Shown piece by piece: positions 1 to 64,000 of a stretch of DNA of 64,000 nt. Source of the stretch: Natronorubrum sulfidifaciens JCM 14089 (lineage in GTDB: Archaea; Halobacteriota; Halobacteria; Halobacteriales; Natrialbaceae). Below the pieces are notes generated by a model. The model had not been told where the DNA came from. It ran no database searches and saw nothing but the letters and a program-made list of their open reading frames with translations. The translations under genes and the position numbers were made by a program. Location of the stretch: assembly GCF_000337735.1 (NCBI RefSeq), contig NZ_AOHX01000043.1, forward strand, positions 110,799-174,798, written 5' to 3'. The number at the start of each line of letters is the position of its first letter. Position 1 is the stretch's first letter.

Positions 1-33
1 AACGATCGTTATGATTTCGACGACTCAGTAATG

Positions 34-41
34 TTTATATA
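34..41 (+). promoter_or_regulatory. TATA-box-like sequence before the 56-aa protein
   Basis: The AT run tttatata lies in otherwise GC-rich DNA 31 nt before the ATG at 72. That spacing fits an archaeal TATA box with a leader of only a few bases. Inferred from sequence and spacing. Confidence 0.5.
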
Positions 42-71
42 CACCCTCGGTCTGCTCCAGAGTGAACGCTG

Positions 72-242
72 ATGATATCCCGCGTGTACCACGCGACCCT
101 GTTCGCACTGTACCAACTGTGCATTGTGATCGGTATCGCCGCAATGCCACTTGCAATCGCCGCTCGCCAGGCTGGGTTTACCCTGCCAATCCACCGCATC
201 CTCGAAACTCTCGAAACGGCCGCCGAGGCCAGCCACAACTAA
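72..242 (+). CDS. small membrane protein, 56 aa, unknown function
   Basis: The frame ATG at 72 to TAA at 242 encodes 56 residues beginning MISRVYHATLFALYQL. Residues about 8-31 form one hydrophobic helix that looks membrane-spanning, followed by an amphipathic tail rich in Glu, Ala and Thr. A TATA-like box lies at the right distance upstream. The composition and aromatic N-terminus look like a conserved haloarchaeal small membrane protein, but I cannot name a family. It stands alone upstream of the proteasome gene on the same strand. Function unknown. Confidence 0.6.
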   Translation: MISRVYHATLFALYQLCIVIGIAAMPLAIAARQAGFTLPIHRILETLETAAEASHN

Positions 243-358
243 TGGGCTAACATACGCCGGGATCGAACCACACTGTTTCTGTCGCCGATCGTGCTGACGA
301 ATAGTCGGCGGTCCAATCGTCGACTCGAAAACCGGAAACCGCCGTGGTGACCGCCGGT

Positions 359-366
359 GTTTTATA
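359..366 (+). promoter_or_regulatory. TATA box of psmB
   Basis: The sequence gttttata is centred about 29 nt before the chosen ATG at 392. It supports that ATG over the in-frame GTG at 344 and predicts a nearly leaderless transcript. Confidence 0.55.
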
Positions 367-391
367 CCGTGCCGGTCGTAACGTTCGGTCA

Positions 392-1123
392 ATGCGAGCA
401 CCTCAACATAACTCGGACTTCTCCCGTACCGTCGACCAGTTGGCCGACGACCCGAACCCCTACGAGCCCGAAATCGGTTCGATGCCGAAAAACGATCTCT
501 CGCGTGCTGATCTGGACAACGTGAACAAGACCGGAACGACGACGATCGGCATCTCGACGGCCGACGGCGTCGTCATCGCGACGGACATGCGCGCCAGCCT
601 CGGCGGCCGCTTCGTCTCGAACAAGAACGTTCAGAAGGTCGAACAGATCCACCCAACCGGCGCGCTCACGCTCGTCGGCAGCGTCGGTGGCGCACAGTCG
701 TTCATCTCGAGTCTCCGTGCCGAGGTCAACCTCTATGAAGCCCGTCGTGGCGAGACCATGAGCATCGACGCACTGGCGACGCTCGCGGGCAACTTCGCCC
801 GCGGCGGCCCGTTCTTCGCCATCCACCCGATTCTTGGCGGTGTCGACGACGACGGCAGCCACGTCTACAGCATCGACCCCGCCGGCGGCGTCATGGAAGA
901 CGACTACACCGTCACCGGCTCCGGGATGCAACTCGCCTACGGTCACTTAGAGCAGGCCTACGAAGACGACATGTCCAACGAGGAAGCGAAGACGGTCGCC
1001 GCTCGCGGCATCAAATCGGCCGTCGAGCGTGACACCGGCTCCGGAAACGGTGTCTTCCTCTGTGAGATCACCGACGAGGGCGTCGACATTCACGGCCACC
1101 ACGACTTCGACGAAGTCCTGTAA
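392..1123 (+). CDS. psmB: 20S proteasome beta subunit
   Basis: This 243-residue protein is the catalytic subunit of the archaeal 20S proteasome, an Ntn-hydrolase. The propeptide is about 48 residues and ends NVNKTG. Self-cleavage would expose Thr49 in TTTIGISTADG as the N-terminal nucleophile. The mature part shows the usual features: ATDMRAS, a Lys-containing segment GGRFVSNKNVQKV (Lys about 33 of the mature chain), and the GSVGGAQSF and TVTGSGMQLAYG regions. I chose the ATG at 392 over GTG at 344 because a TATA box sits just upstream and the longer version adds unconserved sequence. It would assemble with alpha subunits encoded elsewhere. Length and propeptide are normal for haloarchaea. 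Confidence 0.95.
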   Translation: MRAPQHNSDFSRTVDQLADDPNPYEPEIGSMPKNDLSRADLDNVNKTGTTTIGISTADGVVIATDMRASLGGRFVSNKNVQKVEQIHPTGALTLVGSVGGAQSFISSLRAEVNLYEARRGETMSIDALATLAGNFARGGPFFAIHPILGGVDDDGSHVYSIDPAGGVMEDDYTVTGSGMQLAYGHLEQAYEDDMSNEEAKTVAARGIKSAVERDTGSGNGVFLCEITDEGVDIHGHHDFDEVL

Positions 1124-1240
1124 CTCGGCCACCCGTTCTTTCGAGCCGCAATTCCGTGCCCAGCGAACGCTCTCTGGGTCCGTCGACAACCAACGTTGCG
1201 GATTGAAATCGTTTTACGACGGTCCCCCTATTGACCGGTA

Positions 1241-1975
1241 ATGGCGCTGCTACTGGAGGACGGTGTGCGATATCCGTTCCGTGGCGATCGGCCGACCGAC
1301 CGCCTCGCCGTCGGTGGACTACTGGGAATCGTCACCGCCATCCTGATCCAGTTCGGAGCGGCTGCGTACCCGTCACTGCTCTCGGCGCTTTTCGTCGGGC
1401 TCGCAGCTGTCTCGAGTGTCGCGTTACTCGGCTATCTGCTCCGGGTGTTCGAAACGACCATCGACGGCGACGACGCCCCGCCACGGTTTCGACCGGTCGG
1501 ACCGTTGCTTCGTGATGGGAGTCGGTTGGGGCTGCTCTCGCTTGGCTACGTGATCCTGCCACTGGCCATCATCGCCATCACCATCGGCGGGCTGTTACAG
1601 GCCCCGTTTGCCCCCGAGTCGGCGGGCTTCATGGGCTCGCTGCTGTTTTTCGGGGCGTCGACGATCGTGTTGCTCGTCGTGCTCACGTTCGGCTACGTCT
1701 ATCCGGCAGCAGTCGGCCGACTCGCCGACGGCGGACGCCTCCGTTCGGCCGCCGATCTTCGGCGTACGCGTCCCGTACTCGGCGACAGCGGCTACGCTAC
1801 CGGCTGGCTGTTCGCCTCACTGGTCGCCGTCCCGGGCTCGGCGTTTCTCCTGACGGCGCTCTCGAGTGCAACGCCGTTCGGCGTCGTCGCCGTCTTCGTG
1901 ACGTTTTACGCCCACGTCGTCGCCACCCGACTCGTTGCCCGTGGCTATCGAAACGCGGTGACAGGACTCGAGTAA
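1241..1975 (+). CDS. DUF4013-type integral membrane protein
   Basis: This 244-residue protein begins MALLLEDGVRYPFRGDRPTD and has about five or six hydrophobic helices (near 25-45, 48-68, 90-125, 135-165, 190-235). The charged N-terminus followed by repeated Gly/Leu-rich helices resembles the DUF4013 family, which is abundant in haloarchaea and has no known biochemical role. The ATG at 1241 follows a weak TATA-like gttttacg by about 30 nt. It is monocistronic, convergent with the ABC transporter genes. Family assignment is by pattern; function unknown. Confidence 0.7.
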   Translation: MALLLEDGVRYPFRGDRPTDRLAVGGLLGIVTAILIQFGAAAYPSLLSALFVGLAAVSSVALLGYLLRVFETTIDGDDAPPRFRPVGPLLRDGSRLGLLSLGYVILPLAIIAITIGGLLQAPFAPESAGFMGSLLFFGASTIVLLVVLTFGYVYPAAVGRLADGGRLRSAADLRRTRPVLGDSGYATGWLFASLVAVPGSAFLLTALSSATPFGVVAVFVTFYAHVVATRLVARGYRNAVTGLE

Positions 1976-2012
1976 GGACGGACGACACGGCGGCGAAAAT
2001 TGGGGGCGACGA

Positions 2013-3155
2013 CTACAGCTGTGGTTCGGGCATCGCCTGCGTATCGAGGGTCCGGTTTCGAAGCGCGGAGCCACTGGCACGGTCGAAGATATGGATGGCG
2101 TCTTCCGGCACGTGAGCGATCACGGACTGGCCGTCTTCGACGTGGTTGAGGCCGTCGATCGTCGCGACGAACGTCTCCGTCGAGTCGGCATCGAACGTGA
2201 GGTAGACGTTGTTCTCGTTGCCCATCGGTTCGACGACATCGACGAACGTCTCGTAGCTGTGCGTGTCGTCTTGGGTCGAGCGGAGTTCGATATCCTCGGG
2301 CCGGATGCCGAGGACGAGTTCATCGTGGTCGCCCAACTCGCTTGCGACCGCCGATGTGAGCTCGTACGTGAAATCGTCGTGAACGAGCGTCTCCCCGTCA
2401 CGGCTCACGTCGAAGAAGTTCATCGAGGGCTCCCCGATGAAGCTCGCGACGAACAGGTTCGCGGGCTCGTGATAACACTCGAGCGGTGTGCCGACCTGCT
2501 GGAGTTGGCCGTCGTTCAGGATGGCGATCTTGTCGGCCATCGTCATCGCCTCGGTCTGGTCGTGGGTGACGTAGATCGTCGCGACGCCGAGGTCCTCTTG
2601 CAGCCGCTGGAGTTCCGTTCGCATCTGCGCGCGAAGCTTCGCGTCCAGATTCGAGAGCGGTTCGTCGAGCAGGAAGACCTCCGGATCGCGGACGATCGCT
2701 CGGCCGAGCGCGACTCGCTGCTGTTGGCCACCCGAGAGATCGTCGGGTTTGCGCTCGAGTAAGTCGTCGATGCCGAGCATCGTTGCAGCGTCTTCGACTG
2801 TTGACGCGATTTCGTCATCTGGCATCGAGGTCGACTCCTCGAGGCCGAACGACATGTTCTCGCGGACGGTCATATGTGGGTACAGCGCGTACGACTGGAA
2901 CACCATCGCGATGTCCCGCTCGGCGGGTTTCGCGTCGTTGATCACCGAGCCACCGAGGCGAATCGCCCCGTCGCTGACGGTTTCCAGTCCTGCGACCATT
3001 CGGAGCGTCGTCGATTTGCCACAGCCGGATGGGCCGACGAGAACCAGAAACTCCCCGTCGTCGATTGCTAGCGATACCTCGTCGACGGCGGTGATCTCGT
3101 TTCCGTCGTCTTCTACGAATACTTTGGTTACGTCGTCGAGTTGTAGGTCAGCCAT
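2013..3155 (-). CDS. sugar ABC transporter ATP-binding protein (MalK/UgpC/ThuK type)
   Basis: This 380-residue ATPase powers the sugar importer encoded just upstream. Walker A is GPSGCGKSTT (about 40-49), the Q-loop VFQSYALYPHM, the signature LSGGQQQRVALGRA, Walker B VFLLDEPLSNLD and the switch His YVTHDQ. A C-terminal regulatory domain of about 140 residues, containing GIRPEDIELR and VEPMGNENNVYL, is the OB/TOBE fold that defines the CUT1 MalK/UgpC class. The gene follows permease 2 after about 21 bases and ends the four-gene run. The substrate cannot be read from this subunit; di- or oligosaccharides are typical of CUT1. Confidence 0.93.
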   Translation of the reverse strand: MADLQLDDVTKVFVEDDGNEITAVDEVSLAIDDGEFLVLVGPSGCGKSTTLRMVAGLETVSDGAIRLGGSVINDAKPAERDIAMVFQSYALYPHMTVRENMSFGLEESTSMPDDEIASTVEDAATMLGIDDLLERKPDDLSGGQQQRVALGRAIVRDPEVFLLDEPLSNLDAKLRAQMRTELQRLQEDLGVATIYVTHDQTEAMTMADKIAILNDGQLQQVGTPLECYHEPANLFVASFIGEPSMNFFDVSRDGETLVHDDFTYELTSAVASELGDHDELVLGIRPEDIELRSTQDDTHSYETFVDVVEPMGNENNVYLTFDADSTETFVATIDGLNHVEDGQSVIAHVPEDAIHIFDRASGSALRNRTLDTQAMPEPQL

Positions 3156-3176
3156 TGTATCTGCCTCTGTTGTGTG

Positions 3177-4046
3177 TCATAGCGTCTGCCCCTTGGCGAA
3201 CTGTTCGCCGAACAGGATGTAGACCAGAATCGTCGGGAGCGCCGCGATGAACGCCCCGGCCATCTGAACGCTGTAATCCGTCGCCATCGACCCCGCGAGT
3301 GCGTTCAACTCGAGGGTGACGACGTAGTTCGACCGGTTGCTGAGCAAGACCAGCGCGAACAGGAAGTCGTTCCAGACCTGCGTGAACTGGTAGATCAGCG
3401 TCACGGCGAACATCGGCAGCGACAGCGGAAGGACGATCTTCCGGTAGATCCGAGCGAGACTCGCACCGTCGAGGCGGGCAGCCTCGATGAGTTCGCTGTC
3501 GAGGGTCTGGTAGTACGATCGGAACAGGATCGTACAGATCGGAATCCCGTACGCGATGTGAGTGATAGTCAGCTCGACCAACTCACCGCGAGGGTGGAGT
3601 TGCGAGAGGCCGATCATCGACCAGAACTGTCGCAGTGGGACGAGCACCGCCTGATACGGAATAAACACCGCTGCAAGGAACAACACGAGCACGAACACCT
3701 GCCCGCGCCAGTCGACTTTCGTCAACCCGTAGGCGGTGAGGCTGCCGAACAGCGCCGACAGCACTGCGGCCGGAATCACCATCGCGAAGCTGTTGACCAT
3801 CGCAAACGCTAGTTCGCTGCCGGCCGTCACCCACGGGTCGATCGTGAACCCCTCGAGTGGCGGCTGTAGTGGTGACGTGTTCCGGTAGGCTTCTTGGGTC
3901 TTGAACGCGGTCGTCAGCCCGCTGTACAGCGGCGACAGATACGCGCCGACGAGCGCGAGCAGGGCACCGTAGAGGGCGATGCGACGTAGCTCGAGCCCGG
4001 ATTCCGTCTCGGTGTGCTCGCTTTCGTCAGTCGTTGTCGTTGCCAT
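3177..4046 (-). CDS. sugar ABC transporter permease (MalG/ThuG type)
   Basis: This inner-membrane permease of about 289 residues has six hydrophobic helices. The EAA loop EAARLDGASLARIYRKIVLP matches the binding-protein-dependent transport family and contacts the ATPase. I chose the ATG at 4046, giving MATTTTDESEHTET, since longer versions add an Arg/Cys-rich segment unlike the family. Its start overlaps the stop of the other permease by one base (TAATG arrangement), so the two are translationally coupled. The C-terminus GEQFAKGQTL is typical of MalG-like permeases. Confidence 0.92.
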   Translation of the reverse strand: MATTTTDESEHTETESGLELRRIALYGALLALVGAYLSPLYSGLTTAFKTQEAYRNTSPLQPPLEGFTIDPWVTAGSELAFAMVNSFAMVIPAAVLSALFGSLTAYGLTKVDWRGQVFVLVLFLAAVFIPYQAVLVPLRQFWSMIGLSQLHPRGELVELTITHIAYGIPICTILFRSYYQTLDSELIEAARLDGASLARIYRKIVLPLSLPMFAVTLIYQFTQVWNDFLFALVLLSNRSNYVVTLELNALAGSMATDYSVQMAGAFIAALPTILVYILFGEQFAKGQTL

Positions 4047-4966
4047 TAGAGTGCACCTCGTTTGTACTGTGTGTAGGCGTAGGGGCCGATGATCGTCAGC
4101 GCGAGCGCAAAGAGGACGACAGCGATCGCAGCGCCGTAGGCCCACTCGCTCGAGGAGAACGCCTCACGGTACATCGTGACCGCGAGGATGTCCACCGATC
4201 GACCGGGGTTCGTGCCGAACATGACGTAGATAAAGTCAAACGCCTTCAGCGCGAACACCATCAGGACGACGGTCGCACCGACCGTCGACGAGCGAAGCTG
4301 TGGGATGATGATCCGCCGGTACAGCGTCAGCGTCGACGCACCGTCGATGCGGGCGGCCTCGTAGTGGTCGTTCGGAATCGAGCGCAAGCCGGCGAGATAG
4401 ACGATCATACAGTAGCCGCTGAACTGCCAGACGAGCGCGAAGATGACCGCGGCGAGTTTGAATCGTGGATCGCCGAGCCAGTCGTGTGCGAGCCAGCCGA
4501 GTCCGAGGCCGGACAGCGTGGTGTTGATCAGGCCGTTCGAGGCGTACATCCACGACCAGAAGATCGCGGTGACAACGAACGACAACGCCATCGGCAGCAG
4601 ATAGATCGTCCGGAACGTACTCTCAAAACGGATCTTGCGATCGACGAGCAACGCGAGCCCGAGCCCAACGACCAGCGAGACGCCGGTAAAGGCGACGAGC
4701 AGCGCAATCGTGTTCCGGAGGGATGCCATGAAGTCCGGATCTGACGGCATCTGTCGATACATCTCCAGCGTGAAGTTCGTGTAGTCGGGCTGTCCGAGAC
4801 CGGACCACCCGGTAAACGAGATAATGACGTTCCAGCCAATCGCCCCGTAGACGAACAACAGAACAAGCGCCGTCGCTGGCAGCCAGAACGGCATCGACTC
4901 GAGGAAGTCGCTGTCGCTCGCCGACAGCGGATTGAGTCGTTTGATCGAATTTCGTAACGAATCCAT
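4046..4966 (-). CDS. sugar ABC transporter permease (MalF/UgpA/ThuF type)
   Basis: This 306-residue membrane permease has about six helices and an EAA loop EAARIDGASTLTLYRRIIIP near residue 220. The PDYTNFTLEMY segment after the first helix and FDFIYVMFGTNPGRSVDIL near the end are typical of CUT1 permeases that pair with MalG-type partners. It starts 16 bases after the binding-protein stop and overlaps the next gene by one base, so the four genes form one operon. It has the short N-terminus of UgpA-like proteins, not the long MalF periplasmic domain of enteric bacteria. Confidence 0.92.
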   Translation of the reverse strand: MDSLRNSIKRLNPLSASDSDFLESMPFWLPATALVLLFVYGAIGWNVIISFTGWSGLGQPDYTNFTLEMYRQMPSDPDFMASLRNTIALLVAFTGVSLVVGLGLALLVDRKIRFESTFRTIYLLPMALSFVVTAIFWSWMYASNGLINTTLSGLGLGWLAHDWLGDPRFKLAAVIFALVWQFSGYCMIVYLAGLRSIPNDHYEAARIDGASTLTLYRRIIIPQLRSSTVGATVVLMVFALKAFDFIYVMFGTNPGRSVDILAVTMYREAFSSSEWAYGAAIAVVLFALALTIIGPYAYTQYKRGAL

Positions 4967-4982
4967 AGCTCAGACAGTGCCG

Positions 4983-6311
4983 TTAGTCGAAGCTGTTGAC
5001 GAGGTCGTCGTACGTCTCGTCGACATCCCAGTTGTCGATGAAGTTGGCGAACGCGCCCTCGATGTTCGTCTGGATCGATGGGATAACCGCCAGACCGTGT
5101 GCCATCGACGGCGGCTGTTCGGTCGACGCCTCGAAATCGGCCATCTGATCCTGCAAGAACGGCGTGAACGCTTCGTCGGAGACGTCCGTGCGCGGCGGAA
5201 TCGAACCCTTGTGTGGGTTGAACCGCTCCTGTGCGTCGGCCGTGCCGGCGTACTGGAGGAACCGAACCGTCGCGTTCGGCGACGGGTTGTGTTTCGGGAA
5301 GACGAACGAGTCCATGTTCAGTGCGTACATGCCGTCGGTACCGGGGAACGGAACGTGGTCCCAGTCTTCGCCGTACTCGAAGCCGTCTTCGCCCTCGTAC
5401 TGGCCGGCAGCCCAGTCGCCCTGATGGAAGAAGGCTGCGTCGCCGCGATTGATGTAGTCGCTCGCGTCGTCCCAGTCGTTGAGCGAACTCGCGTCCTCGT
5501 TGAAGTACTCGCGGTACTCGACGACGAGTTCGAGGGTGTCACGAACCTCCGACTCGACGGCCTCGACGTCGCCCTCGATGAACGATTCGTAGGCGTCGAC
5601 GCCGTACTCGCCGAGCAGCACCTGTGCCCATAGCTGCATCGTCGACCACGCCGACTGGGTCTGCTGGGCCATCCCGACGGAGCCGGCGTCGTCGACAGCT
5701 TCCATCGCCTCGAGCAGGTCGCTCGGGCTCTCGAGCGATTCGGGGTCGACGCCAGCGTCGTCGACGACGTCGACGTTGTAAAACAGGTTGTTCAGCCGGT
5801 GGATGTTGATCGGGACGGCGACGAACTCGCCGGCGGGTCGGGAGACCTCGATCGGGCCGTCGAGATACGCTTCTTTCATCTCATCGCTCCAGACGTCTTC
5901 TTCGATGTCGTAGAGCAGGTCCTCGTCGGTGTAGTCGATCAGCGCCTGACCGGGCCAGATCTGGAACGTGCTCGGTGGGTTCTGATCGACGACACGGTTT
6001 CGGATGTCGGCCTCGAGTGCGCTCCCTGCGCCGCCGGGCGACGGCGAGGAGTCGACCTCGATGTCGGGGTACTCCGCTTCGAAGCCCTCGACGAGCGCTT
6101 CGAACGCCGCTTCCTCGCCACCAGCCGTCCACCAGTGACCGATCTCGAGCGTTTCGAACTCGTCGGGGTCGTCCTCGAGCAGTTCGTCGAGGTCTTCGGC
6201 CTCATCGCCGCCACCGAGACAGCCGGCGAACGCGGCGAGTCCGACAGCACCCGTTGCTTGCAACACGGTCCGTCGCGATCGACCGTTTCCTGTAGAATTT
6301 CTTCGATTCAT
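4983..6311 (-). CDS. sugar ABC transporter substrate-binding Tat lipoprotein (ThuE-like)
   Basis: The protein of about 442 residues is the extracytoplasmic sugar-binding component. The start MNRRNSTGNGRSRRTVLQAT carries a twin-arginine motif (SRRTVLQ), a hydrophobic stretch and the lipobox AFAGC, followed by an acidic linker. It should be Tat-exported and lipid-anchored, as is common for haloarchaeal binding proteins. The body has the extracellular solute-binding family 1 pattern: IGHWWTAGGEEAAFEALVEGF at the N-lobe, FVAVPINIHRLNNLFYN, and AFFHQGDWAAGQY near the hinge. I chose ATG 6311 over an upstream TTG at 6317. As first gene of the ABC operon it probably has its own promoter in 6312-6483. 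Confidence 0.93.
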   Translation of the reverse strand: MNRRNSTGNGRSRRTVLQATGAVGLAAFAGCLGGGDEAEDLDELLEDDPDEFETLEIGHWWTAGGEEAAFEALVEGFEAEYPDIEVDSSPSPGGAGSALEADIRNRVVDQNPPSTFQIWPGQALIDYTDEDLLYDIEEDVWSDEMKEAYLDGPIEVSRPAGEFVAVPINIHRLNNLFYNVDVVDDAGVDPESLESPSDLLEAMEAVDDAGSVGMAQQTQSAWSTMQLWAQVLLGEYGVDAYESFIEGDVEAVESEVRDTLELVVEYREYFNEDASSLNDWDDASDYINRGDAAFFHQGDWAAGQYEGEDGFEYGEDWDHVPFPGTDGMYALNMDSFVFPKHNPSPNATVRFLQYAGTADAQERFNPHKGSIPPRTDVSDEAFTPFLQDQMADFEASTEQPPSMAHGLAVIPSIQTNIEGAFANFIDNWDVDETYDDLVNSFD

Positions 6312-6483
6312 AGTCAACCTTCTATCGTGATATTGAACGGTAACACGGTCTTAACAGCTTTGATGTGTATTCACACTACAGATACTGTTGGTAACAATTC
6401 ATGTAGTGATCGTTAGGCACGCAAAACAGCCGGGGCATGCCTCGACGAGCCACCGCCAGCACCCATGCGTATCGGTTCGGGTC
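6312..6483. promoter_or_regulatory. promoter region of the sugar ABC operon
   Basis: This AT-rich gap separates the dehydrogenase stop from the binding-protein start. It contains the dyad cactac (6372-6377) / gtagtg (6402-6407) and the short dyad gtgt-attc-acac near 6357-6368. These could bind a sugar-responsive regulator, but no regulator gene is adjacent. Assignment is by position and composition only. Confidence 0.35.
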
Positions 6484-7599
6484 TTAGTTGGTTCGGGCCC
6501 GCTCTTCGGCGGCGATCTCGATCTCTTCGAGCGTCGTCGCCCGTCCGGTCTCGCTCGAGCGATAGATCGCGTCGATCACGCGCTGGACAGTGAGCGCTTC
6601 CTCGAGGGTGTTCGTCTCGGGCGGGGACCCCGTCGCAACGGCCTCGAGGAACTGGGCATCCTGTTCGGTGTAGCCGGTCAGCGACGAGTCGCCGGTGAGC
6701 GTCACGTCGGCGTAGTGGTCGCCGCCGGCGGTGCCCGTCTCCAGAATCTCGAGCTCCGTATCGCCGATATCGAACTGCGCGCCGCCCTCCGTGCCGCGAA
6801 TTCGGAAGTCCATGCTCTCCTCGCGGTTGGTCGCCCACGCGGCCTCGAGCGAGATCGTCTGGCCCTCGGCGGTACGGATAAAGGCGCTGACGGAGTCGTC
6901 GACCTCGTAGCGTTCGTTCTCGGCGTCCCAGTTGTCGCCGAACCCGTCGGGGTCGGCGTACTCCTCCTCGTGTCCGAACGTCGTTCTGGCGACGCCCGAC
7001 ACTTCCGTGATCTCGGGGAACTCGAGCGCGTAGAGGGCGAGATCGAGCGCGTGGACGCCGATGTCGAGCAACGCGCCACCGCCGGCGAGTTCGGGATCGG
7101 TAAACCACGAGCCGGGACCGGGAACGCCACGGCGTCGAACGTAGTTCGCCTCGATGTGGGTGAGCTCGCCGAATCGGCCGCGTGCATGGTATTCATCGAA
7201 CATCGCCATCGATGCGGCGTGGCGGTTGTGAAAGCCGACCATACAGATGCCGCCCGTGGTCGCTGCCGTCTGTGCGATCCGTTCGGCGCTCTCGAGCGAG
7301 TGGGCGAGGGGTTTCTCGACGAGCACGTCACAGCCGGCCTCGAGGGCGTCAACCGTAATCGGTTCGTGAAACCGGTTGGGCGTCGTCACGATGACGGCGT
7401 CGACGGCGTCGTCAGCGACGAGTCCGTTGTGTGTTTCGTAGGTCGTTGCACCGAACTCGTCGGCAAAGCGCTGGCGTTGGGCGTCGACGAGGTCGGCACC
7501 GGCGACGACATCAGCGCCGAGTTCCGTGAGACTTTGTGCGTGGAGATGCCCCATCCCGCCGAGGCCAACGATCCCGACACCGATGTCCAGCCCGGTCAT
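6484..7599 (-). CDS. Gfo/Idh/MocA family NAD(P)-dependent sugar dehydrogenase (ThuB-like)
   Basis: This 371-residue oxidoreductase has an N-terminal Rossmann fold (VGIVGLGGMGHLHAQSL, a GxGxxG-type motif), the family motif EKPLAHSLESAERI whose EKP Lys is catalytic, and a C-terminal alpha/beta domain with GGGALLDIGVHALDLALY carrying the active-site His. I start at ATG 7599; an alternative TTG lies two codons upstream. It sits upstream of a sugar ABC operon on the same strand and diverges from a ThuA-like gene. In rhizobia the same set forms thuEFGKAB, where ThuB-type enzymes oxidise disaccharides at C3. The exact sugar here is unknown. Confidence 0.9.
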   Translation of the reverse strand: MTGLDIGVGIVGLGGMGHLHAQSLTELGADVVAGADLVDAQRQRFADEFGATTYETHNGLVADDAVDAVIVTTPNRFHEPITVDALEAGCDVLVEKPLAHSLESAERIAQTAATTGGICMVGFHNRHAASMAMFDEYHARGRFGELTHIEANYVRRRGVPGPGSWFTDPELAGGGALLDIGVHALDLALYALEFPEITEVSGVARTTFGHEEEYADPDGFGDNWDAENERYEVDDSVSAFIRTAEGQTISLEAAWATNREESMDFRIRGTEGGAQFDIGDTELEILETGTAGGDHYADVTLTGDSSLTGYTEQDAQFLEAVATGSPPETNTLEEALTVQRVIDAIYRSSETGRATTLEEIEIAAEERARTN

Positions 7600-7877
7600 C
7601 GGCAACTCACCGATAGTCGATCGTTCACGCCGGCCGTGTCGGAAGAAATGATTGATTTCGCTGTCGTTTGCGTTCGATCCCGGTCCATACGCTGTGGCAG
7701 TCGGCGACCAAAATAAGCGTTATGACTGATTAATCCCGACTATCTTTCCTGACTTTTCACGGTGGCTAGTTATATAGGATATATATTACGTATTGGTTCT
7801 AATAATTGTATATTTTAAAATGACTGTCTTGATCATATACCGGCCGGGCTAAGCGGGTGGCCACCGATGACAGACCG
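7600..7877. promoter_or_regulatory. AT-rich divergent promoter between the dehydrogenase and ThuA genes
   Basis: The stretch 7735-7845 is far more AT-rich than its surroundings, with atataggatatatatta near 7774 and tgtatattttaaaatg near 7807. These supply several candidate TATA boxes for the leftward and rightward genes. No gene is seen in the gap. Shared control of the two divergent genes is an inference. Confidence 0.5.
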
Positions 7878-8570
7878 ATGGCCACAGTCACGATCTGGAA
7901 CGAGTTTCGACACGAACGTGAAGACGACGATGTCGCAGCGGTCTACCCCGACGGCATTCACGAAACCATCGCGACCGGACTCGCCGACCACGACGTCCAC
8001 ACCGCAACGCTCGAGGACCCCGAGCACGGCCTCACCGAAGCCGTCCTCGAGGCGACGGATGTCTTACTCTGGTGGGGCCACGAGGCTCACGACGAGGTCG
8101 ATGATGCCGTCGTCGAGCGTGTCCGGAAACGGGTCCTCGAGGGAATGGGGTTTATCGTCCTTCACTCGGGGCACTACTCGAAGCCGTTTCAGCGCCTCAT
8201 GGGAACGACCTGCAGTCTCCAGTACCGCGAGGACGGCGCGACCGAACGGCTCTGGATCGTCGACCCCGGCCATCCGATCGCCGACGGACTCGATGAATCG
8301 ATCGAGCTGCCACGGACCGAGATGTACGGCGAGCCGTTCGACGTCCCCGAACCCGACCGGCTGGTGTTCGTTAGCTGGTTCGAAGGCGGCGAAGTGTTTC
8401 GCAGCGGCTGTTGTTACCGACGCGGGAGCGGTCGGATCTTCTACTTCCGGCCGGGCCACGAAACGTATCCGATCTACGAGCACGAGGCCGTCCGACAGGT
8501 GCTCCGAAACGCCGTTGACTGGGCGACGCCGACCGACGGGTCGCCGCGGACGTTCGGCGAACGCGACTGA
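7878..8570 (+). CDS. ThuA-like domain protein
   Basis: This protein of about 230 residues starts [18 protein letters not shown]. It has the class-I glutamine-amidotransferase-like fold of the ThuA family: an N-terminal strand, the segment [15 protein letters not shown], and [21 protein letters not shown] with the His-rich core typical of the family. The C-terminal [29 protein letters not shown] is also conserved. ThuA works with ThuB in trehalose and related disaccharide use, and recent work on the family points to hydrolysis or isomerisation of 3-keto-glycosides. ATG 7878 is preferred over the upstream GTG at 7857. Gene context strongly supports a shared sugar pathway. Confidence 0.88.
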
Positions 8571-8632
8571 TCACTGACCTCTGTCCGACAGTCTCACTCG
8601 AGGCGGACGATACGGAACCGACCGCCGAGGTA

Positions 8633-9484
8633 TCAGAACTCGTGGTGGCCTTCGTCCGTGATGACGCCCTCGAGCAATGAGACCGGCGTCGCGTCGTACG
8701 CCGGGTTTTCGACGGCGAAGCCGTCGGCGGGTTCGGGCATGACCTCGCTACCCGTTCGGAACTCGTTTTCGAAGACGAACCCTTCAGTGACGATTTTCGA
8801 CGCCGAGCCGAGAACGGTCACCGGCACGTCGAGTTGGTGGGCCGTCGCCGCAATCGGGAACGTGCCAACGCGGTTGTACAGCTTGTCGTCGACGATACAG
8901 TCCATGCCGACGACGACGCGGTCACACTCCTCGAGGTAGACGCCGTGAGCGCTGTCGGTGATGAGCGTGGTGTCGAGCTCGTCGATGTCGGCCAGCGCTC
9001 GCGCCGTCTTGCGGCCGATGTACCGCGGGCGGGCTTCCGTGATGTAGACCTCGAAGGACTTGCCGGCCTCGACCGCTTGCTCGATGGCCTCGAGGACCGT
9101 CGAGGAGTAGTCGTGGGTCAACAACGTCGCGCCGTCCTCGAGTGTGTCGACGGCGTTTTCGGCCGCGAGCCGTTTTCCGGATTCGACCCGAGAGATGACC
9201 GCGTCGATCCGCTCTTGGGTGTACTGTTTTGCCTCCTCGACAGTGTCGAGGTCGGCGTCGCTGACGTCGGCAACGACCTCCCGAACTGCGTTCTGGAGCG
9301 ATGCATGTGAGGGGTTGGCCCGCCGCAACACCGTCCCGTTGCGCTCGAGCGACCGCGTGTACTCCTCGACGGTTGCAAACTCCCGCTCGAGCAGTTCCTC
9401 GAGTGCCCGTGTCGCGTTTACGGCCACTACCGAGGAGCTGTGCGTCTGCATTTCCTGAATCTCCTCGACCGTCTCGTCGATCAT
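8633..9484 (-). CDS. eIF-2B alpha/beta/delta-like protein (sugar-phosphate isomerase superfamily)
   Basis: This 283-residue protein matches the archaeal aIF-2B-like group. An N-terminal helical domain (VVAVNATRALEELLEREF; LRRANPSHASLQNAVREV) is followed by a Rossmann-like domain with EARPRYIGRKTARALADI, LITDSAHGVYLEECDRVVVGMD and NRVGTFPIAATAHQLDVPV. Relatives include MtnA and ribose-1,5-bisphosphate isomerase. This member is shorter than the isomerases, and the usual GAD motif reads GMDCIVDDKLYNRVGT, so catalysis is uncertain. It stands alone, convergent with the ThuA gene. A role in translation initiation is a family label, not shown here. Confidence 0.85.
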   Translation of the reverse strand: MIDETVEEIQEMQTHSSSVVAVNATRALEELLEREFATVEEYTRSLERNGTVLRRANPSHASLQNAVREVVADVSDADLDTVEEAKQYTQERIDAVISRVESGKRLAAENAVDTLEDGATLLTHDYSSTVLEAIEQAVEAGKSFEVYITEARPRYIGRKTARALADIDELDTTLITDSAHGVYLEECDRVVVGMDCIVDDKLYNRVGTFPIAATAHQLDVPVTVLGSASKIVTEGFVFENEFRTGSEVMPEPADGFAVENPAYDATPVSLLEGVITDEGHHEF

Positions 9485-9934
9485 ACCTGCATGGATTCCC
9501 GTGACCGCAAAAGGTGTTCCGGGTGTCGGTACTAACCGTTCGGTGAGTAATGATCACGGCCCTTCCCCTGCACGTCGAACGATAGGCGGTTCCAAACCCG
9601 GTCTATCGGCGTCACTACGAACAGTAAGACCATCGATCAGTCCGAATAGCGATCCCTTTCATGCGCTGGAAACGACAGCGAGTCACCGTTTCCCACCTCG
9701 TGGTGTCAGCTCTCGGTTTCTGACCACCCATCTCGGTCGAATCACGGCCGTCAGCCCAGCAGTCCGACACACGACACCGGTCGCGGCTCGAGTGGGCGAA
9801 GCCGGACGACTGTCGGCTGCGTGTCGGTTCCGTCCGGTCGGATTACTCCGTCTCTCGACACTGGTGGAATTGGGCGGGCTGTGCTATCCAACGAATAACA
9901 AATCGGGTGGGTGGGTTCGAGCCGTGACGTACCA
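9485..9934. other. 450-bp intergenic region with no recognised gene
   Basis: The region between two divergent genes has typical GC content and no frame that looks coding. The longest plus-strand frame from the ATG at 9664 has 19 codons. A TATA-like caacgaataacaa near 9890 may serve the downstream lipoprotein gene. I see no repeats or hairpins of note. Confidence 0.4.
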
Positions 9935-11200
9935 ATGGACCGACGAAGCTATCTTGCAACAGGACTGGTGGTCGCCCTCGCTGGCTGTACGGAACTCGGC
10001 AGTTCGGACGAGGCAGACGCAGAAGACGACCCAAGCGAGACGGACGACGATCACGGATCGAACGGCGATGACACCGACGGCGAAACGCCCGAACTGGCTG
10101 GCACGTTCGACGACTTCGAAGACCTCAGCCAGTGGGAGGCGTTTCAGGGAATCGGCTCGATCGAAGCGGATACCGACCGCTCCTACGCCGGGTCGCAGTC
10201 GGCCCGCCTCGAGCCCGACGACGAGGGGCAGGTTCGCGTTCGCCGCAGCCTCGACGATCCCATCGACGTCTCGGACGTCGTTCCCGGCATCGCCATGACC
10301 GCTAGTGACCGCGGGGCCGTGCGGATTCAACTCCAAGACGAAGACGGCGACTACATCGAATACAGCCAACAGGTGCTGGGCGACATGCCGCTGGTTCGAA
10401 AGAACTTCGGCGTCACTCGCATTCGGGGCGAACCCGACCTGAGCGAAGTCATTGTGTTACAGGTCATCTGCTGGTTCGGTGATGACCGCGACGAAGCGCT
10501 GTGGGTCGACGACTTCCATTTCGTTCCCGACACCGATTCGGGGAAGGTCATGCTCCAGTTCCACGGCGGATACGAGACCCATTACACGGAGGCGCTGCCG
10601 ATCCTCGAAGAGTACGATCTCACCGGAACGACGTTCGTCCCGACCGACCGAATCCGCGCCGATGTCGCCGTCGAGGGAGACCGACTCACCCGTGATCAGG
10701 TCGGCGAACTCGCCGACGCCGGCTGGACGATCGGCAGCCAGTCGGCCCGTGGTGCCCAGCTCGCTGATACCGACGCGTACGGCGACGATCTCGAGTCGAA
10801 CATCACCGACCCGATCGACTGGCTCGAGGACGAGGGGTACGACGACGGCGCTCGGTTCTTCGCGTTCCCCGGCTCGGTGTACACCGAACGACCGTACGAA
10901 CTCGTCCAAGAGCACTACGACCTCGCGTTCGCTGGAAACGCCCCGGCGCAGGGATACGCGGGGAACCCACATCTCTGTTCGCTGGCCACCAGCCCCGACC
11001 CCGGCGAGGCAACGGAACTGCTCGAGTGGACCGCCGAGTGGGGTGGTATCACGAGTATCGCGTTCTATCAGGTCGACGATGAGAGTGTGCTCACCGCACT
11101 CGAAGAGACGGCGTCCACCCTGCGCGACCTCGAGGCAGACGGCGAACTCGAGGTGATCACGCCCGCGGAGATGGCCGACAACTACGTCTACACCGAGTGA
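9935..11200 (+). CDS. secreted polysaccharide-deacetylase-like lipoprotein with degenerate active site
   Basis: This 421-residue protein starts MDRRSYLATGLVVALAGC, a short signal with a lipobox, then an acidic Ser/Asp linker to about residue 55. Residues about 60-195 look like a jelly-roll carbohydrate-binding domain (SQWEAFQGIG; YAGSQSARLEP; EALWVDDFHFVPDTDSG). Residues about 200-420 follow the NodB-fold layout: TEALPILEEYDLTGTTFVPT, LTRDQVGELADAGWTIGSQS. The first metal motif, normally TFDDG, reads QFHGG, and the His motif (HSxxH) reads SQSARG, so the usual metal triad is missing. It may bind glycans without deacetylating them. ATG 9935 is preferred over a start 8 codons upstream because it places the signal peptide correctly. 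Confidence 0.75.
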   Translation: MDRRSYLATGLVVALAGCTELGSSDEADAEDDPSETDDDHGSNGDDTDGETPELAGTFDDFEDLSQWEAFQGIGSIEADTDRSYAGSQSARLEPDDEGQVRVRRSLDDPIDVSDVVPGIAMTASDRGAVRIQLQDEDGDYIEYSQQVLGDMPLVRKNFGVTRIRGEPDLSEVIVLQVICWFGDDRDEALWVDDFHFVPDTDSGKVMLQFHGGYETHYTEALPILEEYDLTGTTFVPTDRIRADVAVEGDRLTRDQVGELADAGWTIGSQSARGAQLADTDAYGDDLESNITDPIDWLEDEGYDDGARFFAFPGSVYTERPYELVQEHYDLAFAGNAPAQGYAGNPHLCSLATSPDPGEATELLEWTAEWGGITSIAFYQVDDESVLTALEETASTLRDLEADGELEVITPAEMADNYVYTE

Positions 11201-11205
11201 CTTCT

Positions 11206-11225
11206 CCCACGACTAAAGTCGTGGG
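11206..11225. repeat. 9-bp perfect inverted repeat at the end of a TnpB relic
   Basis: The arms cccacgact (11206-11214) and agtcgtggg (11217-11225) form a perfect stem with a 2-nt loop. A hairpin of this type with a core like cccacgactttagtcgtggg lies at the 3' end of many haloarchaeal IS200/IS605-IS1341 elements, where it belongs to the right end and omega-RNA. Its position just past the tnpB-like frame supports that reading. Confidence 0.65.
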
Positions 11226-11445
11226 CTTCCCCCACTGAGGGTTAGGCCCACGTCGTCTGGGGAGTTCGCAGGTTCCATCTCACCGTTGGTTCCTTTGAGT
11301 ACGACCTGCGTTTCGGGCTGAGCCACAACAGCCCCCACCGTCGATAGCGGACTCTGAATGTTCTTACCGACGGCTCGTTTGCCGATGTTCGTCGCGCCAT
11401 TCTTGTAACCGTCGAGACGGCCGCTGCCCTGCCACTCCGGCGAAC
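11213..11445 (-). pseudogene. 3' remnant of an IS1341-type tnpB (RNA-guided nuclease family)
   Basis: Reading leftwards, the frame encodes WQGSGRLDGYKNGATNIGKR and then about 45 more residues ending GLTLSGGSPRL. This resembles the C-terminus of haloarchaeal TnpB, where a zinc-ribbon tail runs into the RuvC-III motif of the form ADRNGATNIGKRA. Here the zinc-ribbon Cys reads Ser (QGSGRL), and the catalytic Asp position aligns with Tyr (DGYKNGATNIG). Only the last 75 or so codons remain; upstream sequence shows no homology, and no left end or TnpA is present. It is a decayed, 5'-truncated copy with its terminal hairpin still intact. Confidence 0.6.
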
Positions 11446-11477
11446 GATATACGGTCTCGAGGCACCTAGGGTCGGTA

Positions 11478-11798
11478 ATGACTGTGTCCGTCCGATACAC
11501 CTGCCCCCACTGTGACGCCGTCGTGACCCTCGAGCGACCGCCGGACCTCGCCGATCGATCGGTCACGAAACTCTCCCAGCCGGGCTGGGAGTATGCGACA
11601 CCCGACGATCCGGATCGTGAGTCGGCCGACGGCATCGCCTTCGTCTGTGGCGACGACGACGTCACCGACCTCGAGGGGACACCCATCGAGGGCTGTGGCC
11701 GACCCTTTTATCTCAACTTCGTTCGCTTCGAGCAGGGCGTCGAACTCGAGCCGAACCCGGCGACCTACGGCGGCCCGCGCTTCGATTTTAACGGGTAA
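11478..11798 (+). CDS. small zinc-ribbon-like protein, 106 aa
   Basis: The 106-residue protein begins MTVSVRYTCPHCDAVVTLER. It has one CPHC knuckle near residue 9 and two later Cys (FVCGDDD, IEGCGRPFYLNFVRFEQG) that could complete a zinc site. The middle is acidic. It lies 63 bases upstream of the Mrp-like ATPase gene on the same strand, so co-transcription is possible. I recognise no named family, and a zinc-binding role is inferred from the Cys spacing. Confidence 0.7.
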   Translation: MTVSVRYTCPHCDAVVTLERPPDLADRSVTKLSQPGWEYATPDDPDRESADGIAFVCGDDDVTDLEGTPIEGCGRPFYLNFVRFEQGVELEPNPATYGGPRFDFNG

Positions 11799-11861
11799 CC
11801 GGTTTCGGCCGCTCTCTCCCGCGAACACAACCCTTTTCGAGGGCGGGTCCTACCTCCGGAC

Positions 11862-12938
11862 ATGGACGAAACCGCCGTTCGCGACCGCCTCCGGACGGTC
11901 GATGATCCGGAACTCGGTGACGATATCGTGTCGCTCGGACTGGTCAACGACATCACCGTCGACGGCAAACAGGTCGACATCGATCTCGCACTCGGTGCGC
12001 CGTACTCGCCGACGGAGAGTTCGATCGCCGGCGAGATCCGCGACCTGCTCGTCGAGGAGGGCCTCGAGCCTGACCTCTCGGCGAGCATTCCGGATCGGGA
12101 TGAGCTCACGAGCGAGGAGCAGGTCCTTCCGAACGTCAAAAACGTCATCGCGGTCTCCTCCGGAAAAGGGGGGGTCGGCAAATCGACCGTCGCGGTCAAC
12201 CTCGCCGCCGGACTCTCACAGCTTGGGGCCCGCGTCGGCCTGTTCGACGCCGACGTCTACGGCCCGAACGTGCCGCGGATGGTCGACGCCGACGAGCCAC
12301 CGATGGCGACCGAAGACGAAACCCTCGTGCCACCCGAAAAATACGGCGTGAAGCTGATGAGCATGGCCTTCCTGACCGGCAAGGACGACCCCGTCATCTG
12401 GCGTGGGCCGATGGTCCACAAGGTCATCACCCAGCTCACCGAGGACGTCGAGTGGGGCCATCTCGACTATCTCATCGTCGATCTCCCGCCGGGCACGGGC
12501 GACACCCAGCTGACGATGCTCCAGACGATGCCCGTCACGGGTGCTGTGATCGTCACGACGCCCCAAGACGTCGCCTTAGACGACGCCCGAAAGGGCCTCG
12601 AGATGTTCGCCGAACACGACACCATCGTCCTTGGGATCGCCGAGAACATGTCGACGTTCGCCTGTCCCGACTGTGGCGGCGAACACGACATCTTCGATTC
12701 CGGCGGCGGCGAGACGTTCGCCGAGGAACACGAGATGCCGTTTCTCGGCTCGATCCCGCTCGACCCCGTCGTCCGCGAGGGCGGCGACGGCGGCGAGCCA
12801 ACCGTCTTGCGGGACGACGACGACACCGCCGACGCGTTCCGGACGATCACCCAGAACGTCGCGAACAACACCGGGATCGTCCACCGACGCAACGTCTCAC
12901 AGACGAGACGCAACGAAGCCGTCTCGAGCGACCGATAG
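11862..12938 (+). CDS. Mrp/ApbC-type iron-sulfur cluster carrier ATPase
   Basis: This 358-residue protein has an N-terminal MIP18 (DUF59) domain (residues 1-80: VRDRLRTVDDPELGDDIVSL, GAPYSPTESSIAGEIR). A P-loop ATPase domain with the deviant Walker A SSGKGGVGKSTVAVNLA follows near residue 100. DADVYGPNVPRM, PVIWRGPMVHKVI and LIVDLPPGTGD are all Mrp/NBP35 signatures. The motif FACPDCGGEHDIF supplies the CxxC that bridges a labile 4Fe-4S cluster between monomers. It probably delivers Fe-S clusters to cytosolic apoproteins. The Thr/Arg-rich C-terminal 25 residues are not conserved. The gene has a canonical ATG and no obvious partner except the small zinc-ribbon gene before it. Confidence 0.93.
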   Translation: MDETAVRDRLRTVDDPELGDDIVSLGLVNDITVDGKQVDIDLALGAPYSPTESSIAGEIRDLLVEEGLEPDLSASIPDRDELTSEEQVLPNVKNVIAVSSGKGGVGKSTVAVNLAAGLSQLGARVGLFDADVYGPNVPRMVDADEPPMATEDETLVPPEKYGVKLMSMAFLTGKDDPVIWRGPMVHKVITQLTEDVEWGHLDYLIVDLPPGTGDTQLTMLQTMPVTGAVIVTTPQDVALDDARKGLEMFAEHDTIVLGIAENMSTFACPDCGGEHDIFDSGGGETFAEEHEMPFLGSIPLDPVVREGGDGGEPTVLRDDDDTADAFRTITQNVANNTGIVHRRNVSQTRRNEAVSSDR

Positions 12939-13073
12939 GCACCGCGAATCGGCCCGATTCGGTCCGGCAGTCGACCGCTCCGGTCACACGCCGGCAGCCG
13001 CGTCATTTTTGCGAGCGCGCTGCTACACTCGAGTGTGGACGCATATCAACGCTCTCGATCGAACCCCTACGGC

Positions 13074-13697
13074 ATGGACGAGTCGTGTCGGAACTGTCCG
13101 GCATTCTGTGAGACCCGCACGCAGGTCGTCCACGGCTACGGCGACGTCGGTGCGGACTTCTTGTTCGTCGGCGAGCGCCCGACCGCCAGTGCGGACGATG
13201 TCGGCGTGCCGTTTGCGGCCGCCCCCGGTAGCGAGACGGCGGCCGACCGCGACGAGTCGGGAACGACCCTTCGGCGACTGCTCGAGCGACTCGGCCTCTG
13301 TGATTCGACCTCGCCGATCGACCAGCCCGTCCTCGAGAACGCCTATCTGACCCATCTCACACGCTGTCGCGATCCCGATCGGACGCCGACCGACGAAGAG
13401 GTCGGCAACTGCGAGCCCTTCCTTAACGCCGAAATCCGCTCGATCAACCCCCACATTCTCATTCCCGTCGGCGAGCGCGCCCTCGCCGAACTCGGTAATG
13501 AGTATACGACGATACCTGCCGACGAACTCGCGTTGCCGGACGACCACGGACGTCGAATCCGTGGCCGCGGCTTCGAACTCGTGCCGATGATCGAGCCACA
13601 CGAGCAGTCCACCGAGCAAACGCAGGCGTGGCTCGAGGCGTTCGTCGAACTGATGGCGTCGGATTATCGCCAGACGAAAGGACAGCGGAGTCGATAG
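13074..13697 (+). CDS. uracil-DNA glycosylase superfamily protein (Fe-S type)
   Basis: This 207-residue protein begins MDESCRNCPAFCETR. It shows the family-4/5-like motif pattern: a hydrophobic strand then FVGERPTASADDVGVPFAA, and AYLTHLTRCRDPDR in the middle. Cys at CRNC plus Cys in TRCRDP and NCEPFL, 15 residues apart, are spaced as in the 4Fe-4S cluster of family-4 uracil glycosylases. The usual GEAPG motif reads GERPT, so substrate range may differ. The ATG at 13074 places the Cys pair at the N-terminus, as in homologues; the GTG at 13035 is less likely. Role: base-excision repair of deaminated cytosine. Confidence 0.8.
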   Translation: MDESCRNCPAFCETRTQVVHGYGDVGADFLFVGERPTASADDVGVPFAAAPGSETAADRDESGTTLRRLLERLGLCDSTSPIDQPVLENAYLTHLTRCRDPDRTPTDEEVGNCEPFLNAEIRSINPHILIPVGERALAELGNEYTTIPADELALPDDHGRRIRGRGFELVPMIEPHEQSTEQTQAWLEAFVELMASDYRQTKGQRSR

Positions 13698-13742
13698 TCT
13701 CGGATTGGGCCGTGACGAACGGGCGCGAAAAGCGGTGTCCGG

Positions 13743-13982
13743 TTACCAGTACGGTCCCTCACGCCACTGCTTCGATCGCGCACCGAGCGCGATCAACGCG
13801 CCGACGACACCGACTGTGACCGCCAACACGGCGGCCGTCGGTGCGAGATACGCGCCGGTTGACTCGAGGACGACACCGTCGACGAAGCCCCAGCCGCCAA
13901 GCACTGCGAGCCCGGCGACGACCAGCGCTCCGAGAAGCCCGACCGAGCCGGGTACTGTTCGTGCTACTGCGTGGTCTTCCAT
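13743..13982 (-). CDS. small two-helix membrane protein, 79 aa
   Basis: The frame from ATG 13982 to the stop at 13743 encodes MEDHAVARTVPGSVGLLGAL and continues with two hydrophobic helices (about 11-30 and 43-65), separated by a short loop (FVDGVVLESTGAY). The C-terminus ALGARSKQWREGPYW is basic and aromatic. This looks like a typical haloarchaeal two-TM small protein of unknown function. It lies between, and antisense to, two plus-strand genes. Confidence 0.65.
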   Translation of the reverse strand: MEDHAVARTVPGSVGLLGALVVAGLAVLGGWGFVDGVVLESTGAYLAPTAAVLAVTVGVVGALIALGARSKQWREGPYW

Positions 13983-14099
13983 AGCCGACTGCAGACACCG
14001 CAGTACTATAATTCGTCCGGCGACGAACCGAATCGGTGCTGCGTTCTTCGTGCGCCGATAAGCGCCGCGTTCAAGAGTCACGCCGTCCGAACACCGCAC

Positions 14100-14873
14100 A
14101 TGATCGTCGTCGTTCCGGTCGACCCACCTCGAGCCGGACTCGTGTTGTCGTCGCTCGTCGAACAAACACCCCTGACCGATGCCGAAGCGGTTCGACTCTA
14201 CGAAGCAGCTGTCAGCGACGTCTGTTGGGCCGTCGACGCCAGCGGCGGCGAGTTGCTCGTCAACTACCGCGACGAGACGACGCTCCCCGAGACGTTCGCC
14301 GACGGGGACGCCAAAGCCGAGATCCGAACGCTCGTCGCCGACGCGCTCGGTGATCTCGAGGCGCCCGACGACGACGGGCCACACAGCGACGACGGTGTTC
14401 GATTCGAGCGACAGGTCGGCTCGAGTCACAGCGCCCGCATCGGCAACACCGTCACTCACCTCCTCGAGCGCGAAGACGCGAGCAGCGTCGGCGTCCTCGA
14501 GCCGACGGCCGCGCTGGTCGGTCGAACCCAGATCGACGGCGCAGCGATGTCGATCCGCCGCCACGATGTCGTCCTCGGCCCCACTGTGGACGGACGGGTG
14601 TATTTCGCCGGCTTCAGCGAACCGATCGACTTCACCGACGTCTACGCTGGCCCGGAACTGCCCACGCTGGCGACCCGTGCCGACGAGGCCGGACTCGGAA
14701 CCGGGTTCGCCCCGATGCTCCCAACCATCGCAACGCCGGCTGGACTGCGATCGACACTCGGACTCCTCGAGGCGCGCCGAACTGCCGGTACACCGGGTGC
14801 TGCGGCGACGGCAGCCGTCGTTGACGACCTCGGATTGGGGATTGGGGAGGATGGCGCGCTCGAGCGATCGTAA
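14100..14873 (+). CDS. DUF2064-like haloarchaeal protein
   Basis: This 257-residue protein begins MIVVVPVDPPRAGLVLSSLV. It has the nucleotide-sugar-transferase-like layout of DUF2064 proteins: a first strand, LTDAEAVRLYEAAVSDVCWA, SGGELLVNYRDETTLPETF, then VGSSHSARIGNTVTHLLE. LRRTQIDGA-type positions read VGRTQIDGAAMSIRRHDVVL, and GRVYFAGFSEPIDFTDVYA follows. Such proteins resemble GT-A fold nucleotidyltransferases (CofC-like), but the reaction is not established. ATG 14100 is chosen because the family starts with this beta strand. The gene ends 40 bases before tRNA-Ser on the same strand. Confidence 0.7.
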   Translation: MIVVVPVDPPRAGLVLSSLVEQTPLTDAEAVRLYEAAVSDVCWAVDASGGELLVNYRDETTLPETFADGDAKAEIRTLVADALGDLEAPDDDGPHSDDGVRFERQVGSSHSARIGNTVTHLLEREDASSVGVLEPTAALVGRTQIDGAAMSIRRHDVVLGPTVDGRVYFAGFSEPIDFTDVYAGPELPTLATRADEAGLGTGFAPMLPTIATPAGLRSTLGLLEARRTAGTPGAAATAAVVDDLGLGIGEDGALERS

Positions 14874-14913
14874 CCGATAACCCTTTTTGACCGGACGGAA
14901 AAGAAGGCAGTGA

Positions 14914-14997
14914 GGTGGGGTGGCAGAGCGGCCCAACGCGGTTGCCTTGAGAGCAACTGGCTGACAAGCCTCATGGGTTCAAATCCCATCCCCACCG
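14914..14997 (+). tRNA. tRNA-Ser(UGA)
   Basis: An 84-nt class II tRNA. Acceptor strands ggtgggg (14914-14920) and ccccacc (14990-14996) pair perfectly, with G73 at 14997. The anticodon arm gttgc-cttgaga-gcaac places TGA in the loop. A variable arm follows, then the T arm atggg-ttcaaat-cccat. There is no intron and no encoded CCA. The last 22 nt plus three Ts are repeated 132 bp downstream (see the flanking element). Confidence 0.93.
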
Positions 14998-15000
14998 TTT

Positions 15001-15132
15001 TCAGCGAACAACTGCGACGAACGGAGTGAGGAGCACGTGAGCGGAAAACGACACGTTGGGATTTGAATTAGACCGAGGTTCTGCGCTTTGCGCAGGTTCT
15101 CGGGCGTGGTTCAAATCCCATCCCCACCGTTT
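15001..15132 (+). repeat. tRNA-Ser 3'-end duplication with flanking hairpin
   Basis: The 25-nt segment from the T loop through the discriminator and TTT (14976-15000) recurs exactly at 15108-15132. Just before it is an inverted repeat: tgggatttgaa (15057-15067) pairs with ttcaaatccca (15110-15120), cgag with ctcg, and ctgcgc with gcgcag around a TTT loop. The left arm thus complements the copied tRNA T-arm strand. The same arrangement occurs twice after tRNA-Lys, with the shared core tgaa-n-tagac / ggcgt-n-gttca. Confidence 0.75.
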
Positions 15133-15236
15133 CAATAACAATCCAGACTCGAGCAGTGCAACAGCTGTCGTCGCATCGCTATCGACTCGAGCCAGCACAA
15201 AAAAGACGACTCGAGAAGGAAGCCGTCGGACCGCGG

Positions 15237-16280
15237 TTACTGGTAGGAGAGCTCGAGGGTGCGAGCGCGCTCGAGCAAGTCCGCGTCGTAGTACTCTTCA
15301 GTCTGCTCGGGGCGAGTGTCGTCGATCGCTCGGACCTGCAGGATCGTGTTGCGGAAGACCTTGAACGTCGCTTCGTCGACCATCTGGCCGTCGAGGGTCA
15401 CTGCGCCAGTCCCCTCAGCTTTGGCTTCGTTGAAGCGCTCGATCTTGCTCACGTCACGCTCGAGTTCCTCGGGCGTGGGCATGTGGACGGTGTTGGCCTG
15501 AATCGTCTGTTTCGGATACAGCGACCACGAGCCGTCGAGGCCGAGGTGGGCTTCGTGTTCGACCTGGTCGGCGTAGGCGTCGGCGTTGTAGTAGGTCAGG
15601 CCGGCGCGCTCTTTGAACAGGTCGTCGAACGGGCCGCCGATCGAGAGGAGGCCGCCCGCGCTGGCCTCGTTCGAGAGCGCCTCGAGCAGGCCGTCCCAGC
15701 GTGGGCGACCGTCGCCGAGGTCTCGAGCGCCGAGTTCGGCGGCGTAGTCGACGGGACCGAAGACAAGTGCGGTCAGTCGGGACTCTTCGCCGAACTTAGC
15801 GATTTCGCGCAGATCCGAGCGAGCGCGGCCGGTTTCGATGATGATCGAGAGCTTGATCGAGCCGTCGGCGTAGCCGTGTTCGGCCTCGGCTTCCGCGACG
15901 ACTTCAGCGGCTCGTTTGACGTCCTCGACGCGGCCGACTTTGGGGACAACGACGCCGTCGAGTTCGTCGCCGATCTCGCCGACGAGCTGGTCGATCTGTT
16001 CGCGGCCACGGTCACGGAAAGAGGCGTCCTCGTAGCTCCACTCGACGCGGGGCCAGATCTCGCCGGGGAAGTCGTACTCGGGGACGAGTTCGATCGTGTT
16101 CTCGAGCCCTTCGTCTTTCATGTTCGGCGCGGTGCCGTCTTCCATGTCCGGGACGAGCCAGTCGGGGGCCTGGAACCCCTCGGCCTCGAGGCCCGAGCGG
16201 AGATATTTCGCGGAGTCGTCTTTCGGAACGGCGGCCGGTGCAGTCTGGAACGTTCGGCAAAGTCGGATGTCGTCAGTCAT
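15237..16280 (-). CDS. mcl: beta-methylmalyl-CoA / malyl-CoA lyase (HpcH/CitE family)
   Basis: This 347-residue TIM-barrel lyase cleaves beta-methylmalyl-CoA to propionyl-CoA and glyoxylate in the methylaspartate cycle. The start MTDDIRLCRTFQTAPAAVPK matches haloarchaeal homologues. The motifs fit the CitE/Mcl family: LVPDMEDGTAPNMKDEGLENT for acidic metal and substrate binding, VVPKVGRVEDVKRAAEVV with the strand Lys, and LSIIIETGRARSDLREIAK with Glu and Arg. GLDGSWSLYPKQTIQANTVHMP is a CoA and product-handling segment. It is the last gene of the leftward mct-linked cluster, 48 bases after mch. The neighbouring pathway genes make the assignment specific. Confidence 0.92.
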   Translation of the reverse strand: MTDDIRLCRTFQTAPAAVPKDDSAKYLRSGLEAEGFQAPDWLVPDMEDGTAPNMKDEGLENTIELVPEYDFPGEIWPRVEWSYEDASFRDRGREQIDQLVGEIGDELDGVVVPKVGRVEDVKRAAEVVAEAEAEHGYADGSIKLSIIIETGRARSDLREIAKFGEESRLTALVFGPVDYAAELGARDLGDGRPRWDGLLEALSNEASAGGLLSIGGPFDDLFKERAGLTYYNADAYADQVEHEAHLGLDGSWSLYPKQTIQANTVHMPTPEELERDVSKIERFNEAKAEGTGAVTLDGQMVDEATFKVFRNTILQVRAIDDTRPEQTEEYYDADLLERARTLELSYQ

Positions 16281-16328
16281 GTCTGTGAGTTCGTAGTTGT
16301 CTGCGTGCGATTATGATGTTCGATCGTG

Positions 16329-17390
16329 TTAGTTAGAACGCTTTTGGATTTCCGCCGTGCGTGTCCCCGAGTAGACAGGTTCGTCGTCCTGATTGAACGC
16401 GATGTGTTCGAAGGTGACAGTGCCTGCCTGCTCGCTCGAGGCGTTGTCTTCGGCCGAGAGCACACGCGTAAAGGCGTAGACGGTGTCGCCGACGGCGACG
16501 AACGTGTGGAACGATTCGTCGTCGAAGCCGACCTCGCGCCAGGTCTGCTCGTCCGAGCGAGCGTGACCGAGCGCCGTCGAGCGGGTGACGTCGCCGTAGG
16601 TGACGATGTCGCCGGATGGCGACTCGGACATCACGTCGACGTTGTGGTGTTGTTTGGCCGTGTTGAGCGTCGACAGTGGAAGTTGGGCGACGGTGACGTC
16701 GTCCTGCGTGCGGCCACGCTCGTGGCGGTAGGCGACGGCGGCGTTCTCGCCGTCGGCGTCCTCGAGTGCAGCCTGGAAGTCCTCGAAGTAGCCACCGTCG
16801 GGCGTGATGAACTCCTCGGGGAGGTCGGGGCCGTCGTCGGCTTCGGTGGCCGCCGCGCCACTGCCGTCGGTCGCAACGGGCTCGCGCCGTGGGATCATGT
16901 TCGTCCGTTCGTACGAACACACCACCTCGCCGGTTTCGGCGTCTTTCCCGCGGGTTCGCCAGCTAACGATGCCGTACTCGGGACGGGAACTCGAGGTCGC
17001 CGTGTTGACGACTTCGCTTTCGACGTGAAGTTCGGTCCCGGCATACACCGGCGCTTCGGGGAAGCGGACGTCCGTTCGGCCGAGGAAGTAGCCGCCTTTC
17101 TCACTCAGGTCCTCGACGGTGATGCCCAGCGTCGCCGCCGTCAGGTAGTCCGGATGGATCGGTGGCTCGTCGTAGCCACGAGCCTCGGCCGCATCGGTTC
17201 GCCAGTAGGCTGGGTCGTGGTTGAGCGTCTGGCCCATCCACTGTTCGTTGCCGAACTGGGTGAGCGTGAGTCCGGGGTCGTGTTCGATGACATCGCCTTC
17301 CGCGAAGTCCTCGAAGCAGTTGCCCTTCTCTTTGGTTTCGACCTGTTCGAGTGCCTGTGCGAACGTATCGGGATCGGTCCAATCAGTCAT
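16329..17390 (-). CDS. mch: mesaconyl-CoA hydratase (MaoC family)
   Basis: This 353-residue protein hydrates mesaconyl-CoA to beta-methylmalyl-CoA. It is a double hot-dog protein: the first half contains DFAEGDVIEHDPGLTLTQ and QTLNHDPAYWRTDAAEARGY, the second contains VTVAQLPLSTLNTAKQHHNV and SPSGDIVTYGDVTRSTALG. The end EHIAFNQDDEPVYSGTRTAE is typical of the family. Length and order match (R)-specific mesaconyl-CoA hydratases of haloarchaea. Its start overlaps the stop of mal by eight bases, so the genes are coupled. The product is the substrate of the lyase encoded next. Confidence 0.92.
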   Translation of the reverse strand: MTDWTDPDTFAQALEQVETKEKGNCFEDFAEGDVIEHDPGLTLTQFGNEQWMGQTLNHDPAYWRTDAAEARGYDEPPIHPDYLTAATLGITVEDLSEKGGYFLGRTDVRFPEAPVYAGTELHVESEVVNTATSSSRPEYGIVSWRTRGKDAETGEVVCSYERTNMIPRREPVATDGSGAAATEADDGPDLPEEFITPDGGYFEDFQAALEDADGENAAVAYRHERGRTQDDVTVAQLPLSTLNTAKQHHNVDVMSESPSGDIVTYGDVTRSTALGHARSDEQTWREVGFDDESFHTFVAVGDTVYAFTRVLSAEDNASSEQAGTVTFEHIAFNQDDEPVYSGTRTAEIQKRSN

Positions 17391-18657
17391 CTGCAGTAAT
17401 CTCGTCAGTCTCGGTCTGTTGGTCTCGCTCGCGGCGTGCGATCGTGCGTCGCATCTCGTTTTCGACGATCATGTACCCCTCGTCGAAGCCCATGCCGGGC
17501 TTTGCGAGTGTCTGTGCGGCATCCGTCGCGAGGGCGACGTGAGCGCAGGCACGTGCGGAGGTTTCCGTCTCGTTGCAGGTCCCGCCGAGATAGGCACGGG
17601 TGTCGGTCCCCTCACAGTAGCGGACCGCCTGGCCGCTCCGGTGAATGCCACCGAGGTCAGGAGTTTTGATCTGCACGAGGTCGGCTGCGCCAGCGTCGAC
17701 GAACGCTTGGACGTCCTCGAAGGTGTTACACCACTCGTCAGCGACGATGTCGACGTCGACATCAGCCGCCTCGAGTCCCTCGCGAAGTTCGACCATCGCC
17801 GCGATCTGGTCTTCGCGGTTGCCGACGTCCATCGGCCCCTCGATCTGGAGCGGATAGGGCGCAGCGGCCTCCTCCAAGGCGGCGAAGTAGTCGACCACTT
17901 CATCGCGGTCGTAGGGGCCGCCGAAGATCTCGCCGATCATGCCGTAGACGTCGATGTGGAACCGGGGATCGTAGTCGTCGGGCCCCAACTCTTGAGAGCG
18001 GTCGGTGAGCCACTCGACGTACTCGAGTAAGGTCTCGCCGTTTTCGCCGATCTTCTCGACGCTGTTGATCAGCGCGTGGGGGAGGACGGGAACGCCCTTG
18101 ACGAACATCTTCTCGGTGTTGTTGTAGCGGTCGTCACCGGACTGGCCGAAGACAGGCACCGGCTCCGTTGCGGGCTCGGTGCCAAGCGCGTTGGCCATGA
18201 CGTCCGTTTGCGTCGTGTTTTCGGCTTCGGCGGCTGCAGCGAGCAGCGCCTGCGAGACGCCATACCGGATCGCCGTATGCAGCCGATCGCCGTCGACCTC
18301 CATCTCCTCGAGCGTCTCCGCGTTGTCGAGGAAGTCGGTCGCATCGCGACCGACGAGTTCGTCGGCAACAGGGCCCTCGATCACGGGGGCGTACTCCTCG
18401 GCTTTGAACAGCGGGTCGCGCCCGCCGGCACCGGAGTACTGGACGGCGGCACAGTCACCGCGGACGACGGTGCTGTCCTCGAGTTCGATGTCGACGATGA
18501 TCGACTCGCCGGCCTGTCGGATCTCGTCGAAGCCGTCAGTGACGGGCTCGCCCACGTAGGTGAAGCCGTCGTGTTCGGCACCTTGCTTGATCGCGCGCTG
18601 GTCGTCGAAGAAGAACCCGGAGTAGCCGGGCGTTGCGTATATACCTGTAATCTTCAT
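17383..18657 (-). CDS. mal: methylaspartate ammonia-lyase
   Basis: This 424-residue enolase-superfamily enzyme removes ammonia from (2S,3S)-3-methylaspartate to give mesaconate. The start MKITGIYATPGYSGFFFDDQ and DSTVVRGDCAAVQYSGAGGR match the family N-terminal lid. Metal and catalytic residues lie in IEGPMDVGNREDQIAAM, VDIVADEWCNTFEDV and ADLVQIKTPDLGGIHRSG, where the KTPD Lys is the general base. GGTCNETETSARACAHVALA is the conserved C-terminal barrel segment. It overlaps glmE by four bases (ATGA), an operon arrangement. It follows the glutamate mutase genes, which make its substrate. Confidence 0.95.
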   Translation of the reverse strand: MKITGIYATPGYSGFFFDDQRAIKQGAEHDGFTYVGEPVTDGFDEIRQAGESIIVDIELEDSTVVRGDCAAVQYSGAGGRDPLFKAEEYAPVIEGPVADELVGRDATDFLDNAETLEEMEVDGDRLHTAIRYGVSQALLAAAAEAENTTQTDVMANALGTEPATEPVPVFGQSGDDRYNNTEKMFVKGVPVLPHALINSVEKIGENGETLLEYVEWLTDRSQELGPDDYDPRFHIDVYGMIGEIFGGPYDRDEVVDYFAALEEAAAPYPLQIEGPMDVGNREDQIAAMVELREGLEAADVDVDIVADEWCNTFEDVQAFVDAGAADLVQIKTPDLGGIHRSGQAVRYCEGTDTRAYLGGTCNETETSARACAHVALATDAAQTLAKPGMGFDEGYMIVENEMRRTIARRERDQQTETDEITADD

Positions 18658-20093
18658 AGTTTCACGTCACCCTGCGGGCGACCGATGAGTTTGCCGTCGC
18701 TGATCGCGTCGACGTCGTCTGCGACCATTCGGAACGACTGTTTGCGTCCCTCGGTGTCAGCACGTTGGGAGAGTCGCGCCTTGTGGATCTCTTTGATATC
18801 GTCGTCCATCGCGAGGTCGGCCCACTCGAAGATGCGGACGCGACCGTCGTCGTCTCGAGCCGGGAGCACGGCCCCTTTCGCGCTGTCGCTGGGGGCGAAC
18901 GGAACGTCCAGAGCGCCGGAGTCGAAGGCCTTGAGCGTCCCCTGCACCACGTCGCCGTCGCCGTGCTCGAAGATGGTGTCCATCAGACACCGCGTCTCGC
19001 GCTCGATGAGGTCCTGTTCTTCCGCGATGCCATCGATGTCGATCTGCTGTTCGATGGCCATGTCGATGACCTGACGCGTGGTGCGTAGGCCGGCGGAGTT
19101 GGCTTCTTTCGTTGGAACGCCCTGGAACTCCTGTGGGGACTTGGTAATGACCTTGTCCGGCTGGGCGATGGCGGCGGTCATGCCACCGAAGCTGATGACG
19201 CCGTTGGCGCGGGCCTCATCCGGCGGGAAGCCGCCCATCCACTCGTGGAAGACCGTCGTAACGACGACCTCGTCGGGCAGATACTCGTTGCCCAGCTTTT
19301 TCAGGGCGTTCAGGGCGGCGACGTCTTGGACGACGTTGCCGACCTGCCCGTAGCCGAGCGTGATCGAGCGCACGCCCTGTGTCGCGGCGAGTTTCCCCTC
19401 GACCAGCATGACCGCAATCGCGATCGACGGCGGGACGAGCGTCCCCGTGAGGGGACCGAACGGCTCGCGGTTGATCCGCACGCCGCGTTCGGTGTAGGCC
19501 CCCGCCAGTCGGTCGACGAACTGCCAGCGCTCGATCGTTTCCTCGAGCCCGTGGCGTTTCGTGTAGGGGATGTTGTAGGAGATGGGGCCGCCTTCGAAGC
19601 TCTGGAAGCCGCCCGCGAAGGTGATCGCGGCCAGCAGCCGGGCGTCAGGCGTGCCGTGGCGAACTTCGATCGGCGCGTCGATCGCGTCGATCAGTTTCCG
19701 ACAGCCGTCGACGCCGTGGTTGACGGCCGGGAAGCCGTTCAGGGTATCGTCGCCCGTCTCGCGGGCTTTCTCGAGTCCCTGTTGGGCTTTCTCGTACTCG
19801 TTGTCTCGCGTGTACGAGTCGATCGTGGTCGGGAGGAGATCCGCCTGCCCTTCCTTGTGGAGATATTCGAGGAGTTCGATCTGATCGTCGAGCCGGGGAA
19901 CGCCGGCTCGTGGCTGCAAGAGCGGCTTGTCGGCCGACTCGAGGACGTCCGCGAATCGCTTGTGGTCGGGCAGCGACTCGTGGTATGCGATGGCATCCTC
20001 GAAGTCGACGTCGGCGCCGGTGTGCCAGTCGGACCGAATCTCTTCGTCGATACGCCGTAGCTCGTCGGAGGGAATACGTTCGTCTCGTATCAT
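18654..20093 (-). CDS. glmE: glutamate mutase epsilon subunit (methylaspartate mutase, large)
   Basis: This 479-residue TIM-barrel subunit converts L-glutamate to 3-methylaspartate with adenosylcobalamin bound by the sigma subunit. Conserved segments include LLQPRAGVPRLDDQIELLEY near residue 55, FPAVNHGVDGCRKLIDAIDA, IEVRHGTPDARLLAAITFAGG with the substrate-binding Arg, and GGPISYNIPYTKR. GVRSITLGYGQVGNVVQDVA is further along. It begins directly after glmS with no gap and runs into mal with an ATGA overlap, so stoichiometric co-expression is likely. Haloarchaeal papers also call the subunits MamA and MamB. Confidence 0.95.
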   Translation of the reverse strand: MIRDERIPSDELRRIDEEIRSDWHTGADVDFEDAIAYHESLPDHKRFADVLESADKPLLQPRAGVPRLDDQIELLEYLHKEGQADLLPTTIDSYTRDNEYEKAQQGLEKARETGDDTLNGFPAVNHGVDGCRKLIDAIDAPIEVRHGTPDARLLAAITFAGGFQSFEGGPISYNIPYTKRHGLEETIERWQFVDRLAGAYTERGVRINREPFGPLTGTLVPPSIAIAVMLVEGKLAATQGVRSITLGYGQVGNVVQDVAALNALKKLGNEYLPDEVVVTTVFHEWMGGFPPDEARANGVISFGGMTAAIAQPDKVITKSPQEFQGVPTKEANSAGLRTTRQVIDMAIEQQIDIDGIAEEQDLIERETRCLMDTIFEHGDGDVVQGTLKAFDSGALDVPFAPSDSAKGAVLPARDDDGRVRIFEWADLAMDDDIKEIHKARLSQRADTEGRKQSFRMVADDVDAISDGKLIGRPQGDVKL

Positions 20094-20534
20094 CTAGGAA
20101 CTGATAGTAGCGCGTTCCGACTCGGTCGGTGTAATCTGCAGGTCCTGGCGAAGCGCTTCGATCGCGTCTTCGGAATCCGTCTCGGAGTCGAAAACTCGGT
20201 CGAAACCGAGCTCTCGGAACGTCTTTCGAGTCTGCTCGAAATCGTCCTGCCCGACGGCGAGGTTGCCACCGATGTAGGTGACTGCATCGACGCCTGCGTC
20301 CTCCAAGACGCGGTGGAATCCCTGACAGTCCTGCTCGGCGTGGCCGTAGAGCGAGGAGACCAAGACGGCGTCGGCGTCGTGGTCTACAGCTGCCTCGGCG
20401 AACTCCTGCTGGGAGGTTTGGACACCGAGGTTGACAACGTCAAAGCCTGCTGCACTGAAGGCCTGCTCTAGGATTGTGATTCCAACGACGTGAGCATCGG
20501 AACCGATCACGCCGAGGACGACCGTTTGGGACAT
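20094..20534 (-). CDS. glmS: glutamate mutase sigma subunit (B12-binding)
   Basis: This 146-residue cobalamin-binding subunit starts MSQTVVLGVIGSDAHVVGIT. The DxHxxG motif (DAHVVG) supplies the His that coordinates cobalt in base-off/His-on B12. LVSSLYGHAEQDCQGFHRVL and VTYIGGNLAVGQDDFEQT are the remaining Rossmann-like signatures (SL and GG motifs). The ATG at 20534 is favoured: a TATA box lies about 28-33 nt upstream and the DxHxxG spacing matches homologues. It is the first gene of the leftward operon, divergent from mct. The acidic C-terminus is somewhat longer than in clostridial GlmS. Confidence 0.95.
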   Translation of the reverse strand: MSQTVVLGVIGSDAHVVGITILEQAFSAAGFDVVNLGVQTSQQEFAEAAVDHDADAVLVSSLYGHAEQDCQGFHRVLEDAGVDAVTYIGGNLAVGQDDFEQTRKTFRELGFDRVFDSETDSEDAIEALRQDLQITPTESERATISS

Positions 20535-20560
20535 CGTATGCAAAACCATGAGGAACACCC

Positions 20561-20569
20561 CTATAAAGT
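20561..20569 (-). promoter_or_regulatory. TATA box of the glmS operon
   Basis: On the minus strand aactttatag lies about 28-35 nt before the ATG at 20534. This is the spacing for a leaderless archaeal transcript. Confidence 0.55.
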
Positions 20570-20653
20570 TAATGATCTTCCATGATAATACTCCTTAAAT
20601 CTCCTAACATCGTCCCAATGAGACGATCTAACAAAGTACATGATCGATGGTAA

Positions 20654-20662
20654 GGGTTTAGG
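20654..20662 (+). promoter_or_regulatory. TATA-like box of mct
   Basis: The sequence gggtttagg lies about 26-32 nt before the ATG at 20687, in a short AT-rich divergent region shared with the glmS promoter. Joint control of mct and the glmS operon is plausible. Confidence 0.4.
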
Positions 20663-20686
20663 TTCTGGTATCGAAACTGCTCGTAC

Positions 20687-21859
20687 ATGGGAGCGCTTTC
20701 GAACCTCCGTGTGCTTGATCTGACCCAGGTGCTTGCTGGGCCGTACTGTACAATGTTACTCGCGGATATGGGCGCAGACGTCGTCAAAATCGAGCGCCCC
20801 GGAGGGGACCTCATCCGATCGAACCCGCCGTTCGTCGACGACCCTGACGAAGAGGCCTACGGCGGCTACTTCCAGAGTGTCAACCGCGGCAAGAAGAGCA
20901 TCGAGCTCGACTTCGGCGACGAGGAGGACCGTGCGGACTTCCTCTCGCTCGTCGAAGAGGCCGACATCGTCGTCGAGAACTATCGTGCGGGGACGATGGA
21001 GAAGTACGACCTCGGCTATGAGACGCTGACCGAGTACAACCCGGACCTCATCTACTCCTCGATCCGTGGCTTTGGTGACCCACGCACGGGCGAAACGGAT
21101 CGACAGGGTCAGCCATCCTTCGACCTTATCGCGCAGGCGCTCGGGGGCGTGATGGAGATTACAGGTCAAGAAGGCGGCCCACCGACGAAAACCGGCCCCG
21201 GCGTCGGCGACCTCTTTACCGCGACGCTGAACTGCATCGGCATTCTGGCGGCGGTCAACCACCGCGCTCAGACCGGCGAGGGCCAGTACGTCGACACCGG
21301 TATGTACGACTCGATGCTCAGCTTCACCGAACGTGCGATCTACCAGCAGTCCTACACCGGCGAGGCCCCCAGCCGACAGGGCAACTCACACCCGACGCTG
21401 TTCCCCTACGACGCCTTCGAAACGAAAGACGGGTACACCGTCATCGCCGCCTTCGGCACCAACCACTGGAAAGAGGTCTGTGCGGCGATGGGGCGGGCGG
21501 AATTGGCCGAAGAGTACCCCACCGCAGCCGACCGCCTCGAGCACCGCGAGTCGCTGCGCGAAGAGATGGCCGCCTGGACGGCCGAGTTGACCAACGACGA
21601 ACTCATCGACACCCTCGAGGGTCGTGTTCCCGTTGCGCCGGTCCAGACGACCGAAGAAATCTTCGAGGACCCACACGTCCACGCCCGCGACATGCTCGTC
21701 CCCGTCGAACAGCCCGGTGCCGACCGCGAGGTCGAGATTGCTGGGAATCCGATCAAGATGTCCAAGACGACGCCCGAACCCCGCGGTCGCGCCCCGCTAC
21801 TCGACGAACACCGTCAGGAAGTGCTTGGTGACGACGCCGAGACGACGGCTGACGACTGA
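20687..21859 (+). CDS. mct: succinyl-CoA:mesaconate CoA-transferase (CaiB family III)
   Basis: This 390-residue class III CoA-transferase activates mesaconate with succinyl-CoA, linking mal to mch. The N-terminus MGALSNLRVLDLTQVLAGPY, then MLLADMGADVVKIERPGGD and VNRGKKSIELDFG, match CaiB/BaiF enzymes. The catalytic Asp lies in the segment GQYVDTGMYDSMLSFTER. The C-terminal part has VPVAPVQTTEEIFEDPHVHA. It is divergently transcribed from glmS across 150 bp. Family alone would allow other acids; the complete methylaspartate gene set makes mesaconate the best substrate. Confidence 0.9.
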   Translation: MGALSNLRVLDLTQVLAGPYCTMLLADMGADVVKIERPGGDLIRSNPPFVDDPDEEAYGGYFQSVNRGKKSIELDFGDEEDRADFLSLVEEADIVVENYRAGTMEKYDLGYETLTEYNPDLIYSSIRGFGDPRTGETDRQGQPSFDLIAQALGGVMEITGQEGGPPTKTGPGVGDLFTATLNCIGILAAVNHRAQTGEGQYVDTGMYDSMLSFTERAIYQQSYTGEAPSRQGNSHPTLFPYDAFETKDGYTVIAAFGTNHWKEVCAAMGRAELAEEYPTAADRLEHRESLREEMAAWTAELTNDELIDTLEGRVPVAPVQTTEEIFEDPHVHARDMLVPVEQPGADREVEIAGNPIKMSKTTPEPRGRAPLLDEHRQEVLGDDAETTADD

Positions 21860-21925
21860 GACGGATTGCTGTCCCGATGTCCCGCCGATCGCCAGCATGG
21901 GTCGGCAATCGGTGGTAATTGATTA
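21857..21925 (+). repeat. dispersed hairpin repeat, copy 1
   Basis: The segment tgagacggattgctgtcccg at 21857-21876 and the following hairpin (cgatcgcca / gtcggcaatcg around catgg) recur at 27179-27245. In this copy the first three bases are the stop codon of mct. The second half has drifted from the other copy, but the hairpin is retained. It carries no coding frame of its own and looks like a small intergenic repeat family. Confidence 0.6.
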
Positions 21926-22006
21926 CAGAAAACCGTCTGACGGGTGCGTCGGCTGACGAGCATAGATTCGTTCGACTCCGTGTTTTCTCTGCCAAGCAGT
22001 TCCGAC

Positions 22007-22066
22007 ACTCGAGGGCGTCCGGTGACTGAACGACGGCCGATTACGGGGACTCGAGGGCGTCCGGTG
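22007..22066. repeat. 18-bp direct repeat, two copies 42 bp apart
   Basis: The sequence actcgagggcgtccggtg occurs at 22007-22024 and 22049-22066. The second copy is the 3' coding end of the small zinc-finger gene (codons for PPDALES read leftwards). The first copy is therefore probably a partial tail duplication of that gene. Confidence 0.6.
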
Positions 22067-22301
22067 GGACACGACAGCCACATGGCGAGACGACTCCCTC
22101 GGTTGGCCCAAAGACGGTCACCATCCCAGCCGCCGACCCACAGCTGGGACAGTCAAACCCGCCCGTGGTCTCGGACTCGCTATCTCTGGCATCAGGGGTG
22201 GGGTTCATGTCCATCGCGCCCGCCGCGTCGACGCTCGGTGCCGGTGTCGTACTGACTGGGCTCGAGACGACTGTTGTGTCCGTCTTGTGGGATGATTCCA
22301 T
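22041..22301 (-). CDS. tiny zinc-finger protein, CPxCG type, paralog A (86 aa)
   Basis: ATG 22301 opens an 86-residue frame: a Ser/Thr/Ala-rich N-terminal half and a C-terminal zinc-binding half with FDCPSCGSAAGMVTVFGPTE and then VVSPCGCRVPPDAL. The CPxCG plus PCGC pairs could bind one zinc. The same C-terminal pattern (SSCG, MTMLTVIGPTE, ASPCGCHVPPELF) is encoded by the gene at 22578-22790. The two genes lie in tandem on the same strand, which makes chance unlikely. Haloarchaea have many zinc-finger proteins under 100 residues with CPxCG motifs, some affecting swarming or biofilm; nothing is known for this pair. Confidence 0.6.
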   Translation of the reverse strand: MESSHKTDTTVVSSPVSTTPAPSVDAAGAMDMNPTPDARDSESETTGGFDCPSCGSAAGMVTVFGPTEGVVSPCGCRVPPDALESP

Positions 22302-22577
22302 CCCGGGTATGTGTGTGAGAGCATGGCTTCAGACCGTTCGGTTGGAAGCCACGTCTCGGGTGTTCCACCGCCGAGGCAGTTCAAGACCCCGTGCAGAGCG
22401 GGCTTCCGTTCTCACTGTTGTTTCGATACCCGTTATATCTATCGGCGATTTCCGTAGACAACGCCTTCGAGGCCCTGGTTCGACTCGAGTATCGTCGTGT
22501 ACCCATCCAAACGATCTGGAGCCGCGACGGACGGTCACTGCACACACATCGCACGACAGCGGTCAGTATCAGTGGTT
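22302..22577. other. 276-bp gap between zinc-finger paralogs, no gene seen
   Basis: No frame here looks coding by codon use or acidity. The short dyad gcttccgttctcac and palindromic CTCGAG occur but are not distinctive. It probably holds the promoter of paralog A at its left end. Confidence 0.35.
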
Positions 22578-22790
22578 TCAGTTGGGACGATAGTCCGACC
22601 GAAAGAGTTCGGGTGGCACGTGACAGCCACAGGGGGAGGCAATGGCTTCCGTCGGCCCGATTACCGTCAGCATCGTCATCGCCGCTCCACAAGACGAACA
22701 GTGGGTCACCGATTCGTCGGTCCCGGAGCCGTCAGCTACGTCCATCTGTCCCTCCGTGTTCGCCGGTCGAGACGGTACACCCGCTGACAT
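22578..22790 (-). CDS. tiny zinc-finger protein, CPxCG type, paralog B (70 aa)
   Basis: The ATG at 22790 begins MSAGVPSRPANTEGQMDVAD and gives 70 residues. Cys pairs are in VTHCSSCGAAMTML and ASPCGCHVPPELF. The middle MTMLTVIGPTEAIASPCGC matches paralog A over most of the zinc module, while the N-terminal half is unrelated and shorter. A longer frame upstream exists but adds Arg/Cys-rich sequence unlike paralog A. The loss of Pro in CPxCG (here CSSCG) still leaves four Cys. Function unknown; probably a protein-interaction or regulatory zinc knuckle. Confidence 0.6.
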   Translation of the reverse strand: MSAGVPSRPANTEGQMDVADGSGTDESVTHCSSCGAAMTMLTVIGPTEAIASPCGCHVPPELFRSDYRPN

Positions 22791-23070
22791 GAGCGGGGGC
22801 GTCGATCGAAACGATCCAAGCGTCGGACAAGCGGGGCAGCGCTCGAGAGTCGGTGTGTAGTCATGGCGTCGATCCCGTCCAGACTGAAAGCCACAGTTCG
22901 AGCGGAACGGGCGGGCGGTTCGCACTCGCTGGGAGCTCGCGACTTTCGTTCTTGATGTTTACTCGCGGAAACTTATAACTATCGCAGATTGCCAACACCA
23001 ATCGAGAGTTCGAGTCAGTTGCGAGGACTCGGCCCCCACTGTCGCGACCGTGTGCTCAGCGAAAACCGAA

Positions 23071-23223
23071 CTACTCGTTGTTCGTCTCCTCGGGCAGATG
23101 ATCGACACCGCACGCTTGCAGCACCTGCCGGACGTGGAAGTCCTTCTCTTCGGGGTCCGTTTCCGCGAGCGCTTGCTCGAGATGTGCCGTACATTCGTCA
23201 CTGAGTTGCCTGTTCGAAGCCAT
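23071..23223 (-). CDS. acidic 50-aa helical protein
   Basis: The ATG at 23223 opens a 50-codon frame beginning MASNRQLSDECTAHLEQALA and ending DHLPEETNNE. It is acidic, with two predicted amphipathic helices: DECTAHLEQALAET and KDFHVRQVLQACGV. The pattern of acidic residues and good haloarchaeal codons suggests a real gene, whereas the overlapping frames are Arg- and Ser-rich. Two Cys and two His could bind metal, but there is no clear motif. No family recognised. Confidence 0.65.
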   Translation of the reverse strand: MASNRQLSDECTAHLEQALAETDPEEKDFHVRQVLQACGVDHLPEETNNE

Positions 23224-23345
23224 CTCGCTCACTGCTATCACAGCGAATGACTAAACTGTCACGGCAACTCGACGGCTCGTCCGGTTCGCACTCGAGTGAC
23301 AGACGGAGAGTAACTCTTTTGCGGGACCCCTACACACGTTCCCGT

Positions 23346-23666
23346 ATGGACTGGCCACACGATCCCGACGGAGAGCAAGGCAGCGAAGGGATGCGCAAGT
23401 TTGACATGCGGATCATCGCCGACAAAGTCGACGAGGAAGCGGACTTCCCGCTCGATCGCGACGAGTTCGTCGCCGAACACGGCGACGACCCGATCCGAAT
23501 CAACTACAAGCGGGTCGTTCCCATGAGCGAAATCTTCGAGTACATCGAGGACGAGGAGTTCGAGACGATTCTCGATATGCATAAAGCGGTCGGCGCAGCG
23601 ATGCGCGCCGGTGACTTCTGGGAGTACCACCCGAAAGGTGCCAACCCCGAGAAGAAACACGCCTAA
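23346..23666 (+). CDS. DUF5785-family protein
   Basis: This 106-residue acidic protein starts MDWPHDPDGEQGSEGMRKFD. The segments MRIIADKVDEEADFPLDRDE, DDPIRINYKRVVPMSEIFEY and FETILDMHKAVGAAMRAGDF match the haloarchaeal DUF5785 family as I remember it. Lys and Arg placement around the DDPIRINY core suggests a small alpha/beta fold related to DUF2795-like proteins. The ATG at 23346 is the natural start; longer frames upstream are Arg-rich. Function unknown. Confidence 0.8.
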   Translation: MDWPHDPDGEQGSEGMRKFDMRIIADKVDEEADFPLDRDEFVAEHGDDPIRINYKRVVPMSEIFEYIEDEEFETILDMHKAVGAAMRAGDFWEYHPKGANPEKKHA

Positions 23667-23764
23667 CTGTCGGCTCGAGAGACCCGACGGTCGACTTTTC
23701 GACGCGCATCACGAATCTGGATTACGTATCACTTATACGATGGCGTTCGAAAGAATCGGTCACC

Positions 23765-24526
23765 GTGACTAATACGCAGGTGACGCTCTTTCAGATCGAC
23801 AACTACGGGCCATGGACGGTGACCCCGGAGCCACGGAGGGAGGCAGACCTCCAGACGCTGCAGTCCCGGCTCTACGCCGACATCTCCCAGTTCGTCGGCA
23901 ACCGTGACGGCTACGTCTTTTTCACCCGCTTCGATAACATGGTCGCCGTGACGAACGGCTGCTCGTTCGAGGACCACGAACTCCTTCAGGAGTCCGTCGG
24001 TAACCGCTACCCAGTGACGCTCAGCATCGGCGTCGCGACCGGTACGAACCCGGTTCAGGCGCTCGCCGACGCGACGGCACGCGTCCAAGAGGCTGGCAGC
24101 GCACAGGACAAGACCCGTCGGGAGTGTCTCGAGGGCCGGGTCATCGAGGACGGCCACCGAACTGACGACGACGTCCAGATCGCGCATTTCGACGTCGTCA
24201 ACGCGACCGGCCAGTACACTGACGAACTCAACGCCTTCGATACGTTCATCGAGATCGAACAGGGGTATGCAGAGCTCATGCGACACATGCGCTATGCCCA
24301 CGACAGCCTCTCGTTTTTCGTCGGCGGCGACAACATCATCGTCGTCTGTCCGGACCTCGAGGCAGCCGACTACGAGGAGGCGATCCACCACGTCAACGAC
24401 GCCGTCGATGTCGAGTTGCAGGTCGGAGTCGGCCGCGGTAAGAGTGCCCACGACGCCGGCTTCGCCGCGAAACACGCGCTCGAAACGTGCCGTGCCGACG
24501 GCACCCGTGTCGAACTCGAGTTCTAG
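23765..24526 (+). CDS. gch3: GTP cyclohydrolase III (FAPy-forming)
   Basis: This 253-residue enzyme opens the guanine ring of GTP to 2-amino-5-formylamino-6-ribosylamino-pyrimidinone phosphate, the first step of archaeal riboflavin and F420 synthesis. Two tandem palm-like halves are visible: QVTLFQIDNYGPWTVTPEPR and GYVFFTRFDNMVAVTNG in the first, MRYAHDSLSFFVGGDNIIVV and LQVGVGRGKSAHDAGFAAKH in the second. The GVGRGxSAxDAG motif is diagnostic. Start is GTG at 23765, 11 bases after a weak purine-rich stretch; no ATG alternative keeps the first strand. It stands alone. Confidence 0.92.
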   Translation: MTNTQVTLFQIDNYGPWTVTPEPRREADLQTLQSRLYADISQFVGNRDGYVFFTRFDNMVAVTNGCSFEDHELLQESVGNRYPVTLSIGVATGTNPVQALADATARVQEAGSAQDKTRRECLEGRVIEDGHRTDDDVQIAHFDVVNATGQYTDELNAFDTFIEIEQGYAELMRHMRYAHDSLSFFVGGDNIIVVCPDLEAADYEEAIHHVNDAVDVELQVGVGRGKSAHDAGFAAKHALETCRADGTRVELEF

Positions 24527-24619
24527 ACGCCTCGAGACGGCGAATCACGAACCTTCGATGCGAGTTTGCTTAAGTGTAGCGGGGGTAGCTTTTAGCCTGT
24601 CTGTGGTAATGATTAACAT

Positions 24620-25234
24620 ATGGAATCGGAACTGTCCGTCAGGGATATCTTGGCGACTGAATACGTCGGCGTGAGCGAGTCGGACACCGTTCGCGGTGCA
24701 GTCGAACTCATGCGCGAGGAACGAGCGAGTTGCGTGCTCGTCGTCCGCGGCAGCGACCCGGTCGGTATCATGACCGAGTGGGACGTCCTCGGCGTCGTCG
24801 CCGACGACCACAAGCCGGACGAGACGACCGTCGGCGACGTGATGACGTCGCCGGTGATCTCGTTCGGGCCCGACCGAGCGCTCACCGACGCCGCCAGCAC
24901 GATGGCCAGAGAGAACATCCGAAACATCGTAATCGAAGACGACGACGGTGTGCTGGGACTGGTGACCCAGCGGGACGTCATCGCTGCAGCGGGCTCGTTT
25001 CAGGCCACGATGACGCCGACGCGCTCGAACGGCCCACTCGAGGGCGAGCGGCCGGCTGACGACCGCCAGTCCCGGTCGAGTGCCGCCGCCGGCGACGAGT
25101 TCGAGTCGCCAGTGATGACGAACGGCGGTGACGAGTACACGACACAGGGGGTCTGTGAGGCCTGTGGCTCGCTTGCGGACTCGCTGTGGGAGTCGAACGG
25201 ACAGCTCGTCTGTGCGGATTGCCGGACCGTGTAA
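24620..25234 (+). CDS. two-CBS-domain protein with C-terminal zinc ribbon
   Basis: This 204-residue protein has tandem CBS motifs: SVRDILATEYVGVSESDTVR to GIMTEWDVLGVVADD, and TVGDVMTSPVISFGPDRALT to GLVTQRDVIAAAGSF. Together they would form a Bateman module that binds adenine nucleotides. An acidic, disordered linker (about 135-175) leads to a zinc ribbon with CEACGSLADSLWESNGQLVC and a final CxxC (CADC). CBS plus zinc-ribbon pairs are common in haloarchaea as regulators of unknown targets. The ATG at 24620 sits at a TATA-like agcttttagcc about 30 nt upstream. Confidence 0.88.
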   Translation: MESELSVRDILATEYVGVSESDTVRGAVELMREERASCVLVVRGSDPVGIMTEWDVLGVVADDHKPDETTVGDVMTSPVISFGPDRALTDAASTMARENIRNIVIEDDDGVLGLVTQRDVIAAAGSFQATMTPTRSNGPLEGERPADDRQSRSSAAAGDEFESPVMTNGGDEYTTQGVCEACGSLADSLWESNGQLVCADCRTV

Positions 25235-25376
25235 TCGACCGCTCGTGGTCACACCCCTCTACGACACCGTGTGTCTGTTCCGACATGACTGTGCCACAGT
25301 TGGTCCGTGATAGCAGTTACCGATCGTGATTTCTCCGATAGAAAGACCTTTCGGGGGTCGCGGTGGACTGTCGATA

Positions 25377-26603
25377 ATGACCGATACCCTCGACGACCTC
25401 AACGTCGAAGGGACCACCGTCGGCGTCCGCATCGACGTCAATAGCCCAATCGGAGACGACGGCATGCTCGCCGACGATGCCCGACTACGCGCCCACGTTG
25501 ACACGCTCTCGGAACTGATCGAGCGTGGCGGCCGGGTGGCCGTCCTCGCCCATCAGGGCCGTCCCGGCGGTGACGACTTCGTCACCCTTGAATCGCACGC
25601 CGATCGACTCTCGAAACTGCTCGACCATCCCGTCGACTACGTCGACGCCACGTTCAGCAAGGCCGCCCGCGAGGCCGTTTCGAACCTCGAGAACGGCGAC
25701 TGCGTCGTCCTCGAGAACACGCGCTTTTACAGCGAGGAGTACATGGAGTTCGAACCCGAGCGAGCCGCTCAAACCCATCTCGTAACGGGGCTGGCACCGG
25801 TGCTCGACGCCTACGTCAACGACGCCTTCGCCGCGGCCCACCGCTCGCAGCCGTCGCTCGTCGGCTTTCCAACCGTCCTCCCCGGCTACGCCGGTCGCGT
25901 GATGGAATCCGAACTCGACACGCTCGGCACAATCGAAGAGACGCCCGAGCCCCGAATCTACGTCCTTGGGGGTGCGAAAGTCTCCGACTCGATCGACGTC
26001 GCCTGGAGCGTTCTCGAGAAGGGGCTGGCCGACCACGTCCTCACGACGGGCGTCGTCGGCAACGTCTTCCTCATCGCCGACGGCGTCGACCTTGGCGATG
26101 CGAGCTCCGATTTCATCTACGATCAGGGCTACTGGGACGAGATCGACCGCGCCGCCGACTTACTCGACGCCTACGGCGAACGGGTCGCGCTGCCACGTGA
26201 CGTCGCCGTCGAACGCGACGGCCAGCGACACGAACTCGGCATCAACGCCTTGCCGCCACAGGACGACGAGGCCGCGATGGATATCGGGAGTTCGACGCTC
26301 GCTTACTACAGGCGCTTGCTCGAGGATGCGGGCACAGTGATCCTCAACGGGCCCGCCGGCGTCTTCGAAGACGAGGCTTTCGAGAAAGGGACCCGAACGC
26401 TCTACAACGCAGCGACGGACGTCGAGACGAGCATCGTCGGCGGCGGCGATACGGCCTCGGCCCTGCGTCAACTCGGTGTCGAGGGCTTCTCCCACGTCAG
26501 CACTGGTGGCGGTGCCGCGTTACGAATGCTCACCGCGGAACCGCTTCCCGCGGTCACGGCCCTCGAGAATGGCCCCACACACCAACAGCCAGCCGACGAT
26601 TGA
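25377..26603 (+). CDS. pgk: phosphoglycerate kinase
   Basis: This 408-residue glycolytic and gluconeogenic enzyme transfers phosphate between 1,3-bisphosphoglycerate and ADP. The N-domain has VGVRIDVNSPIGDDG, where canonical PGK has RVDLNVP, then AVLAHQGRPGGDDFVTLESH and CVVLENTRFYSEEYM. The C-domain has VLGGAKVSDSIDVAWSVLEK, VILNGPAGVFEDEAFEKGT and SIVGGGDTASALRQLGVEGF, then HVSTGGGAALRMLTAEPLP. The start ATG 25377 is preferred over a GTG 17 codons upstream. The last 35 bases overlap the GNAT gene in another frame, suggesting co-transcription. Confidence 0.95.
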   Translation: MTDTLDDLNVEGTTVGVRIDVNSPIGDDGMLADDARLRAHVDTLSELIERGGRVAVLAHQGRPGGDDFVTLESHADRLSKLLDHPVDYVDATFSKAAREAVSNLENGDCVVLENTRFYSEEYMEFEPERAAQTHLVTGLAPVLDAYVNDAFAAAHRSQPSLVGFPTVLPGYAGRVMESELDTLGTIEETPEPRIYVLGGAKVSDSIDVAWSVLEKGLADHVLTTGVVGNVFLIADGVDLGDASSDFIYDQGYWDEIDRAADLLDAYGERVALPRDVAVERDGQRHELGINALPPQDDEAAMDIGSSTLAYYRRLLEDAGTVILNGPAGVFEDEAFEKGTRTLYNAATDVETSIVGGGDTASALRQLGVEGFSHVSTGGGAALRMLTAEPLPAVTALENGPTHQQPADD

Positions 26604-27093
26604 GCATGCGACCCACGGCGACATCGACGCCGTCGCGGACTGTTGGGTTCGTCTCGCTCGAGACCAGCGAGCGTACGGCTCGGTCGTCTGCGCCGATGAC
26701 AACCGGGCGACGATGCGGGAGACTCTCGCGGCCTATCAGGTCAACGACGGCCTGCTCGTCGCCCGCGTCGACGGCCACCTCGTCGGCTTCGCCTCGTTTA
26801 CCGTCGAACACGGCACGCTCGATCTCGATGTCACACGCGGCCACCTGTCGAACATCTACGTCGAGCCGAACTATCGCGGCCGTGGCATCGGCACCGCGTT
26901 GCTCGAGGCGGTCGAGGACGCGCTGGCCGACCGTGGGGTAGAGGCACTCGCCCTCGAGGTGATGGCCGACAACGAGGCGGCACGCCGGTTTTACGCTCGA
27001 CAGGGGTACGACACCCACCGGGTCACAATGGCACGGTCGCTCACGGAGACGGCGTCGTCGAAAAACGATACACACTCAAAGGAGGACCACTAA
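26569..27093 (+). CDS. GNAT-family N-acetyltransferase
   Basis: This 174-residue acetyltransferase starts MAPHTNSQPTIEHATHGDID, inside the 3' end of pgk. The acetyl-CoA binding motif A is NIYVEPNYRGRGIGTALLEA (RGRGIG), preceded by VGFASFTVEHGTLDLDV and followed by ALALEVMADNEAARRFYARQ with the motif B Tyr. The start overlaps pgk by 35 bases, so translational coupling is likely. The substrate cannot be deduced; N-terminal or small-molecule acetylation are both possible. It ends 11 bases before tRNA-Thr. Confidence 0.88.
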   Translation: MAPHTNSQPTIEHATHGDIDAVADCWVRLARDQRAYGSVVCADDNRATMRETLAAYQVNDGLLVARVDGHLVGFASFTVEHGTLDLDVTRGHLSNIYVEPNYRGRGIGTALLEAVEDALADRGVEALALEVMADNEAARRFYARQGYDTHRVTMARSLTETASSKNDTHSKEDH

Positions 27094-27104
27094 TCGAAGA
27101 CTGC

Positions 27105-27178
27105 GCCAGGGGAGCATGGGTGGTTCATGCACTCGACTTGTAATCGAGACTCCCGGGGTTCAAATCCCCGCCCTGGCT
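27105..27178 (+). tRNA. tRNA-Thr(UGU)
   Basis: A 74-nt tRNA. Acceptor strands gccaggg (27105-27111) and ccctggc (27171-27177) pair, with the discriminator at 27178. The anticodon arm ctcga-cttgtaa-tcgag gives TGT. The T arm cgggg-ttcaaat-ccccg is intact. No intron, no encoded CCA. Unlike tRNA-Ser and tRNA-Lys here, no 3'-end copy follows; a dispersed hairpin repeat starts at the next base. Confidence 0.93.
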
Positions 27179-27245
27179 TGAGACGGATTGCTGTCCCGAT
27201 GTTCCACCGATCGCCACACGGGTTGGCGATCGGCGGAACGTAACT
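27179..27245 (+). repeat. dispersed hairpin repeat, copy 2
   Basis: The first 24 bases match copy 1 at 21857. The next part is a long hairpin: gttccaccgatcgcca pairs with tggcgatcggcggaac, allowing one or two G-T or mismatch positions. It begins directly after the discriminator base of tRNA-Thr. The element is about 65 bp and has no coding frame. Confidence 0.6.
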
Positions 27246-27525
27246 CCAGGAACCCGTATGAGACGTTTTCGTTGACACTGAAAGGGAGTGACGACCTCAG
27301 GTACTGCCCACGACTTCGCGAGGTCGTCACTGGTGGTGTCTCAGTCAGCTGTGAAAGACGAGGGCCGATATCTCAGAGTGAGAACGCCATTCGTGGCAAC
27401 GACTGGTGTTCTACCCCCGCCCTCTGTGAGAACGTGATAGACTGTGATAATTCTACAGCCAAAGCATGTTGGGTGAGTTGCCGTTGGGCGGGCGGTCGGC
27501 GGATATCCGACTCGCTCGAGGCGAG
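27246..27525. other. 280-bp gap with a 12-bp inverted repeat and a terminator-like hairpin
   Basis: agtgacgacctc (27287-27298) and gaggtcgtcact (27320-27331) are perfect inverted repeats with a 21-nt loop, and gacac/gtgtc outside them extends the stem. Near the right edge gactcgc-tcgag-gcgagtc (27509-27527) forms a 7-bp hairpin over the stop of the leftward gene, possibly a terminator. I see no convincing gene in the rest. Confidence 0.45.
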
Positions 27526-28644
27526 TCAGAGGAATTCAGTCTCGAGGTCATCGCCGTCGGGGTCGATACCGGGAACGATCGTGTCCCACAGCGGGTCTGA
27601 CGTGACCGTCCCATCGCCCGTAATCACCCACGGGATGAGCTGGCAGAAATCACAGCGACCGCTGGCGACGGCGAGCGTCGCCGTATCCGACGCACCCGAG
27701 ACGTCGCTCACGTCGAGCAGTCGATCAGCCTGACTGAGCCACCAGACGACGCGCTCGAGGTTCTCGTCCGGATCAGTGACATCGACCTCGAGTGTTGTCC
27801 CCTCGGGACTGAGTTCGAGGGTTCCTGGCTCCGGCCGTGTCGCGTCGATCGTGGGTGACTCGAGTCCGTCCGGTGTGACGGTGACTGTCCAGTTCGCCCG
27901 GTACTGCTCGCCATCGACGTCGACGCCGGCAACGACTTCGTAGGACTCCTCATGCGCGTCGTTGTCGTCGGTTTCGAACGTCTCCTGCCAGTAATGGGCG
28001 TCCTGTTCGACGTAGTAGACGCCCTGCCACGGATCTGCCAGCGTATCGCCGACGTTCTCGCCGTCGATCCACCACGTGGTCGTCTGGCCGGCATCGGGCT
28101 CGACGGCCCCGACTTCGAAGTGAACCGTCGTCTCCGACTGGACGGCCAGTTCGGGGTCGGGAAACTGCAGTTCAGAATTCAGTTCGTTGGTCGGGCGGAG
28201 GCGAACGGTCCGTTCGTCGGCGTCGCCGTTGATTTCGGCCCGGACCGTCACCTCGTCGTCGTCCGAGACGGGTTCGGTTCGGTAGCTCGAGGGAAACGGC
28301 CGTTCGCGCTCGCCGGGACCGATGGTGAGCGTGACGTTCCCCACCGGCTCGCCATCGACGAAACACTCGAGCGTCGGCCGGATCGCCTCATCGGTCAGGT
28401 TCTCAATCTCGACGGTCCACTCGAGGAGGGCTCCGCCGGTAATCTCGTCCGGGAGTTCGACGATGCGGACGGAGACTGGTGTCTCTTCGCCGTCGGCAGA
28501 GCCAGTGTCAGCGTCGGTGTCGGATGCACCCTCGTCTGCGGTGGTGGTGTCGGCTGTGTCGTCGCCGAGCGTTGCGGTCCCGACGGCCGCAGCCGGAACG
28601 AGGCTCCCTACTGTAACCGCTCGGAGAAGCGTTCGCCGATTCAC
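27526..28644 (-). CDS. secreted Ig-like domain protein
   Basis: This 372-residue protein begins MNRRTLLRAVTVGSLVPAAA from a GTG at 28644. The NRRTLL motif and hydrophobic stretch suggest a Tat signal. An acidic Thr/Asp linker (about 28-55) follows, then two or three beta-sandwich domains: TGGALLEWTVEIENLTDEAI (CARDB-like), VHFEVGAVEPDAGQTTTWWI, and TPDGLESPTIDATRPEPGTL. CDFC in ASGRCDFCQLIPWVI is an unusual Cys pair that could bind metal or form a disulfide. No enzyme motif is seen. Probably an exported surface or adhesion-type protein; function unknown. Confidence 0.75.
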   Translation of the reverse strand: MNRRTLLRAVTVGSLVPAAAVGTATLGDDTADTTTADEGASDTDADTGSADGEETPVSVRIVELPDEITGGALLEWTVEIENLTDEAIRPTLECFVDGEPVGNVTLTIGPGERERPFPSSYRTEPVSDDDEVTVRAEINGDADERTVRLRPTNELNSELQFPDPELAVQSETTVHFEVGAVEPDAGQTTTWWIDGENVGDTLADPWQGVYYVEQDAHYWQETFETDDNDAHEESYEVVAGVDVDGEQYRANWTVTVTPDGLESPTIDATRPEPGTLELSPEGTTLEVDVTDPDENLERVVWWLSQADRLLDVSDVSGASDTATLAVASGRCDFCQLIPWVITGDGTVTSDPLWDTIVPGIDPDGDDLETEFL

Positions 28645-28886
28645 GTCTCAACCCTCATACCGACTCTCAATCCGAAATCACAGCATAAGTGCGTGCCATC
28701 GTTGTCCAGTCAAATTGGACATTGGAAACGCATGAACACTCCAGTCGTTCCGATGGTAGAGCTTACAGGACTGTTGTGTCCGCATAACGCCGAGGCGACC
28801 GTTCCACGCTCGGCGACTCGAGCGACGTTCGAGCGACACGGACATCGAACAGCGACAGGACGCGAGAGCGACGGAAAAAGCGACAC
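28645..28886. other. 242-bp region upstream of the secreted protein, no gene seen
   Basis: It contains a short dyad gtcca-gtcaaat-tggac near 28710 and otherwise ordinary GC. Acidic, haloarchaeal-looking frames are absent on both strands. The left edge should hold the promoter of the leftward secreted-protein gene. Confidence 0.35.
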
Positions 28887-28972
28887 CTATAGTAGCCACT
28901 GAACGTCAGTGCACACCTGACCGCACGATGGCTGTGCGGTCAGTGTGTAAATCGGTTCAGTTGTTACTATAG
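28887..28972. mobile_element. 86-bp palindromic MITE, copy 1
   Basis: The ends ctatagtagccactgaac and gttcagttgttactatag are imperfect terminal inverted repeats. Inside, ctgaccgcac pairs perfectly with gtgcggtcag around gatggct, so the whole element can fold into one long hairpin. A second copy lies at 44856-44939 with a matching pair of changes in the stem. It is too short to encode a transposase; an IS elsewhere presumably mobilises it. Confidence 0.8.
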
Positions 28973-28999
28973 AGCCGATCGGACGATCGTTCGTGCTGC

Positions 29000-29626
29000 C
29001 TACTCGGCACATCTCGCGATCCGCGCGTCCCCCGAGAGCGCGTCGACGTGGACGTGGACAGTCAACCCGTCGGTTTCGAACGGGACGATCCACGAGGCGC
29101 TCGTTCGGTGTGGGTCCTCGAGCACCGTTGGCTCGTCCGCCCTGACCGCGTCGGCCTCGGCTGCGAGGGTCTTGCGGGCGATCCGTTCGGCCTCGGCGGC
29201 GTCGGTGATCCGTATCTCGTCGGTCAGGCGGACGGTCACGACCGGGACGTCGGCCATGCGGACGACGCGTTCGGTGACACTGCCGACCAGCACCCGATCG
29301 AGGCCGGTTCGGCCCTGTGTCCCCATGACGATCATGTCGACGTCGTGGTCGTCGGCGTACGCGAGGATTTCCTCGTGCGGAACTCCCTGTTCGACCGCCG
29401 TGACGGCCTCCACGCCGTCTCGAGTCGCTTCGGCCTCGATCCGTTCGACAGCGCGGTGGGCGGCGGGCGTCGCGGCGTCGTTCTGGAGCGTCCCGAGCGG
29501 GCCTTCGGGCACGACCGAGAGGGCATGAATCGTCGCCCCGAACCGGTCAGCGATCGTCAGCCCGTGGGTGATGGACTGGCGCGTTCCGTCGCTCCCGTCC
29601 GTCGGAACGAGGACGTTCTGATACAT
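29000..29626 (-). CDS. universal stress protein with C-terminal extension
   Basis: This 208-residue protein has a normal UspA domain in residues 1-140: MYQNVLVPTDGSDGTRQSIT at the start and the ATP-binding motif VMGTQGRTGLDRVLVGSVTE near 110. After VTVRLTDEIRI it continues for about 65 residues (ARKTLAAEADAVRADEPTVL, WIVPFETDGLTVHVHVDALS), a segment not found in ordinary Usp proteins that resembles a PepSY-type ligand-binding module. The role of the extra domain is unknown. ATG 29626 is standard. Confidence 0.85.
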   Translation of the reverse strand: MYQNVLVPTDGSDGTRQSITHGLTIADRFGATIHALSVVPEGPLGTLQNDAATPAAHRAVERIEAEATRDGVEAVTAVEQGVPHEEILAYADDHDVDMIVMGTQGRTGLDRVLVGSVTERVVRMADVPVVTVRLTDEIRITDAAEAERIARKTLAAEADAVRADEPTVLEDPHRTSASWIVPFETDGLTVHVHVDALSGDARIARCAE

Positions 29627-29796
29627 TACTGCGGCGTTAGGAGCACGGACGTAATAGCGTGCCGGCTACATTCGAACGGCACTCGCAGACGACTCCCGTG
29701 TCCCAGAACCGGATCGGTACTCTCCTCGAGAACCGGGCAATCTCGATACCATTTGGTAATTCTTTTCACGATGTATGCAAACGTAGCTCACGTCGC

Positions 29797-31395
29797 ATGA
29801 CAAATCTTGTCACAAATCTCGCGGCCGCCGTCGATGAGTACGGTGGAAATACCGCGATCGGCTATCAGGGGACCGAAACGAGTTACGAGGAGTTCTGGGG
29901 GCAGACGGGTGCCTTTGCCACTGCGCTTGCAGAACACGGCGTCGGAGCCGGTGATCGGGTCGCGATCTATCTGCCGAACGTGCCGCCGTTTCTGATCGCG
30001 TTCCACGGGACGCTTCGCGCCGGTGGGGCCGTCGTTCCGATGAATCCGCAGTACAAAGCCCGCGAGATCGGCCACCTGCTCGGCGACAGCGAGGCCGCAG
30101 TCGTCGTCGCGTTGGCCGATCTGGTCCCGTTCGTCAACGCGGTCAAAGACGACACGAGCGTCGAACACGTCGTCAGCGTTGGTGGCGAGGCGGAGGGCGC
30201 AACCGCGCTCGAGGACTTCCTCGAGCCCGGCGATCCCGATATCGTCGAGCGAGCCGACGACGACGTGGCGGTACAGCCCTATACGTCAGGAACGACTGGC
30301 CAACCCAAGGGCGTCCAGCTCACCCACAAGAACCTCGCCTCGAACGCCCAATCCGCAGCCGAGCTCATCCCCGACGGGATTCGATCGGACGACAAACAGC
30401 TCGGCGTCCTCCCGCTGTTTCACATCTACGGCATGACCGTCGTGATGAACTCGACGCTGTTCAACGGCGGGGCGTTCTACCCGCTGCCGTCGTGGGACGC
30501 ACAGGAAGCCGTCTCGGTGATCGAAGACGAGGAACTGACGCTGATGCACGGCGTCCCGGCGATGTACAACGACATCATCAACCAGCCGAACGCCGAGGCG
30601 TTCGACCTCTCGTCGCTACGGCTGTGTGGCGTCGGCGGTGCCGGCATCCCGGTCGAGGTACTGCGTCGATTCGAAGAACTGTACGAGCCGAAGCTCTACG
30701 AGGGCTACGGGCTGACCGAGACGAGCCCGGTCACGCACTTCAACAGCCCGGTCAAAGGCCGCCGCGTCGGCAGCATCGGCAAGACCGTCCCCGGCGTCGA
30801 CTCGCGGGTCGTCACGGACGCGTTCGAGGACGTCCCACCGGTCGAGGACGGGCCAGTCGACGAGGACGAGGCGAATCTCGACGAGATCACCGGCGAAATC
30901 GTCGTCGCCGGGCCGAACGTCATGAGCGGCTACTACGGGCTGCCCGAGGCCAACGAGGCAGCGTTCACCGAGGACGGCGGCCGAACGTGGTTCCACACGG
31001 GCGATCTGGGTTATCGCGACGAAGACGGCTTCTTCTACGTCGTCGACCGGGAGAAACACATGATCGTCACCGGCGGCTACAACGTCTACCCGCGGGAGGT
31101 CGAGGAGTTGCTCTTCGAGCACGAGGCGGTCGCCGACGCCGCCGTCGCCGGGATACCCGACGAGCGCCGCGGCGAAACCGTCAAAGCGTTCGTCGTCCCC
31201 ACGCCCGACGCCGACATCACCGAAGCCGAACTCAAGGAGTACTGCCTGACGAATCTCGCGGAGTACAAACACCCGCGTGAGATCGAGTTCGTCGAGGAAC
31301 TCCCGCGGACGACGACCGGCAAAGTCCAGAAGTTCAAACTCCGCGAACGAGAGGAGCGTGCGGAGGGCACGGAGCCGGAAACGGAGGCCGAGTGA
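29797..31395 (+). CDS. acyl-CoA synthetase (AMP-forming, long-chain fatty acid type)
   Basis: This 532-residue adenylate-forming enzyme activates a carboxylic acid with ATP and CoA. Motifs are in order: YTSGTTGQPKGVQLTHKN (P-loop A3), LYEGYGLTETSPVTHF, WFHTGDLGYRDEDGFFYVVD and the C-domain hinge DREKHMIVTGGYNVYPREVE. The catalytic Lys lies in RTTTGKVQKFKLR near the end. I begin at ATG 29797 (MTNLVTNLAAAVDEYGGNTA) since the upstream extension is not conserved-looking. Its stop overlaps the next start (TGATG), so it forms an operon with an enoyl-CoA hydratase, pointing to fatty or aromatic acid breakdown. Confidence 0.92.
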   Translation: MTNLVTNLAAAVDEYGGNTAIGYQGTETSYEEFWGQTGAFATALAEHGVGAGDRVAIYLPNVPPFLIAFHGTLRAGGAVVPMNPQYKAREIGHLLGDSEAAVVVALADLVPFVNAVKDDTSVEHVVSVGGEAEGATALEDFLEPGDPDIVERADDDVAVQPYTSGTTGQPKGVQLTHKNLASNAQSAAELIPDGIRSDDKQLGVLPLFHIYGMTVVMNSTLFNGGAFYPLPSWDAQEAVSVIEDEELTLMHGVPAMYNDIINQPNAEAFDLSSLRLCGVGGAGIPVEVLRRFEELYEPKLYEGYGLTETSPVTHFNSPVKGRRVGSIGKTVPGVDSRVVTDAFEDVPPVEDGPVDEDEANLDEITGEIVVAGPNVMSGYYGLPEANEAAFTEDGGRTWFHTGDLGYRDEDGFFYVVDREKHMIVTGGYNVYPREVEELLFEHEAVADAAVAGIPDERRGETVKAFVVPTPDADITEAELKEYCLTNLAEYKHPREIEFVEELPRTTTGKVQKFKLREREERAEGTEPETEAE

Positions 31396-32195
31396 TGGCG
31401 CTCGGTGAGGCAGTCCAACTCGAGATCAAGGCAGATGGGCCGGCGACCATCACGCTCGATCAGCCGGACCGCCGGAACGCCCTTTCGGAGGCGATCGCCA
31501 CCGGCATCTCGGAAGCCTTAGACGAGATCGAGGGCAGCGACGCCCGCTGTGTCCTCCTCGAGGGATCGGGCGGCTCGTTTTCGGCCGGCGGCGATATCGA
31601 GCGGATGGTCGAGGGGATTCAGCGTGACGTGCCGATCGACGAGCGCGTGCGCGCCCTCGAGCGGTCGACGAACGAACTGATCGGTCGGCTGGTGTCGGTT
31701 CCCATTCCGACGATTGCGCTCGTCGACGGAGCTGCCGTCGGCGCTGGCGCGAACCTCGCACTCGCGTGTGACATGCAACTGGCGAGCGAACGGGCCGCGT
31801 TCGGCTTCGTCTTCCGACAGGTCGGGCTGAGCGTCGACGCCGGCACCTCCTACCTGCTCCCGCGCGTCGTCGGCGAGAACGTTGCCAAAGAACTCGTCCT
31901 CACGGGCGACATTATCGGGGCCGATCGGGCACACGAGCTCGGCCTTGTAAATCACGTTTATGATACCGATGAGTTCGACGAGGCCGTCGAGACGTTCGTC
32001 GAGAAAATCGTCTCCGGTCCGCCGGTCGCGTTGCGCCACGCCAACCGACTGCTCGGTGAGGGCCTCGAGAAATCCCTCGAGCAGGCACTCACCGATGAAG
32101 CGGTCGCACAGGGGATCGCCTTCGCGACGGACGATCACGAGGAGGGTGTGACTGCGTTCTTCGAAGATCGCGAGCCCGAGTACGAGGGTCGCTGA
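31395..32195 (+). CDS. enoyl-CoA hydratase/isomerase (PaaG-like)
   Basis: This 266-residue crotonase-fold enzyme has GSGGSFSAGGDIERMVEGIQ (first oxyanion loop), IALVDGAAVGAGANLALACD (second oxyanion Gly) and FGFVFRQVGLSVDAGTSYLL. The usual hydratase Glu in the last motif is replaced, and only the Asp of GLxxDAG remains, as in PaaG-type isomerases. It may isomerise rather than hydrate its acyl-CoA. It starts at ATG 31395, overlapping the stop of the acyl-CoA synthetase, so the pair is co-translated. Confidence 0.9.
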   Translation: MALGEAVQLEIKADGPATITLDQPDRRNALSEAIATGISEALDEIEGSDARCVLLEGSGGSFSAGGDIERMVEGIQRDVPIDERVRALERSTNELIGRLVSVPIPTIALVDGAAVGAGANLALACDMQLASERAAFGFVFRQVGLSVDAGTSYLLPRVVGENVAKELVLTGDIIGADRAHELGLVNHVYDTDEFDEAVETFVEKIVSGPPVALRHANRLLGEGLEKSLEQALTDEAVAQGIAFATDDHEEGVTAFFEDREPEYEGR

Positions 32196-32249
32196 CGACA
32201 CCGGCGACAGCCGACTCGAGCGCGGGCAGACCGGGAGGTCGGGACCGTC

Positions 32250-32705
32250 TCACTCGGTCGGGTCACCACGAGTGCCGGTTGAAACCAGCGTCGACACCCG
32301 CGCGTTCTCCTTGAGTGAGAGGCCGCCACCGGCAACTGACAGCGGCAACAACGGCAGGTGATCACGGACCTGTACCGAGGGATGGGAGCCGCCGCGGGCG
32401 AGCAGTTCGTTTCGCGGCTGGAGCAAGAGCGGCTCGTCGAGGCCGGTCAGAAACTCGTTGTGCTGGATGACGTACTGGCCGCCCTCGAGGTGCCACCAGC
32501 CGAACTCGTCGTCCGGGTTTCGAGGGTCGGTCGCCACCGGCTCGAGGTCGGCGTCCTCGAGTTCGTCACCGCCGAAATCGAGTCGGCCGGGGGCGGCGAC
32601 CTCGTACACTGCGCTGACGGTCAGATCGATGCCATAGTCGTGAACCTGCGTCGGTTCGTACACGAGGTTATCGACGGCGTCGGCGAGTGGATTTTCGGCA
32701 GACAT
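32250..32705 (-). CDS. dCTP deaminase/dUTPase-like fold protein
   Basis: This protein of about 151 residues starts MSAENPLADAVDNLVYEPTQ and includes HDYGIDLTVSAVYEVAAPGR, GGQYVIQHNEFLTGLDEPLL, then QPRNELLARGGSHPSVQVRD. The arrangement resembles the dUTPase/dCTP-deaminase beta-barrel, where the strand after the Asp/Leu-rich segment and the SxxRxG-like motif bind nucleotide. Several catalytic residues of true dCTP deaminases are not evident, so activity is uncertain. I chose ATG 32705; longer frames add unrelated sequence. It converges with the enoyl-CoA hydratase gene. Confidence 0.6.
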   Translation of the reverse strand: MSAENPLADAVDNLVYEPTQVHDYGIDLTVSAVYEVAAPGRLDFGGDELEDADLEPVATDPRNPDDEFGWWHLEGGQYVIQHNEFLTGLDEPLLLQPRNELLARGGSHPSVQVRDHLPLLPLSVAGGGLSLKENARVSTLVSTGTRGDPTE

Positions 32706-32840
32706 TTCGGTTGCCCTGACGGTTTCGAGTGGCAAAAACGTGGTCCTCGAGCGGTCGGGTGATCGTCCGTTCGAACCGTCCCGACTCGAGAGCCGACAGA
32801 ACGGATACACATATGCACCGCCGACGCGACGGCACGCACA

Positions 32841-33662
32841 ATGGCACAGCTCGAGTCCATCCGTGTCTATCCGATCAAGTCTCTCGACGGGGTTACGGTC
32901 TCCGAGGCCGAGATCGTCGAAAACGGCGGCCTGTCGTGGGATCGACGGTACGCGATCGTCGAACAGTCGCCGAAGTCGGCGACAGGGGCCGAGCCGAGCG
33001 GTCGGTACGTCAACGGGAAACGAGAGCGACGGGTCCACGGCCTCGAGGCGACGTACGATCTCGAGCGCGAGACGGTCACCGTCGGCGAACGTGACGGCGA
33101 CGAGCGCCACACGTTCCACCTCGACCTCGATCGGGACGGACTCACCGCTTGGCTCTCGGAGTTTTTCGGCTACCCGGTCGATCTCGTCCGCGACGACGAG
33201 GGTGGGTTTCCGGACGACACGGACGCCTCGGGACCGACGGTGATCAGCACGGGTACGCTCGAGGCGGTCGCCGGGTGGTATTCGGGGATCGACGCCGTGG
33301 AGATGTGTCGGCGGTTACGCCCGAATCTGGTTCTCGACGCGCCTGCGTTCTGGGAGGACCGCCTCTACGAGGCACCCGGTCGGGTCGTCCCCTTCGACCT
33401 CGGTGCGACCACACTGCAGGGAGTCAATCCGTGTCAGCGGTGTGTCGTTCCGACGCGAGACCCCGACACGGGCGAATCGACCGACGGGTTTCGAGAAACG
33501 TTCGTCGAGCGGCGAGCGGCGACCCTGCCCGAGTGGGCCAGCGAGGACTGGTTCGACCACTACTTCCGACTGATGGTCAACACACACGTCCCCGACGCTT
33601 CGCAGGGGGCGACACTCAAAGCCGGCGACGCCGTCACCGTCGGCGAGAATCGACACCAGTAA
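32841..33662 (+). CDS. MOSC-domain protein
   Basis: This 273-residue protein has an MOSC N-terminal beta-barrel (MAQLESIRVYPIKSLDGVTV; GGLSWDRRYAIVEQSPKSAT) and a C-terminal MOSC domain with CRRLRPNLVLDAPAFWEDRL. VNPCQRCVVPTRDPDTGES carries the Cys that in mARC-type proteins ligands molybdenum cofactor. ATG 32841 is standard. MOSC proteins reduce N-hydroxylated compounds or carry sulfur for cofactors; which applies here cannot be told. It lies divergent from the dUTPase-fold gene across 135 bp. Confidence 0.9.
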   Translation: MAQLESIRVYPIKSLDGVTVSEAEIVENGGLSWDRRYAIVEQSPKSATGAEPSGRYVNGKRERRVHGLEATYDLERETVTVGERDGDERHTFHLDLDRDGLTAWLSEFFGYPVDLVRDDEGGFPDDTDASGPTVISTGTLEAVAGWYSGIDAVEMCRRLRPNLVLDAPAFWEDRLYEAPGRVVPFDLGATTLQGVNPCQRCVVPTRDPDTGESTDGFRETFVERRAATLPEWASEDWFDHYFRLMVNTHVPDASQGATLKAGDAVTVGENRHQ

Positions 33663-33715
33663 CCCGTACGACACATCCGACGAGGTCGCCCTCAAGACGA
33701 GCACAGGCGGGTGGC

Positions 33716-33847
33716 CTACGACCGGATCAGTTCGGTGTTTCGCATCTCGCCCCCGCAGCGCTGGCACGTACTGAGGAGTGCATCCGCGACCGTCTCCCGG
33801 CGGCGACAGACGACACACTCGTACTCGAGTGGTTCAGCAACAGACAT
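33716..33847 (-). CDS. rubrerythrin-like tiny zinc-finger protein, 43 aa
   Basis: The ATG at 33847 begins MSVAEPLEYECVVCRRRETV and the frame ends MRNTELIRS after 43 residues. Cys pairs in YECVVCRRRE and STCQRCGGEM (CxxC, CxxC) form a rubredoxin-like zinc or iron knuckle. Gene length and spacing match the many haloarchaeal rubrerythrin-like small proteins. It lies between the MOSC gene and the MFS gene, on the minus strand. Function unknown; binding of zinc is inferred from the Cys. Confidence 0.75.
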   Translation of the reverse strand: MSVAEPLEYECVVCRRRETVADALLSTCQRCGGEMRNTELIRS

Positions 33848-33997
33848 GATACCGTGTATGTGTTGAGGTATGTTAACTCTTTCCGTGGTAACTCGGCAGA
33901 TCGACCGGGTGTGACGGTTCGAGCGTACGACTGACTACTGTCTGTCCGTGCCGGTGTGATCCTGTGTGCGATTTCGCCGGGACCGAAGTCTGTCTGC

Positions 33998-35200
33998 CTA
34001 CTCGAGGAGCCAGAGCACTGCTCCGAGTCCCGTCGCAGCAATGATCGTGGCTGCAAGCAGCCAGAACGCGGTCCGGAAGCCGGCCGTTTCAGAGAGCGTA
34101 CCGACGATTGCAGGCGCAATCGCTCCCGAACCCATCAGCAGTGTTCGGACCACCCCAAGCCCGCCGCCGGCGATGTCATCGGGGATCATCGACATCAGAT
34201 ACGCTCCTCGAACGGGTCGAAAGCCGTGTGCACCGATTCCGACGGCAACGAGTGCAGCGCCGAGCACGACCGGCCCGACTGTTCCTGTCAGCGAGATAAA
34301 CGTGACCAGTGCAAGCGAGGCGAGCCCGAGCGTTGCGGTGATGATCGGGAGTCGACCGATTCGGTCGCTGAGATCTCCCGTGACGAGCTGGACCAGACTC
34401 GCCAGAAAGAGCGCGCTGTAGAGCACGCCTGCGACGGCGTCCGTCAGCCCGGCTTCCTGCGTGAGATACAGCGGGGCGAACGCGACGAACCCATTGTACG
34501 TGAACGAAAACAGGACCGTCAGGAGTGCAAACACCGAAAATCGCCAGTCTCGAAAGAGCGTGACGTACTGGCCAACGCCGGCTGTCGACGTCGTCGACAC
34601 GGCGCCGCCGTCGGACTCACTCGGCAGGCGTTGTGGAACACGGACCCGGAACAGTACGGCGAGACCGACACCAGCGAGACCGGTGAGCAGAAAGATGAGT
34701 CGCCAACTCTCACCGAACGCAAACGAGATGCCCGCAACGACGACCACCGCCGCAGGCGCGACCACACCGCCGAACGCACCGAACGTATCGAGGACGCCGA
34801 GCGCCCGCCCCGTTCGAGACGGGTACGCTCGAGACAGTAGCCGAACGGCGACCGTCTTGTGTGCGCCGGTTCCAGCACCCATAACGAGCATCGCGCCGAC
34901 GAGGGCGAGAAACGGTGAGTCGACGGTGAGCGCGAGCGAAGCGGTCGCTGCGAGGAGGACGCCAGTGGTGATGACGATGACCGAGCCGAGTCGATCAGCG
35001 AGAACGCCGGAGGGAAACTGCATCGCTGCGTAGACGAGCATGAAGCCGGTAAACGCCGTTCCGAGAGCCGCGTTCGAGACGCCGTAGCTCGTCTGGAACG
35101 AGCCAAACAGCGGCGGGAACGCGTATCGAAGAAACTTCCCGAGAAACCAGATCGCCGCGGTTACCACGAGCACGTCGTAGTGTGTGACTCGACCGGCCAT
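33998..35200 (-). CDS. MFS-family transporter
   Basis: This 400-residue protein has 12 hydrophobic helices. The start MAGRVTHYDVLVVTAAIWFL and the loop AMQFPSGVLADRLGSVIVIT after helix 2 fit the major facilitator superfamily (G-x-x-x-D-R-x-G motif A). The second-half equivalent is VTGDLSDRIGRLPIITATLG. The start at 35200 is preferred to a GTG at 35314 that adds a Ser/Arg-rich tail. The substrate is not deducible; the organisation resembles the arabinose/sugar or drug-efflux MFS groups. Confidence 0.9.
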   Translation of the reverse strand: MAGRVTHYDVLVVTAAIWFLGKFLRYAFPPLFGSFQTSYGVSNAALGTAFTGFMLVYAAMQFPSGVLADRLGSVIVITTGVLLAATASLALTVDSPFLALVGAMLVMGAGTGAHKTVAVRLLSRAYPSRTGRALGVLDTFGAFGGVVAPAAVVVVAGISFAFGESWRLIFLLTGLAGVGLAVLFRVRVPQRLPSESDGGAVSTTSTAGVGQYVTLFRDWRFSVFALLTVLFSFTYNGFVAFAPLYLTQEAGLTDAVAGVLYSALFLASLVQLVTGDLSDRIGRLPIITATLGLASLALVTFISLTGTVGPVVLGAALVAVGIGAHGFRPVRGAYLMSMIPDDIAGGGLGVVRTLLMGSGAIAPAIVGTLSETAGFRTAFWLLAATIIAATGLGAVLWLLE

Positions 35201-35311
35201 CGTCCGAATCGACGTGTCGTTCACACTCGATGTAGACCGGTGGAGAACCGAGTACGCACCGATTTGACGACTCGAGTGATCGTCCACCCCGCTCGCACAC
35301 TCAGAGAAACC

Positions 35312-35345
35312 CACATACTAATGTGATTAAATACCACACATGTGT
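35312..35345. promoter_or_regulatory. paired palindromes upstream of the MFS and DUF7501-like genes
   Basis: Two dyads lie within 34 bp: cacat-acta-atgtg at 35314-35327 and the perfect acacatgtgt at 35336-35345, in an AT-rich region between divergent genes. Their closeness suggests an operator, but no regulator gene is adjacent. Confidence 0.4.
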
Positions 35346-35400
35346 ACTAGTTCTTAACCGATCAACGTTATATGGGAGTTAGTGCCAGTATCCAGTACCG

Positions 35401-35583
35401 ATGGCAGTGAACACCACCGCGACTTGGAATGATCCGATTAGCTGTCCGTTCTGTGGGGACGAACTCGCCTCACCCGGTGCTGGATTCATCGATCACATCG
35501 ACGGAAACGCCGACTGTGAAGACGGGTTCGAGCACTGGCGAGCGAACATCGCCGGTGACCTCGCCGGCGAATGGTCCGGCTAG
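35401..35583 (+). CDS. small zinc-binding protein, DUF7501-like, 60 aa
   Basis: The 60-residue frame begins MAVNTTATWNDPISCPFCGD and has CPFCG, then HIDGNADCEDGFEHWRANIA. The pair CPFC plus later His (HID), Cys and His are spaced as a C2H2-like knuckle that is common among haloarchaeal small proteins of this length. ATG 35401 is close behind an AT-rich TATA-like tatatggg near 35372. Function unknown, probably a regulatory or interaction domain. Confidence 0.75.
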   Translation: MAVNTTATWNDPISCPFCGDELASPGAGFIDHIDGNADCEDGFEHWRANIAGDLAGEWSG

Positions 35584-35706
35584 AACCCGCTTATCCCGAC
35601 CCGCCGACGGCATTTTCCTCCTCTCGGTTGCTTTTCTCTCGATGGGGTCGTGACGCGCCGTCACGTCAGTCAGCGTGTCGCTCGAGAGAGACGATAACAG
35701 TCCGTC

Positions 35707-36174
35707 TCAGTCAAAATCCGGCAGGTCTTCCGGTGGTTCGTACTCGGCTTCCCAGTCGATGTAGTCCGCTTTGAGCACCTCCGAGACGATCTGTCCGAAC
35801 TCGGTCAGTTCGGCGTTGATCGAAGAGACGGTTCCCCACGTATCGAGTTCGGGGTGGTACTCTCGAGTCTGCCAGTCTTCGGGAATGCCGGGAGCGTGAT
35901 AGCCGACGCGGTCGGCGAAGTCGTCCCAAAAGAAGTCAAATTCGGCGAAGAGGTCGAGGTCGCGGGCGATGTCGTACGCTCGCGCCTCGAGATCGGCGTC
36001 CGCAACCCACACCTCGAACGCTTCCTCCCAAGCACCGTCCTCGAGGAACGCCTGGAGGTCCTCACGGCGGTAGTCGATCTCGGTGCCATCACCGCTGATC
36101 GTCGCGTCCTCGTACTCGTTTGGATCGACGAACTCCAGTTCCGGCGGCGCAGGGGGTTCGACCTCGAGTGTCAT
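35707..36174 (-). CDS. acidic hypothetical protein, 155 aa
   Basis: The ATG at 36174 gives MTLEVEPPAPPELEFVDPNE. It is very acidic (a haloarchaeal trait) with two likely helical parts: REDLQAFLEDGAWEEAFEVW and ELTEFGQIVSEVLKADYIDW, and a tryptophan-rich central part (FDFFWDDFADRVGYHAPGIP). I know of no named family. It stands between the small zinc-binding gene and the SHOCT protein, convergent with the former and divergent from the latter. Confidence 0.75.
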   Translation of the reverse strand: MTLEVEPPAPPELEFVDPNEYEDATISGDGTEIDYRREDLQAFLEDGAWEEAFEVWVADADLEARAYDIARDLDLFAEFDFFWDDFADRVGYHAPGIPEDWQTREYHPELDTWGTVSSINAELTEFGQIVSEVLKADYIDWEAEYEPPEDLPDFD

Positions 36175-36286
36175 AGACGGGTGTACGGACGGTTTGCGGA
36201 TAAGAATTCCCACCCGATCGCTCGACGGTGATCGTCGACTGCGATCGAACCCTACAGTTATTCCCGTCCAGTGTCAACACGTAGTC

Positions 36287-36676
36287 ATGGGGAGTGAGAC
36301 CGGCAAGAACCGCTACAGCCTCACGGAGATCTTCGCGATCAAGTTCGTCCTCGCCGACATTCTCATTATTGCCGTGTTGTTGTTGGCCGGGCCGTGGTTC
36401 GCACTCGCGATCACGGCGTTGCTCGTCGTCAGCGTCTTTCTCGTCTGGTATCTCACCCAGCGTGTCGACCGTGTCGACTCCGACACCGAGACGGCCGCCT
36501 CCAGCCGAACGGCGGCCGAACGCGATCCCGTCACGAAACTGCAGGAGCGGTACGCGGCCGGCGACCTCTCCGATGCCGAGTTCGAGGCCAAACTCGAGCG
36601 GCTAATTGACGCCAACGAGCGGGCCGACGCTGCCGGAGTCGAGACGGCAGCACTGGACCTCGAGCGCGCCGAATGA
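36287..36676 (+). CDS. two-helix membrane protein with SHOCT domain
   Basis: This 129-residue protein starts MGSETGKNRYSLTEIFAIKF. Two transmembrane helices (about 18-37 and 42-58) precede an acidic linker. A C-terminal SHOCT module follows (KLQERYAAGDLSDAEFEAKL, Leu and Glu spacing typical of short C-terminal oligomerisation motifs). SHOCT is often attached to membrane proteins in haloarchaea and is thought to mediate oligomerisation. Function unknown. Confidence 0.85.
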   Translation: MGSETGKNRYSLTEIFAIKFVLADILIIAVLLLAGPWFALAITALLVVSVFLVWYLTQRVDRVDSDTETAASSRTAAERDPVTKLQERYAAGDLSDAEFEAKLERLIDANERADAAGVETAALDLERAE

Positions 36677-36752
36677 ATCCGTGTGTCGGTCGTCTCCGTT
36701 CGGTTCGCCCCGATCCCAACACTCAATCGCCAGTCGGCCCTAGGGACTCGCA

Positions 36753-37532
36753 ATGACCCAGTACGAGGCCGCGATCCTCGACGTCGACGGCACCATCGTC
36801 CGTGGCGAGGAGTTACTGCCAAACGTAACCGACGGGCTCTACGCCCTCGAGGACGCCGGCATCGACCGCCTCCTGTTTTCGAACAATCCGACGCGGGGAA
36901 GCGACCACTACGGATCGAAACTCGAGCCGTATGGCATCGAGATCGATCCCGACACCGTGTTGACCTCGGCGACCGTCTCGGCGGCGTATCTCGCGACGAA
37001 CCATCCCGACGAGCGCGTCTATCTCGTCGGTAGCGATCGACTCGAGGCGATCCTCAGCGAAGCGGCCATCGAAGTGACTGATGACCCCGACGGAGCCGAT
37101 GTCGTCCTCGGCTCGTTCGATACGGACTTCTCGTACGGCAGCCTCTGGGACGCATTGTGCGCCCTCGAGGACGACGTCCCGTTCTACGGGACCGATCCCG
37201 ACGCGACGATTCCCGTCGACGACGGAGAAATCCCCGGCACCGGAGCGATCCTCGCCGCGATGGAAGCCGTCGCCGGCCGGGAACCCGACGCGATCCTCGG
37301 CAAACCCTCGTCGATCGCTGCCACAGCCGCGATGGATCGCCTCGGTGTTGCTCCCGAGCGAACACTCGTTGTCGGCGACCGACTCGACACCGACATCGCG
37401 CTGGGCAGTCGGGCCGGGATGACGACCGCACTCGTTCAGACTGGGGTTACAGATCAGGCCACACTCGAGTCAGCGACGATCCAGCCGGACTACGTCCTCG
37501 AGTCGCTTGCCGACGTCGAGACGTTGCTGTAG
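36753..37532 (+). CDS. HAD-superfamily phosphatase, NagD-like class IIA
   Basis: This 259-residue enzyme has HAD motif I as AAILDVDGTIVRGEELLPNV (the first Asp is the nucleophile), motif II in LLFSNNPTRGSDHYGSK (FSNN), and motif III/IV in GKPSSIAATAAMDRLGV plus VVGDRLDTDIALGSRAGMTT. A cap domain lies between motif II and motif III, as in NagD/p-nitrophenylphosphatase class IIA. Substrates are probably small phosphomonoesters; the natural one is unknown. ATG 36753 is standard. Confidence 0.92.
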   Translation: MTQYEAAILDVDGTIVRGEELLPNVTDGLYALEDAGIDRLLFSNNPTRGSDHYGSKLEPYGIEIDPDTVLTSATVSAAYLATNHPDERVYLVGSDRLEAILSEAAIEVTDDPDGADVVLGSFDTDFSYGSLWDALCALEDDVPFYGTDPDATIPVDDGEIPGTGAILAAMEAVAGREPDAILGKPSSIAATAAMDRLGVAPERTLVVGDRLDTDIALGSRAGMTTALVQTGVTDQATLESATIQPDYVLESLADVETLL

Positions 37533-37616
37533 ACAAAGCGGCGACGGAAGGTGGCAGTGCTGCAGACTGTGGATATAAGAGACATATTTATCCGTAATAG
37601 TCGCGATAGTCGTCAT

Positions 37617-37865
37617 ATGGACCTTCAGAACGCGAAATCCCGTCTCAAACACGTCCTGCTTCGAGCCCGATACGCCGCGATCGGTGCCGCAGCCGGTGCC
37701 GCGATCGGTGCCGTCTTCAGTCGAAACGCCGCGAGCACCGGCGGCGCGATCGGCGCACTGATCGGTGCGACGGTCGCAGACACGCGCGACACCGCAAGCG
37801 CGCTCCTCGAGGACGCCAGAGAAAACGAGTTCAGTCCACTGTCGACCGACGACGAGCAGAACTGA
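37617..37865 (+). CDS. glycine-zipper small membrane protein, 82 aa
   Basis: This 82-residue protein starts MDLQNAKSRLKHVLLRARYA. The middle (AAIGAAAGAAIGAVFSRNAA) and ASTGGAIGALIGATVADTRD are Gly/Ala-zipper segments typical of membrane-inserting small proteins. The C-terminus is acidic (LLEDARENEFSPLSTDDEQN). Similar proteins occur in many haloarchaea next to other membrane genes. No enzyme motif; function unknown. Confidence 0.75.
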   Translation: MDLQNAKSRLKHVLLRARYAAIGAAAGAAIGAVFSRNAASTGGAIGALIGATVADTRDTASALLEDARENEFSPLSTDDEQN

Positions 37866-37981
37866 CCCGGCGACTCACGTATCGAACCCGACCGGTAGAT
37901 GTATACAGCAGTCCCGTGATTGGATTTACTAGTGCTGCGTAGTCCGATACTGGTAAAAGTCCCGACCGAGTTGAATCGCTA

Positions 37982-39754
37982 ATGAGCGATGCAGGCGATG
38001 CCGGCGTGCCGGAACCCCCGGAGCCGTCAGCGGACGAGGAGGGGTCTATCCACGTTCTCGGGACGGCACACGTCTCGCAGGCGAGCGTCGACGACGTACA
38101 CGAAACGATCGACCGGGAAAACCCGGACGTCGTCGCCGTCGAACTCGACGAGGGCCGGTACCGTCAGATGCAAGGCGGCACCCCGGACGACATCGAGGCG
38201 AAAGATCTGCTCTCGGGCAACACCGTCTTCCAGTTTCTGGCCTACTGGATGCTGTCTTACGTCCAGTCGCGACTCGGAGAGAAGTTCGATATCGAACCCG
38301 GGTCGGATATGCGTGCGGCAATCGAAGCCGCCGAACGCAACGACAGCGGCGTTGCCCTCGTCGATCGAGACATTCAGGTGACGATCCAGCGGTTCTGGCG
38401 TCGGCTTTCGTTCACCGAGAAGTTGAAGATGGTCGGTGGACTCGCCCTCGGCGTCACCGACCCGCGAACCATCGGGCTCGCTCTCGGGTCCATCGCCGGA
38501 CTCGTGGTGGGCCTCGTCTTCGCTGCGTTTCTCGCCCCACTGTTGGGGCTCGGTGAGCTGTTCTTGCTCGGTGTTACCGAGACAACCACCCTGCAGTACG
38601 TCGGCGCCGCCGTCGGCGGTGCGCTCGGTGGCGCACTGATCGGGCTGCTCTTTTTGCCCTCCCTCGAGACGACCGGTGAGTCGGCTGGTGGGCTTCTCGA
38701 TGGCCTTACCATACGGATACTGGCTGGTATCGGTCTCGGGATCAGCGCCTGTCTCGCGTTGGTTACAACCGGAACCTTCGTCGGTCCGTTCTCGGCTGGA
38801 AACTTCGAGAGCGCCGGTGTCTACGCGATTCGCGGGACGGTTGGCGTCCTCGCCGGGCTTGGAATCGGCGTCGTCATCGGTGGCCTCCTCGGCCTGCTCC
38901 TCGAGGCCGGTGGGAGCGATGTCGAAGATATCGACGAAGTCGACATCGAGGAGATGACCGACGGCGACGTCGTCGCCGCGATGATGGAGGAGTTTCGTCG
39001 GTTCAGCCCTCGCGGGGCAAACGCCCTGATCGACGAGCGTGACGCCTATATTGCCCACCACCTTCACGACCTCAGACAACAAGGATACGACGTCGTCGCC
39101 GTCGTCGGTGCCGGACACAAAGCCGGGATCGAACGCCATCTCGAGACCCCATCGGGAATCCCCACCCTCGAGTCGCTCTCCGGGACGGCCTCCAAACGCC
39201 GGTTCTCGCCGCTGAAAATCGCCGGTTATCTGGTCATGATCGGCTTCCTTGGCTTTTTCTTCCTGCTGATTATGGCCGGCGTACAGGACCTCTTCTTGCT
39301 CCAGTTGTTCGCGGCGTGGTTCCTGTTCAACGGCTTTTTCGCGTTCACGCTCGCCCGACTCGCCGGCGCACGCTGGACCAGCGCGGGCGTCGGTGGTGCA
39401 ATCGCATGGCTGACCAGCATCAACCCGCTGTTGGCCCCCGGTTGGTTCGCCGGCTACGTCGAACTCAGACACAGACCCGTCAACATCCGGGATATCCAGA
39501 CGCTGAACGAAATCGTCGGCGACACCGACCGCCCGGTAGGCGAGGCCATCTCCGAGATGTTCGAAGTGCCGTTGTTCCGGCTCATCATGATCGTCGCGCT
39601 GACCAACATCGGGAGCCTGATCGCGACCCTGTTGTTCCCGATCGTGGTGTTGCCGTGGCTGGCACCGGAGATCGGTGGCGTCGACGCCCTCTTCGGCGAA
39701 CTGCTCACCGGGGCTGAAAACACCCTCGAGTTACTCAGAGGGCTGCTGGCATGA
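37982..39754 (+). CDS. TraB/PrgY-family membrane protein
   Basis: This 590-residue protein has TraB signatures in two blocks. Residues about 18-60 hold HVLGTAHVSQASVDDVHETI and DVVAVELDEGRYRQM. Residues about 320-400 hold MMEEFRRFSPRGANALIDER and YDVVAVVGAGHKAGIERHLE. Between them are about four or five hydrophobic helices (roughly 150-310), and another five or so follow near the C-terminus. TraB proteins in Enterococcus block pheromone signalling; archaeal members are unstudied. It overlaps the site-2 protease gene by four bases (ATGA), suggesting the two work together, possibly in membrane proteolysis or signalling. Confidence 0.88.
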   Translation: MSDAGDAGVPEPPEPSADEEGSIHVLGTAHVSQASVDDVHETIDRENPDVVAVELDEGRYRQMQGGTPDDIEAKDLLSGNTVFQFLAYWMLSYVQSRLGEKFDIEPGSDMRAAIEAAERNDSGVALVDRDIQVTIQRFWRRLSFTEKLKMVGGLALGVTDPRTIGLALGSIAGLVVGLVFAAFLAPLLGLGELFLLGVTETTTLQYVGAAVGGALGGALIGLLFLPSLETTGESAGGLLDGLTIRILAGIGLGISACLALVTTGTFVGPFSAGNFESAGVYAIRGTVGVLAGLGIGVVIGGLLGLLLEAGGSDVEDIDEVDIEEMTDGDVVAAMMEEFRRFSPRGANALIDERDAYIAHHLHDLRQQGYDVVAVVGAGHKAGIERHLETPSGIPTLESLSGTASKRRFSPLKIAGYLVMIGFLGFFFLLIMAGVQDLFLLQLFAAWFLFNGFFAFTLARLAGARWTSAGVGGAIAWLTSINPLLAPGWFAGYVELRHRPVNIRDIQTLNEIVGDTDRPVGEAISEMFEVPLFRLIMIVALTNIGSLIATLLFPIVVLPWLAPEIGGVDALFGELLTGAENTLELLRGLLA

Positions 39755-40383
39755 GCCTTCGAACGCGCCAACGGTCCGAACCGGAGTTGCAGTTCAGCGA
39801 CAAGGAACTGTTCGACCTCGCGCTGGCGTGGATCACGCTTTCGGTCGCGTTCGCGCTGTTGTTAGCACCGATTCATCGAGCACAACTCAGCGTCGGCTAC
39901 TTCGGCGCGATGGTCGGGTTAAGTTTCGTCACCGTCGGCGTCGCCTTCCTGCTGCACGAACTCGCACACAAGGTCGTCGCGATTGAGTACGGCCAGATCG
40001 CCGAGTTCCGGGCGGATTACCAGATGCTGTTTCTGGCGATCATGAGCGCCCTCGTTGGCTTTCTCTTTGCCGCCCCGGGAGCCGTCTACCACCGGGGTCG
40101 GATCACGACGAAACAAAACGGCCACATCGCACTCGCTGGCCCGCTGACGAATCACCTCCTCGCAGTGTTGTTCTTCCCACTTATGGTGTTTCCCGGCCTG
40201 CTCGGAACGGTTGGCCATCTCGGCGTGCTCATCAACCTCTTTCTCGCCGCGTTCAACATGATCCCGTTCGGTCCCCTCGACGGGAAGTCGGTCCTCGAGT
40301 GGAACAAGCCGGTCTTTGCCGTCGTCTTCGTGATGAGTCTGGTGTTGGTCGTCGGCTTCTATCTGGTGTTCGGACTGTTCTGA
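39751..40383 (+). CDS. site-2 protease family (M50) membrane metalloprotease
   Basis: This 210-residue protein has about five helices. The zinc motif HExxH appears as FLLHELAHKVVAIEYG near residue 70, and the second metal-ligand motif as AFNMIPFGPLDGKSVLEW near 170 (NxxPxxxLDG). It lacks PDZ domains, as is common for minimal archaeal S2Ps. It starts inside the stop of the TraB gene, so the two are translationally coupled. Substrates are unknown. PurM follows 70 bases later on the same strand. Confidence 0.92.
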   Translation: MSLRTRQRSEPELQFSDKELFDLALAWITLSVAFALLLAPIHRAQLSVGYFGAMVGLSFVTVGVAFLLHELAHKVVAIEYGQIAEFRADYQMLFLAIMSALVGFLFAAPGAVYHRGRITTKQNGHIALAGPLTNHLLAVLFFPLMVFPGLLGTVGHLGVLINLFLAAFNMIPFGPLDGKSVLEWNKPVFAVVFVMSLVLVVGFYLVFGLF

Positions 40384-40453
40384 CACCGGACGGAGCCCAC
40401 CCGCGGACCGTTCAACCGGTGTTCTTTTGCTCACCCCGGGAGGTCGTTCAGAC

Positions 40454-41449
40454 ATGACCGATCCAACGGCCGATGACGCTGAAACGGAACAGCTCACCTA
40501 CGCCGACACCGGCGTCGACATCGAAGCCAGCGAAGACGCGACGGCAGCGCTGCTCGAGGCCTTCGGCAGCGACCTGATGACCGAGTACGCGGGCCTGCTC
40601 GATATCGGCGACCGCTATCTCGCCCTCGCGACCGACGGCGTCGGCACGAAACTCATGGTCGCCGAAGCCATCGATGACTTCTCGACGATCGGCATCGACT
40701 GCATCGCGATGAACGTCAACGACCTCGTCGCCGCGGGCGTCGAACCCGTTGCCTTCGTTGATTATCTCGCGATCGACGAACCCGACGACGAACTCACCAA
40801 CGAGATCGGCGAAGGGCTCGCCGTCGGCCTCGAGGAATCCGGCATGACCCTCCTCGGCGGTGAAACCGCCGTCATGCCCGAAGTCGTCAAAGGATTCGAC
40901 CTCGCCGGCACCTGTGTCGGCCTCGCCGGCAAAGACGAGATCCTCGAGGGGGAGGCACAGGTCGGTGACGTCCTCGTCGGCTTCGCCTCGAACGGCGTCC
41001 ACTCAAACGGCCTCACGCTCGCTCGCGAGGCAGTCACACGCAACCACGAGTACACCGACACGTTCCCCCACGACGACGAGCGAACGATCGGCGAGGAACT
41101 GCTCCGACCGACGCGACTCTACACGGAGCTGCTCGAGGCGATGCGCGAACACGGCGTTCGGGCGGCGGCCCACATCACGGGTGGCGGCTGGACGAACCTG
41201 CTCCGGATGGGCGACAACGAGTACGTAATCGACGATCCGTTCCCGGCCCAGCCGATTTTCGAGTTCATTCAGGACGAAGGAAACGTCACGGACGAGGAGA
41301 TGCACCGGACGTTCAACATGGGGACCGGGTTCGTCGTCGCCGTCCCCGAAGACCGTGCCGAGGAACTCGTCGCCGACACCGATGGACGGATCATCGGCCA
41401 CGTCGCGGCGGGTAAGTCGGTCGAGATCCGCGGGCTCTCGCTGACCTGA
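40454..41449 (+). CDS. purM: phosphoribosylformylglycinamidine cyclo-ligase
   Basis: This 331-residue enzyme makes aminoimidazole ribotide in purine synthesis. MTDPTADDAETEQLTYADTG leads to LATDGVGTKLMVAEAIDDFS with the DGVGTK signature. Later come AMNVNDLVAAGVEPVAFVDY, MTLLGGETAVMPEVVKGFDL and VHSNGLTLAREAV (AIR-synthase core and C-terminal domains), then AAAHITGGGWTNLLRMGDN. Length and start (ATG 40454) are normal. It lies downstream of the protease gene but has its own intergenic gap; co-transcription is possible but functionally unrelated. Confidence 0.95.
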   Translation: MTDPTADDAETEQLTYADTGVDIEASEDATAALLEAFGSDLMTEYAGLLDIGDRYLALATDGVGTKLMVAEAIDDFSTIGIDCIAMNVNDLVAAGVEPVAFVDYLAIDEPDDELTNEIGEGLAVGLEESGMTLLGGETAVMPEVVKGFDLAGTCVGLAGKDEILEGEAQVGDVLVGFASNGVHSNGLTLAREAVTRNHEYTDTFPHDDERTIGEELLRPTRLYTELLEAMREHGVRAAAHITGGGWTNLLRMGDNEYVIDDPFPAQPIFEFIQDEGNVTDEEMHRTFNMGTGFVVAVPEDRAEELVADTDGRIIGHVAAGKSVEIRGLSLT

Positions 41450-41523
41450 GCCGGGAGCACGCGACCCAGCCGTTGTGTATGACTTTTTTGGAGGTCGAAA
41501 CCCGTCGGAGCGTGTAGACCGTA

Positions 41524-41946
41524 TCAGACCGCCTGAACAGGGATCTCAGTGAGACGGATAACCCGCTCAGTGACGCTCCCGAGCGGCGTTCCCCGATCGT
41601 TGGTCGCGCCCCGCCGGCCCATCACGATCAGGTCTGTGTCGTGTCGGTCGGCGTGTGACGTAATTTCCACCCAAGGAAGCCCCCGACAGCACTCGGTATC
41701 GACCTCGAGGCCGAGCTCCTCCGCACGCGCTTCGACCTCTGCAAGCATCTCGGTCGCCTCGTCCTCGACTTTCTCGTGTTCGGCTTCGACACTGCCGAGT
41801 GCTGGCGGTTGTCCGTGACGCCGTTCGTCGACGACGTAGAGACAGACCACCCTTGCGTCGTACTGTGTGGCGAGGTCGAGTCCCTGCTCGATGCCTCGAG
41901 CGGCCTGTTCGCTGCCGTCGGTCGGAATGAGGATCGTATCGTACAT
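41524..41946 (-). CDS. universal stress protein, UspA type
   Basis: This 140-residue single-domain Usp starts MYDTILIPTDGSEQAARGIE and ends VIRLTEIPVQAV. The ATP-binding glycine motif reads MGRRGATNDRGTPLGSVTER. The middle has a Lys/Glu-rich helix (EAEHEKVEDEATEMLAEVEA). It converges with purM and is followed, across 180 bp, by a putative metal-regulated small gene. Usp proteins help survival under stress; no specific role can be assigned. Confidence 0.92.
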   Translation of the reverse strand: MYDTILIPTDGSEQAARGIEQGLDLATQYDARVVCLYVVDERRHGQPPALGSVEAEHEKVEDEATEMLAEVEARAEELGLEVDTECCRGLPWVEITSHADRHDTDLIVMGRRGATNDRGTPLGSVTERVIRLTEIPVQAV

Positions 41947-42078
41947 GTCCGGTTACCAAGGTGATGATTCGAGACGACACGTAGTAAAGCTGGTACCAAT
42001 TCTCAAAACATAGAAATCAACGCATCGTCACGTGCATCTCGGAACGGCGGGACACGACCGCCGGAACTGCGTATAAAG

Positions 42079-42118
42079 TTAGGCTCACCAAAACCTTTTT
42101 AGATTTAGGCCCGCCTAA
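42079..42118 (+). promoter_or_regulatory. DtxR/SirR-like palindromic operators
   Basis: Two half-similar sites flank the presumed TATA (cctttttag, about 42095-42103). The distal one at 42079-42092 is ttaggctcaccaaa; the proximal one at 42105-42118 is the perfect palindrome ttaggcccgcctaa. TTAGGC...GCCTAA resembles the DtxR/IdeR and haloarchaeal Idr operator core. The proximal site sits 10 bases before the ATG at 42128, where bound regulator would block initiation. The regulator and metal are inferred. Confidence 0.6.
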
Positions 42119-42127
42119 CAACTCCTA

Positions 42128-42295
42128 ATGGACGTGCCCGCCCGCAGGGAAGATACGACGCCCCACGACGAACCCGACACACCGGCAATGATCGTTACCA
42201 GCCACGAAACCCGCCCCGGAAAGCTCGTTTTTACCGAACGCGACAACACTGACGGCTGGATCGCGACGGATTTCGCTGTCGACCTCGAGCGATGA
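42128..42295 (+). CDS. small acidic protein, DUF7331-like, 55 aa
   Basis: The ATG at 42128 begins MDVPARREDTTPHDEPDTPA. The frame ends WIATDFAVDLER after 55 residues. The core TRPGKLVFTERDNTDGWIAT is typical of haloarchaeal small proteins related to DUF7331. It starts directly behind a palindrome resembling an iron-regulator site and lies next to dpsA, so it may belong to iron homeostasis. Function unknown; codon use and acidity support coding. Confidence 0.7.
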   Translation: MDVPARREDTTPHDEPDTPAMIVTSHETRPGKLVFTERDNTDGWIATDFAVDLER

Positions 42296-42515
42296 CCACG
42301 TCGCCGAGACGGAACTGAGTTTTCGTCGGTCGCCCGGAGACGGTTTCCGGCCGACGACGTCACTTGTCGGTGCTCGTGGTTACCGCGTCTCGAGTCGCAC
42401 ACCGCTTGGACCGCGACTGAGCGTGGTGTGGACGTGGACTGCTACGTATCGCGTGGAAGAACCGTGTTATCTGCGCGGTCGAAAAACGATCCGCCAACCG
42501 TTGTCGTCCGACTCG

Positions 42516-43061
42516 TTACTTCGTGGCCTCTTCGAGCACCAGCGTATCGTCCTCGAGGTAGTGCTCGAAGTGGTGGCCGTCTTCCTCGAGCGTGACGAGG
42601 ATCTCACGCAGGAGTTCAGCGGTGGCGTAGTCGCCAAGGTTTTCGGCGAGTTCGATGCTGTCGCGCATTGACTCGATGATGTCGCCGTACATCTCGAGGT
42701 CGTTTTGGAACATCGTCCGGACGTCGTAGACGTCCTCGCCCTCGAACTCGACGGTCGCCCGCCGTTCCTGTGCGGTCGGCCCGGAGACGGGGACACCGCC
42801 GAGCGCCTGTGTGCGCTCGGCGATGACGTCTGCGCCTTCCTCGACGTGTTCGTACGACTCTTCTAGGAACTCGTGGAGCGGGAGGAACTCCGCGCCTTCG
42901 ACGACCCAGTGGTGCTTTTTGAGCTGGTGATACAGTACGTACGCGTTCGCTAGCTCCGTGTTCAGCGCGTCGACGATCTGTTCGGCTTTGTCTTGCTCGA
43001 GACGGAGTTCGTTCGCTTCGACGGCATCGGCTTGTTGACGGACGGTCTTCTGGGTGCTCAT
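42516..43061 (-). CDS. dpsA: Dps-family ferritin-like protein
   Basis: This 181-residue protein forms dodecameric cages that store iron and protect DNA. The N-terminus MSTQKTVRQQADAVEANELR is helical and charged. The ferroxidase-type motifs are YVLYHQLKKHHWVVEGAEFL (two His) and HEFLEESYEHVEEGADVIAE (Glu and Asp ligands). VYDVRTMFQNDLEMYGDIIE and LVTLEEDGHHFEHYLEDDTL continue the four-helix bundle. It matches Halobacterium DpsA. The start ATG 43061 is standard. It diverges from the gapN-like gene across 200 bp that contain two palindromes. Confidence 0.95.
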   Translation of the reverse strand: MSTQKTVRQQADAVEANELRLEQDKAEQIVDALNTELANAYVLYHQLKKHHWVVEGAEFLPLHEFLEESYEHVEEGADVIAERTQALGGVPVSGPTAQERRATVEFEGEDVYDVRTMFQNDLEMYGDIIESMRDSIELAENLGDYATAELLREILVTLEEDGHHFEHYLEDDTLVLEEATK

Positions 43062-43129
43062 CGTATCGTATCAGTACACGCGCATTCCACTTAAAGATTC
43101 CCCATGACAAAATAATTCTTCGTTGTATG

Positions 43130-43144
43130 GGAAATCAGATTTCC
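43130..43144. promoter_or_regulatory. 15-bp palindrome between dpsA and the aldehyde dehydrogenase gene
   Basis: ggaaatc-a-gatttcc is a perfect 7-bp dyad around one base. It lies about 70 bp upstream of the dpsA start and about 120 bp before the other gene. An operator for a dimeric regulator is plausible but unproven. Confidence 0.4.
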
Positions 43145-43196
43145 TCAGAGGGCACTATCTTTTCCGTATCTGCACTCGGTCGACGCTGGTGCTATC

Positions 43197-43213
43197 ATAC
43201 AACACAATTGTAT
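43197..43213. promoter_or_regulatory. 6-bp dyad upstream of the aldehyde dehydrogenase gene
   Basis: atacaa-cacaa-ttgtat lies about 50-65 bases before the ATG at 43264, with a TATA-like acatttttag near 43227. The position upstream of the box fits an activator or repressor site. Confidence 0.4.
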
Positions 43214-43263
43214 TTTTTCAGGTATGAGTAAACATTTTTAGTGTGGAGGTTCAAAGCGTTCAT

Positions 43264-44733
43264 ATGGCAACGAGAGTCGCACAGCGGAGAGAGCGGATCT
43301 ACGTCGACGGGGAGTGGCTCGAGACCGAGAGCACGATTTCGGTTTCGGATCTCGCCGACGGTGGCAACTTCGCACAGGTCGCCGCCGCGGACCCGGCGAC
43401 GGCACACACCGCACTCGAGGCGGCCCACGAGATCAAACCGGAACTGCGCGAGACGACGGTCGTCGAGCGCGCGAAGTGGTGTGAAACGATCGCTGAGGGC
43501 CTTCGCGAGCGCGAAGAGGAACTCGCAGAGATCATCGTCCGAGAAGCTGGCAAGCCGATCTCGTCGGCCCGCGGCGAGGTCGAACAGGCCGCGACGCGGT
43601 TCGACCGTGCAGCCGAAGAGGCGCGCAACATCGTCAGCAAAGGCGAGTATCGCGAAGGTTCGACCGAGGGCCACGAGGGCTGGCAGGCGATCGTCAAACA
43701 CGAGCCAATCGGTGCAGTGCTCTGTATCACGCCGTACAACTATCCGCTGGCCACGACGGCATTACAGGTTGCCCCTGCACTCGCCGCCGGCAACAGCGTC
43801 CTGCTCAAACCCGCGAGTAAGACGCCGATCTCGGCGGCAGTCCTCGCGGACGTCATCGCCGACGTCGACGGGATTCCGGACGGGGCGTTCAACTTCGTCC
43901 CCGGCGAGGCAAGCGAGATCGGGGACCTGCTGTCGGGCGACGACCGCATCAACGCAATCGCGATGACCGGCTCGTCGGGCGCTGGCAAACACGTCGCCCG
44001 CGAGAGCGGGATGGTCAACCTGCATATGGAACTCGGCGGCAACGCGCCGGCGATCGTCTTCGACGACGCCGACCTCACCGACGTCGCGGGTAACTGCGCG
44101 AAGGGGTCGTTCAAGTACGCCGGCCAGCGCTGCTCGGCCATCTCGCGCGTGCTCGCCCACGAGGACGTCCACGACGATCTCGTCGACCTGATTGACGGCC
44201 AGATGGACGCCTGGCAAGCCGGCGACCTCTTCGACGAGGACACCGCGCTCGGCCCACTCATCTCCGAAGATCAGGCCGACTGGGTCGAGGAACTCGTCGA
44301 GGACGCCGTCGAGAAGGGAGCCGAAATCGTCCGCGGCGGGACTCGTCGCGCGCCCGAGGGCGTTCCGGATGAACTCGGCAGCCAGTTCTTCGAGCCGACG
44401 CTGCTCGCGAACGTCCCCCACGACGCCCGTATCGTCGACGAAGAGCAGTTTGGCCCCATCGCCGCCATCACGACGTTCGAAGACGAGGACGAAGCCCTCG
44501 AGATCGCCAACGGCTCCGACCTCGCACTCGACGCGGCGGTCTTTACGAACGACTACAAGCGCGCGATGCGGATGGCCGAGCGCATCGACGCCGGTGCGGT
44601 CCGGATCAACGGCGCACCAAGCCACGGGCTCGGCGACGTTCCCTTCGGCGGCAACAAAGACTCCGGCATCGGCCGTGAAGGGCTCGACGCCTCGATCCAC
44701 GCGATGATGCGCAAGAAGAGCATCGTCCTGTAA
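43264..44733 (+). CDS. NADP-type aldehyde dehydrogenase, GapN-like
   Basis: This 489-residue aldehyde dehydrogenase starts MATRVAQRRERIYVDGEWLE. Motifs are AVLCITPYNYPLATTALQVA, SVLLKPASKTPISAAVLADV, LHMELGGNAPAIVFDDADLT (general-base Glu) and FKYAGQRCSAISRVLAHEDV with the catalytic Cys. The C-terminal part has QFGPIAAITTFEDEDEALEI and GDVPFGGNKDSGIGREGLDA. The closest pattern is non-phosphorylating glyceraldehyde-3-phosphate dehydrogenase (GapN), often annotated so in haloarchaea, but other aldehydes remain possible. It diverges from dpsA with its own promoter region. Confidence 0.85.
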   Translation: MATRVAQRRERIYVDGEWLETESTISVSDLADGGNFAQVAAADPATAHTALEAAHEIKPELRETTVVERAKWCETIAEGLREREEELAEIIVREAGKPISSARGEVEQAATRFDRAAEEARNIVSKGEYREGSTEGHEGWQAIVKHEPIGAVLCITPYNYPLATTALQVAPALAAGNSVLLKPASKTPISAAVLADVIADVDGIPDGAFNFVPGEASEIGDLLSGDDRINAIAMTGSSGAGKHVARESGMVNLHMELGGNAPAIVFDDADLTDVAGNCAKGSFKYAGQRCSAISRVLAHEDVHDDLVDLIDGQMDAWQAGDLFDEDTALGPLISEDQADWVEELVEDAVEKGAEIVRGGTRRAPEGVPDELGSQFFEPTLLANVPHDARIVDEEQFGPIAAITTFEDEDEALEIANGSDLALDAAVFTNDYKRAMRMAERIDAGAVRINGAPSHGLGDVPFGGNKDSGIGREGLDASIHAMMRKKSIVL

Positions 44734-44855
44734 CCGCCCCCCACTCGAACCCGCTCTCCCCGTTGGATTCGCGGCTTTGCACCTCCGCTCTCTCGAGGAG
44801 CGACCAGCTCCCTCCATCGTGCTTCTCGTTGCATGGTGCTGCCCATGCCGATAAC

Positions 44856-44939
44856 CTATAGTAGCCACTGAAAGTCAATGTACACCTGATCGCACGATGG
44901 CTGTTCGATCAGTGTTAAATCGTTTCAGTTGTTACTATA
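44856..44939. mobile_element. palindromic MITE, copy 2
   Basis: The left end ctatagtagccactgaaa and right end tttcagttgttactata are inverted relative to each other and match copy 1. Inside, ctgatcgcac pairs with gttcgatcag; compared with copy 1 the change C to T on one arm is matched by G to A on the other (ctgaccg..cggtcag versus ctgatcg..cgatcag), so the stem is kept. The element lies in a 430-bp gap and disrupts no gene I can see. Confidence 0.8.
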
Positions 44940-45164
44940 CCCGTCCGTGACGTCGTGACTGCGCTGACATCGAACGAGACGATACACAGCAAACAGACAC
45001 TCAGCGCGTCTGTCACTGATTCTTACAATCCCGTGTCGCATAGCACGACCGATGAGTAGGGAATCCGAGGTTCTGTCGAGCGGTCTCACAAGCCGATTCC
45101 GTGGAAGTGGACAACGACGAAGCCACAAGCACCGCGAGGGCGACATTTGGGTTCGAGCGACGAA
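44940..45164. other. intergenic region before the DASS transporter
   Basis: No gene seen. The sequence ctgattcttacaatcccg near 45017 offers TATA-like AT content for the transporter. Otherwise ordinary GC and no repeats. Confidence 0.35.
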
Positions 45165-46763
45165 ATGAGAACCACGGCTGGGGCAGACTCGAGTACGTCG
45201 ACGGAGGACGAGGACGAACCGGATGTACTGACGCGTGAGAACGTGGGATTGCTGCTGGGACCACTTGCCTTCGTGATCGTCTACGTGGGCACGCCGTTTG
45301 CCATCCCGGGCGACGCGAACGCGGTGTTGGCCGGAACGCTCTGGATCGCGATCTGGTGGATGACGGAAGCCGTTCCAATCCCGGTAACGAGTCTGCTCCC
45401 GGTTGCGTTGTTTCCGCTCACTGACGTTGGAACCGTCGCGGATGCCACCACGCCGTATGCTGACCCGATCATCTTCTTGCTCCTCGGTGGGTTCCTGCTC
45501 GCGCTTGCTATCGAACACTGGAATCTCCATCGGCGTATCGCGCTGTCGATCGTGCATCTCGTCGGTGTGAGCCCCGAACGATTGCTGTTCGGTTTCATGC
45601 TTGCAACGGCCGTCCTCTCGATGTGGATTTCGAACACGGCGACGGCCATGATGATGGTCCCGATCGGGACGGCGGTCGTCGCACAGTACGTCACGATGCA
45701 GGAGACGGACGGGGACGGACACACGGAAACAGCGGACGACGACGCAACAGCCGAGCGCGACGACAACCCGAATCGGGAGGCGACGATGGCGACAGCCGAG
45801 TCGATCCCGGAGACCGAGGACCTTCCCCGATCACGGTTCGGGATCGCGTTGCTGCTCGGTATCGCCTACGGCGCCTCGATCGGCGGGGCAGCGACGATCA
45901 TCGGCAGTCCACCCAACGCCGTCTTCGCTGGCGTGGCCGGTTCGAGTCTCGGCGTCGACATCGGGTTTTTCGACTGGATGCTGTTTGCGCTCCCCGCTTC
46001 GGCGATTCTTCTGGTGGCGACTTGGTCTCTGTTGGTGGTGTTGCTCCGGCCGGAACGCGTCCCCGCATCCGGGATCGAGGACGTCGTACAGGCCGAACTC
46101 GAGGCGATGGGAGCACTCGGACGCGGCGAGCGCCGCGTGCTGTCCGTCTTCGCGATCGTCGCCGGCGGCTGGATCCTTCGGCCGTTCATCCTGGAACCGA
46201 TCGTGCCGGCACTGACCGACGAGACGATTGCCATCATCGGGGCGATCCTGTTATTCGTCGTTCCGGTCGATCTCCGAGAACGAACGTTTCTGCTCGAGTG
46301 GGACGCGGTCGCAGACCTTCCGTGGGGAGTCCTGTTACTGCTCGGTGCCGGGTTCTCGATCGCGAACGCGTTCCAGTTGAGCGGCCTCGACGAACTGATC
46401 GCCGAGACGCTGGCCGTCTTCGCCGACGTGCGGCTGATCGTGTTGTTCTTCCTTATCGCGGGCGTCGTTGTCTTTCTGACCGAAATCAACTCGAATACGG
46501 CGACTGCGACTGTGTTCATGCCGATCATGATCGGCCTCGGCGCGACGCTCGGCGTCGATCCGCTCGGACTGATGGCACTCACTGCGCTCTCGGCGTCGTT
46601 CGCGTTCATGCTCCCGGTCGCGACACCACCGAACGCGATCGTGTTCGGAGCCGGTTACTTGGCGATCCCGGATATGGTGCGAATCGGTATCTGGCTGAAT
46701 CTGCTGGGGATCGGCATCACTGCACTCCTGACATTTCTCTGGTTCCCCGTTGTGTTCGGGTAG
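45165..46763 (+). CDS. DASS (SLC13-type) anion/Na+ symporter
   Basis: This 532-residue membrane protein starts MRTTAGADSSTSTEDEDEPD and has about 11-12 helices. The DASS features are LWIAIWWMTEAVPIPVTSLL near helix 2, then FLLLGGFLLALAIEHWNLHR, MWISNTATAMMMVPIGTAVV (SNT motif 1) and TEINSNTATATVFMPIMIGL (SNT motif 2 of the substrate site). Between the halves is a long acidic loop (about 170-230) rich in Asp and Thr. It probably imports dicarboxylates or sulfate with sodium, suited to the saline habitat. No partner gene. Confidence 0.92.
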   Translation: MRTTAGADSSTSTEDEDEPDVLTRENVGLLLGPLAFVIVYVGTPFAIPGDANAVLAGTLWIAIWWMTEAVPIPVTSLLPVALFPLTDVGTVADATTPYADPIIFLLLGGFLLALAIEHWNLHRRIALSIVHLVGVSPERLLFGFMLATAVLSMWISNTATAMMMVPIGTAVVAQYVTMQETDGDGHTETADDDATAERDDNPNREATMATAESIPETEDLPRSRFGIALLLGIAYGASIGGAATIIGSPPNAVFAGVAGSSLGVDIGFFDWMLFALPASAILLVATWSLLVVLLRPERVPASGIEDVVQAELEAMGALGRGERRVLSVFAIVAGGWILRPFILEPIVPALTDETIAIIGAILLFVVPVDLRERTFLLEWDAVADLPWGVLLLLGAGFSIANAFQLSGLDELIAETLAVFADVRLIVLFFLIAGVVVFLTEINSNTATATVFMPIMIGLGATLGVDPLGLMALTALSASFAFMLPVATPPNAIVFGAGYLAIPDMVRIGIWLNLLGIGITALLTFLWFPVVFG

Positions 46764-46913
46764 GCGTCTCGGCTCGAGCGAGGCGGGGCGACAACCGTCA
46801 GCGCGGTGCTCCGTCGGGTCGCTGCTCGAGTACACCGAGCCCATCCTCGGGACGAAAAGCGACACGGGCGCTGCAAGCCCGTCGGCTATCTGTCAGTACC
46901 CCGTTCGTCCGGT

Positions 46914-48032
46914 ATGTCTTCCGGCGCTCGAGATGCGATGTCGTTCGGGAAGACGGTCGTCGACGGCGTTCAGGAGAAGAACGTGCCGTTTATGGCCGCG
47001 AGCATCGCGTATCAGGCGTTTATCTCGTTACTGCCGTTGCTCGTGCTGGTGTTCTTTTTCGTCACGATCGTTGGCGACGAGACGTTCGCGGCCGAAGTCA
47101 CCGCGACGACTGAGGGTGTTCTTCCCGACAGCGGCCAACTTCTGGTCGAAGAATCCCTCGAGGATTCGCCGGCGACGGCGGGGTCGACGATCATCGGGGT
47201 CGTCGTACTCCTGTGGGGGTCGTTGAAGATCTTCCGCGGACTGGATACGGCGTTTTCCGAGATTTACGGCACGACCGGGGAGAACTCGTTTCTCGAGCAG
47301 TTCCGTGATGCACTGATCGTCTTCGGGGCGATCGGTGGGGCACTGATCGCGGCGGCTGCCACGGGTATCGTGTTCGCGTTCTTGCCGTCGGTTCCGGGAC
47401 TCGGAGTGGTGCAGTCGCTTCTGCTCGTCGTCGTCCTGACGGCCGCGTTCTACCCGATGTACTACTACTTCCCCGATGTCGGCACTTCTCGGCGGGAGGT
47501 CATCCCCGGCGTTGTGTTCGCGGCCGTCGGCTGGATGGCACTCCAGTCGCTGTTCCGAGTGTACGTCTCGTTTGCCGCCGGTTCGGAGGGCGCAGGGCCA
47601 GTCGGGGCCATCCTCCTGTTGTTGACGTGGCTCTACTTCGGCGGGCTCATCCTGCTTTCGGGTGCCGTCGTCAACGCGGTCGGAACCGGCTACCTCGAGC
47701 CCGGAGCCGACGCCGAATCGGACGAGACCGAGCCGTTCGTCGACGACGACCACCGCGAACGTAAACGGCTGGCCGAGCGAGCGACGACCCTCGAGCGCGA
47801 GCGAAATCAGGCACAAGCCGATCTGCACGTCCAGCGCAAGCGATGTGCGCACCTCGAGGACCGCGTCGCCGCCCTCGAAGCGCGCAACCAGACTCTCGAG
47901 GCCGAAACCGAGCGCGTACAGCAGGAACTCGACGAACGAACTGGAGAGCCGTCTACGTGGCGACGACTGGGACGGGCGGCACTCAGTCGTGTCCAGGTGG
48001 TCAAGGTCGGAACCGTCGAGCGAGACCCATAG
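46914..48032 (+). CDS. YihY/BrkB-family membrane protein with coiled-coil tail
   Basis: This 372-residue protein begins MSSGARDAMSFGKTVVDGVQ. Six hydrophobic helices include NVPFMAASIAYQAFISLLPL, LIVFGAIGGALIAAAATGIV and GAILLLLTWLYFGGLILLSG, matching YihY (BrkB). After about residue 270 comes a long charged coiled-coil: TTLERERNQAQADLHVQRKR and LEDRVAALEARNQTLEAETE. BrkB proteins were once called virulence factors; their function is not settled. ATG 46914 is chosen, with a hairpin cgggc-gctgcaa-gcccg about 40 bases before it. Confidence 0.88.
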   Translation: MSSGARDAMSFGKTVVDGVQEKNVPFMAASIAYQAFISLLPLLVLVFFFVTIVGDETFAAEVTATTEGVLPDSGQLLVEESLEDSPATAGSTIIGVVVLLWGSLKIFRGLDTAFSEIYGTTGENSFLEQFRDALIVFGAIGGALIAAAATGIVFAFLPSVPGLGVVQSLLLVVVLTAAFYPMYYYFPDVGTSRREVIPGVVFAAVGWMALQSLFRVYVSFAAGSEGAGPVGAILLLLTWLYFGGLILLSGAVVNAVGTGYLEPGADAESDETEPFVDDDHRERKRLAERATTLERERNQAQADLHVQRKRCAHLEDRVAALEARNQTLEAETERVQQELDERTGEPSTWRRLGRAALSRVQVVKVGTVERDP

Positions 48033-48099
48033 CCACGCGTTTGCCAGCAATCGCCTCGCATCCGACATCGTTAGGTAACTCCCGCTCGCACACGCAGTC

Positions 48100-48522
48100 G
48101 TGTCGCGCCCGGTACGAGACGCTCGACGGCGAATCGAAGACGAACATCTCGCAATCGTCGAGGGAATCGACCACTGTGCCCAACAGGTCGCCGACCCCTG
48201 GGATACCGCCCGGACGACCGATAGCGAGACGGTCACCACGCGGCTTCGATCGGCGCTCGAGGCAACGGGCCTGCTCGAGCAACTGCCACTGGTGCTCGCC
48301 GACGTCGTCGCGGCGATGGGGTATGAGCTGCGCGCCCAGCCAGTTCCAGCGCCGCCGTACGTCGTCGTCACCAGCCGTGGTCCACTGTTGCGGGCGACGA
48401 TCGATCCCGGGCGGCTCGTCGTTCGATTCGACGCCTTCGAGGTCGTCCGTGATGCCGACCCTGAACAGCCGCCGGCGTATCGACGACGGGATGGGATTCG
48501 ACTCGAGGTTGCACTCGAGTAG
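48100..48522 (+). CDS. hypothetical protein, 140 aa
   Basis: A GTG at 48100 begins MSRPVRDARRRIEDEHLAIV. The protein of 140 residues has a helical N-terminal part (IDHCAQQVADPWDTARTTDS; LRSALEATGLLEQLPLVLAD) and a beta-rich C-terminal part (PAPPYVVVTSRGPLLRATID; GRLVVRFDAFEVVRDADPEQ). It has no enzyme motif I know. It follows the YihY gene by 67 bases on the same strand and is probably co-transcribed. Family unknown. Confidence 0.7.
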   Translation: MSRPVRDARRRIEDEHLAIVEGIDHCAQQVADPWDTARTTDSETVTTRLRSALEATGLLEQLPLVLADVVAAMGYELRAQPVPAPPYVVVTSRGPLLRATIDPGRLVVRFDAFEVVRDADPEQPPAYRRRDGIRLEVALE

Positions 48523-48819
48523 TGGCTGAGATGGACTGCGATCGTCACGGCCCGCCGACCGTAGACCCCACCGCTCGTGGTCGGCGAGACAGCAGCCCCT
48601 CTGGTCGTGTCGGGGTCTCGCGGCGAGCTGCCTGCGTCTCGATTCTGTTCGGAACCGACGAACGGGTATCGACAGCCATACCATCGACGGGGACTCGAGT
48701 TAGCCACTGTCTCGCTGTGTATGTTAGAATCTGTTAGTGAGTAACGCCACCTTGTGTTCTGTTAATAATATCGTTAGCTTCATTACCAACAAGTCATAAG
48801 CAATTGCTGGTAACTACTC
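48523..48819. other. 297-bp region before the zinc-locus lipoprotein
   Basis: It holds no convincing gene. The last 90 bases are AT-rich, with tgttagaatctgttag near 48722 and ttacca...tggtaa at 48783-48812 enclosing the TATA-like agtcataagc near 48793. The dyad around the TATA could be a metal-regulator site for the His/Asp-rich lipoprotein. Confidence 0.4.
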
Positions 48820-49515
48820 ATGACGGCAAACCCACACTCGACGTCCCGCCGAAAGCTGCTCGCAGCGTCCGGTTCGATCGCCCTCATCGGGGCCGCAGGC
48901 TGTCTCGGTGATGACGATGATGGAGAAAGCGGCGACGACGACAACGGCGAGGAGGAACCGATGGAGTCGACCGTCACCCTTCTCGTTGAGGGAGTCGGTG
49001 GCCACGATCACGACGACGACCACAACGACGACGATGGCGGCCACGACGACGACGGCCACAACGACGACGACGACGGCCACAACGACGGCCACGACGACGA
49101 TGACGGCCACAACGACGACGACGGCCACGACGGCGATGACGGCCACGACGACGGCCACGACCACGGTTTGAGCGACCAGGATATCGAGCACGCCTGCGGC
49201 CACATGGAGTTCGACGGGGGCGACGACTTTACAGCAGGCTCGTCAGAAGACGATGCACCGACGATTTCGGAAACCCACCAACCGTTTGCGGTCACGATCG
49301 AGGGCGACGACGGCTACGTCGTTTTCGAGGTTGACGATCACGATCACGACGACGACACGTTCGCGTTCTTCAGCGACGTCGCTGGCTCGATTGAGGTCAC
49401 CGACGGCCACGTCGAGTACGAAACGGCTGACGTCGACGGGTGTGACGAGATCGAGGAGTACGCTATTGTCGAACTCCACGACGGGCGTGCAGTGCTCCGA
49501 CTCACCGGCGAGTAA
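48820..49515 (+). CDS. His/Asp-rich Tat lipoprotein of the zinc locus
   Basis: This 231-residue protein begins MTANPHSTSRRKLLAASGSI, with a twin-arginine motif at residues 10-11 and the lipobox IGAAGC (Cys 28). After an acidic linker, residues about 61-116 form a repetitive His/Asp/Asn tract built of GHNDDDD- and GHDDD-like units, with about 16 His. The C-terminal 115 residues form another domain with LSDQDIEHACGHMEFDGGDD and HDHDDDTFAFFSDVAGSIEV. It precedes genes for a zinc ABC importer and should sit on the outer face of the membrane, so periplasmic-side metal capture or delivery is likely. Metal identity is inferred. Confidence 0.85.
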   Translation: MTANPHSTSRRKLLAASGSIALIGAAGCLGDDDDGESGDDDNGEEEPMESTVTLLVEGVGGHDHDDDHNDDDGGHDDDGHNDDDDGHNDGHDDDDGHNDDDGHDGDDGHDDGHDHGLSDQDIEHACGHMEFDGGDDFTAGSSEDDAPTISETHQPFAVTIEGDDGYVVFEVDDHDHDDDTFAFFSDVAGSIEVTDGHVEYETADVDGCDEIEEYAIVELHDGRAVLRLTGE

Positions 49516-49649
49516 CGATCTGTCGATCTTCGGCTTTCAGTCTTGCACTCGGGGGCGAGTTGCTAACGACTGAAACGCCGGCACCATGGCTTATTAAATC
49601 GTCTCTGTGATATAATAATACTTTTAACCGCGTACCGTCACCTACTGGT
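49516..49649 (+). promoter_or_regulatory. promoter region of the zinc ABC operon
   Basis: AT-rich tgatataataatacttttaa at about 49608-49627 lies about 25-35 bases before the ATG at 49650. It should contain the TATA box, and supports a separate promoter from that of the upstream lipoprotein. Confidence 0.55.
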
Positions 49650-51050
49650 ATGAATCTGACACGGCGGTCAGTGCTTGCGGGTACTGGTGCCGTCTCGCTC
49701 GGTGCGGTCGCCGGCTGTCTGAGCGAGCCCGATGGGATGGGCAACGAGGACGGCTACGCTGCCTTCTTTGCGCTTTGGGACTGGGCAAATCAGGTCGCCG
49801 ATGGCAACATCGAGTTCGAGAACCCAATCCCGGCTGGCGAGATGGGACACGGCTGGGAGCCCGACTTCGACCTCACCGCAGACGTCGCCTCGAGTGAAGT
49901 GTTCATCTATCTGGACACACCCGAGTACTCCTGGGCGCAGGACATCGTTGCCGGCCTCGAGCGCGACTACGGCGATAACGTCGCCGTAATCGACGCGATG
50001 AGCGGGATGGGGCCACACCTCATCCCGTTCGGTGGTGGGGACGACGATGACGAGACCGATGGGTTGCCGGAACCCGACTTCGACCACGAGTTCGATCCTG
50101 ACGATATCGTCAGAGAACGGTTCGACTTCTACGATCTGCGCTCGGAGGAGCAACTCGGCTACTGGCACATCGAACACTGGCACGGTGGCGTTCCAGACGT
50201 GCCCCTCGATGGCAGCGTCCCGATCGGAGCCGTGTTCCGCGATTCGGATGATCGGGTCGTTCCGTTGGGAGAAAACGAGGCGTTCCAGTTCGACGCGCGA
50301 CTGGCCGACGGTGCTCAGGAAGGTGTCATCGAGATCACGTCCTACGGCGACTACGTCGAACTGACGGGCCTCGAGATGGGAGAGACGGAGATCATCTTCG
50401 AGCTTCGTCACGAAGGCGAACTCGTCTACGACACCGACGCGGCCCCGATAAGTGTCGACGTGGTCGAAGGCGAGGGAGCAAGCGAGTTCCACGACCCACA
50501 CGTCTGGGTCGATCCGGTCCTCGCACAACACGCCGTCTCGAACATCGCCGACGGCCTCGCCGAGCTCGATCCGGATAACGCCGACCTGTTCGAGGAGAAC
50601 GCCGAGGCGTACAACGAACGGCTCGCCGAGATCGACCGGCAGTTCGAGCAACTCGTCGAGGATGCAGACCGCGAGGTCGTCGCGTTCGTCGGCCACGACT
50701 CCTATCAGTATATCGCCCGGCGGTACGGTCTCGAGTTCCACACGCCAACCGGTGCGGCACCCGACGCCAGTGAGGACTTCGGTGCCATCGCGAACCTGAT
50801 CGATATCGTCAACGAACACGACATCGACACCATCCTCTACGATCCGTTCGAGTCCGGGAACCCGAGCGATATGGCCGATCTGCCAAGTGACGCTGAAATG
50901 CTCCTCGAGGGGAGTTCGGCGACCAACGCGGAACCGATCAGCCCTGTCGAGGGGACGATCGGTGAGTGGAACGAGAACGGCTGGGGCTGGATCGAACAGA
51001 TGGAAGAGATCAACCTCCCATCGCTACGGAAGGCGCTCGATGCCGAGTGA
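49650..51050 (+). CDS. znuA: zinc ABC transporter substrate-binding lipoprotein with inserted domain
   Basis: This 466-residue cluster A-I binding protein begins MNLTRRSVLAGTGAVSLGAV (Tat) with the lipobox VAGC (Cys 23). The first lobe has GEMGHGWEPDFDLTADVASS (first His ligand, about residue 67). The hinge and second lobe have FHDPHVWVDPVLAQHAVSNI (two His near 281 and 284), then VVAFVGHDSYQYIARRYGLE with the next His. Between them, about residues 165-275 hold an extra beta-rich domain (QLGYWHIEHWHGGVPDVPLD; VIEITSYGDYVELTGLEMGE), where ordinary ZnuA has a His-rich loop. Zinc is likely but manganese cannot be excluded. Confidence 0.9.
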   Translation: MNLTRRSVLAGTGAVSLGAVAGCLSEPDGMGNEDGYAAFFALWDWANQVADGNIEFENPIPAGEMGHGWEPDFDLTADVASSEVFIYLDTPEYSWAQDIVAGLERDYGDNVAVIDAMSGMGPHLIPFGGGDDDDETDGLPEPDFDHEFDPDDIVRERFDFYDLRSEEQLGYWHIEHWHGGVPDVPLDGSVPIGAVFRDSDDRVVPLGENEAFQFDARLADGAQEGVIEITSYGDYVELTGLEMGETEIIFELRHEGELVYDTDAAPISVDVVEGEGASEFHDPHVWVDPVLAQHAVSNIADGLAELDPDNADLFEENAEAYNERLAEIDRQFEQLVEDADREVVAFVGHDSYQYIARRYGLEFHTPTGAAPDASEDFGAIANLIDIVNEHDIDTILYDPFESGNPSDMADLPSDAEMLLEGSSATNAEPISPVEGTIGEWNENGWGWIEQMEEINLPSLRKALDAE

Positions 51051-51054
51051 ATCA

Positions 51055-51891
51055 ATGTCGGAAGCTGACACGCCGGTATCGACCGAGAGCCCGCCGAAAG
51101 ATGGAAGCATTAAACGTTCGGACGCTCGAGGCTCAACGGAGAACACAGTGACACCGATCGTCGACGTACAGGACGTGACGTTCGCCTACGGTGAGAAAGT
51201 CGCCGTCGAGGACATTTCGCTGACGATCGAGCAAGGGGACTTCGTCGGATTGATCGGCCCGAACGGGTCGGGCAAGACGACGCTGTTACACCTCATGCTC
51301 GGTCTTCGTCGCCCCGACAGCGGCACGGTCGAACTGTTCGGCCAGCCGAGTCAGGCGTTCGATGACGGCGAACGCATTGGCTACGTCTCCCAGCGCTCGA
51401 CCGATCGGGGGGAGACGATGCCCGTGACCGTCCGGGAGGTCGTCCTCATGGGTCGGTTCGCCCACGCCGGGCACTCGAAGCTCACCGACGAGGACCACGA
51501 GATCGTCGATAAAGCCCTCGAGACGGTCGAGATCGGTGATTTGGCAGATCGACAGATCAATCAGCTTTCGGGTGGGCAGCGCCAGCGGGCCTTTATTGCC
51601 CGTGCGCTCGCATCCGAGGCCGATCTGCTTGCCCTCGACGAACCGACCGTCGGCGTCGACGCGGAGTCGCGCGATCAGTTCTACGGGCTGCTCGACGACC
51701 TCAACCAACAGGGGATCACGATCATCCTCATCGAACACGACATCGATATTCTGACCAGACACGTCAACAAAATTGCCTGTATCAACAGGGAGCTGTACCA
51801 CCACGGAAAGACCGTCTCGTTCCTCGAGAGCGATGCGCTCGCAAAGGCCTACGGCGCGGCCCACGGCGTCGTCGAACACGATCATCCATGA
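51055..51891 (+). CDS. znuC: zinc ABC transporter ATP-binding protein
   Basis: This 278-residue ATPase has a 40-residue N-terminal extension (MSEADTPVSTESPPKDGSIK) and then the core: Walker A GPNGSGKTTLLHLMLGLRRP, signature QLSGGQRQRAFIARALASEA, Walker B LLALDEPTVGVDAESRDQFY and switch IILIEHDIDILTRHVNKIAC. The class is that of ZnuC/MntA-like metal importers. The upstream ATG at 51040 inside znuA is an alternative start; 51055 is chosen as the cleaner one. It is followed by the permease with an ATGA overlap. Confidence 0.92.
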   Translation: MSEADTPVSTESPPKDGSIKRSDARGSTENTVTPIVDVQDVTFAYGEKVAVEDISLTIEQGDFVGLIGPNGSGKTTLLHLMLGLRRPDSGTVELFGQPSQAFDDGERIGYVSQRSTDRGETMPVTVREVVLMGRFAHAGHSKLTDEDHEIVDKALETVEIGDLADRQINQLSGGQRQRAFIARALASEADLLALDEPTVGVDAESRDQFYGLLDDLNQQGITIILIEHDIDILTRHVNKIACINRELYHHGKTVSFLESDALAKAYGAAHGVVEHDHP

Positions 51892-53033
51892 GCCACGACA
51901 CGAACAACTCAGGCGAGACTACAGACGCCGCTGGCGAGAACGCGGGTGTCCGTGCACGTCTCAAAGCGTTTGGACCCTCGAGGATGCAGGTCGAACTCGG
52001 CGGGATCGCCGCGACTGCGCTACTTGCGGTGGCAATGATCGCGTTTATCTCCCTCGACTGGCTCCGTGGCGCGCCCGCTTGGCTCGGCGTCGCGGCCCCT
52101 GCGGAGTTCCTGTTCGGTCAGTTCCTCATCGTCGGCATGTGGATGGATTTCTATCTCGGGACGAACATCTTTCAGCATCCGTTTATGTGGCGGGCGATCG
52201 CGACGGGCGTTCTCATCGGCATCGTCGCACCGCTCGTCGGGACGTACCTGGTCCACCGACAGATGGCGCTCATCGGCGAGACGCTTGCCCACACCGCCTT
52301 TGCGGGCGTCGCCATCGGTCTGATCTTCGTGGCGTTCGCCGAGGGGTCGGCGTTGCTCGCACACGTCAGCAATCGTGGGGCGTTGATCCTCATCGCGATG
52401 GTCGTCAGCGCGCTGGGAGCGATCGGTCTCCAGTGGCTTACGGCGAAGACGAACACCTACGGCGACGTGCCGATCGCGATCGTCCTCAGTGGGAGTTTCG
52501 CCGTCGGGACATTGCTCATCAGCTGGGGCCGTGAACGTGTCTCGATGGCGATCGACATCGAGGACTTTCTCTTCGGGAGCCTGACCATCGTCACCGTCGA
52601 GGGGGCACGGATGGTCGCGGTCCTCACCGTGATCGTCGTCGCCGTGATCGCCATGACCTACAAGCAGCTGCTGTTTATTACGTTCGACGAGCAGGCGGCC
52701 CGTGTCGCGCGTCTCAACGTCGACGGCTACAACACCCTGTTGATCGTCATGACGGCGGTCGTCGTCGTCGGCGCGATGCAGATCCTCGGCGTGATCCTCG
52801 TTGCTGCGATGCTCGTCTTGCCGGTGGCCACGGCCTCCCAGATCGCCAAGAGCTTCCGTGAGACGCTGTATCTCTCCGTGCTGTTCGGACAGACCGCGGT
52901 GATCGGCGGGCTGGCGTTTGCGATCTGGGCGAGCCTCCCACCGGGTGGCTCGATCGTCGTCGTCGCCATCGGCTTTTATCTGCTCGCGATCGTCCTCTCG
53001 GACCGGTCCGGGGCGTCGCTCTCGATGCACTGA
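51888..53033 (+). CDS. znuB: zinc ABC transporter permease
   Basis: This 381-residue permease begins MSHDTNNSGETTDAAGENAG and has about 8-9 helices typical of the ABC-3 family. GVLIGIVAPLVGTYLVHRQM, LIGETLAHTAFAGVAIGLIF and AGDEQAARVA-like YKQLLFITFDEQAARVARLN fit the ZnuB/MntB pattern. ILGVILVAAMLVLPVATASQ is the conserved membrane segment near the end. The start overlaps znuC by four bases. With znuA and znuC it forms a complete importer for Zn2+ (or Mn2+). Confidence 0.93.
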   Translation: MSHDTNNSGETTDAAGENAGVRARLKAFGPSRMQVELGGIAATALLAVAMIAFISLDWLRGAPAWLGVAAPAEFLFGQFLIVGMWMDFYLGTNIFQHPFMWRAIATGVLIGIVAPLVGTYLVHRQMALIGETLAHTAFAGVAIGLIFVAFAEGSALLAHVSNRGALILIAMVVSALGAIGLQWLTAKTNTYGDVPIAIVLSGSFAVGTLLISWGRERVSMAIDIEDFLFGSLTIVTVEGARMVAVLTVIVVAVIAMTYKQLLFITFDEQAARVARLNVDGYNTLLIVMTAVVVVGAMQILGVILVAAMLVLPVATASQIAKSFRETLYLSVLFGQTAVIGGLAFAIWASLPPGGSIVVVAIGFYLLAIVLSDRSGASLSMH

Positions 53034-53162
53034 CCTGCCGGTCACGATCGCCCCCGGTGTGCTCGAGCCCGACTCGAGTCGGTTGAAAAGACGATGCGAG
53101 CACGTGTGCCCACTGCCCGGGAGCAGGGCACGGCTTTAATTCCTTTCAGGTCGACTCATCGA

Positions 53163-55262
53163 ATGATGGGACGGTTATCTGCGTTGTTCGATCCCGAGAC
53201 CGTCGCCGTAGTCGGTGCGACCGACCGCGATGGCGCTGTCGGTCGCGCGATCCTCGAGAACCTGCGAGATGGGTTCGTCGGCGAGGTCGTACCGATCAAT
53301 CCGAACCGCGACGAGATTCTCGGGCTCGAGTGTTATCCAGCCGTGTCGAGTGCGCCGCCGATCGATCTGGCGGTCGTCGTCGTCCCGCCCGATATCGTGA
53401 TCGACTCGATCCGTGATATCGCCGCGGCCGGGACGAAAAACGTCGTCGTCATCACCGCCGGCTTCTCGGAGACGGGCAGCGAAGGAGCCAGACGCGAGCG
53501 CCAACTGCGCGACCTCGCCGACGAGTACGACCTCAACGTCGTCGGCCCCAACAGCCTCGGCATCATGTCGACGCCGACCGAGATGAACGCCTCTTTCGGC
53601 CCCGAAACCGCCCTCGAGGGCTCGATCTCCTTTATGAGCCAGTCGGGCGCGTTCATCACGGCCGTCCTCGACTGGGCCAGCGAACAGGGGATCGGCTTTC
53701 AGGACGTCGTCTCGCTCGGTAACAAAGCCGTCCTCGACGAGACCGACTTCATCCGCGAGTGGGGCGACGATCCCGACACCGACGTCATCATCGGCTACCT
53801 CGAGGGGATCGACGACGGCGAGGCGTTCATTCGGGCAGCCCGGGAGGTGACCGAGGAGACACCGATCGTCCTCGTCAAATCCGGACGCACCGACGCCGGG
53901 GCACAGGCCGCTTCCTCACACACCGGCGCGATCGCCGGCAGCGAGCGTGCCTACGAGGCCGGCCTCGAGCAAGCCGGCGTGATCCGGGCCCACTCCGTCC
54001 AAGAACTGTTCGATTACGCGCGGGCGCTCTCGGGACTGTCGGAACCCGACTCCGACGGCGTCGCCGTCGTCACGAACGCGGGCGGCCCCGGCGTGTTGAC
54101 GACCGATGCGGTCGGCGACGTCCGCCTCGAGATGGCAGATTTCGCCGACGAGACGCTCGACGCGTTGGGCGAGGCGATGCCAGCGGAAGCCAATATCTAC
54201 AACCCGATCGACGCCATCGGTGACGCCGACGCCGAGCGCTTCGGTGAGGCCCTCGACATCGCACTCGGCGATCCGAACGTCGGCAGCGCGGTCGTCGTCA
54301 GCGCGCCGACGGCCGTCCTCGAGTACGACACGCTCGCCGAGACGGTCATCGAGAAACGCGACGCTCACGAGACCCCCGTCGTCACCTGCCTGATGGGAGG
54401 CCAGCGGGCGCGCGCGGCCGGAGACGTCCTTCGTGAGTTCGGCATTCCGAACTACTTCGACCCCGCACGAGCCGTCTCGGGTCTCGATGCGCTGGCCCGG
54501 TACCGCGACGTTCGCACGCGGACGGTTGACGACCCAACCCGGTTCGACGTCGACCGCGAGCGCGCCCGCGACATCCTCGAGCGTGCGACCGACCGTGACG
54601 ACAATCGCCTCGGCGTCGAGTCGATGGACCTCCTCGAGGCCTACGGCATTCCGACTCCCGACGGCGAGATCGTCGACGATCCCGAACGGGCACTCGAGGT
54701 CGCATCCGGGATCGACGGCGACGTCGTGATGAAGATCGTCAGTCCCGATATCTCCCACAAGTCGGATATCGGCGGGGTGAAAGTCGGCGTCGCCGACGCG
54801 GACGTCTACGACGCCTACGAGGACCTCGTCGCTCGCGCGCGCAACTACCAGCCCGACGCGACGATTCTTGGCGTCCAGATTCAGGAGTTGGTCGACCTCG
54901 AGGTCGCCACCGAGACGATCGTTGGGATGAACCGCGACCCGCAGTTCGGCCCACTCTTGCTGTTCGGCCTCGGCGGCATCTTCGTCGAAATCCTCGAGGA
55001 TACGTCGGTTCGCGTCGCCCCAGTTGGCGAAGACGAAGCCCGCGAGATGATCGACGAAATCAAGGCGGCACCGCTGTTGCGCGGCGCTCGCGGACGCGAG
55101 CCCGCAGCCGTCGGCGCGATCGTCGAAACGGTCCAGCGACTCTCACAGCTGGTGACGGACTTCCCGGCGATCCTCGAACTCGACGTTAACCCGCTCGTAG
55201 CTGGCCCCGATGGCGTACAGGCGATCGACCTCAGACTCACCGTCGACACGGAGAACCTATGA
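53163..55262 (+). CDS. acd: acetate-CoA ligase (ADP-forming), fused alpha-beta
   Basis: This 699-residue enzyme makes acetate and ATP from acetyl-CoA, ADP and phosphate. The alpha part has a CoA-binding Rossmann domain (SALFDPETVAVVGATDRDGA) and GPNSLGIMSTPTEMNASFGP, with the phosphohistidine in QAASSHTGAIAGSERAYEAG near residue 252. The beta part is an ATP-grasp domain starting near DLLEAYGIPTPDGEIVDDPE, then VMKIVSPDISHKSDIGGVKV and LFGLGGIFVEILEDTSVRVA. The alpha-then-beta fusion is normal for haloarchaea. Its stop overlaps the start of the partner gene (ATGA), so they form an operon. Confidence 0.94.
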   Translation: MMGRLSALFDPETVAVVGATDRDGAVGRAILENLRDGFVGEVVPINPNRDEILGLECYPAVSSAPPIDLAVVVVPPDIVIDSIRDIAAAGTKNVVVITAGFSETGSEGARRERQLRDLADEYDLNVVGPNSLGIMSTPTEMNASFGPETALEGSISFMSQSGAFITAVLDWASEQGIGFQDVVSLGNKAVLDETDFIREWGDDPDTDVIIGYLEGIDDGEAFIRAAREVTEETPIVLVKSGRTDAGAQAASSHTGAIAGSERAYEAGLEQAGVIRAHSVQELFDYARALSGLSEPDSDGVAVVTNAGGPGVLTTDAVGDVRLEMADFADETLDALGEAMPAEANIYNPIDAIGDADAERFGEALDIALGDPNVGSAVVVSAPTAVLEYDTLAETVIEKRDAHETPVVTCLMGGQRARAAGDVLREFGIPNYFDPARAVSGLDALARYRDVRTRTVDDPTRFDVDRERARDILERATDRDDNRLGVESMDLLEAYGIPTPDGEIVDDPERALEVASGIDGDVVMKIVSPDISHKSDIGGVKVGVADADVYDAYEDLVARARNYQPDATILGVQIQELVDLEVATETIVGMNRDPQFGPLLLFGLGGIFVEILEDTSVRVAPVGEDEAREMIDEIKAAPLLRGARGREPAAVGAIVETVQRLSQLVTDFPAILELDVNPLVAGPDGVQAIDLRLTVDTENL

Positions 55263-56398
55263 CCGACACCGACACCGACACCGACACCGAGCACAGTTCG
55301 ACGGCCGACGCCGAAGACGCGCCGGCCGACACCATTCTCGTCAGTTCGCTCGAGACGAGCACCGGCAAGACGGCTATCACGCTTGCACTCGCCCGCATCG
55401 CACAGGAACACGGCGAGCGCGTCGGCTACATGAAGCCGAAAGGCACCAGCCTGCAGAGCAACGTCGGGAAGACCTTGGACGAAGACCCGCTGCTCGCCCG
55501 CGAACTGCTCGACCTCGAGGCGGAGATGCACGATCTGGAGCCGATCGTCTACTCGCCGACGTTCATCGAGCAGGCAATCCGCGGCCGCGAGGACCCGACC
55601 GAGCTTCGAGAACGCGTGACAGAGGCCTTCGAAACCCTCGCCGACGGCACCGATCGGATGTTCCTCGAGGGCGGCGGCGAGTACGACGTTGGCGGCATCG
55701 TCTCGCTGACCGACGCCGACATCGCGGCGCTGTTCGACGCGCGCGTCGTGCTCGTTGCCCCATACACGATCGCGGGCGACGCCGACAAGGTACTCGCCGC
55801 AGCCGAGACGTTCGGCGACCGACTCGCCGGCGTGATCTTCAACGACGTCGCGGACGCGGCCTACGACAGCCTCGAGACCGACGTCGTCCCCTTCCTCGAG
55901 GGACAGGGGGTTCCGGTCTTCGGCGTCGTGCCGAGCGAGCAGGTCCTTTCGGGTGTGACGATCGACGAACTCGCCGATGAACTCGGGGCCTCGATGCTCG
56001 TCGATGCCGGCGCGGACGCCTACATCGAGCGCTTTACCGTCGGCGCGATGGGCGGCGACAGCGCCCTGCGTCACTTCCGCCGGACGAAAGACGCCGCCGT
56101 AATCACAGGCGGCGACCGCGCCGAGATCCACCGCGCCGCACTCGAGGCTCCCGGAATCAGGTGTCTCATCCTGACTGGCGGCCACCGGCCATCGGGGGCG
56201 ATCATCGGACAGGCAACCGAGAGCGAAACGCCGATCCTCATGGTCCAGACAGACACCCTCACGACCGTCGAACGGGCTGAAGACGTCGTGCGAAGTGGCC
56301 GGACGCGGAACGTCGAAACCGTCGATCGAATGGAACAACTGCTCGCCGACCACGCCGCTGTCGAGTCCATCCTGTCCGCCGACGATCAGAGCCACTGA
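55259..56398 (+). CDS. phosphotransacetylase-like protein (BioD-like plus DRTGG)
   Basis: This 379-residue protein begins with a (Thr-Asp) repeat (MTDTDTDTDTEHSSTADAED). A dethiobiotin-synthetase-like P-loop domain has ILVSSLETSTGKTAITLALA and RVGYMKPKGTSLQSNVGKTL. The middle has FLEGGGEYDVGGIVSLTDAD and DKVLAAAETFGDRLAGVIFN, and a DRTGG domain ends the protein (AVITGGDRAEIHRAALEAPG). Such proteins form the N-terminal regulatory half of some phosphotransacetylases. The enzyme half is missing, so it is probably an allosteric or accessory partner of ACD. It overlaps acd by four bases. Confidence 0.88.
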   Translation: MTDTDTDTDTEHSSTADAEDAPADTILVSSLETSTGKTAITLALARIAQEHGERVGYMKPKGTSLQSNVGKTLDEDPLLARELLDLEAEMHDLEPIVYSPTFIEQAIRGREDPTELRERVTEAFETLADGTDRMFLEGGGEYDVGGIVSLTDADIAALFDARVVLVAPYTIAGDADKVLAAAETFGDRLAGVIFNDVADAAYDSLETDVVPFLEGQGVPVFGVVPSEQVLSGVTIDELADELGASMLVDAGADAYIERFTVGAMGGDSALRHFRRTKDAAVITGGDRAEIHRAALEAPGIRCLILTGGHRPSGAIIGQATESETPILMVQTDTLTTVERAEDVVRSGRTRNVETVDRMEQLLADHAAVESILSADDQSH

Positions 56399-56598
56399 CC
56401 GTCACGAGCCACCCATCGGACGACGGCGGTGGGATGCGTGTGTAACTCGTTTCGGGTATGGCGAGCACGTCGTCCAGTCGTTCACTGGCCTCGAGATCGT
56501 CAAGATACCGAGACCCGTCGATCTTCGAACCGGATTCATCCTTGAGAAGTGGACGATCGCCTGTAAGAATTAAGAGTCCGCCCTGCATGATTCTTGGC
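56399..56598. other. 200-bp gap with a short sequence repeated before another PRC gene
   Basis: At about 56427-56457 the sequence cggtgggatgcgtgtgtaac and the next bases match 62444-62474 in about 26 of 31 positions. Both sites lie 100-175 bp upstream of PRC-barrel genes. No other gene seen. Confidence 0.4.
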
Positions 56599-56892
56599 AT
56601 GGACGACACTCCCCAGGAGATCACCTCCCTTGTCGGACGCGAAGTGTACTCGAACAACGGCGTCTTCGTCGGCGAAGTCGAAGATCTGCGACTGAACATC
56701 GACGGCGAAGCCGTGACCGGACTCGCACTCGGCAACCTGAACACCGAACTGTTCGCGGACGCCGCCCGTGGTGGACAAGGCGTCATCGTTCCCTACCGCT
56801 GGGTCCGTTCAGTCGGTGACGTGATTCTGATCAACGACGTCGTCGAGCGCGTTCGCCAACCCGACGACGAAGAAGACGAACTGATCGCATAA
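56599..56892 (+). CDS. PRC-barrel domain protein, short (CdpB-like?)
   Basis: This 97-residue protein is one PRC-barrel domain: MDDTPQEITSLVGREVYSNN, GVFVGEVEDLRLNIDGEAVT, TELFADAARGGQGVIVPYRW and VRSVGDVILINDVVERVRQP. The end is acidic. In haloarchaea, short PRC-barrel proteins called CdpB1 and CdpB2 connect SepF to cell division; this protein resembles that group in size, but I cannot prove orthology. It converges with the DHH phosphoesterase gene. The start at 56599 is preferred to ATG 56587, which adds MILG. Confidence 0.85.
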   Translation: MDDTPQEITSLVGREVYSNNGVFVGEVEDLRLNIDGEAVTGLALGNLNTELFADAARGGQGVIVPYRWVRSVGDVILINDVVERVRQPDDEEDELIA

Positions 56893-56899
56893 CAGCGCG

Positions 56900-58348
56900 T
56901 TAGCTTCCGTTCGATCCTTCACTGCCATCGACGCCCATCGCGTCGAACAGCGTCCGTTTAACCGCTTCTTCGGTCAACTCGAGCAGCGTATCCCGGGTAT
57001 CCTCCGAGATTTCGATCCCGGTGAAAATGCCCAGCGGAATCTCCGCGCTGGCCTGTGTCGAGTGGCCCGCAGTCTCGCCCATCTCGCCGTAGGCGTCCTC
57101 GAGCACCTTGCCGATGTTGATGCGGATGTCCTTCGAGCGCCCGGCGAGGAAGATGGTCTCATCGGCGATGCCGAAGACGGCAGTCGTCGTCACGCCCTCG
57201 AGATTGAGCAGATGGCTCGCGGCCTGTGTCAGCGCCTCACGATCACGGACCAGGCCCGCGTTGGAGACGAGGTGACTCCCCTGCACGTCGCGGTTGGCGA
57301 TCGCTTCGGCGAGCACGTCGAGCGTCTCGGGAGACATCGACGGTGACTCGACCTGTTCTAGGGTGTCGTGGTTCGCGAAGGGATACAGATAGGCCGCGGC
57401 GGTGAGATCGGCAGGGGTCGTGTCGCGTTTGAAATCCAGCGTCTCCGCGCGGATGCCATAGAGCAGCGCGGTCGCGACCTCCTCGGAGACGTTCATGTCG
57501 AACTCCTGAATATATTTCGTCATGATCGTCGACGTCGAGGACATGTTCGGACGGATGTCGACGAACTCGGGTTCGAATTCCGAGTCGGATTCGTGGTGGT
57601 CGATGACGATGTCGACGGGGAGGTCCATCTCCTCGGAGGTTGCGTGATCGACGAGCGCAACCGTATCGTACACCGAGCGATCCTCGACTTCGTCCCACTG
57701 GACCAGATCGATCCCCAGCAGATTGACGAACGCGCGATTCTCCTGATGGCCGACATCGCCCAGATAGATGATATCCGACTCGACGCCGAGGTGGTCAGCA
57801 ACCGCCTGTAGCGCCGCCGCGCTCGCGATTGAATCCGGATCGGGGCTGTCCTGTGTGACGATCGCCAATCGTTCGTCGGTGGCCTCGACCAACTGGGCCA
57901 GTTTCCCCGCGTTGTACTCGAGTTCCCCCGACTCGAGGGCGCGAAGCGCCGACTCGGCGATCACCGACGACGGGTTGATGACGATGTCCGCGCCGAGTTC
58001 CTCGAGTTCGTCGCCGGAGACGGGATCGCTCGCGCGGGCGACGACGAACTGGGTGTTGTCAGCGGCGCGGATGTGTTCAACGGCGCGTTTGTTCGATTCG
58101 ACGTCCGAGGCGAGGATGAGGACGACGTCGCGGTCAGCGACGAGCTCGGCGGCCTCGGGCTCGCGGATGTCTGCGGTACGGGCGTCCAAGTCCTGATCGC
58201 GAAGTGACTCGACGCGGCTCTCGTCGCGGTCGATAATGCGAACGTCTTTCCCCTGTTCGACGAGTTCCTCGGCGACGGCGTAGCCGACGCTGCCACAGCC
58301 CAAGATCGCGTAGTCAGAGATCGACGAGATCGTAACCCCCGTACTCAT
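56900..58348 (-). CDS. DHH phosphoesterase with N-terminal TrkA-N domain
   Basis: This 482-residue protein fuses an NAD-binding TrkA-N domain (ISDYAILGCGSVGYAVAEEL; DARTADIREPEAAELVADRD, about residues 10-135) to a DHH/DHHA1 phosphoesterase. VTQDSPDPDSIASAAALQAV and DIVIDHHESDSEFEPEFVDI carry the metal ligands, and GHSTQASAEIPLGIFTGIEI is the DHHA1 substrate motif. Similar archaeal proteins are thought to act on nanoRNA or cyclic dinucleotides. The ATG at 58348 gives MSTGVTISSISDYA; the longer frame to 58501 adds Arg/Gln-rich sequence. Function inferred from domains. Confidence 0.9.
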   Translation of the reverse strand: MSTGVTISSISDYAILGCGSVGYAVAEELVEQGKDVRIIDRDESRVESLRDQDLDARTADIREPEAAELVADRDVVLILASDVESNKRAVEHIRAADNTQFVVARASDPVSGDELEELGADIVINPSSVIAESALRALESGELEYNAGKLAQLVEATDERLAIVTQDSPDPDSIASAAALQAVADHLGVESDIIYLGDVGHQENRAFVNLLGIDLVQWDEVEDRSVYDTVALVDHATSEEMDLPVDIVIDHHESDSEFEPEFVDIRPNMSSTSTIMTKYIQEFDMNVSEEVATALLYGIRAETLDFKRDTTPADLTAAAYLYPFANHDTLEQVESPSMSPETLDVLAEAIANRDVQGSHLVSNAGLVRDREALTQAASHLLNLEGVTTTAVFGIADETIFLAGRSKDIRINIGKVLEDAYGEMGETAGHSTQASAEIPLGIFTGIEISEDTRDTLLELTEEAVKRTLFDAMGVDGSEGSNGS

Positions 58349-58519
58349 TGAGCGTGTGGTCGGCCCGACCACACTTAACGCTCCCGAAGATTGTTGCATG
58401 GCGACGAACGTTTCAGCCGGGTGCAATAACGGCTGAGACAGTCCAGCGCCTGTTTCTCTCTGCCACAACGCCGTCCAAGGGAAACGTATTTTACGTCCCA
58501 TCCGAAAGTCGAAGGTACA

Positions 58520-58593
58520 GGGCCGGTAGCTCAGTCCGGCAGAGCGTCTGACTCTTAATCAGACGGTCGCGTGTTCAAATCGCGCCCGGCCCG
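58520..58593 (+). tRNA. tRNA-Lys(CUU)
   Basis: A 74-nt tRNA. Acceptor strands gggccgg (58520-58526) and ccggccc (58586-58592) pair, with G73 at 58593. The anticodon arm tctga-ctcttaa-tcaga places CTT in the loop. The T arm gcgtgttcaaatcgcgc includes one G-T pair. No intron, no CCA. The 3' end is repeated twice downstream (58692-58716 and 58823-58847). Confidence 0.93.
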
Positions 58594-58847
58594 CTTCTCG
58601 CCGAGAGCAAATCCGCGAGCGGCGAGCATCGGAACCGGCGGGATTTGAACTAGACCAGAAAGGCGCAGCGCAGCGAGCATTTCTGGGCGTAGTTCATAAT
58701 CGCGCCCGGCCCGCTTTTGCCACGAGCATTTTCGTGAGAAGCAAAGCGGCTGGAACGATTTGAAGTAGACGAGTCACAGCCCGTAAGTGAGCGCAGCGAG
58801 CGAACTGGAACGTCTCGGCGTCGTTCATAATCGCACCCGATCCGCCT
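58594..58847 (+). repeat. two tandem tRNA-Lys 3'-end copies, each behind a hairpin
   Basis: Copy B ends at 58713, 120 bp after the tRNA discriminator, and reads gttcataatcgcgcccggcc plus cgctt. Copy C ends at 58844, 131 bp later, and reads gttcataatcgcacccgatc plus cgcct. Each follows an inverted repeat: gatttgaac-tagac-cagaaa with tttctg-ggcgta-gttcataatc in B, and gatttgaa-gtagac-gag with ctc-ggcgtc-gttcataatc in C. A separate small hairpin (ctcgccg...cggcgag) begins unit B. The same layout follows tRNA-Ser at 15001-15132. No gene is seen in this stretch. Confidence 0.75.
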
Positions 58848-58950
58848 TTGCGAAACTCGAGCCTGCGAGCAACAGCTATCCAGCGCAGCCCCCTCGAGGG
58901 CGATGAGTCGCCGAGTTATAAGACCGCCCGCACCGTACGCTCGAGCGACT

Positions 58951-59616
58951 ATGTCCGTAATTCACGAGGGAATCACGTTCGAGCGACTCGGCCACGCAAG
59001 CAAGCGACTCGAGACCGACGACGGGCGCGTCATCTACGTCGATCCGTGGAGTGACGTTCTCGAGGGCGAACCGGGAGACGGTGACGTCGTGTTCGTCACC
59101 CACGACGATTTCGACCACTACGACCCGGACGGGATCGAGGCCGTCGCGGGGCCAGACGCCACGATCGCGGTCTACGAGGCCGTCGACACTGACGACCTCC
59201 CGTTTGATGTCGTCGACCTCCCACTCGAGGGGGAGACGACCGTCGACGGGATCGACGTGCAGACGGTACCAGCCTATAACGACCCCGAGGGTGACCACGT
59301 CGACGACGACGGGAACCCGTTCCACGCCGAAGGCGAAGTGATCGGGCTCGTCCTCGAACTATCGGGGACGACCGTGTTCTTCCCGTCGGATACGGACGTC
59401 CTCGAGCATCACGACGCGGTCAGTGCGGATGTCCTCGTGCCGCCGATCGGTGGCCACTACACGATGGATCGCCACGAGGCTGCAGCCCTCGCTCGCAGCA
59501 TCGAGCCCGAACTGGTGTTGCCCGAACACTACGACACGTTCGAGGCGATCGAAACCGATGCGGAAGCGTTCGCCGCAGAACTCGAGGCCGACGGGATTCG
59601 CGTCGAACTGTTCTGA
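58951..59616 (+). CDS. MBL-fold metal-dependent hydrolase (UlaG-like)
   Basis: This 221-residue protein begins MSVIHEGITFERLGHASKRL. Metallo-beta-lactamase signatures are GHAS near the start, GRVIYVDPWSDVLEGEPGDG, the ligand motif VFVTHDDFDHYDPDGIEAVA (HxDxxxH replaced by HDDFDHYD), and later VFFPSDTDVLEHHDAVSADV with PPIGGHYTMDRHEAAALARS. The pattern is of UlaG-like hydrolases (L-ascorbate-6-phosphate lactonase relatives), typically two-metal enzymes. The substrate is unknown. The start at 58951 gives the normal first strand; longer frames do not. Confidence 0.9.
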   Translation: MSVIHEGITFERLGHASKRLETDDGRVIYVDPWSDVLEGEPGDGDVVFVTHDDFDHYDPDGIEAVAGPDATIAVYEAVDTDDLPFDVVDLPLEGETTVDGIDVQTVPAYNDPEGDHVDDDGNPFHAEGEVIGLVLELSGTTVFFPSDTDVLEHHDAVSADVLVPPIGGHYTMDRHEAAALARSIEPELVLPEHYDTFEAIETDAEAFAAELEADGIRVELF

Positions 59617-59715
59617 GGACGACCGCTATGTTTCGCTCTCGAGCGCGAAGTCGTGCGCTCGAGTACCGATATGGTTTGGGACAAGTCACTTTTGACGACA
59701 ATTCTGATCATTGAT

Positions 59716-60033
59716 ATGTTCCATCACACCGATGGCTGTCCGAATGGCGAGGAGTGTGTGACGATCCGAGCCGTCAGGGGAGATGCAGAATCGATCCTCC
59801 AGACGATTCTGCGGGCTGTCGCTGCCATCGAGAACGTTCCTGTAACGGAACTCGAGTCGCTGTACGAACGGATCGATCCGGAGGCGCTTGCCGACCTCTG
59901 TAGCCATGCAGACGACGCCGGAAGCGACGTCACTGTGACGTTCACCGATCATGGACACACGGTTGTCGTCTCCCACGACGGGCGTGTCTGTGTCCAGCCC
60001 GGAACCACGACGCACGCCACGGAGTCCACATAG
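59716..60033 (+). CDS. HalOD1-domain output protein, 105 aa
   Basis: This 105-residue protein starts MFHHTDGCPNGEECVTIRAV. It is a single HalOD1 domain: SILQTILRAVAAIENVPVTE, LESLYERIDPEALADLCSHA, and VTVTFTDHGHTVVVSHDGRV. HalOD1 is an output domain of haloarchaeal signal-transduction and regulatory proteins. It has no DNA-binding motif by itself. A second start upstream at 59653 is less likely because the region is not acidic. Role in signalling inferred from the family. Confidence 0.85.
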   Translation: MFHHTDGCPNGEECVTIRAVRGDAESILQTILRAVAAIENVPVTELESLYERIDPEALADLCSHADDAGSDVTVTFTDHGHTVVVSHDGRVCVQPGTTTHATEST

Positions 60034-60114
60034 TTGTTACGCGCTTGCGGACTGTCTTCGGCGGCACTACCCGGTCGAACGAATCTTGTATCCACCGCGT
60101 GAAACACAACCGTA

Positions 60115-60636
60115 ATGAGTCAGGAATCGACGCTTCGGGTCGTCTGTCTCGCTGGCCCGAGCGACTCGGGAAAAACGACGCTCGTCGAGGAACTCGTCCC
60201 GAAACTCGCCGAGGACGGACGTGTCGCGACCGTCAAGTCGATCCACCACGATATCGAGATCGATACGCCGGGCACCGACACGCATCGCCACCGAACGGCC
60301 GGTGCCGAAACCGTCGTCGGGATCACGCCCGAACTGACGTTCGACATCAGCACACGCGGCAAACGAGACCCACCGTCGTCGCCCGACAGCAACGAGTTGT
60401 TCGACTCGACCGATCCCGAACTGCAGGCGCTTGCGAGCACGCTTGCCCGCCTCGAGCGACGGGGCTACGAGTTCGTCATCGTCGAGGGATTTTCGGCGGC
60501 TCCACTGCCGACGATCCTCGTCGGCGACTGCGATCCGGCTGCCGTCGGCGGCGAACTCGTCGGCCGCGGAACGGACAGCAGCAGTGATCTCGTCGCGACG
60601 ATCCGGACGCTCGAGCCGGTGACCACCCTCGAGTGA
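60115..60636 (+). CDS. mobB: molybdopterin-guanine dinucleotide biosynthesis protein MobB
   Basis: This 173-residue P-loop protein starts MSQESTLRVVCLAGPSDSGK with Walker A GPSDSGKTTLVEELVPKLAE. VATVKSIHHDIEIDTPGTDT is the conserved switch region of MobB, and RRGYEFVIVEGFSAAPLPTI contains the Walker B-like segment. MobB binds GTP and aids attachment of GMP to molybdopterin, to supply Mo/W-enzymes. Length matches stand-alone MobB. The MOSC protein at 32841 may use the same cofactor. Confidence 0.92.
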   Translation: MSQESTLRVVCLAGPSDSGKTTLVEELVPKLAEDGRVATVKSIHHDIEIDTPGTDTHRHRTAGAETVVGITPELTFDISTRGKRDPPSSPDSNELFDSTDPELQALASTLARLERRGYEFVIVEGFSAAPLPTILVGDCDPAAVGGELVGRGTDSSSDLVATIRTLEPVTTLE

Positions 60637-60797
60637 GCGAGCGGTCGATGTCCCGTCCGGCGGCGTCCAACCACGAGCGACGGGCGAACGATGAGCGCAT
60701 CGAAATCGATAAGCAATCGTGTTATTCGCCGGTATCGTGGCTAATCCCTTTGGAAATGGGGTTATCTGGATCGTCCGTGTATCGGTAAGTGAAACGT

Positions 60798-61466
60798 ATG
60801 ACCTCAATCGCAGACATCGAGATTCCGGCCGATGGAACCGGAACAAACGAGCTGTTCAACGCGGTTCCGTCGCTGACCTGTGAAATGGAGCGAGTTATCG
60901 CCTCGAGCGGCCACGGGCTGTGGCTTTCGGGGCCATCACAGGAGGCGATCGAAACCGCACTTGACGAGGCTGGCGCGATCGGCGCGTACGCACTGATCAA
61001 CAGCGACGCCGACCGCTGGCTGTACGATATCGAGTTCGAGCCAGAGACCATCAACGTCTTCGAGGTCGTCCTCGAGGAAGGTGGTACCGTACTGAGCGCG
61101 TCGGCCTCGAGCGACACGTGGCTGCTGAGCATCCGGTTTGCCGACCGCGAGAGCGTCAGTTCGCTCTACGATCGGCTCGACGAGCAGGGAGTGACACCAA
61201 CGATCGTCCGGCTGTTCAATCTGGCCGAGGAGACCCACTCGCAGTGTGGGCTCACCACTCGACAGTACGAGACGCTCGTCGCGGCGATCGACCACGGCTA
61301 CTTCGAGATTCCGCGTGAAGTGTCGATGCAGGAACTTTCGGAGGAGTTGGATATCTCCCATCAAGCCCTTTCGGAGCGGCTCCGACGGGCCTACCGCGCC
61401 CTCGTCACGTCGGAGCTGAACGTCTCCGAAGACGACACTGTCGCACCGCCGATGCCGTCGGACTGA
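60798..61466 (+). CDS. bat-type HTH (HTH_10) transcriptional regulator
   Basis: This 222-residue protein has an N-terminal bacterio-opsin-activator type sensor part (MTSIADIEIPADGTGTNELF; RWLYDIEFEPETINVFEVVL) and a C-terminal HTH_10 DNA-binding domain: GLTTRQYETLVAAIDHGYFE, PREVSMQELSEELDISHQAL, SERLRRAYRALVTSELNV. The spacing LTxRQxExLxxAxxxGYFExP is diagnostic. There is no PAS or GAF domain, so what it senses is not known. Start at ATG 60798; a GTG three codons upstream is an alternative. Confidence 0.92.
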   Translation: MTSIADIEIPADGTGTNELFNAVPSLTCEMERVIASSGHGLWLSGPSQEAIETALDEAGAIGAYALINSDADRWLYDIEFEPETINVFEVVLEEGGTVLSASASSDTWLLSIRFADRESVSSLYDRLDEQGVTPTIVRLFNLAEETHSQCGLTTRQYETLVAAIDHGYFEIPREVSMQELSEELDISHQALSERLRRAYRALVTSELNVSEDDTVAPPMPSD

Positions 61467-61641
61467 GCCGAAGTCGATCGGGAACTCGATCGCGACGGAA
61501 GACCCCGGCCCACGACCGGACTCACTCGATGTTTTCACCGACGCTCGTTCAGTAGCCGACAGGCGCTCGAGTGAGCGTGCAAACGCCGCCGCTGTCGCCT
61601 GAACGGGTATCATTATATGTCGTGGCAATAACCCGTTGAGC
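61467..61641. other. 175-bp gap, promoter of the enoyl-CoA hydratase gene
   Basis: No gene seen. The run gtatcattatatgtcg near 61608-61623 is the likely TATA region, about 25-30 bases before the ATG at 61642. Confidence 0.45.
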
Positions 61642-62409
61642 ATGAACGTCGACAGCGACGGTGACGTGTGTCGGATCGCGTTCGATCGACCGGGCGCGCT
61701 CAACGCGCTCACGAAAGAGACAGCGATCGATCTGGCCGAAACGATCGAAGACGCCTCGGTCGAGGAGTACGACGCGATCGTCATCACGGGCGAGGGTGAT
61801 GCCTTCAGCGCCGGCGGCGACATGCAGGCGCTGGCGCAGGCGCCCGAATCGACGCGGACGGCCTACGAGTCAGTCACCGAGACGTTCGGTCGCGTCGTCG
61901 AAGCACTGCTCGAGTGTCCCGTCCCGATCGTTGCGAAAGTCAACGGGGATGCCATCGGCGCTGGGCTGGCAATCGTCGCCCTCGCGGACATCGCCTACGC
62001 GGCCGAAGACGCGACGTTTTCCTGTGCGTTCGTTCGCGTGGGTCTGATTCCGGACACCGGTGGCACGTTCATGTTGCCACACATCATCGGTCTGCGCGCT
62101 GCCAAGCAACTCGCCTTTACGGGCGAGTTCTTTGGTGCCGAGCGGGCGGCCGACCTCGAGTTAGTCAACGAGGCGGTTCCGGCCGACGAACTCGACGCGC
62201 GAGTCGACGACACCGTTTCCCAACTGCAAAAACGACCGACGGAGATCATCGGCCTGATGAAACAGGCGATGCACGAGAACATTGCCCGCCCGTGGTCGGA
62301 CGCACTCGACTACGAGAACCTGCTGCAGGTGCAGGCCCGAACCTCCGACGCCCACGAGGAGGGTGTCAACGCCTTCCTCGAGGGCCGAGAGCCGGAGTTC
62401 GAGACGTAA
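61642..62409 (+). CDS. enoyl-CoA hydratase/isomerase (PaaG-like)
   Basis: This 255-residue crotonase begins MNVDSDGDVCRIAFDRPGAL. The oxyanion loops are AFSAGGDMQALAQAPESTRT and KVNGDAIGAGLAIVALADIA. FSCAFVRVGLIPDTGGTFML has PDTG, the Asp form of PaaG-type isomerases, without the first hydratase Glu. The C-terminus EEGVNAFLEGREPEFET is typical. It is unlinked to other fatty-acid genes. The first in-frame ATG (61642) gives a standard length; a TTG two codons earlier exists. Confidence 0.9.
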   Translation: MNVDSDGDVCRIAFDRPGALNALTKETAIDLAETIEDASVEEYDAIVITGEGDAFSAGGDMQALAQAPESTRTAYESVTETFGRVVEALLECPVPIVAKVNGDAIGAGLAIVALADIAYAAEDATFSCAFVRVGLIPDTGGTFMLPHIIGLRAAKQLAFTGEFFGAERAADLELVNEAVPADELDARVDDTVSQLQKRPTEIIGLMKQAMHENIARPWSDALDYENLLQVQARTSDAHEEGVNAFLEGREPEFET

Positions 62410-62550
62410 CGCACTGGCTTAAGGCACCTAACCGCACGGCTGCGGTGGGATGCGTGTAAAACTCATTGCAGGTGAGCCGACAGCCAGCCGTGGCCGCAAG
62501 CCAGCGCAAGCACCATCAACTTCCTTCCGCTCGGCGTCTACTGTGCTGCA

Positions 62551-63114
62551 ATGCCCACAGAGTTTACTGACAGCGACATCGGCAAGACCGTTATCAACGC
62601 AAACGGCGATGATGTTGGCATCGTCGCAGACGTCGAACACGGAACAGCACACGTCGAACCGGACCCCGGAATCACAGACACAATCAAGGCAAAACTCGGC
62701 TGGGGCGGGACCGACGAAGACGCATACCCGCTGCAGAAAGAAACCGTCGCTCGAGTCACGGACGATGCGGTTCATCTCGAGAGCGACGTCTCGGGAACAG
62801 GCGGCGGTGCCACCGGCACCAGCCGTTCGACTGGTATGGAAACAGACAGCGAGCGAGGGACCGATCGAGACACGGGGATGCATGACGACGACGATGACTT
62901 GATCGGCGACGACGATGACGGGTTCACCGACGATGATGAGCTAATTGGTGACGACGACGATGATGACCTGATCGGTGACGACGATGACGGGTTCACCGAC
63001 GATGATGAGCTAATTGGTGACGACGACGATGATCTGATCGGTGACGACGATGACGGACTCACCGACGACGATGAGCTAATTGGTGACGACGACGACGAGA
63101 CACGTACCCGGTGA
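62551..63114 (+). CDS. PRC-barrel protein with acidic tandem-repeat tail
   Basis: This 187-residue protein has a PRC-barrel-like N-domain (MPTEFTDSDIGKTVINANGD; VGIVADVEHGTAHVEPDPGI; DEDAYPLQKETVARVTDDAV). A Ser/Thr/Gly linker follows, then an Asp-rich repeat tail: three copies of a 22-23-residue unit with DDGFTDDDELIGDDDDD and LIGDDDD. The DNA repeats (62914-62982, 62983-63048, 63049-63099) are nearly identical, including the rare codons cta att, so the expansion is recent. The tail could bind divalent cations or water. Function unknown. Confidence 0.85.
   Translation: MPTEFTDSDIGKTVINANGDDVGIVADVEHGTAHVEPDPGITDTIKAKLGWGGTDEDAYPLQKETVARVTDDAVHLESDVSGTGGGATGTSRSTGMETDSERGTDRDTGMHDDDDDLIGDDDDGFTDDDELIGDDDDDDLIGDDDDGFTDDDELIGDDDDDLIGDDDDGLTDDDELIGDDDDETRTR
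62914..63099 (+). repeat. tandem repeat, about 2.7 units of 66-69 bp, inside a PRC-barrel gene
   Basis: Units start at 62914, 62983 and 63049, each with gatgacggrytcaccgacga then tgagctaattggtgacgacg. Unit 1 is 69 bp and unit 2 is 66 bp (one Asp codon fewer). The repeat stays in frame and encodes the acidic tail. It is not a CRISPR: there are no unique spacers. Confidence 0.8.
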
Positions 63115-63202
63115 GATCCACCTCGCCGTAAACAGAACGGGATCAGCGAGTCCGCACGCAGTCTGGCACTGCCCGTCGGCGAAACTCCCGCCCGCAACCG
63201 TT

Positions 63203-64000
63203 TCAGTTGTCCGTTCCCGGCTCGCCGTGTGTCACGCCGTCTTGTTCGTCGGCTCGTCTGCGCCGCAGGGCCGCCCGCGCGTTGCTCGCTTCGTAGCCGA
63301 AGAAGACGTCGTTGCCGTAGGCTTCAGCGACCTCAGTGGCGTGGATCAACTTGTCGATATCGATGTTGACTGCGTACAGCTCGATGTTAAACGGCGTCTC
63401 GAGTGCGCTCTCGAAGCCTTTGGCGATCGTCTCGAGCCAGTAGGTCGTCTCGTAGGCCATATCGTACAGTGGGACGACGAACTCGTCGATATGTTCCGCT
63501 ACGGCCTCGAGGTCGATGCCGGCGCGCTTGTAGAGGTGGCCGGGATAGGGGTCGGGATAGAGCGTCATGTAGACGCGGCCAGGGATGCGATCGACGGCTT
63601 CCTCGACGAACTCGGTGATGACGCTGGCGCGCCACTCGAAGCGATCGTCGTACTCGCTGGCTTTAAACGACTCCTCGCAGACGCCACAGCGGCAGTACTC
63701 GGGCCGTGGGAAGCCGATGTCGTCGAGTCGGACGTCCTCGTTGGCCTCGACGCAGTCGTCGATGATCTCGAGGAGCCCCTCACGATAGTCCTGCCGGCTG
63801 GGACAGATATAGGCCCAGTCGAAGTACGTCCGGTCCCGCGTGGCCGGGCGGCCGAAATCGTCGACGGCGACCAGCGATGGATCGGCATCCGCAGCGGCGT
63901 TGTCGCCGAAGCAAGAGACCATATTCACGCCATCTTCGATCGGCTCAGCGGATCGACCAGTAACGTCTTTGACTTCGTAGAATCCGCGCTCGAACTCAGG
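63203..64000 (-). CDS. conserved haloarchaeal protein, possibly TIM-barrel hydrolase-like (5' part beyond window)
   Basis: The frame stays open to base 64000 on the minus strand, so the start lies outside the window. An internal GTG at 63928 is unlikely to be the start because the sequence before it (FERGFYEVKDVTGRSAEPIE) is in frame and looks coding. Visible motifs: VSCFGDNAAADADPSLVAVD, RTYFDWAYICPSRQDYREGL, FPRPEYCRCGVCEESFKASE (CxCxxC) and RVYMTLYPDPYPGHLYKRAG, with IDEFVVPLYDMAYETTYWLE. The order of beta and alpha segments resembles a TIM barrel like glycoside hydrolase-type proteins. No named family; the Cys cluster is unusual. Confidence 0.75.
   Translation of the reverse strand, partial: PEFERGFYEVKDVTGRSAEPIEDGVNMVSCFGDNAAADADPSLVAVDDFGRPATRDRTYFDWAYICPSRQDYREGLLEIIDDCVEANEDVRLDDIGFPRPEYCRCGVCEESFKASEYDDRFEWRASVITEFVEEAVDRIPGRVYMTLYPDPYPGHLYKRAGIDLEAVAEHIDEFVVPLYDMAYETTYWLETIAKGFESALETPFNIELYAVNIDIDKLIHATEVAEAYGNDVFFGYEASNARAALRRRRADEQDGVTHGEPGTDN

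Follow-up and report, generated by a model that had tools for sequence, protein, structure and literature searches.

Tandem hairpin units that copy the 3′ end of their own tRNA in both orientations lie behind tRNA genes across Halobacteria

Architecture of the tRNA-associated units

The window, a 64,000-nucleotide stretch of the Natronorubrum sulfidifaciens JCM 14089 genome (G000), holds three tRNA genes, two of which are followed on their 3′ side by short repeated units (Table 1). tRNA-Lys(CTT) carries two units of 120 bp (58594–58713) and 131 bp (58714–58844), and tRNA-Ser(TGA) one of 132 bp (14998–15129), units in general being ~100–140 bases long; the third gene, tRNA-Thr (27105–27178), is without a unit. 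The 3′ boundary of tRNA-Lys is placed at 58593 by Rfam and at 58594 by ARAGORN. The original prediction held that two tandem units with the same hairpin core follow tRNA-Lys, that they end in drifting copies of the Lys tRNA 3′ end and that the tRNA-Ser unit is a third example. All of this is borne out, as the core TGAAnTAGAC...GGCGTnGTTCA is present in the Lys units and in the tRNA-Ser unit, the unit 1 tail GCGCCCGGCCCG matches tRNA-Lys exactly and the unit 2 tail GCACCCGATCCG has drifted.

All units follow the same plan, consisting in order of hairpin A, an inverted own-tRNA arm (i), a B cassette and a direct own-tRNA tail (d). Hairpin A begins directly 3′ of the tRNA; its unit 1 type is also found at Lys loci in other genera, and its unit 2 type is common to the congeners G101 and G103. 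Arm i (GATTTGAA) is an inverted copy of the T-loop and T-stem of the own tRNA, with a 5′ extension that is complementary to the own T-stem and, less perfectly by eye, to the own acceptor strand. The B cassette comprises a ‘neck’ and a variable inner hairpin, and tail d runs from the T-loop through the last base of the tRNA. The derivation of the tail from the own tRNA had been correctly predicted, but it had been missed that the 5′ arm is also an own-tRNA copy, in inverted orientation, and that hairpin A precedes this arm.

Searches of the units against Rfam gave no match at the gathering threshold or at E values up to 0.1 other than the tRNAs themselves and one weak antisense tRNA match. A decayed tRNA pseudogene was rejected as an explanation, since neither Rfam nor ARAGORN returned an RF00005 match or a second tRNA and the copy starts at the T-loop. 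Elsewhere in the window, an open reading frame of 187 amino acids (62551–63114, plus strand) has a C-terminal half made of a tandem acidic repeat (DDDDLIGDDDDGFTDDDELIG).

Table 1. Positions of the tRNA anchors and unit components in the window
Feature	Position	Strand	Basis
tRNA-Lys(CTT), array anchor; 3′ end GTTCAAATCGCGCCCGGCCCG is copy d0	58520–58593	+	ARAGORN, Rfam
Unit 1 hairpin A region, stem CTCGCC/GGCGAG	58594–58637	+	Sequence; alone, stability does not exceed shuffles
Unit 1 arm i, GGCGGGATTTGAA region; GATTTGAA at 58642–58649	58638–58649	+	Sequence, own-tRNA comparison
Unit 1 B cassette, class I; TAGAC 58651–58655, inner stem CAGAAA/TTTCTG, GGCGT 58686–58690	58650–58691	+	DNA fold z -4.7
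Unit 1 tail d1 GTTCATAATCGCGCCCGGCCCG, direct own-tRNA copy	58692–58713	+	Sequence, own-tRNA comparison
Unit 2 hairpin A region, CTTTTGCCAC...GCAAAG type	58714–58756	+	Sequence, congener comparison
Unit 2 arm i GATTTGAA	58757–58764	+	Sequence
Unit 2 B cassette, class I; TAGAC 58766–58770, GGCGT 58817–58821	58765–58822	+	Fold no better than shuffles
Unit 2 tail d2 GTTCATAATCGCACCCGATCCG, drifted	58823–58844	+	Sequence, congener comparison
tRNA-Ser(TGA), anchor of third unit	14914–14997	+	ARAGORN, Rfam
tRNA-Ser unit: A 14998–15056, GATTTGAA 15060–15067 in i, class I B, tail GTTCAAATCCCATCCCCACCG 15109–15129	14998–15129	+	DNA fold z -5.0

Arms and tails copy the adjoining tRNA

The own-tRNA identity of both arms is directly visible in a comparison of 116 class I units, in which 10.9 of the 12 tail positions outside the universal AATC agree with the own tRNA (permutation maximum 6.3), as do 2.73 of 5 positions in the left arm (permutation maximum 2.06). 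The called tail contains TTCGAA for all 12 tRNAs with that T-loop sequence and for none of the listed tRNAs with TTCAAA. Where tail and tRNA disagree, the left arm sides with the tRNA in 33 cases and with the tail in 5, which can mean either that the tail decays after insertion or that i is under constraint. This 33:5 ratio, together with the location directly 3′ of the tRNA, also suits an alternative that we regard as unlikely yet worth serious attention, namely that the unit acts in the tRNA trailer as a functional RNA element, with its own arms and orientation kept by selection. In a transcript that runs past the tRNA, arm i would then pair either with the 3′ end of the tRNA itself or with d, and so serve as a switch, a reserve terminator or a decoy for processing. 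The two RNA 3′ ends reported downstream of tRNA-Pro in H. volcanii (PMC7237163) point in the same direction.

Many tails, for example at 58692–58701 in the window, contain an extra pyrimidine in the T-loop copy (GTTCAYAATC versus GTTCAAATC). Such tails occur at Lys, Phe and Thr loci and are common behind Lys and Phe; that the insertion travels with the B cassette is weakly suggested by 31 of 48 cases, against 50%.

Neck classes and folding of the B cassette

Several neck classes can be distinguished: class I (TAGAC/GGCGT), class II (CAGGGA/GACCGTG), classes III and IV (CCCTGG or CCCTGCC with TTCGG) and class V (GAGAGAA/TTCGCGT), and others exist. The motif originally taken to define the family is real, but it consists of the T-loop arms plus the class I neck and is one of several. 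Across four class groups, B is oriented forward relative to the tRNA in 166 cases and reversed in none.

The predicted covariation of the inner stem, for which the three units alone give thin evidence, is strong across 105 distinct class I inner segments. Indeed, the basal stems of B covary almost without wobble: the four basal pairs are Watson–Crick in 406 of 420 cells, with 4 G·T and 2 A·C, and between two and four pair types occur at three of the four positions. Of 183 predicted apical loops, 105 are triloops, and 78 of these are C-GNA-G on the tRNA strand. C-GNA-G triloops form unusually stable DNA mini-hairpins. When folded as DNA and compared with 200 shuffles, unit 1 (z -4.7) and the tRNA-Ser unit (z -5.0) each beat all of them, and unit 2 is not better than its shuffles (z -0.33).

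For B, the tRNA strand is predicted to be more stable than its complement in 127 of 168 cases. This bias and the fixed orientation speak for an RNA element, against which stands the near absence of G·U pairs from the covarying stems; G·U counts in the predicted folds do not distinguish RNA from DNA. The triloops and the strand bias would suit an RNA as well, and the predicted folds are compatible with either folded DNA or folded RNA and prove neither.

Distribution across Halobacteria

In the window's genome, the exact core has three matches, which are the two Lys units and the tRNA-Ser unit, and the reversed control has none. Chance is excluded because the exact class I core occurs in 80 of 125 genomes of the family and the reversed control gives 0 throughout. 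A scan of species genomes returned at least 118 stretches with the exact core; among the matches listed nearly all are from Halobacteria, and the few bacterial ones are without a tRNA-like tail.

A generic pattern made of the arms only, i...d (GATTTGAA N15–75 TTCAAATC), is found in 353 of the 391 genomes of Halobacteria, representing 81 of 86 genera, with up to 26 matches per genome; its reversed control gives 0 in all 391. In a sample of the phylum, Halobacteria hold up to 25 copies each and other genomes 0–3 versus 0–2 in controls, which places the pattern at control level outside Halobacteria. In an independent Halobacteria sample (42 loci), 43 of 44 generic matches have a tRNA on the same strand no more than 500 nt upstream, and the single exception follows an attR-like partial tRNA copy. 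Consistent with the original prediction of a repeat family that is enriched beside tRNA genes genome-wide and takes its tail from its own tRNA, matches are thus tRNA-downstream and tails are own beyond permutation, and the family is found to span Halobacteria.

In tRNA sets chosen irrespective of the motif, a tail copy matching at 14 or more of 16 positions lies behind 13 of 33 tRNA genes in G000 and 23 of 31 in its congener G103, with two or more copies at 3 and 8 genes, respectively; much of the wider sample was selected for having the class I motif. Many tRNAs of the same genome, and the same tRNA in congeners, are without a unit, which counts against a functional RNA element. Haloferax larsenii (L107) and H. 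elongans (L109) are carriers, and the family can therefore be tested in a tractable genus. On viral contigs, the class I core has three matches with short loops and no tRNA found, and the generic pattern has 120; when the whole locus is compared with phages by BLAST, the matches listed span the tRNA gene only.

Sharing of B cassettes between tRNA loci

B cassettes can differ between units that are otherwise alike. The Ser(TGA) units of G000 and G101 have the same A, i, d and flank and wholly different B cassettes, and two tandem units behind tRNA-Met in G389 combine unlike B cassettes with an almost identical A. Conversely, the Ile and Phe modules of G103 are identical at ~50 of 52 B bases with unlike A, and an identical B is present at a Lys locus (L048) and a Phe locus (L058) of different genera. 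Across genomes, 3.7% of pairs from the same isotype and 0.04% of other pairs exceed a similarity score of 0.6 in A, compared with 11% and 3% in B; A and the arms are therefore tied to the isotype, and B moves. Deletion between the i copies of tandem units could account for some B swaps, but not for the sharing of B across isotypes.

The limits of exchange, which are read directly from these comparisons, coincide with the short T-loop copies. They would suit an enzyme-free origin, in which replication forks stall at tRNA genes and hairpins and template switching at T-loop microhomologies of 7–8 bases copies B from one locus to another; i would stay complementary to the local tRNA through quasi-palindrome correction, and units would be duplicated by slippage. 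Although this scheme explains the own inverted arm naturally, and deletions between short repeats are known in haloarchaea (PMC3119063), we consider it improbable, if still a serious rival: B has a fixed orientation, the neck classes are conserved and shared across Halobacteria, and the rest of the phylum is without units despite having like T-loops.

Array dynamics among congeners

The order of units and the precise differences between them can be read directly at loci shared by congeneric genomes. Behind tRNA-Lys(CTT), one old unit is common to G000 (second unit), G101 (sole unit) and G103 (second unit), with an A of the CTTTTGC... type, a GAGTCACAGCCC-like B and decayed tails. Between the tRNA and this old unit, G000 and G103 have unlike units, each with a perfect tail. 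In G102, unit 2 of tRNA-Lys is precisely missing compared with G000, and the flank resumes after the tail. At tRNA-Val(GAC), the G000 unit precedes an older A hairpin, and the same A lies directly behind the tRNA in G102. Among arrays with several copies, the tail closest to the tRNA is the better in 43 and the worse in 11.

Neighbouring units are copies of each other at some loci: tRNA-Lys(TTT) of G103 has two identical units, and tRNA-Gly of G389 has about seven with the same B, some of them diverged in A or tail. Such tandem duplicates also suit an enzyme-free origin by slippage. The neighbours in the window array and at the Lys(CTT) locus of G103 differ in both A and B. The number of copies per tRNA ranges from one to about eight. 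This variation, together with the decay of distal tails, weighs against a functional RNA element. We infer from these comparisons that units are added next to the tRNA, are deleted or duplicated between repeats and decay outwards, the direction of gain or loss in single changes being based on few congeneric comparisons.

At the tRNA-Gly(GCC) locus of G103 (L231), hairpin A is followed directly by the tail (AATCCCAGCCAGTGCA) without an i arm or B, a layout as expected from a deletion inside a unit. In G102, five tRNA regions compared between contigs C1 and C2 are 100% identical over 541–1311 bp. The two contigs were rejected as representing two strains on account of this identity, and C2 may represent either a piece duplicated in the assembly or a large duplication of recent origin; because the copies are identical, no micro-evolution can be read from them.

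Comparison with integrative elements and other mobile repeats

Archaeal tyrosine integrases of the IntSNJ2, pNOB8 and SSV types attach at tRNA 3′ ends (PMC8371274). The units resemble their sites in that insertion at the 3′ part of a tRNA leaves a direct copy of the tRNA end and integration can be in tandem (PMC8371274); a direct copy is indeed found at the far end of the unit. However, the units are without genes and possess an own-tRNA inverted arm and covarying hairpins, which the SNJ2-type attP cores of 12–15 bp lack. No gene-bearing DNA was seen between A and B, and 43 of 44 independent matches are at most 500 nt from the tRNA.

Mobile elements do use d0 at such loci. In G102 (C1 2631464–2663182; L155, L325), ~31 kb separate tRNA-Lys(CTT) from the first unit; the far end of this DNA is a tRNA 3′-end copy, and the element therefore appears to be integrated at d0. 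A Halovivax sp. KZCA124 locus (L091, reverse strand, 745–4500) has a broken IntSNJ2-type integrase with an N-terminal ORF at 3637–4275, next to a partial copy of tRNA-Phe and to a second unit that is almost the same as the first and 3.6 kb away from it. This is the remnant of an element that seems to have brought a unit along. A further locus, L269, has a tRNA fragment upstream. These cases would fit an origin of the units from integrative elements targeting the tRNA 3′ end, as remnants or decoys of their att sites. We nevertheless judge this origin very improbable, as unit length is uniform and mobile elements, in the cases read, lie upstream of A and never between A and i. An SNJ2-type attP, suggested by the broken integrase of L091, was ruled out: in six pleolipovirus genomes of this type, the cores near the integrase are short and without i/B arms or hairpin, and the attP regions of SNJ2, HHPV4, HRPV9, Halfgib1, Humcor2 and Harhisp1 contain no GTTCA(N)AATC site and no i/B hairpin.

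CRISPR arrays grow in a polar manner beside a fixed ‘leader’, with duplication of the adjacent repeat, and casposons target tRNA 3′ ends. The units recall both, in what may be polar growth beside a fixed ‘leader’ with duplication of the neighbouring repeat and in their position at a tRNA 3′ end; the proposed direction of growth is deduced from the tRNA-proximal differences at the Lys and Val loci and from the 43:11 excess of better nearest tails. Unlike in CRISPR, the part of the ‘repeat’ is taken by the tRNA's own end and that of the ‘spacer’ by a conserved hairpin structure. Neither cas genes nor terminal inverted repeats were seen with the units, and MITE- or casposon-type terminal inverted repeats were rejected after inspection by eye.

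Integron attC sites and the folded attP of CTX phage are imperfect hairpins with an unpaired neck and a variable tip. The units share these features as well as a fixed orientation and exchangeable cassettes, and their structure would be compatible with recombination of a folded single strand by an integrase. In contrast to integron cassettes, they are without open reading frames, no IntI was identified and attC motifs are absent by eye.

The PATEs and SMRs of Haloquadratum are short, non-coding, palindromic mobile repeats, the SMRs being ~110 bp long, which make no target duplication and target other transposons or sites (PMC3119063). The units are likewise short, non-coding, palindromic and haloarchaeal, with a size similar to that of SMRs, but they sit behind tRNAs, and every unit comes with a copy of the tRNA end.

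Proposed mechanism

We favour, with a probability of roughly 0.45, a recombination-built, tRNA-anchored array that grows at its tRNA side and carries exchangeable hairpin cassettes. The array would be extended by insertion into the 3′-terminal segment of the tRNA gene (T-loop to discriminator), a step that would duplicate this segment; recombination between d or i copies would shorten the array; and B cassettes would be swapped at boundaries set by the T-loop copies. The substrate may be a folded DNA hairpin, as suggested by the single orientation of B, its near wobble-free basal stems and its mostly C-GNA-G triloops, and the reaction would be carried out in trans by a putative recombinase, either tyrosine-recombinase-like or Cas1-like, as in casposons and at CRISPR repeats. 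A more specific proposal, which is tentative and on balance doubtful, is an undescribed haloarchaeal DNA-cassette system with tRNA ‘leaders’, in which a putative recombinase inserts hairpins and exchanges their cores among loci and species. Under such a system the tRNA end would be copied both directly and inverted, giving ordered, decaying arrays behind many tRNA genes.

Neither simple duplication of a target nor conservative tyrosine recombination would be expected to yield the own inverted arm, and this arm argues against insertion by a recombinase. B is bordered by T-loop copies in opposite orientations, a layout from which a classical recombinase should produce inverted cassettes too, and none is present among the 166 oriented by their tRNA; a strand-specific reaction on a folded hairpin would explain why they are missing. 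No recombinase, circular form or intermediate was seen, nor any gene-bearing element with the same two ends as the units.

No earlier description of tRNA-anchored hairpin arrays was found in the open-access literature, and one may exist elsewhere. What is new is the organization of the array, its mechanism being a proposal. Across an archaeal class, many tRNA genes are followed by units in arrays whose growth and decay appear to be ordered. Should the arrays have arisen by recombination, they would represent a new way to insert and exchange short DNA hairpins at tRNA genes; as functional RNAs, they would form a large unnoticed class of tRNA-trailer structures. Either way, the arrays occupy the integration sites of proviruses and record recent events at tRNA loci.

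A different repeat (CTTCACATCGCTTCGCTCGTTCAGTCGTGACTCGCCGAAC...) lies downstream of tRNA-Ala(CGC) in G000 (L196) and at L223 in G103. It is in tandem in G000, has own-Ala tails and is without a T-loop arm, and is possibly another kind of tRNA-end array.
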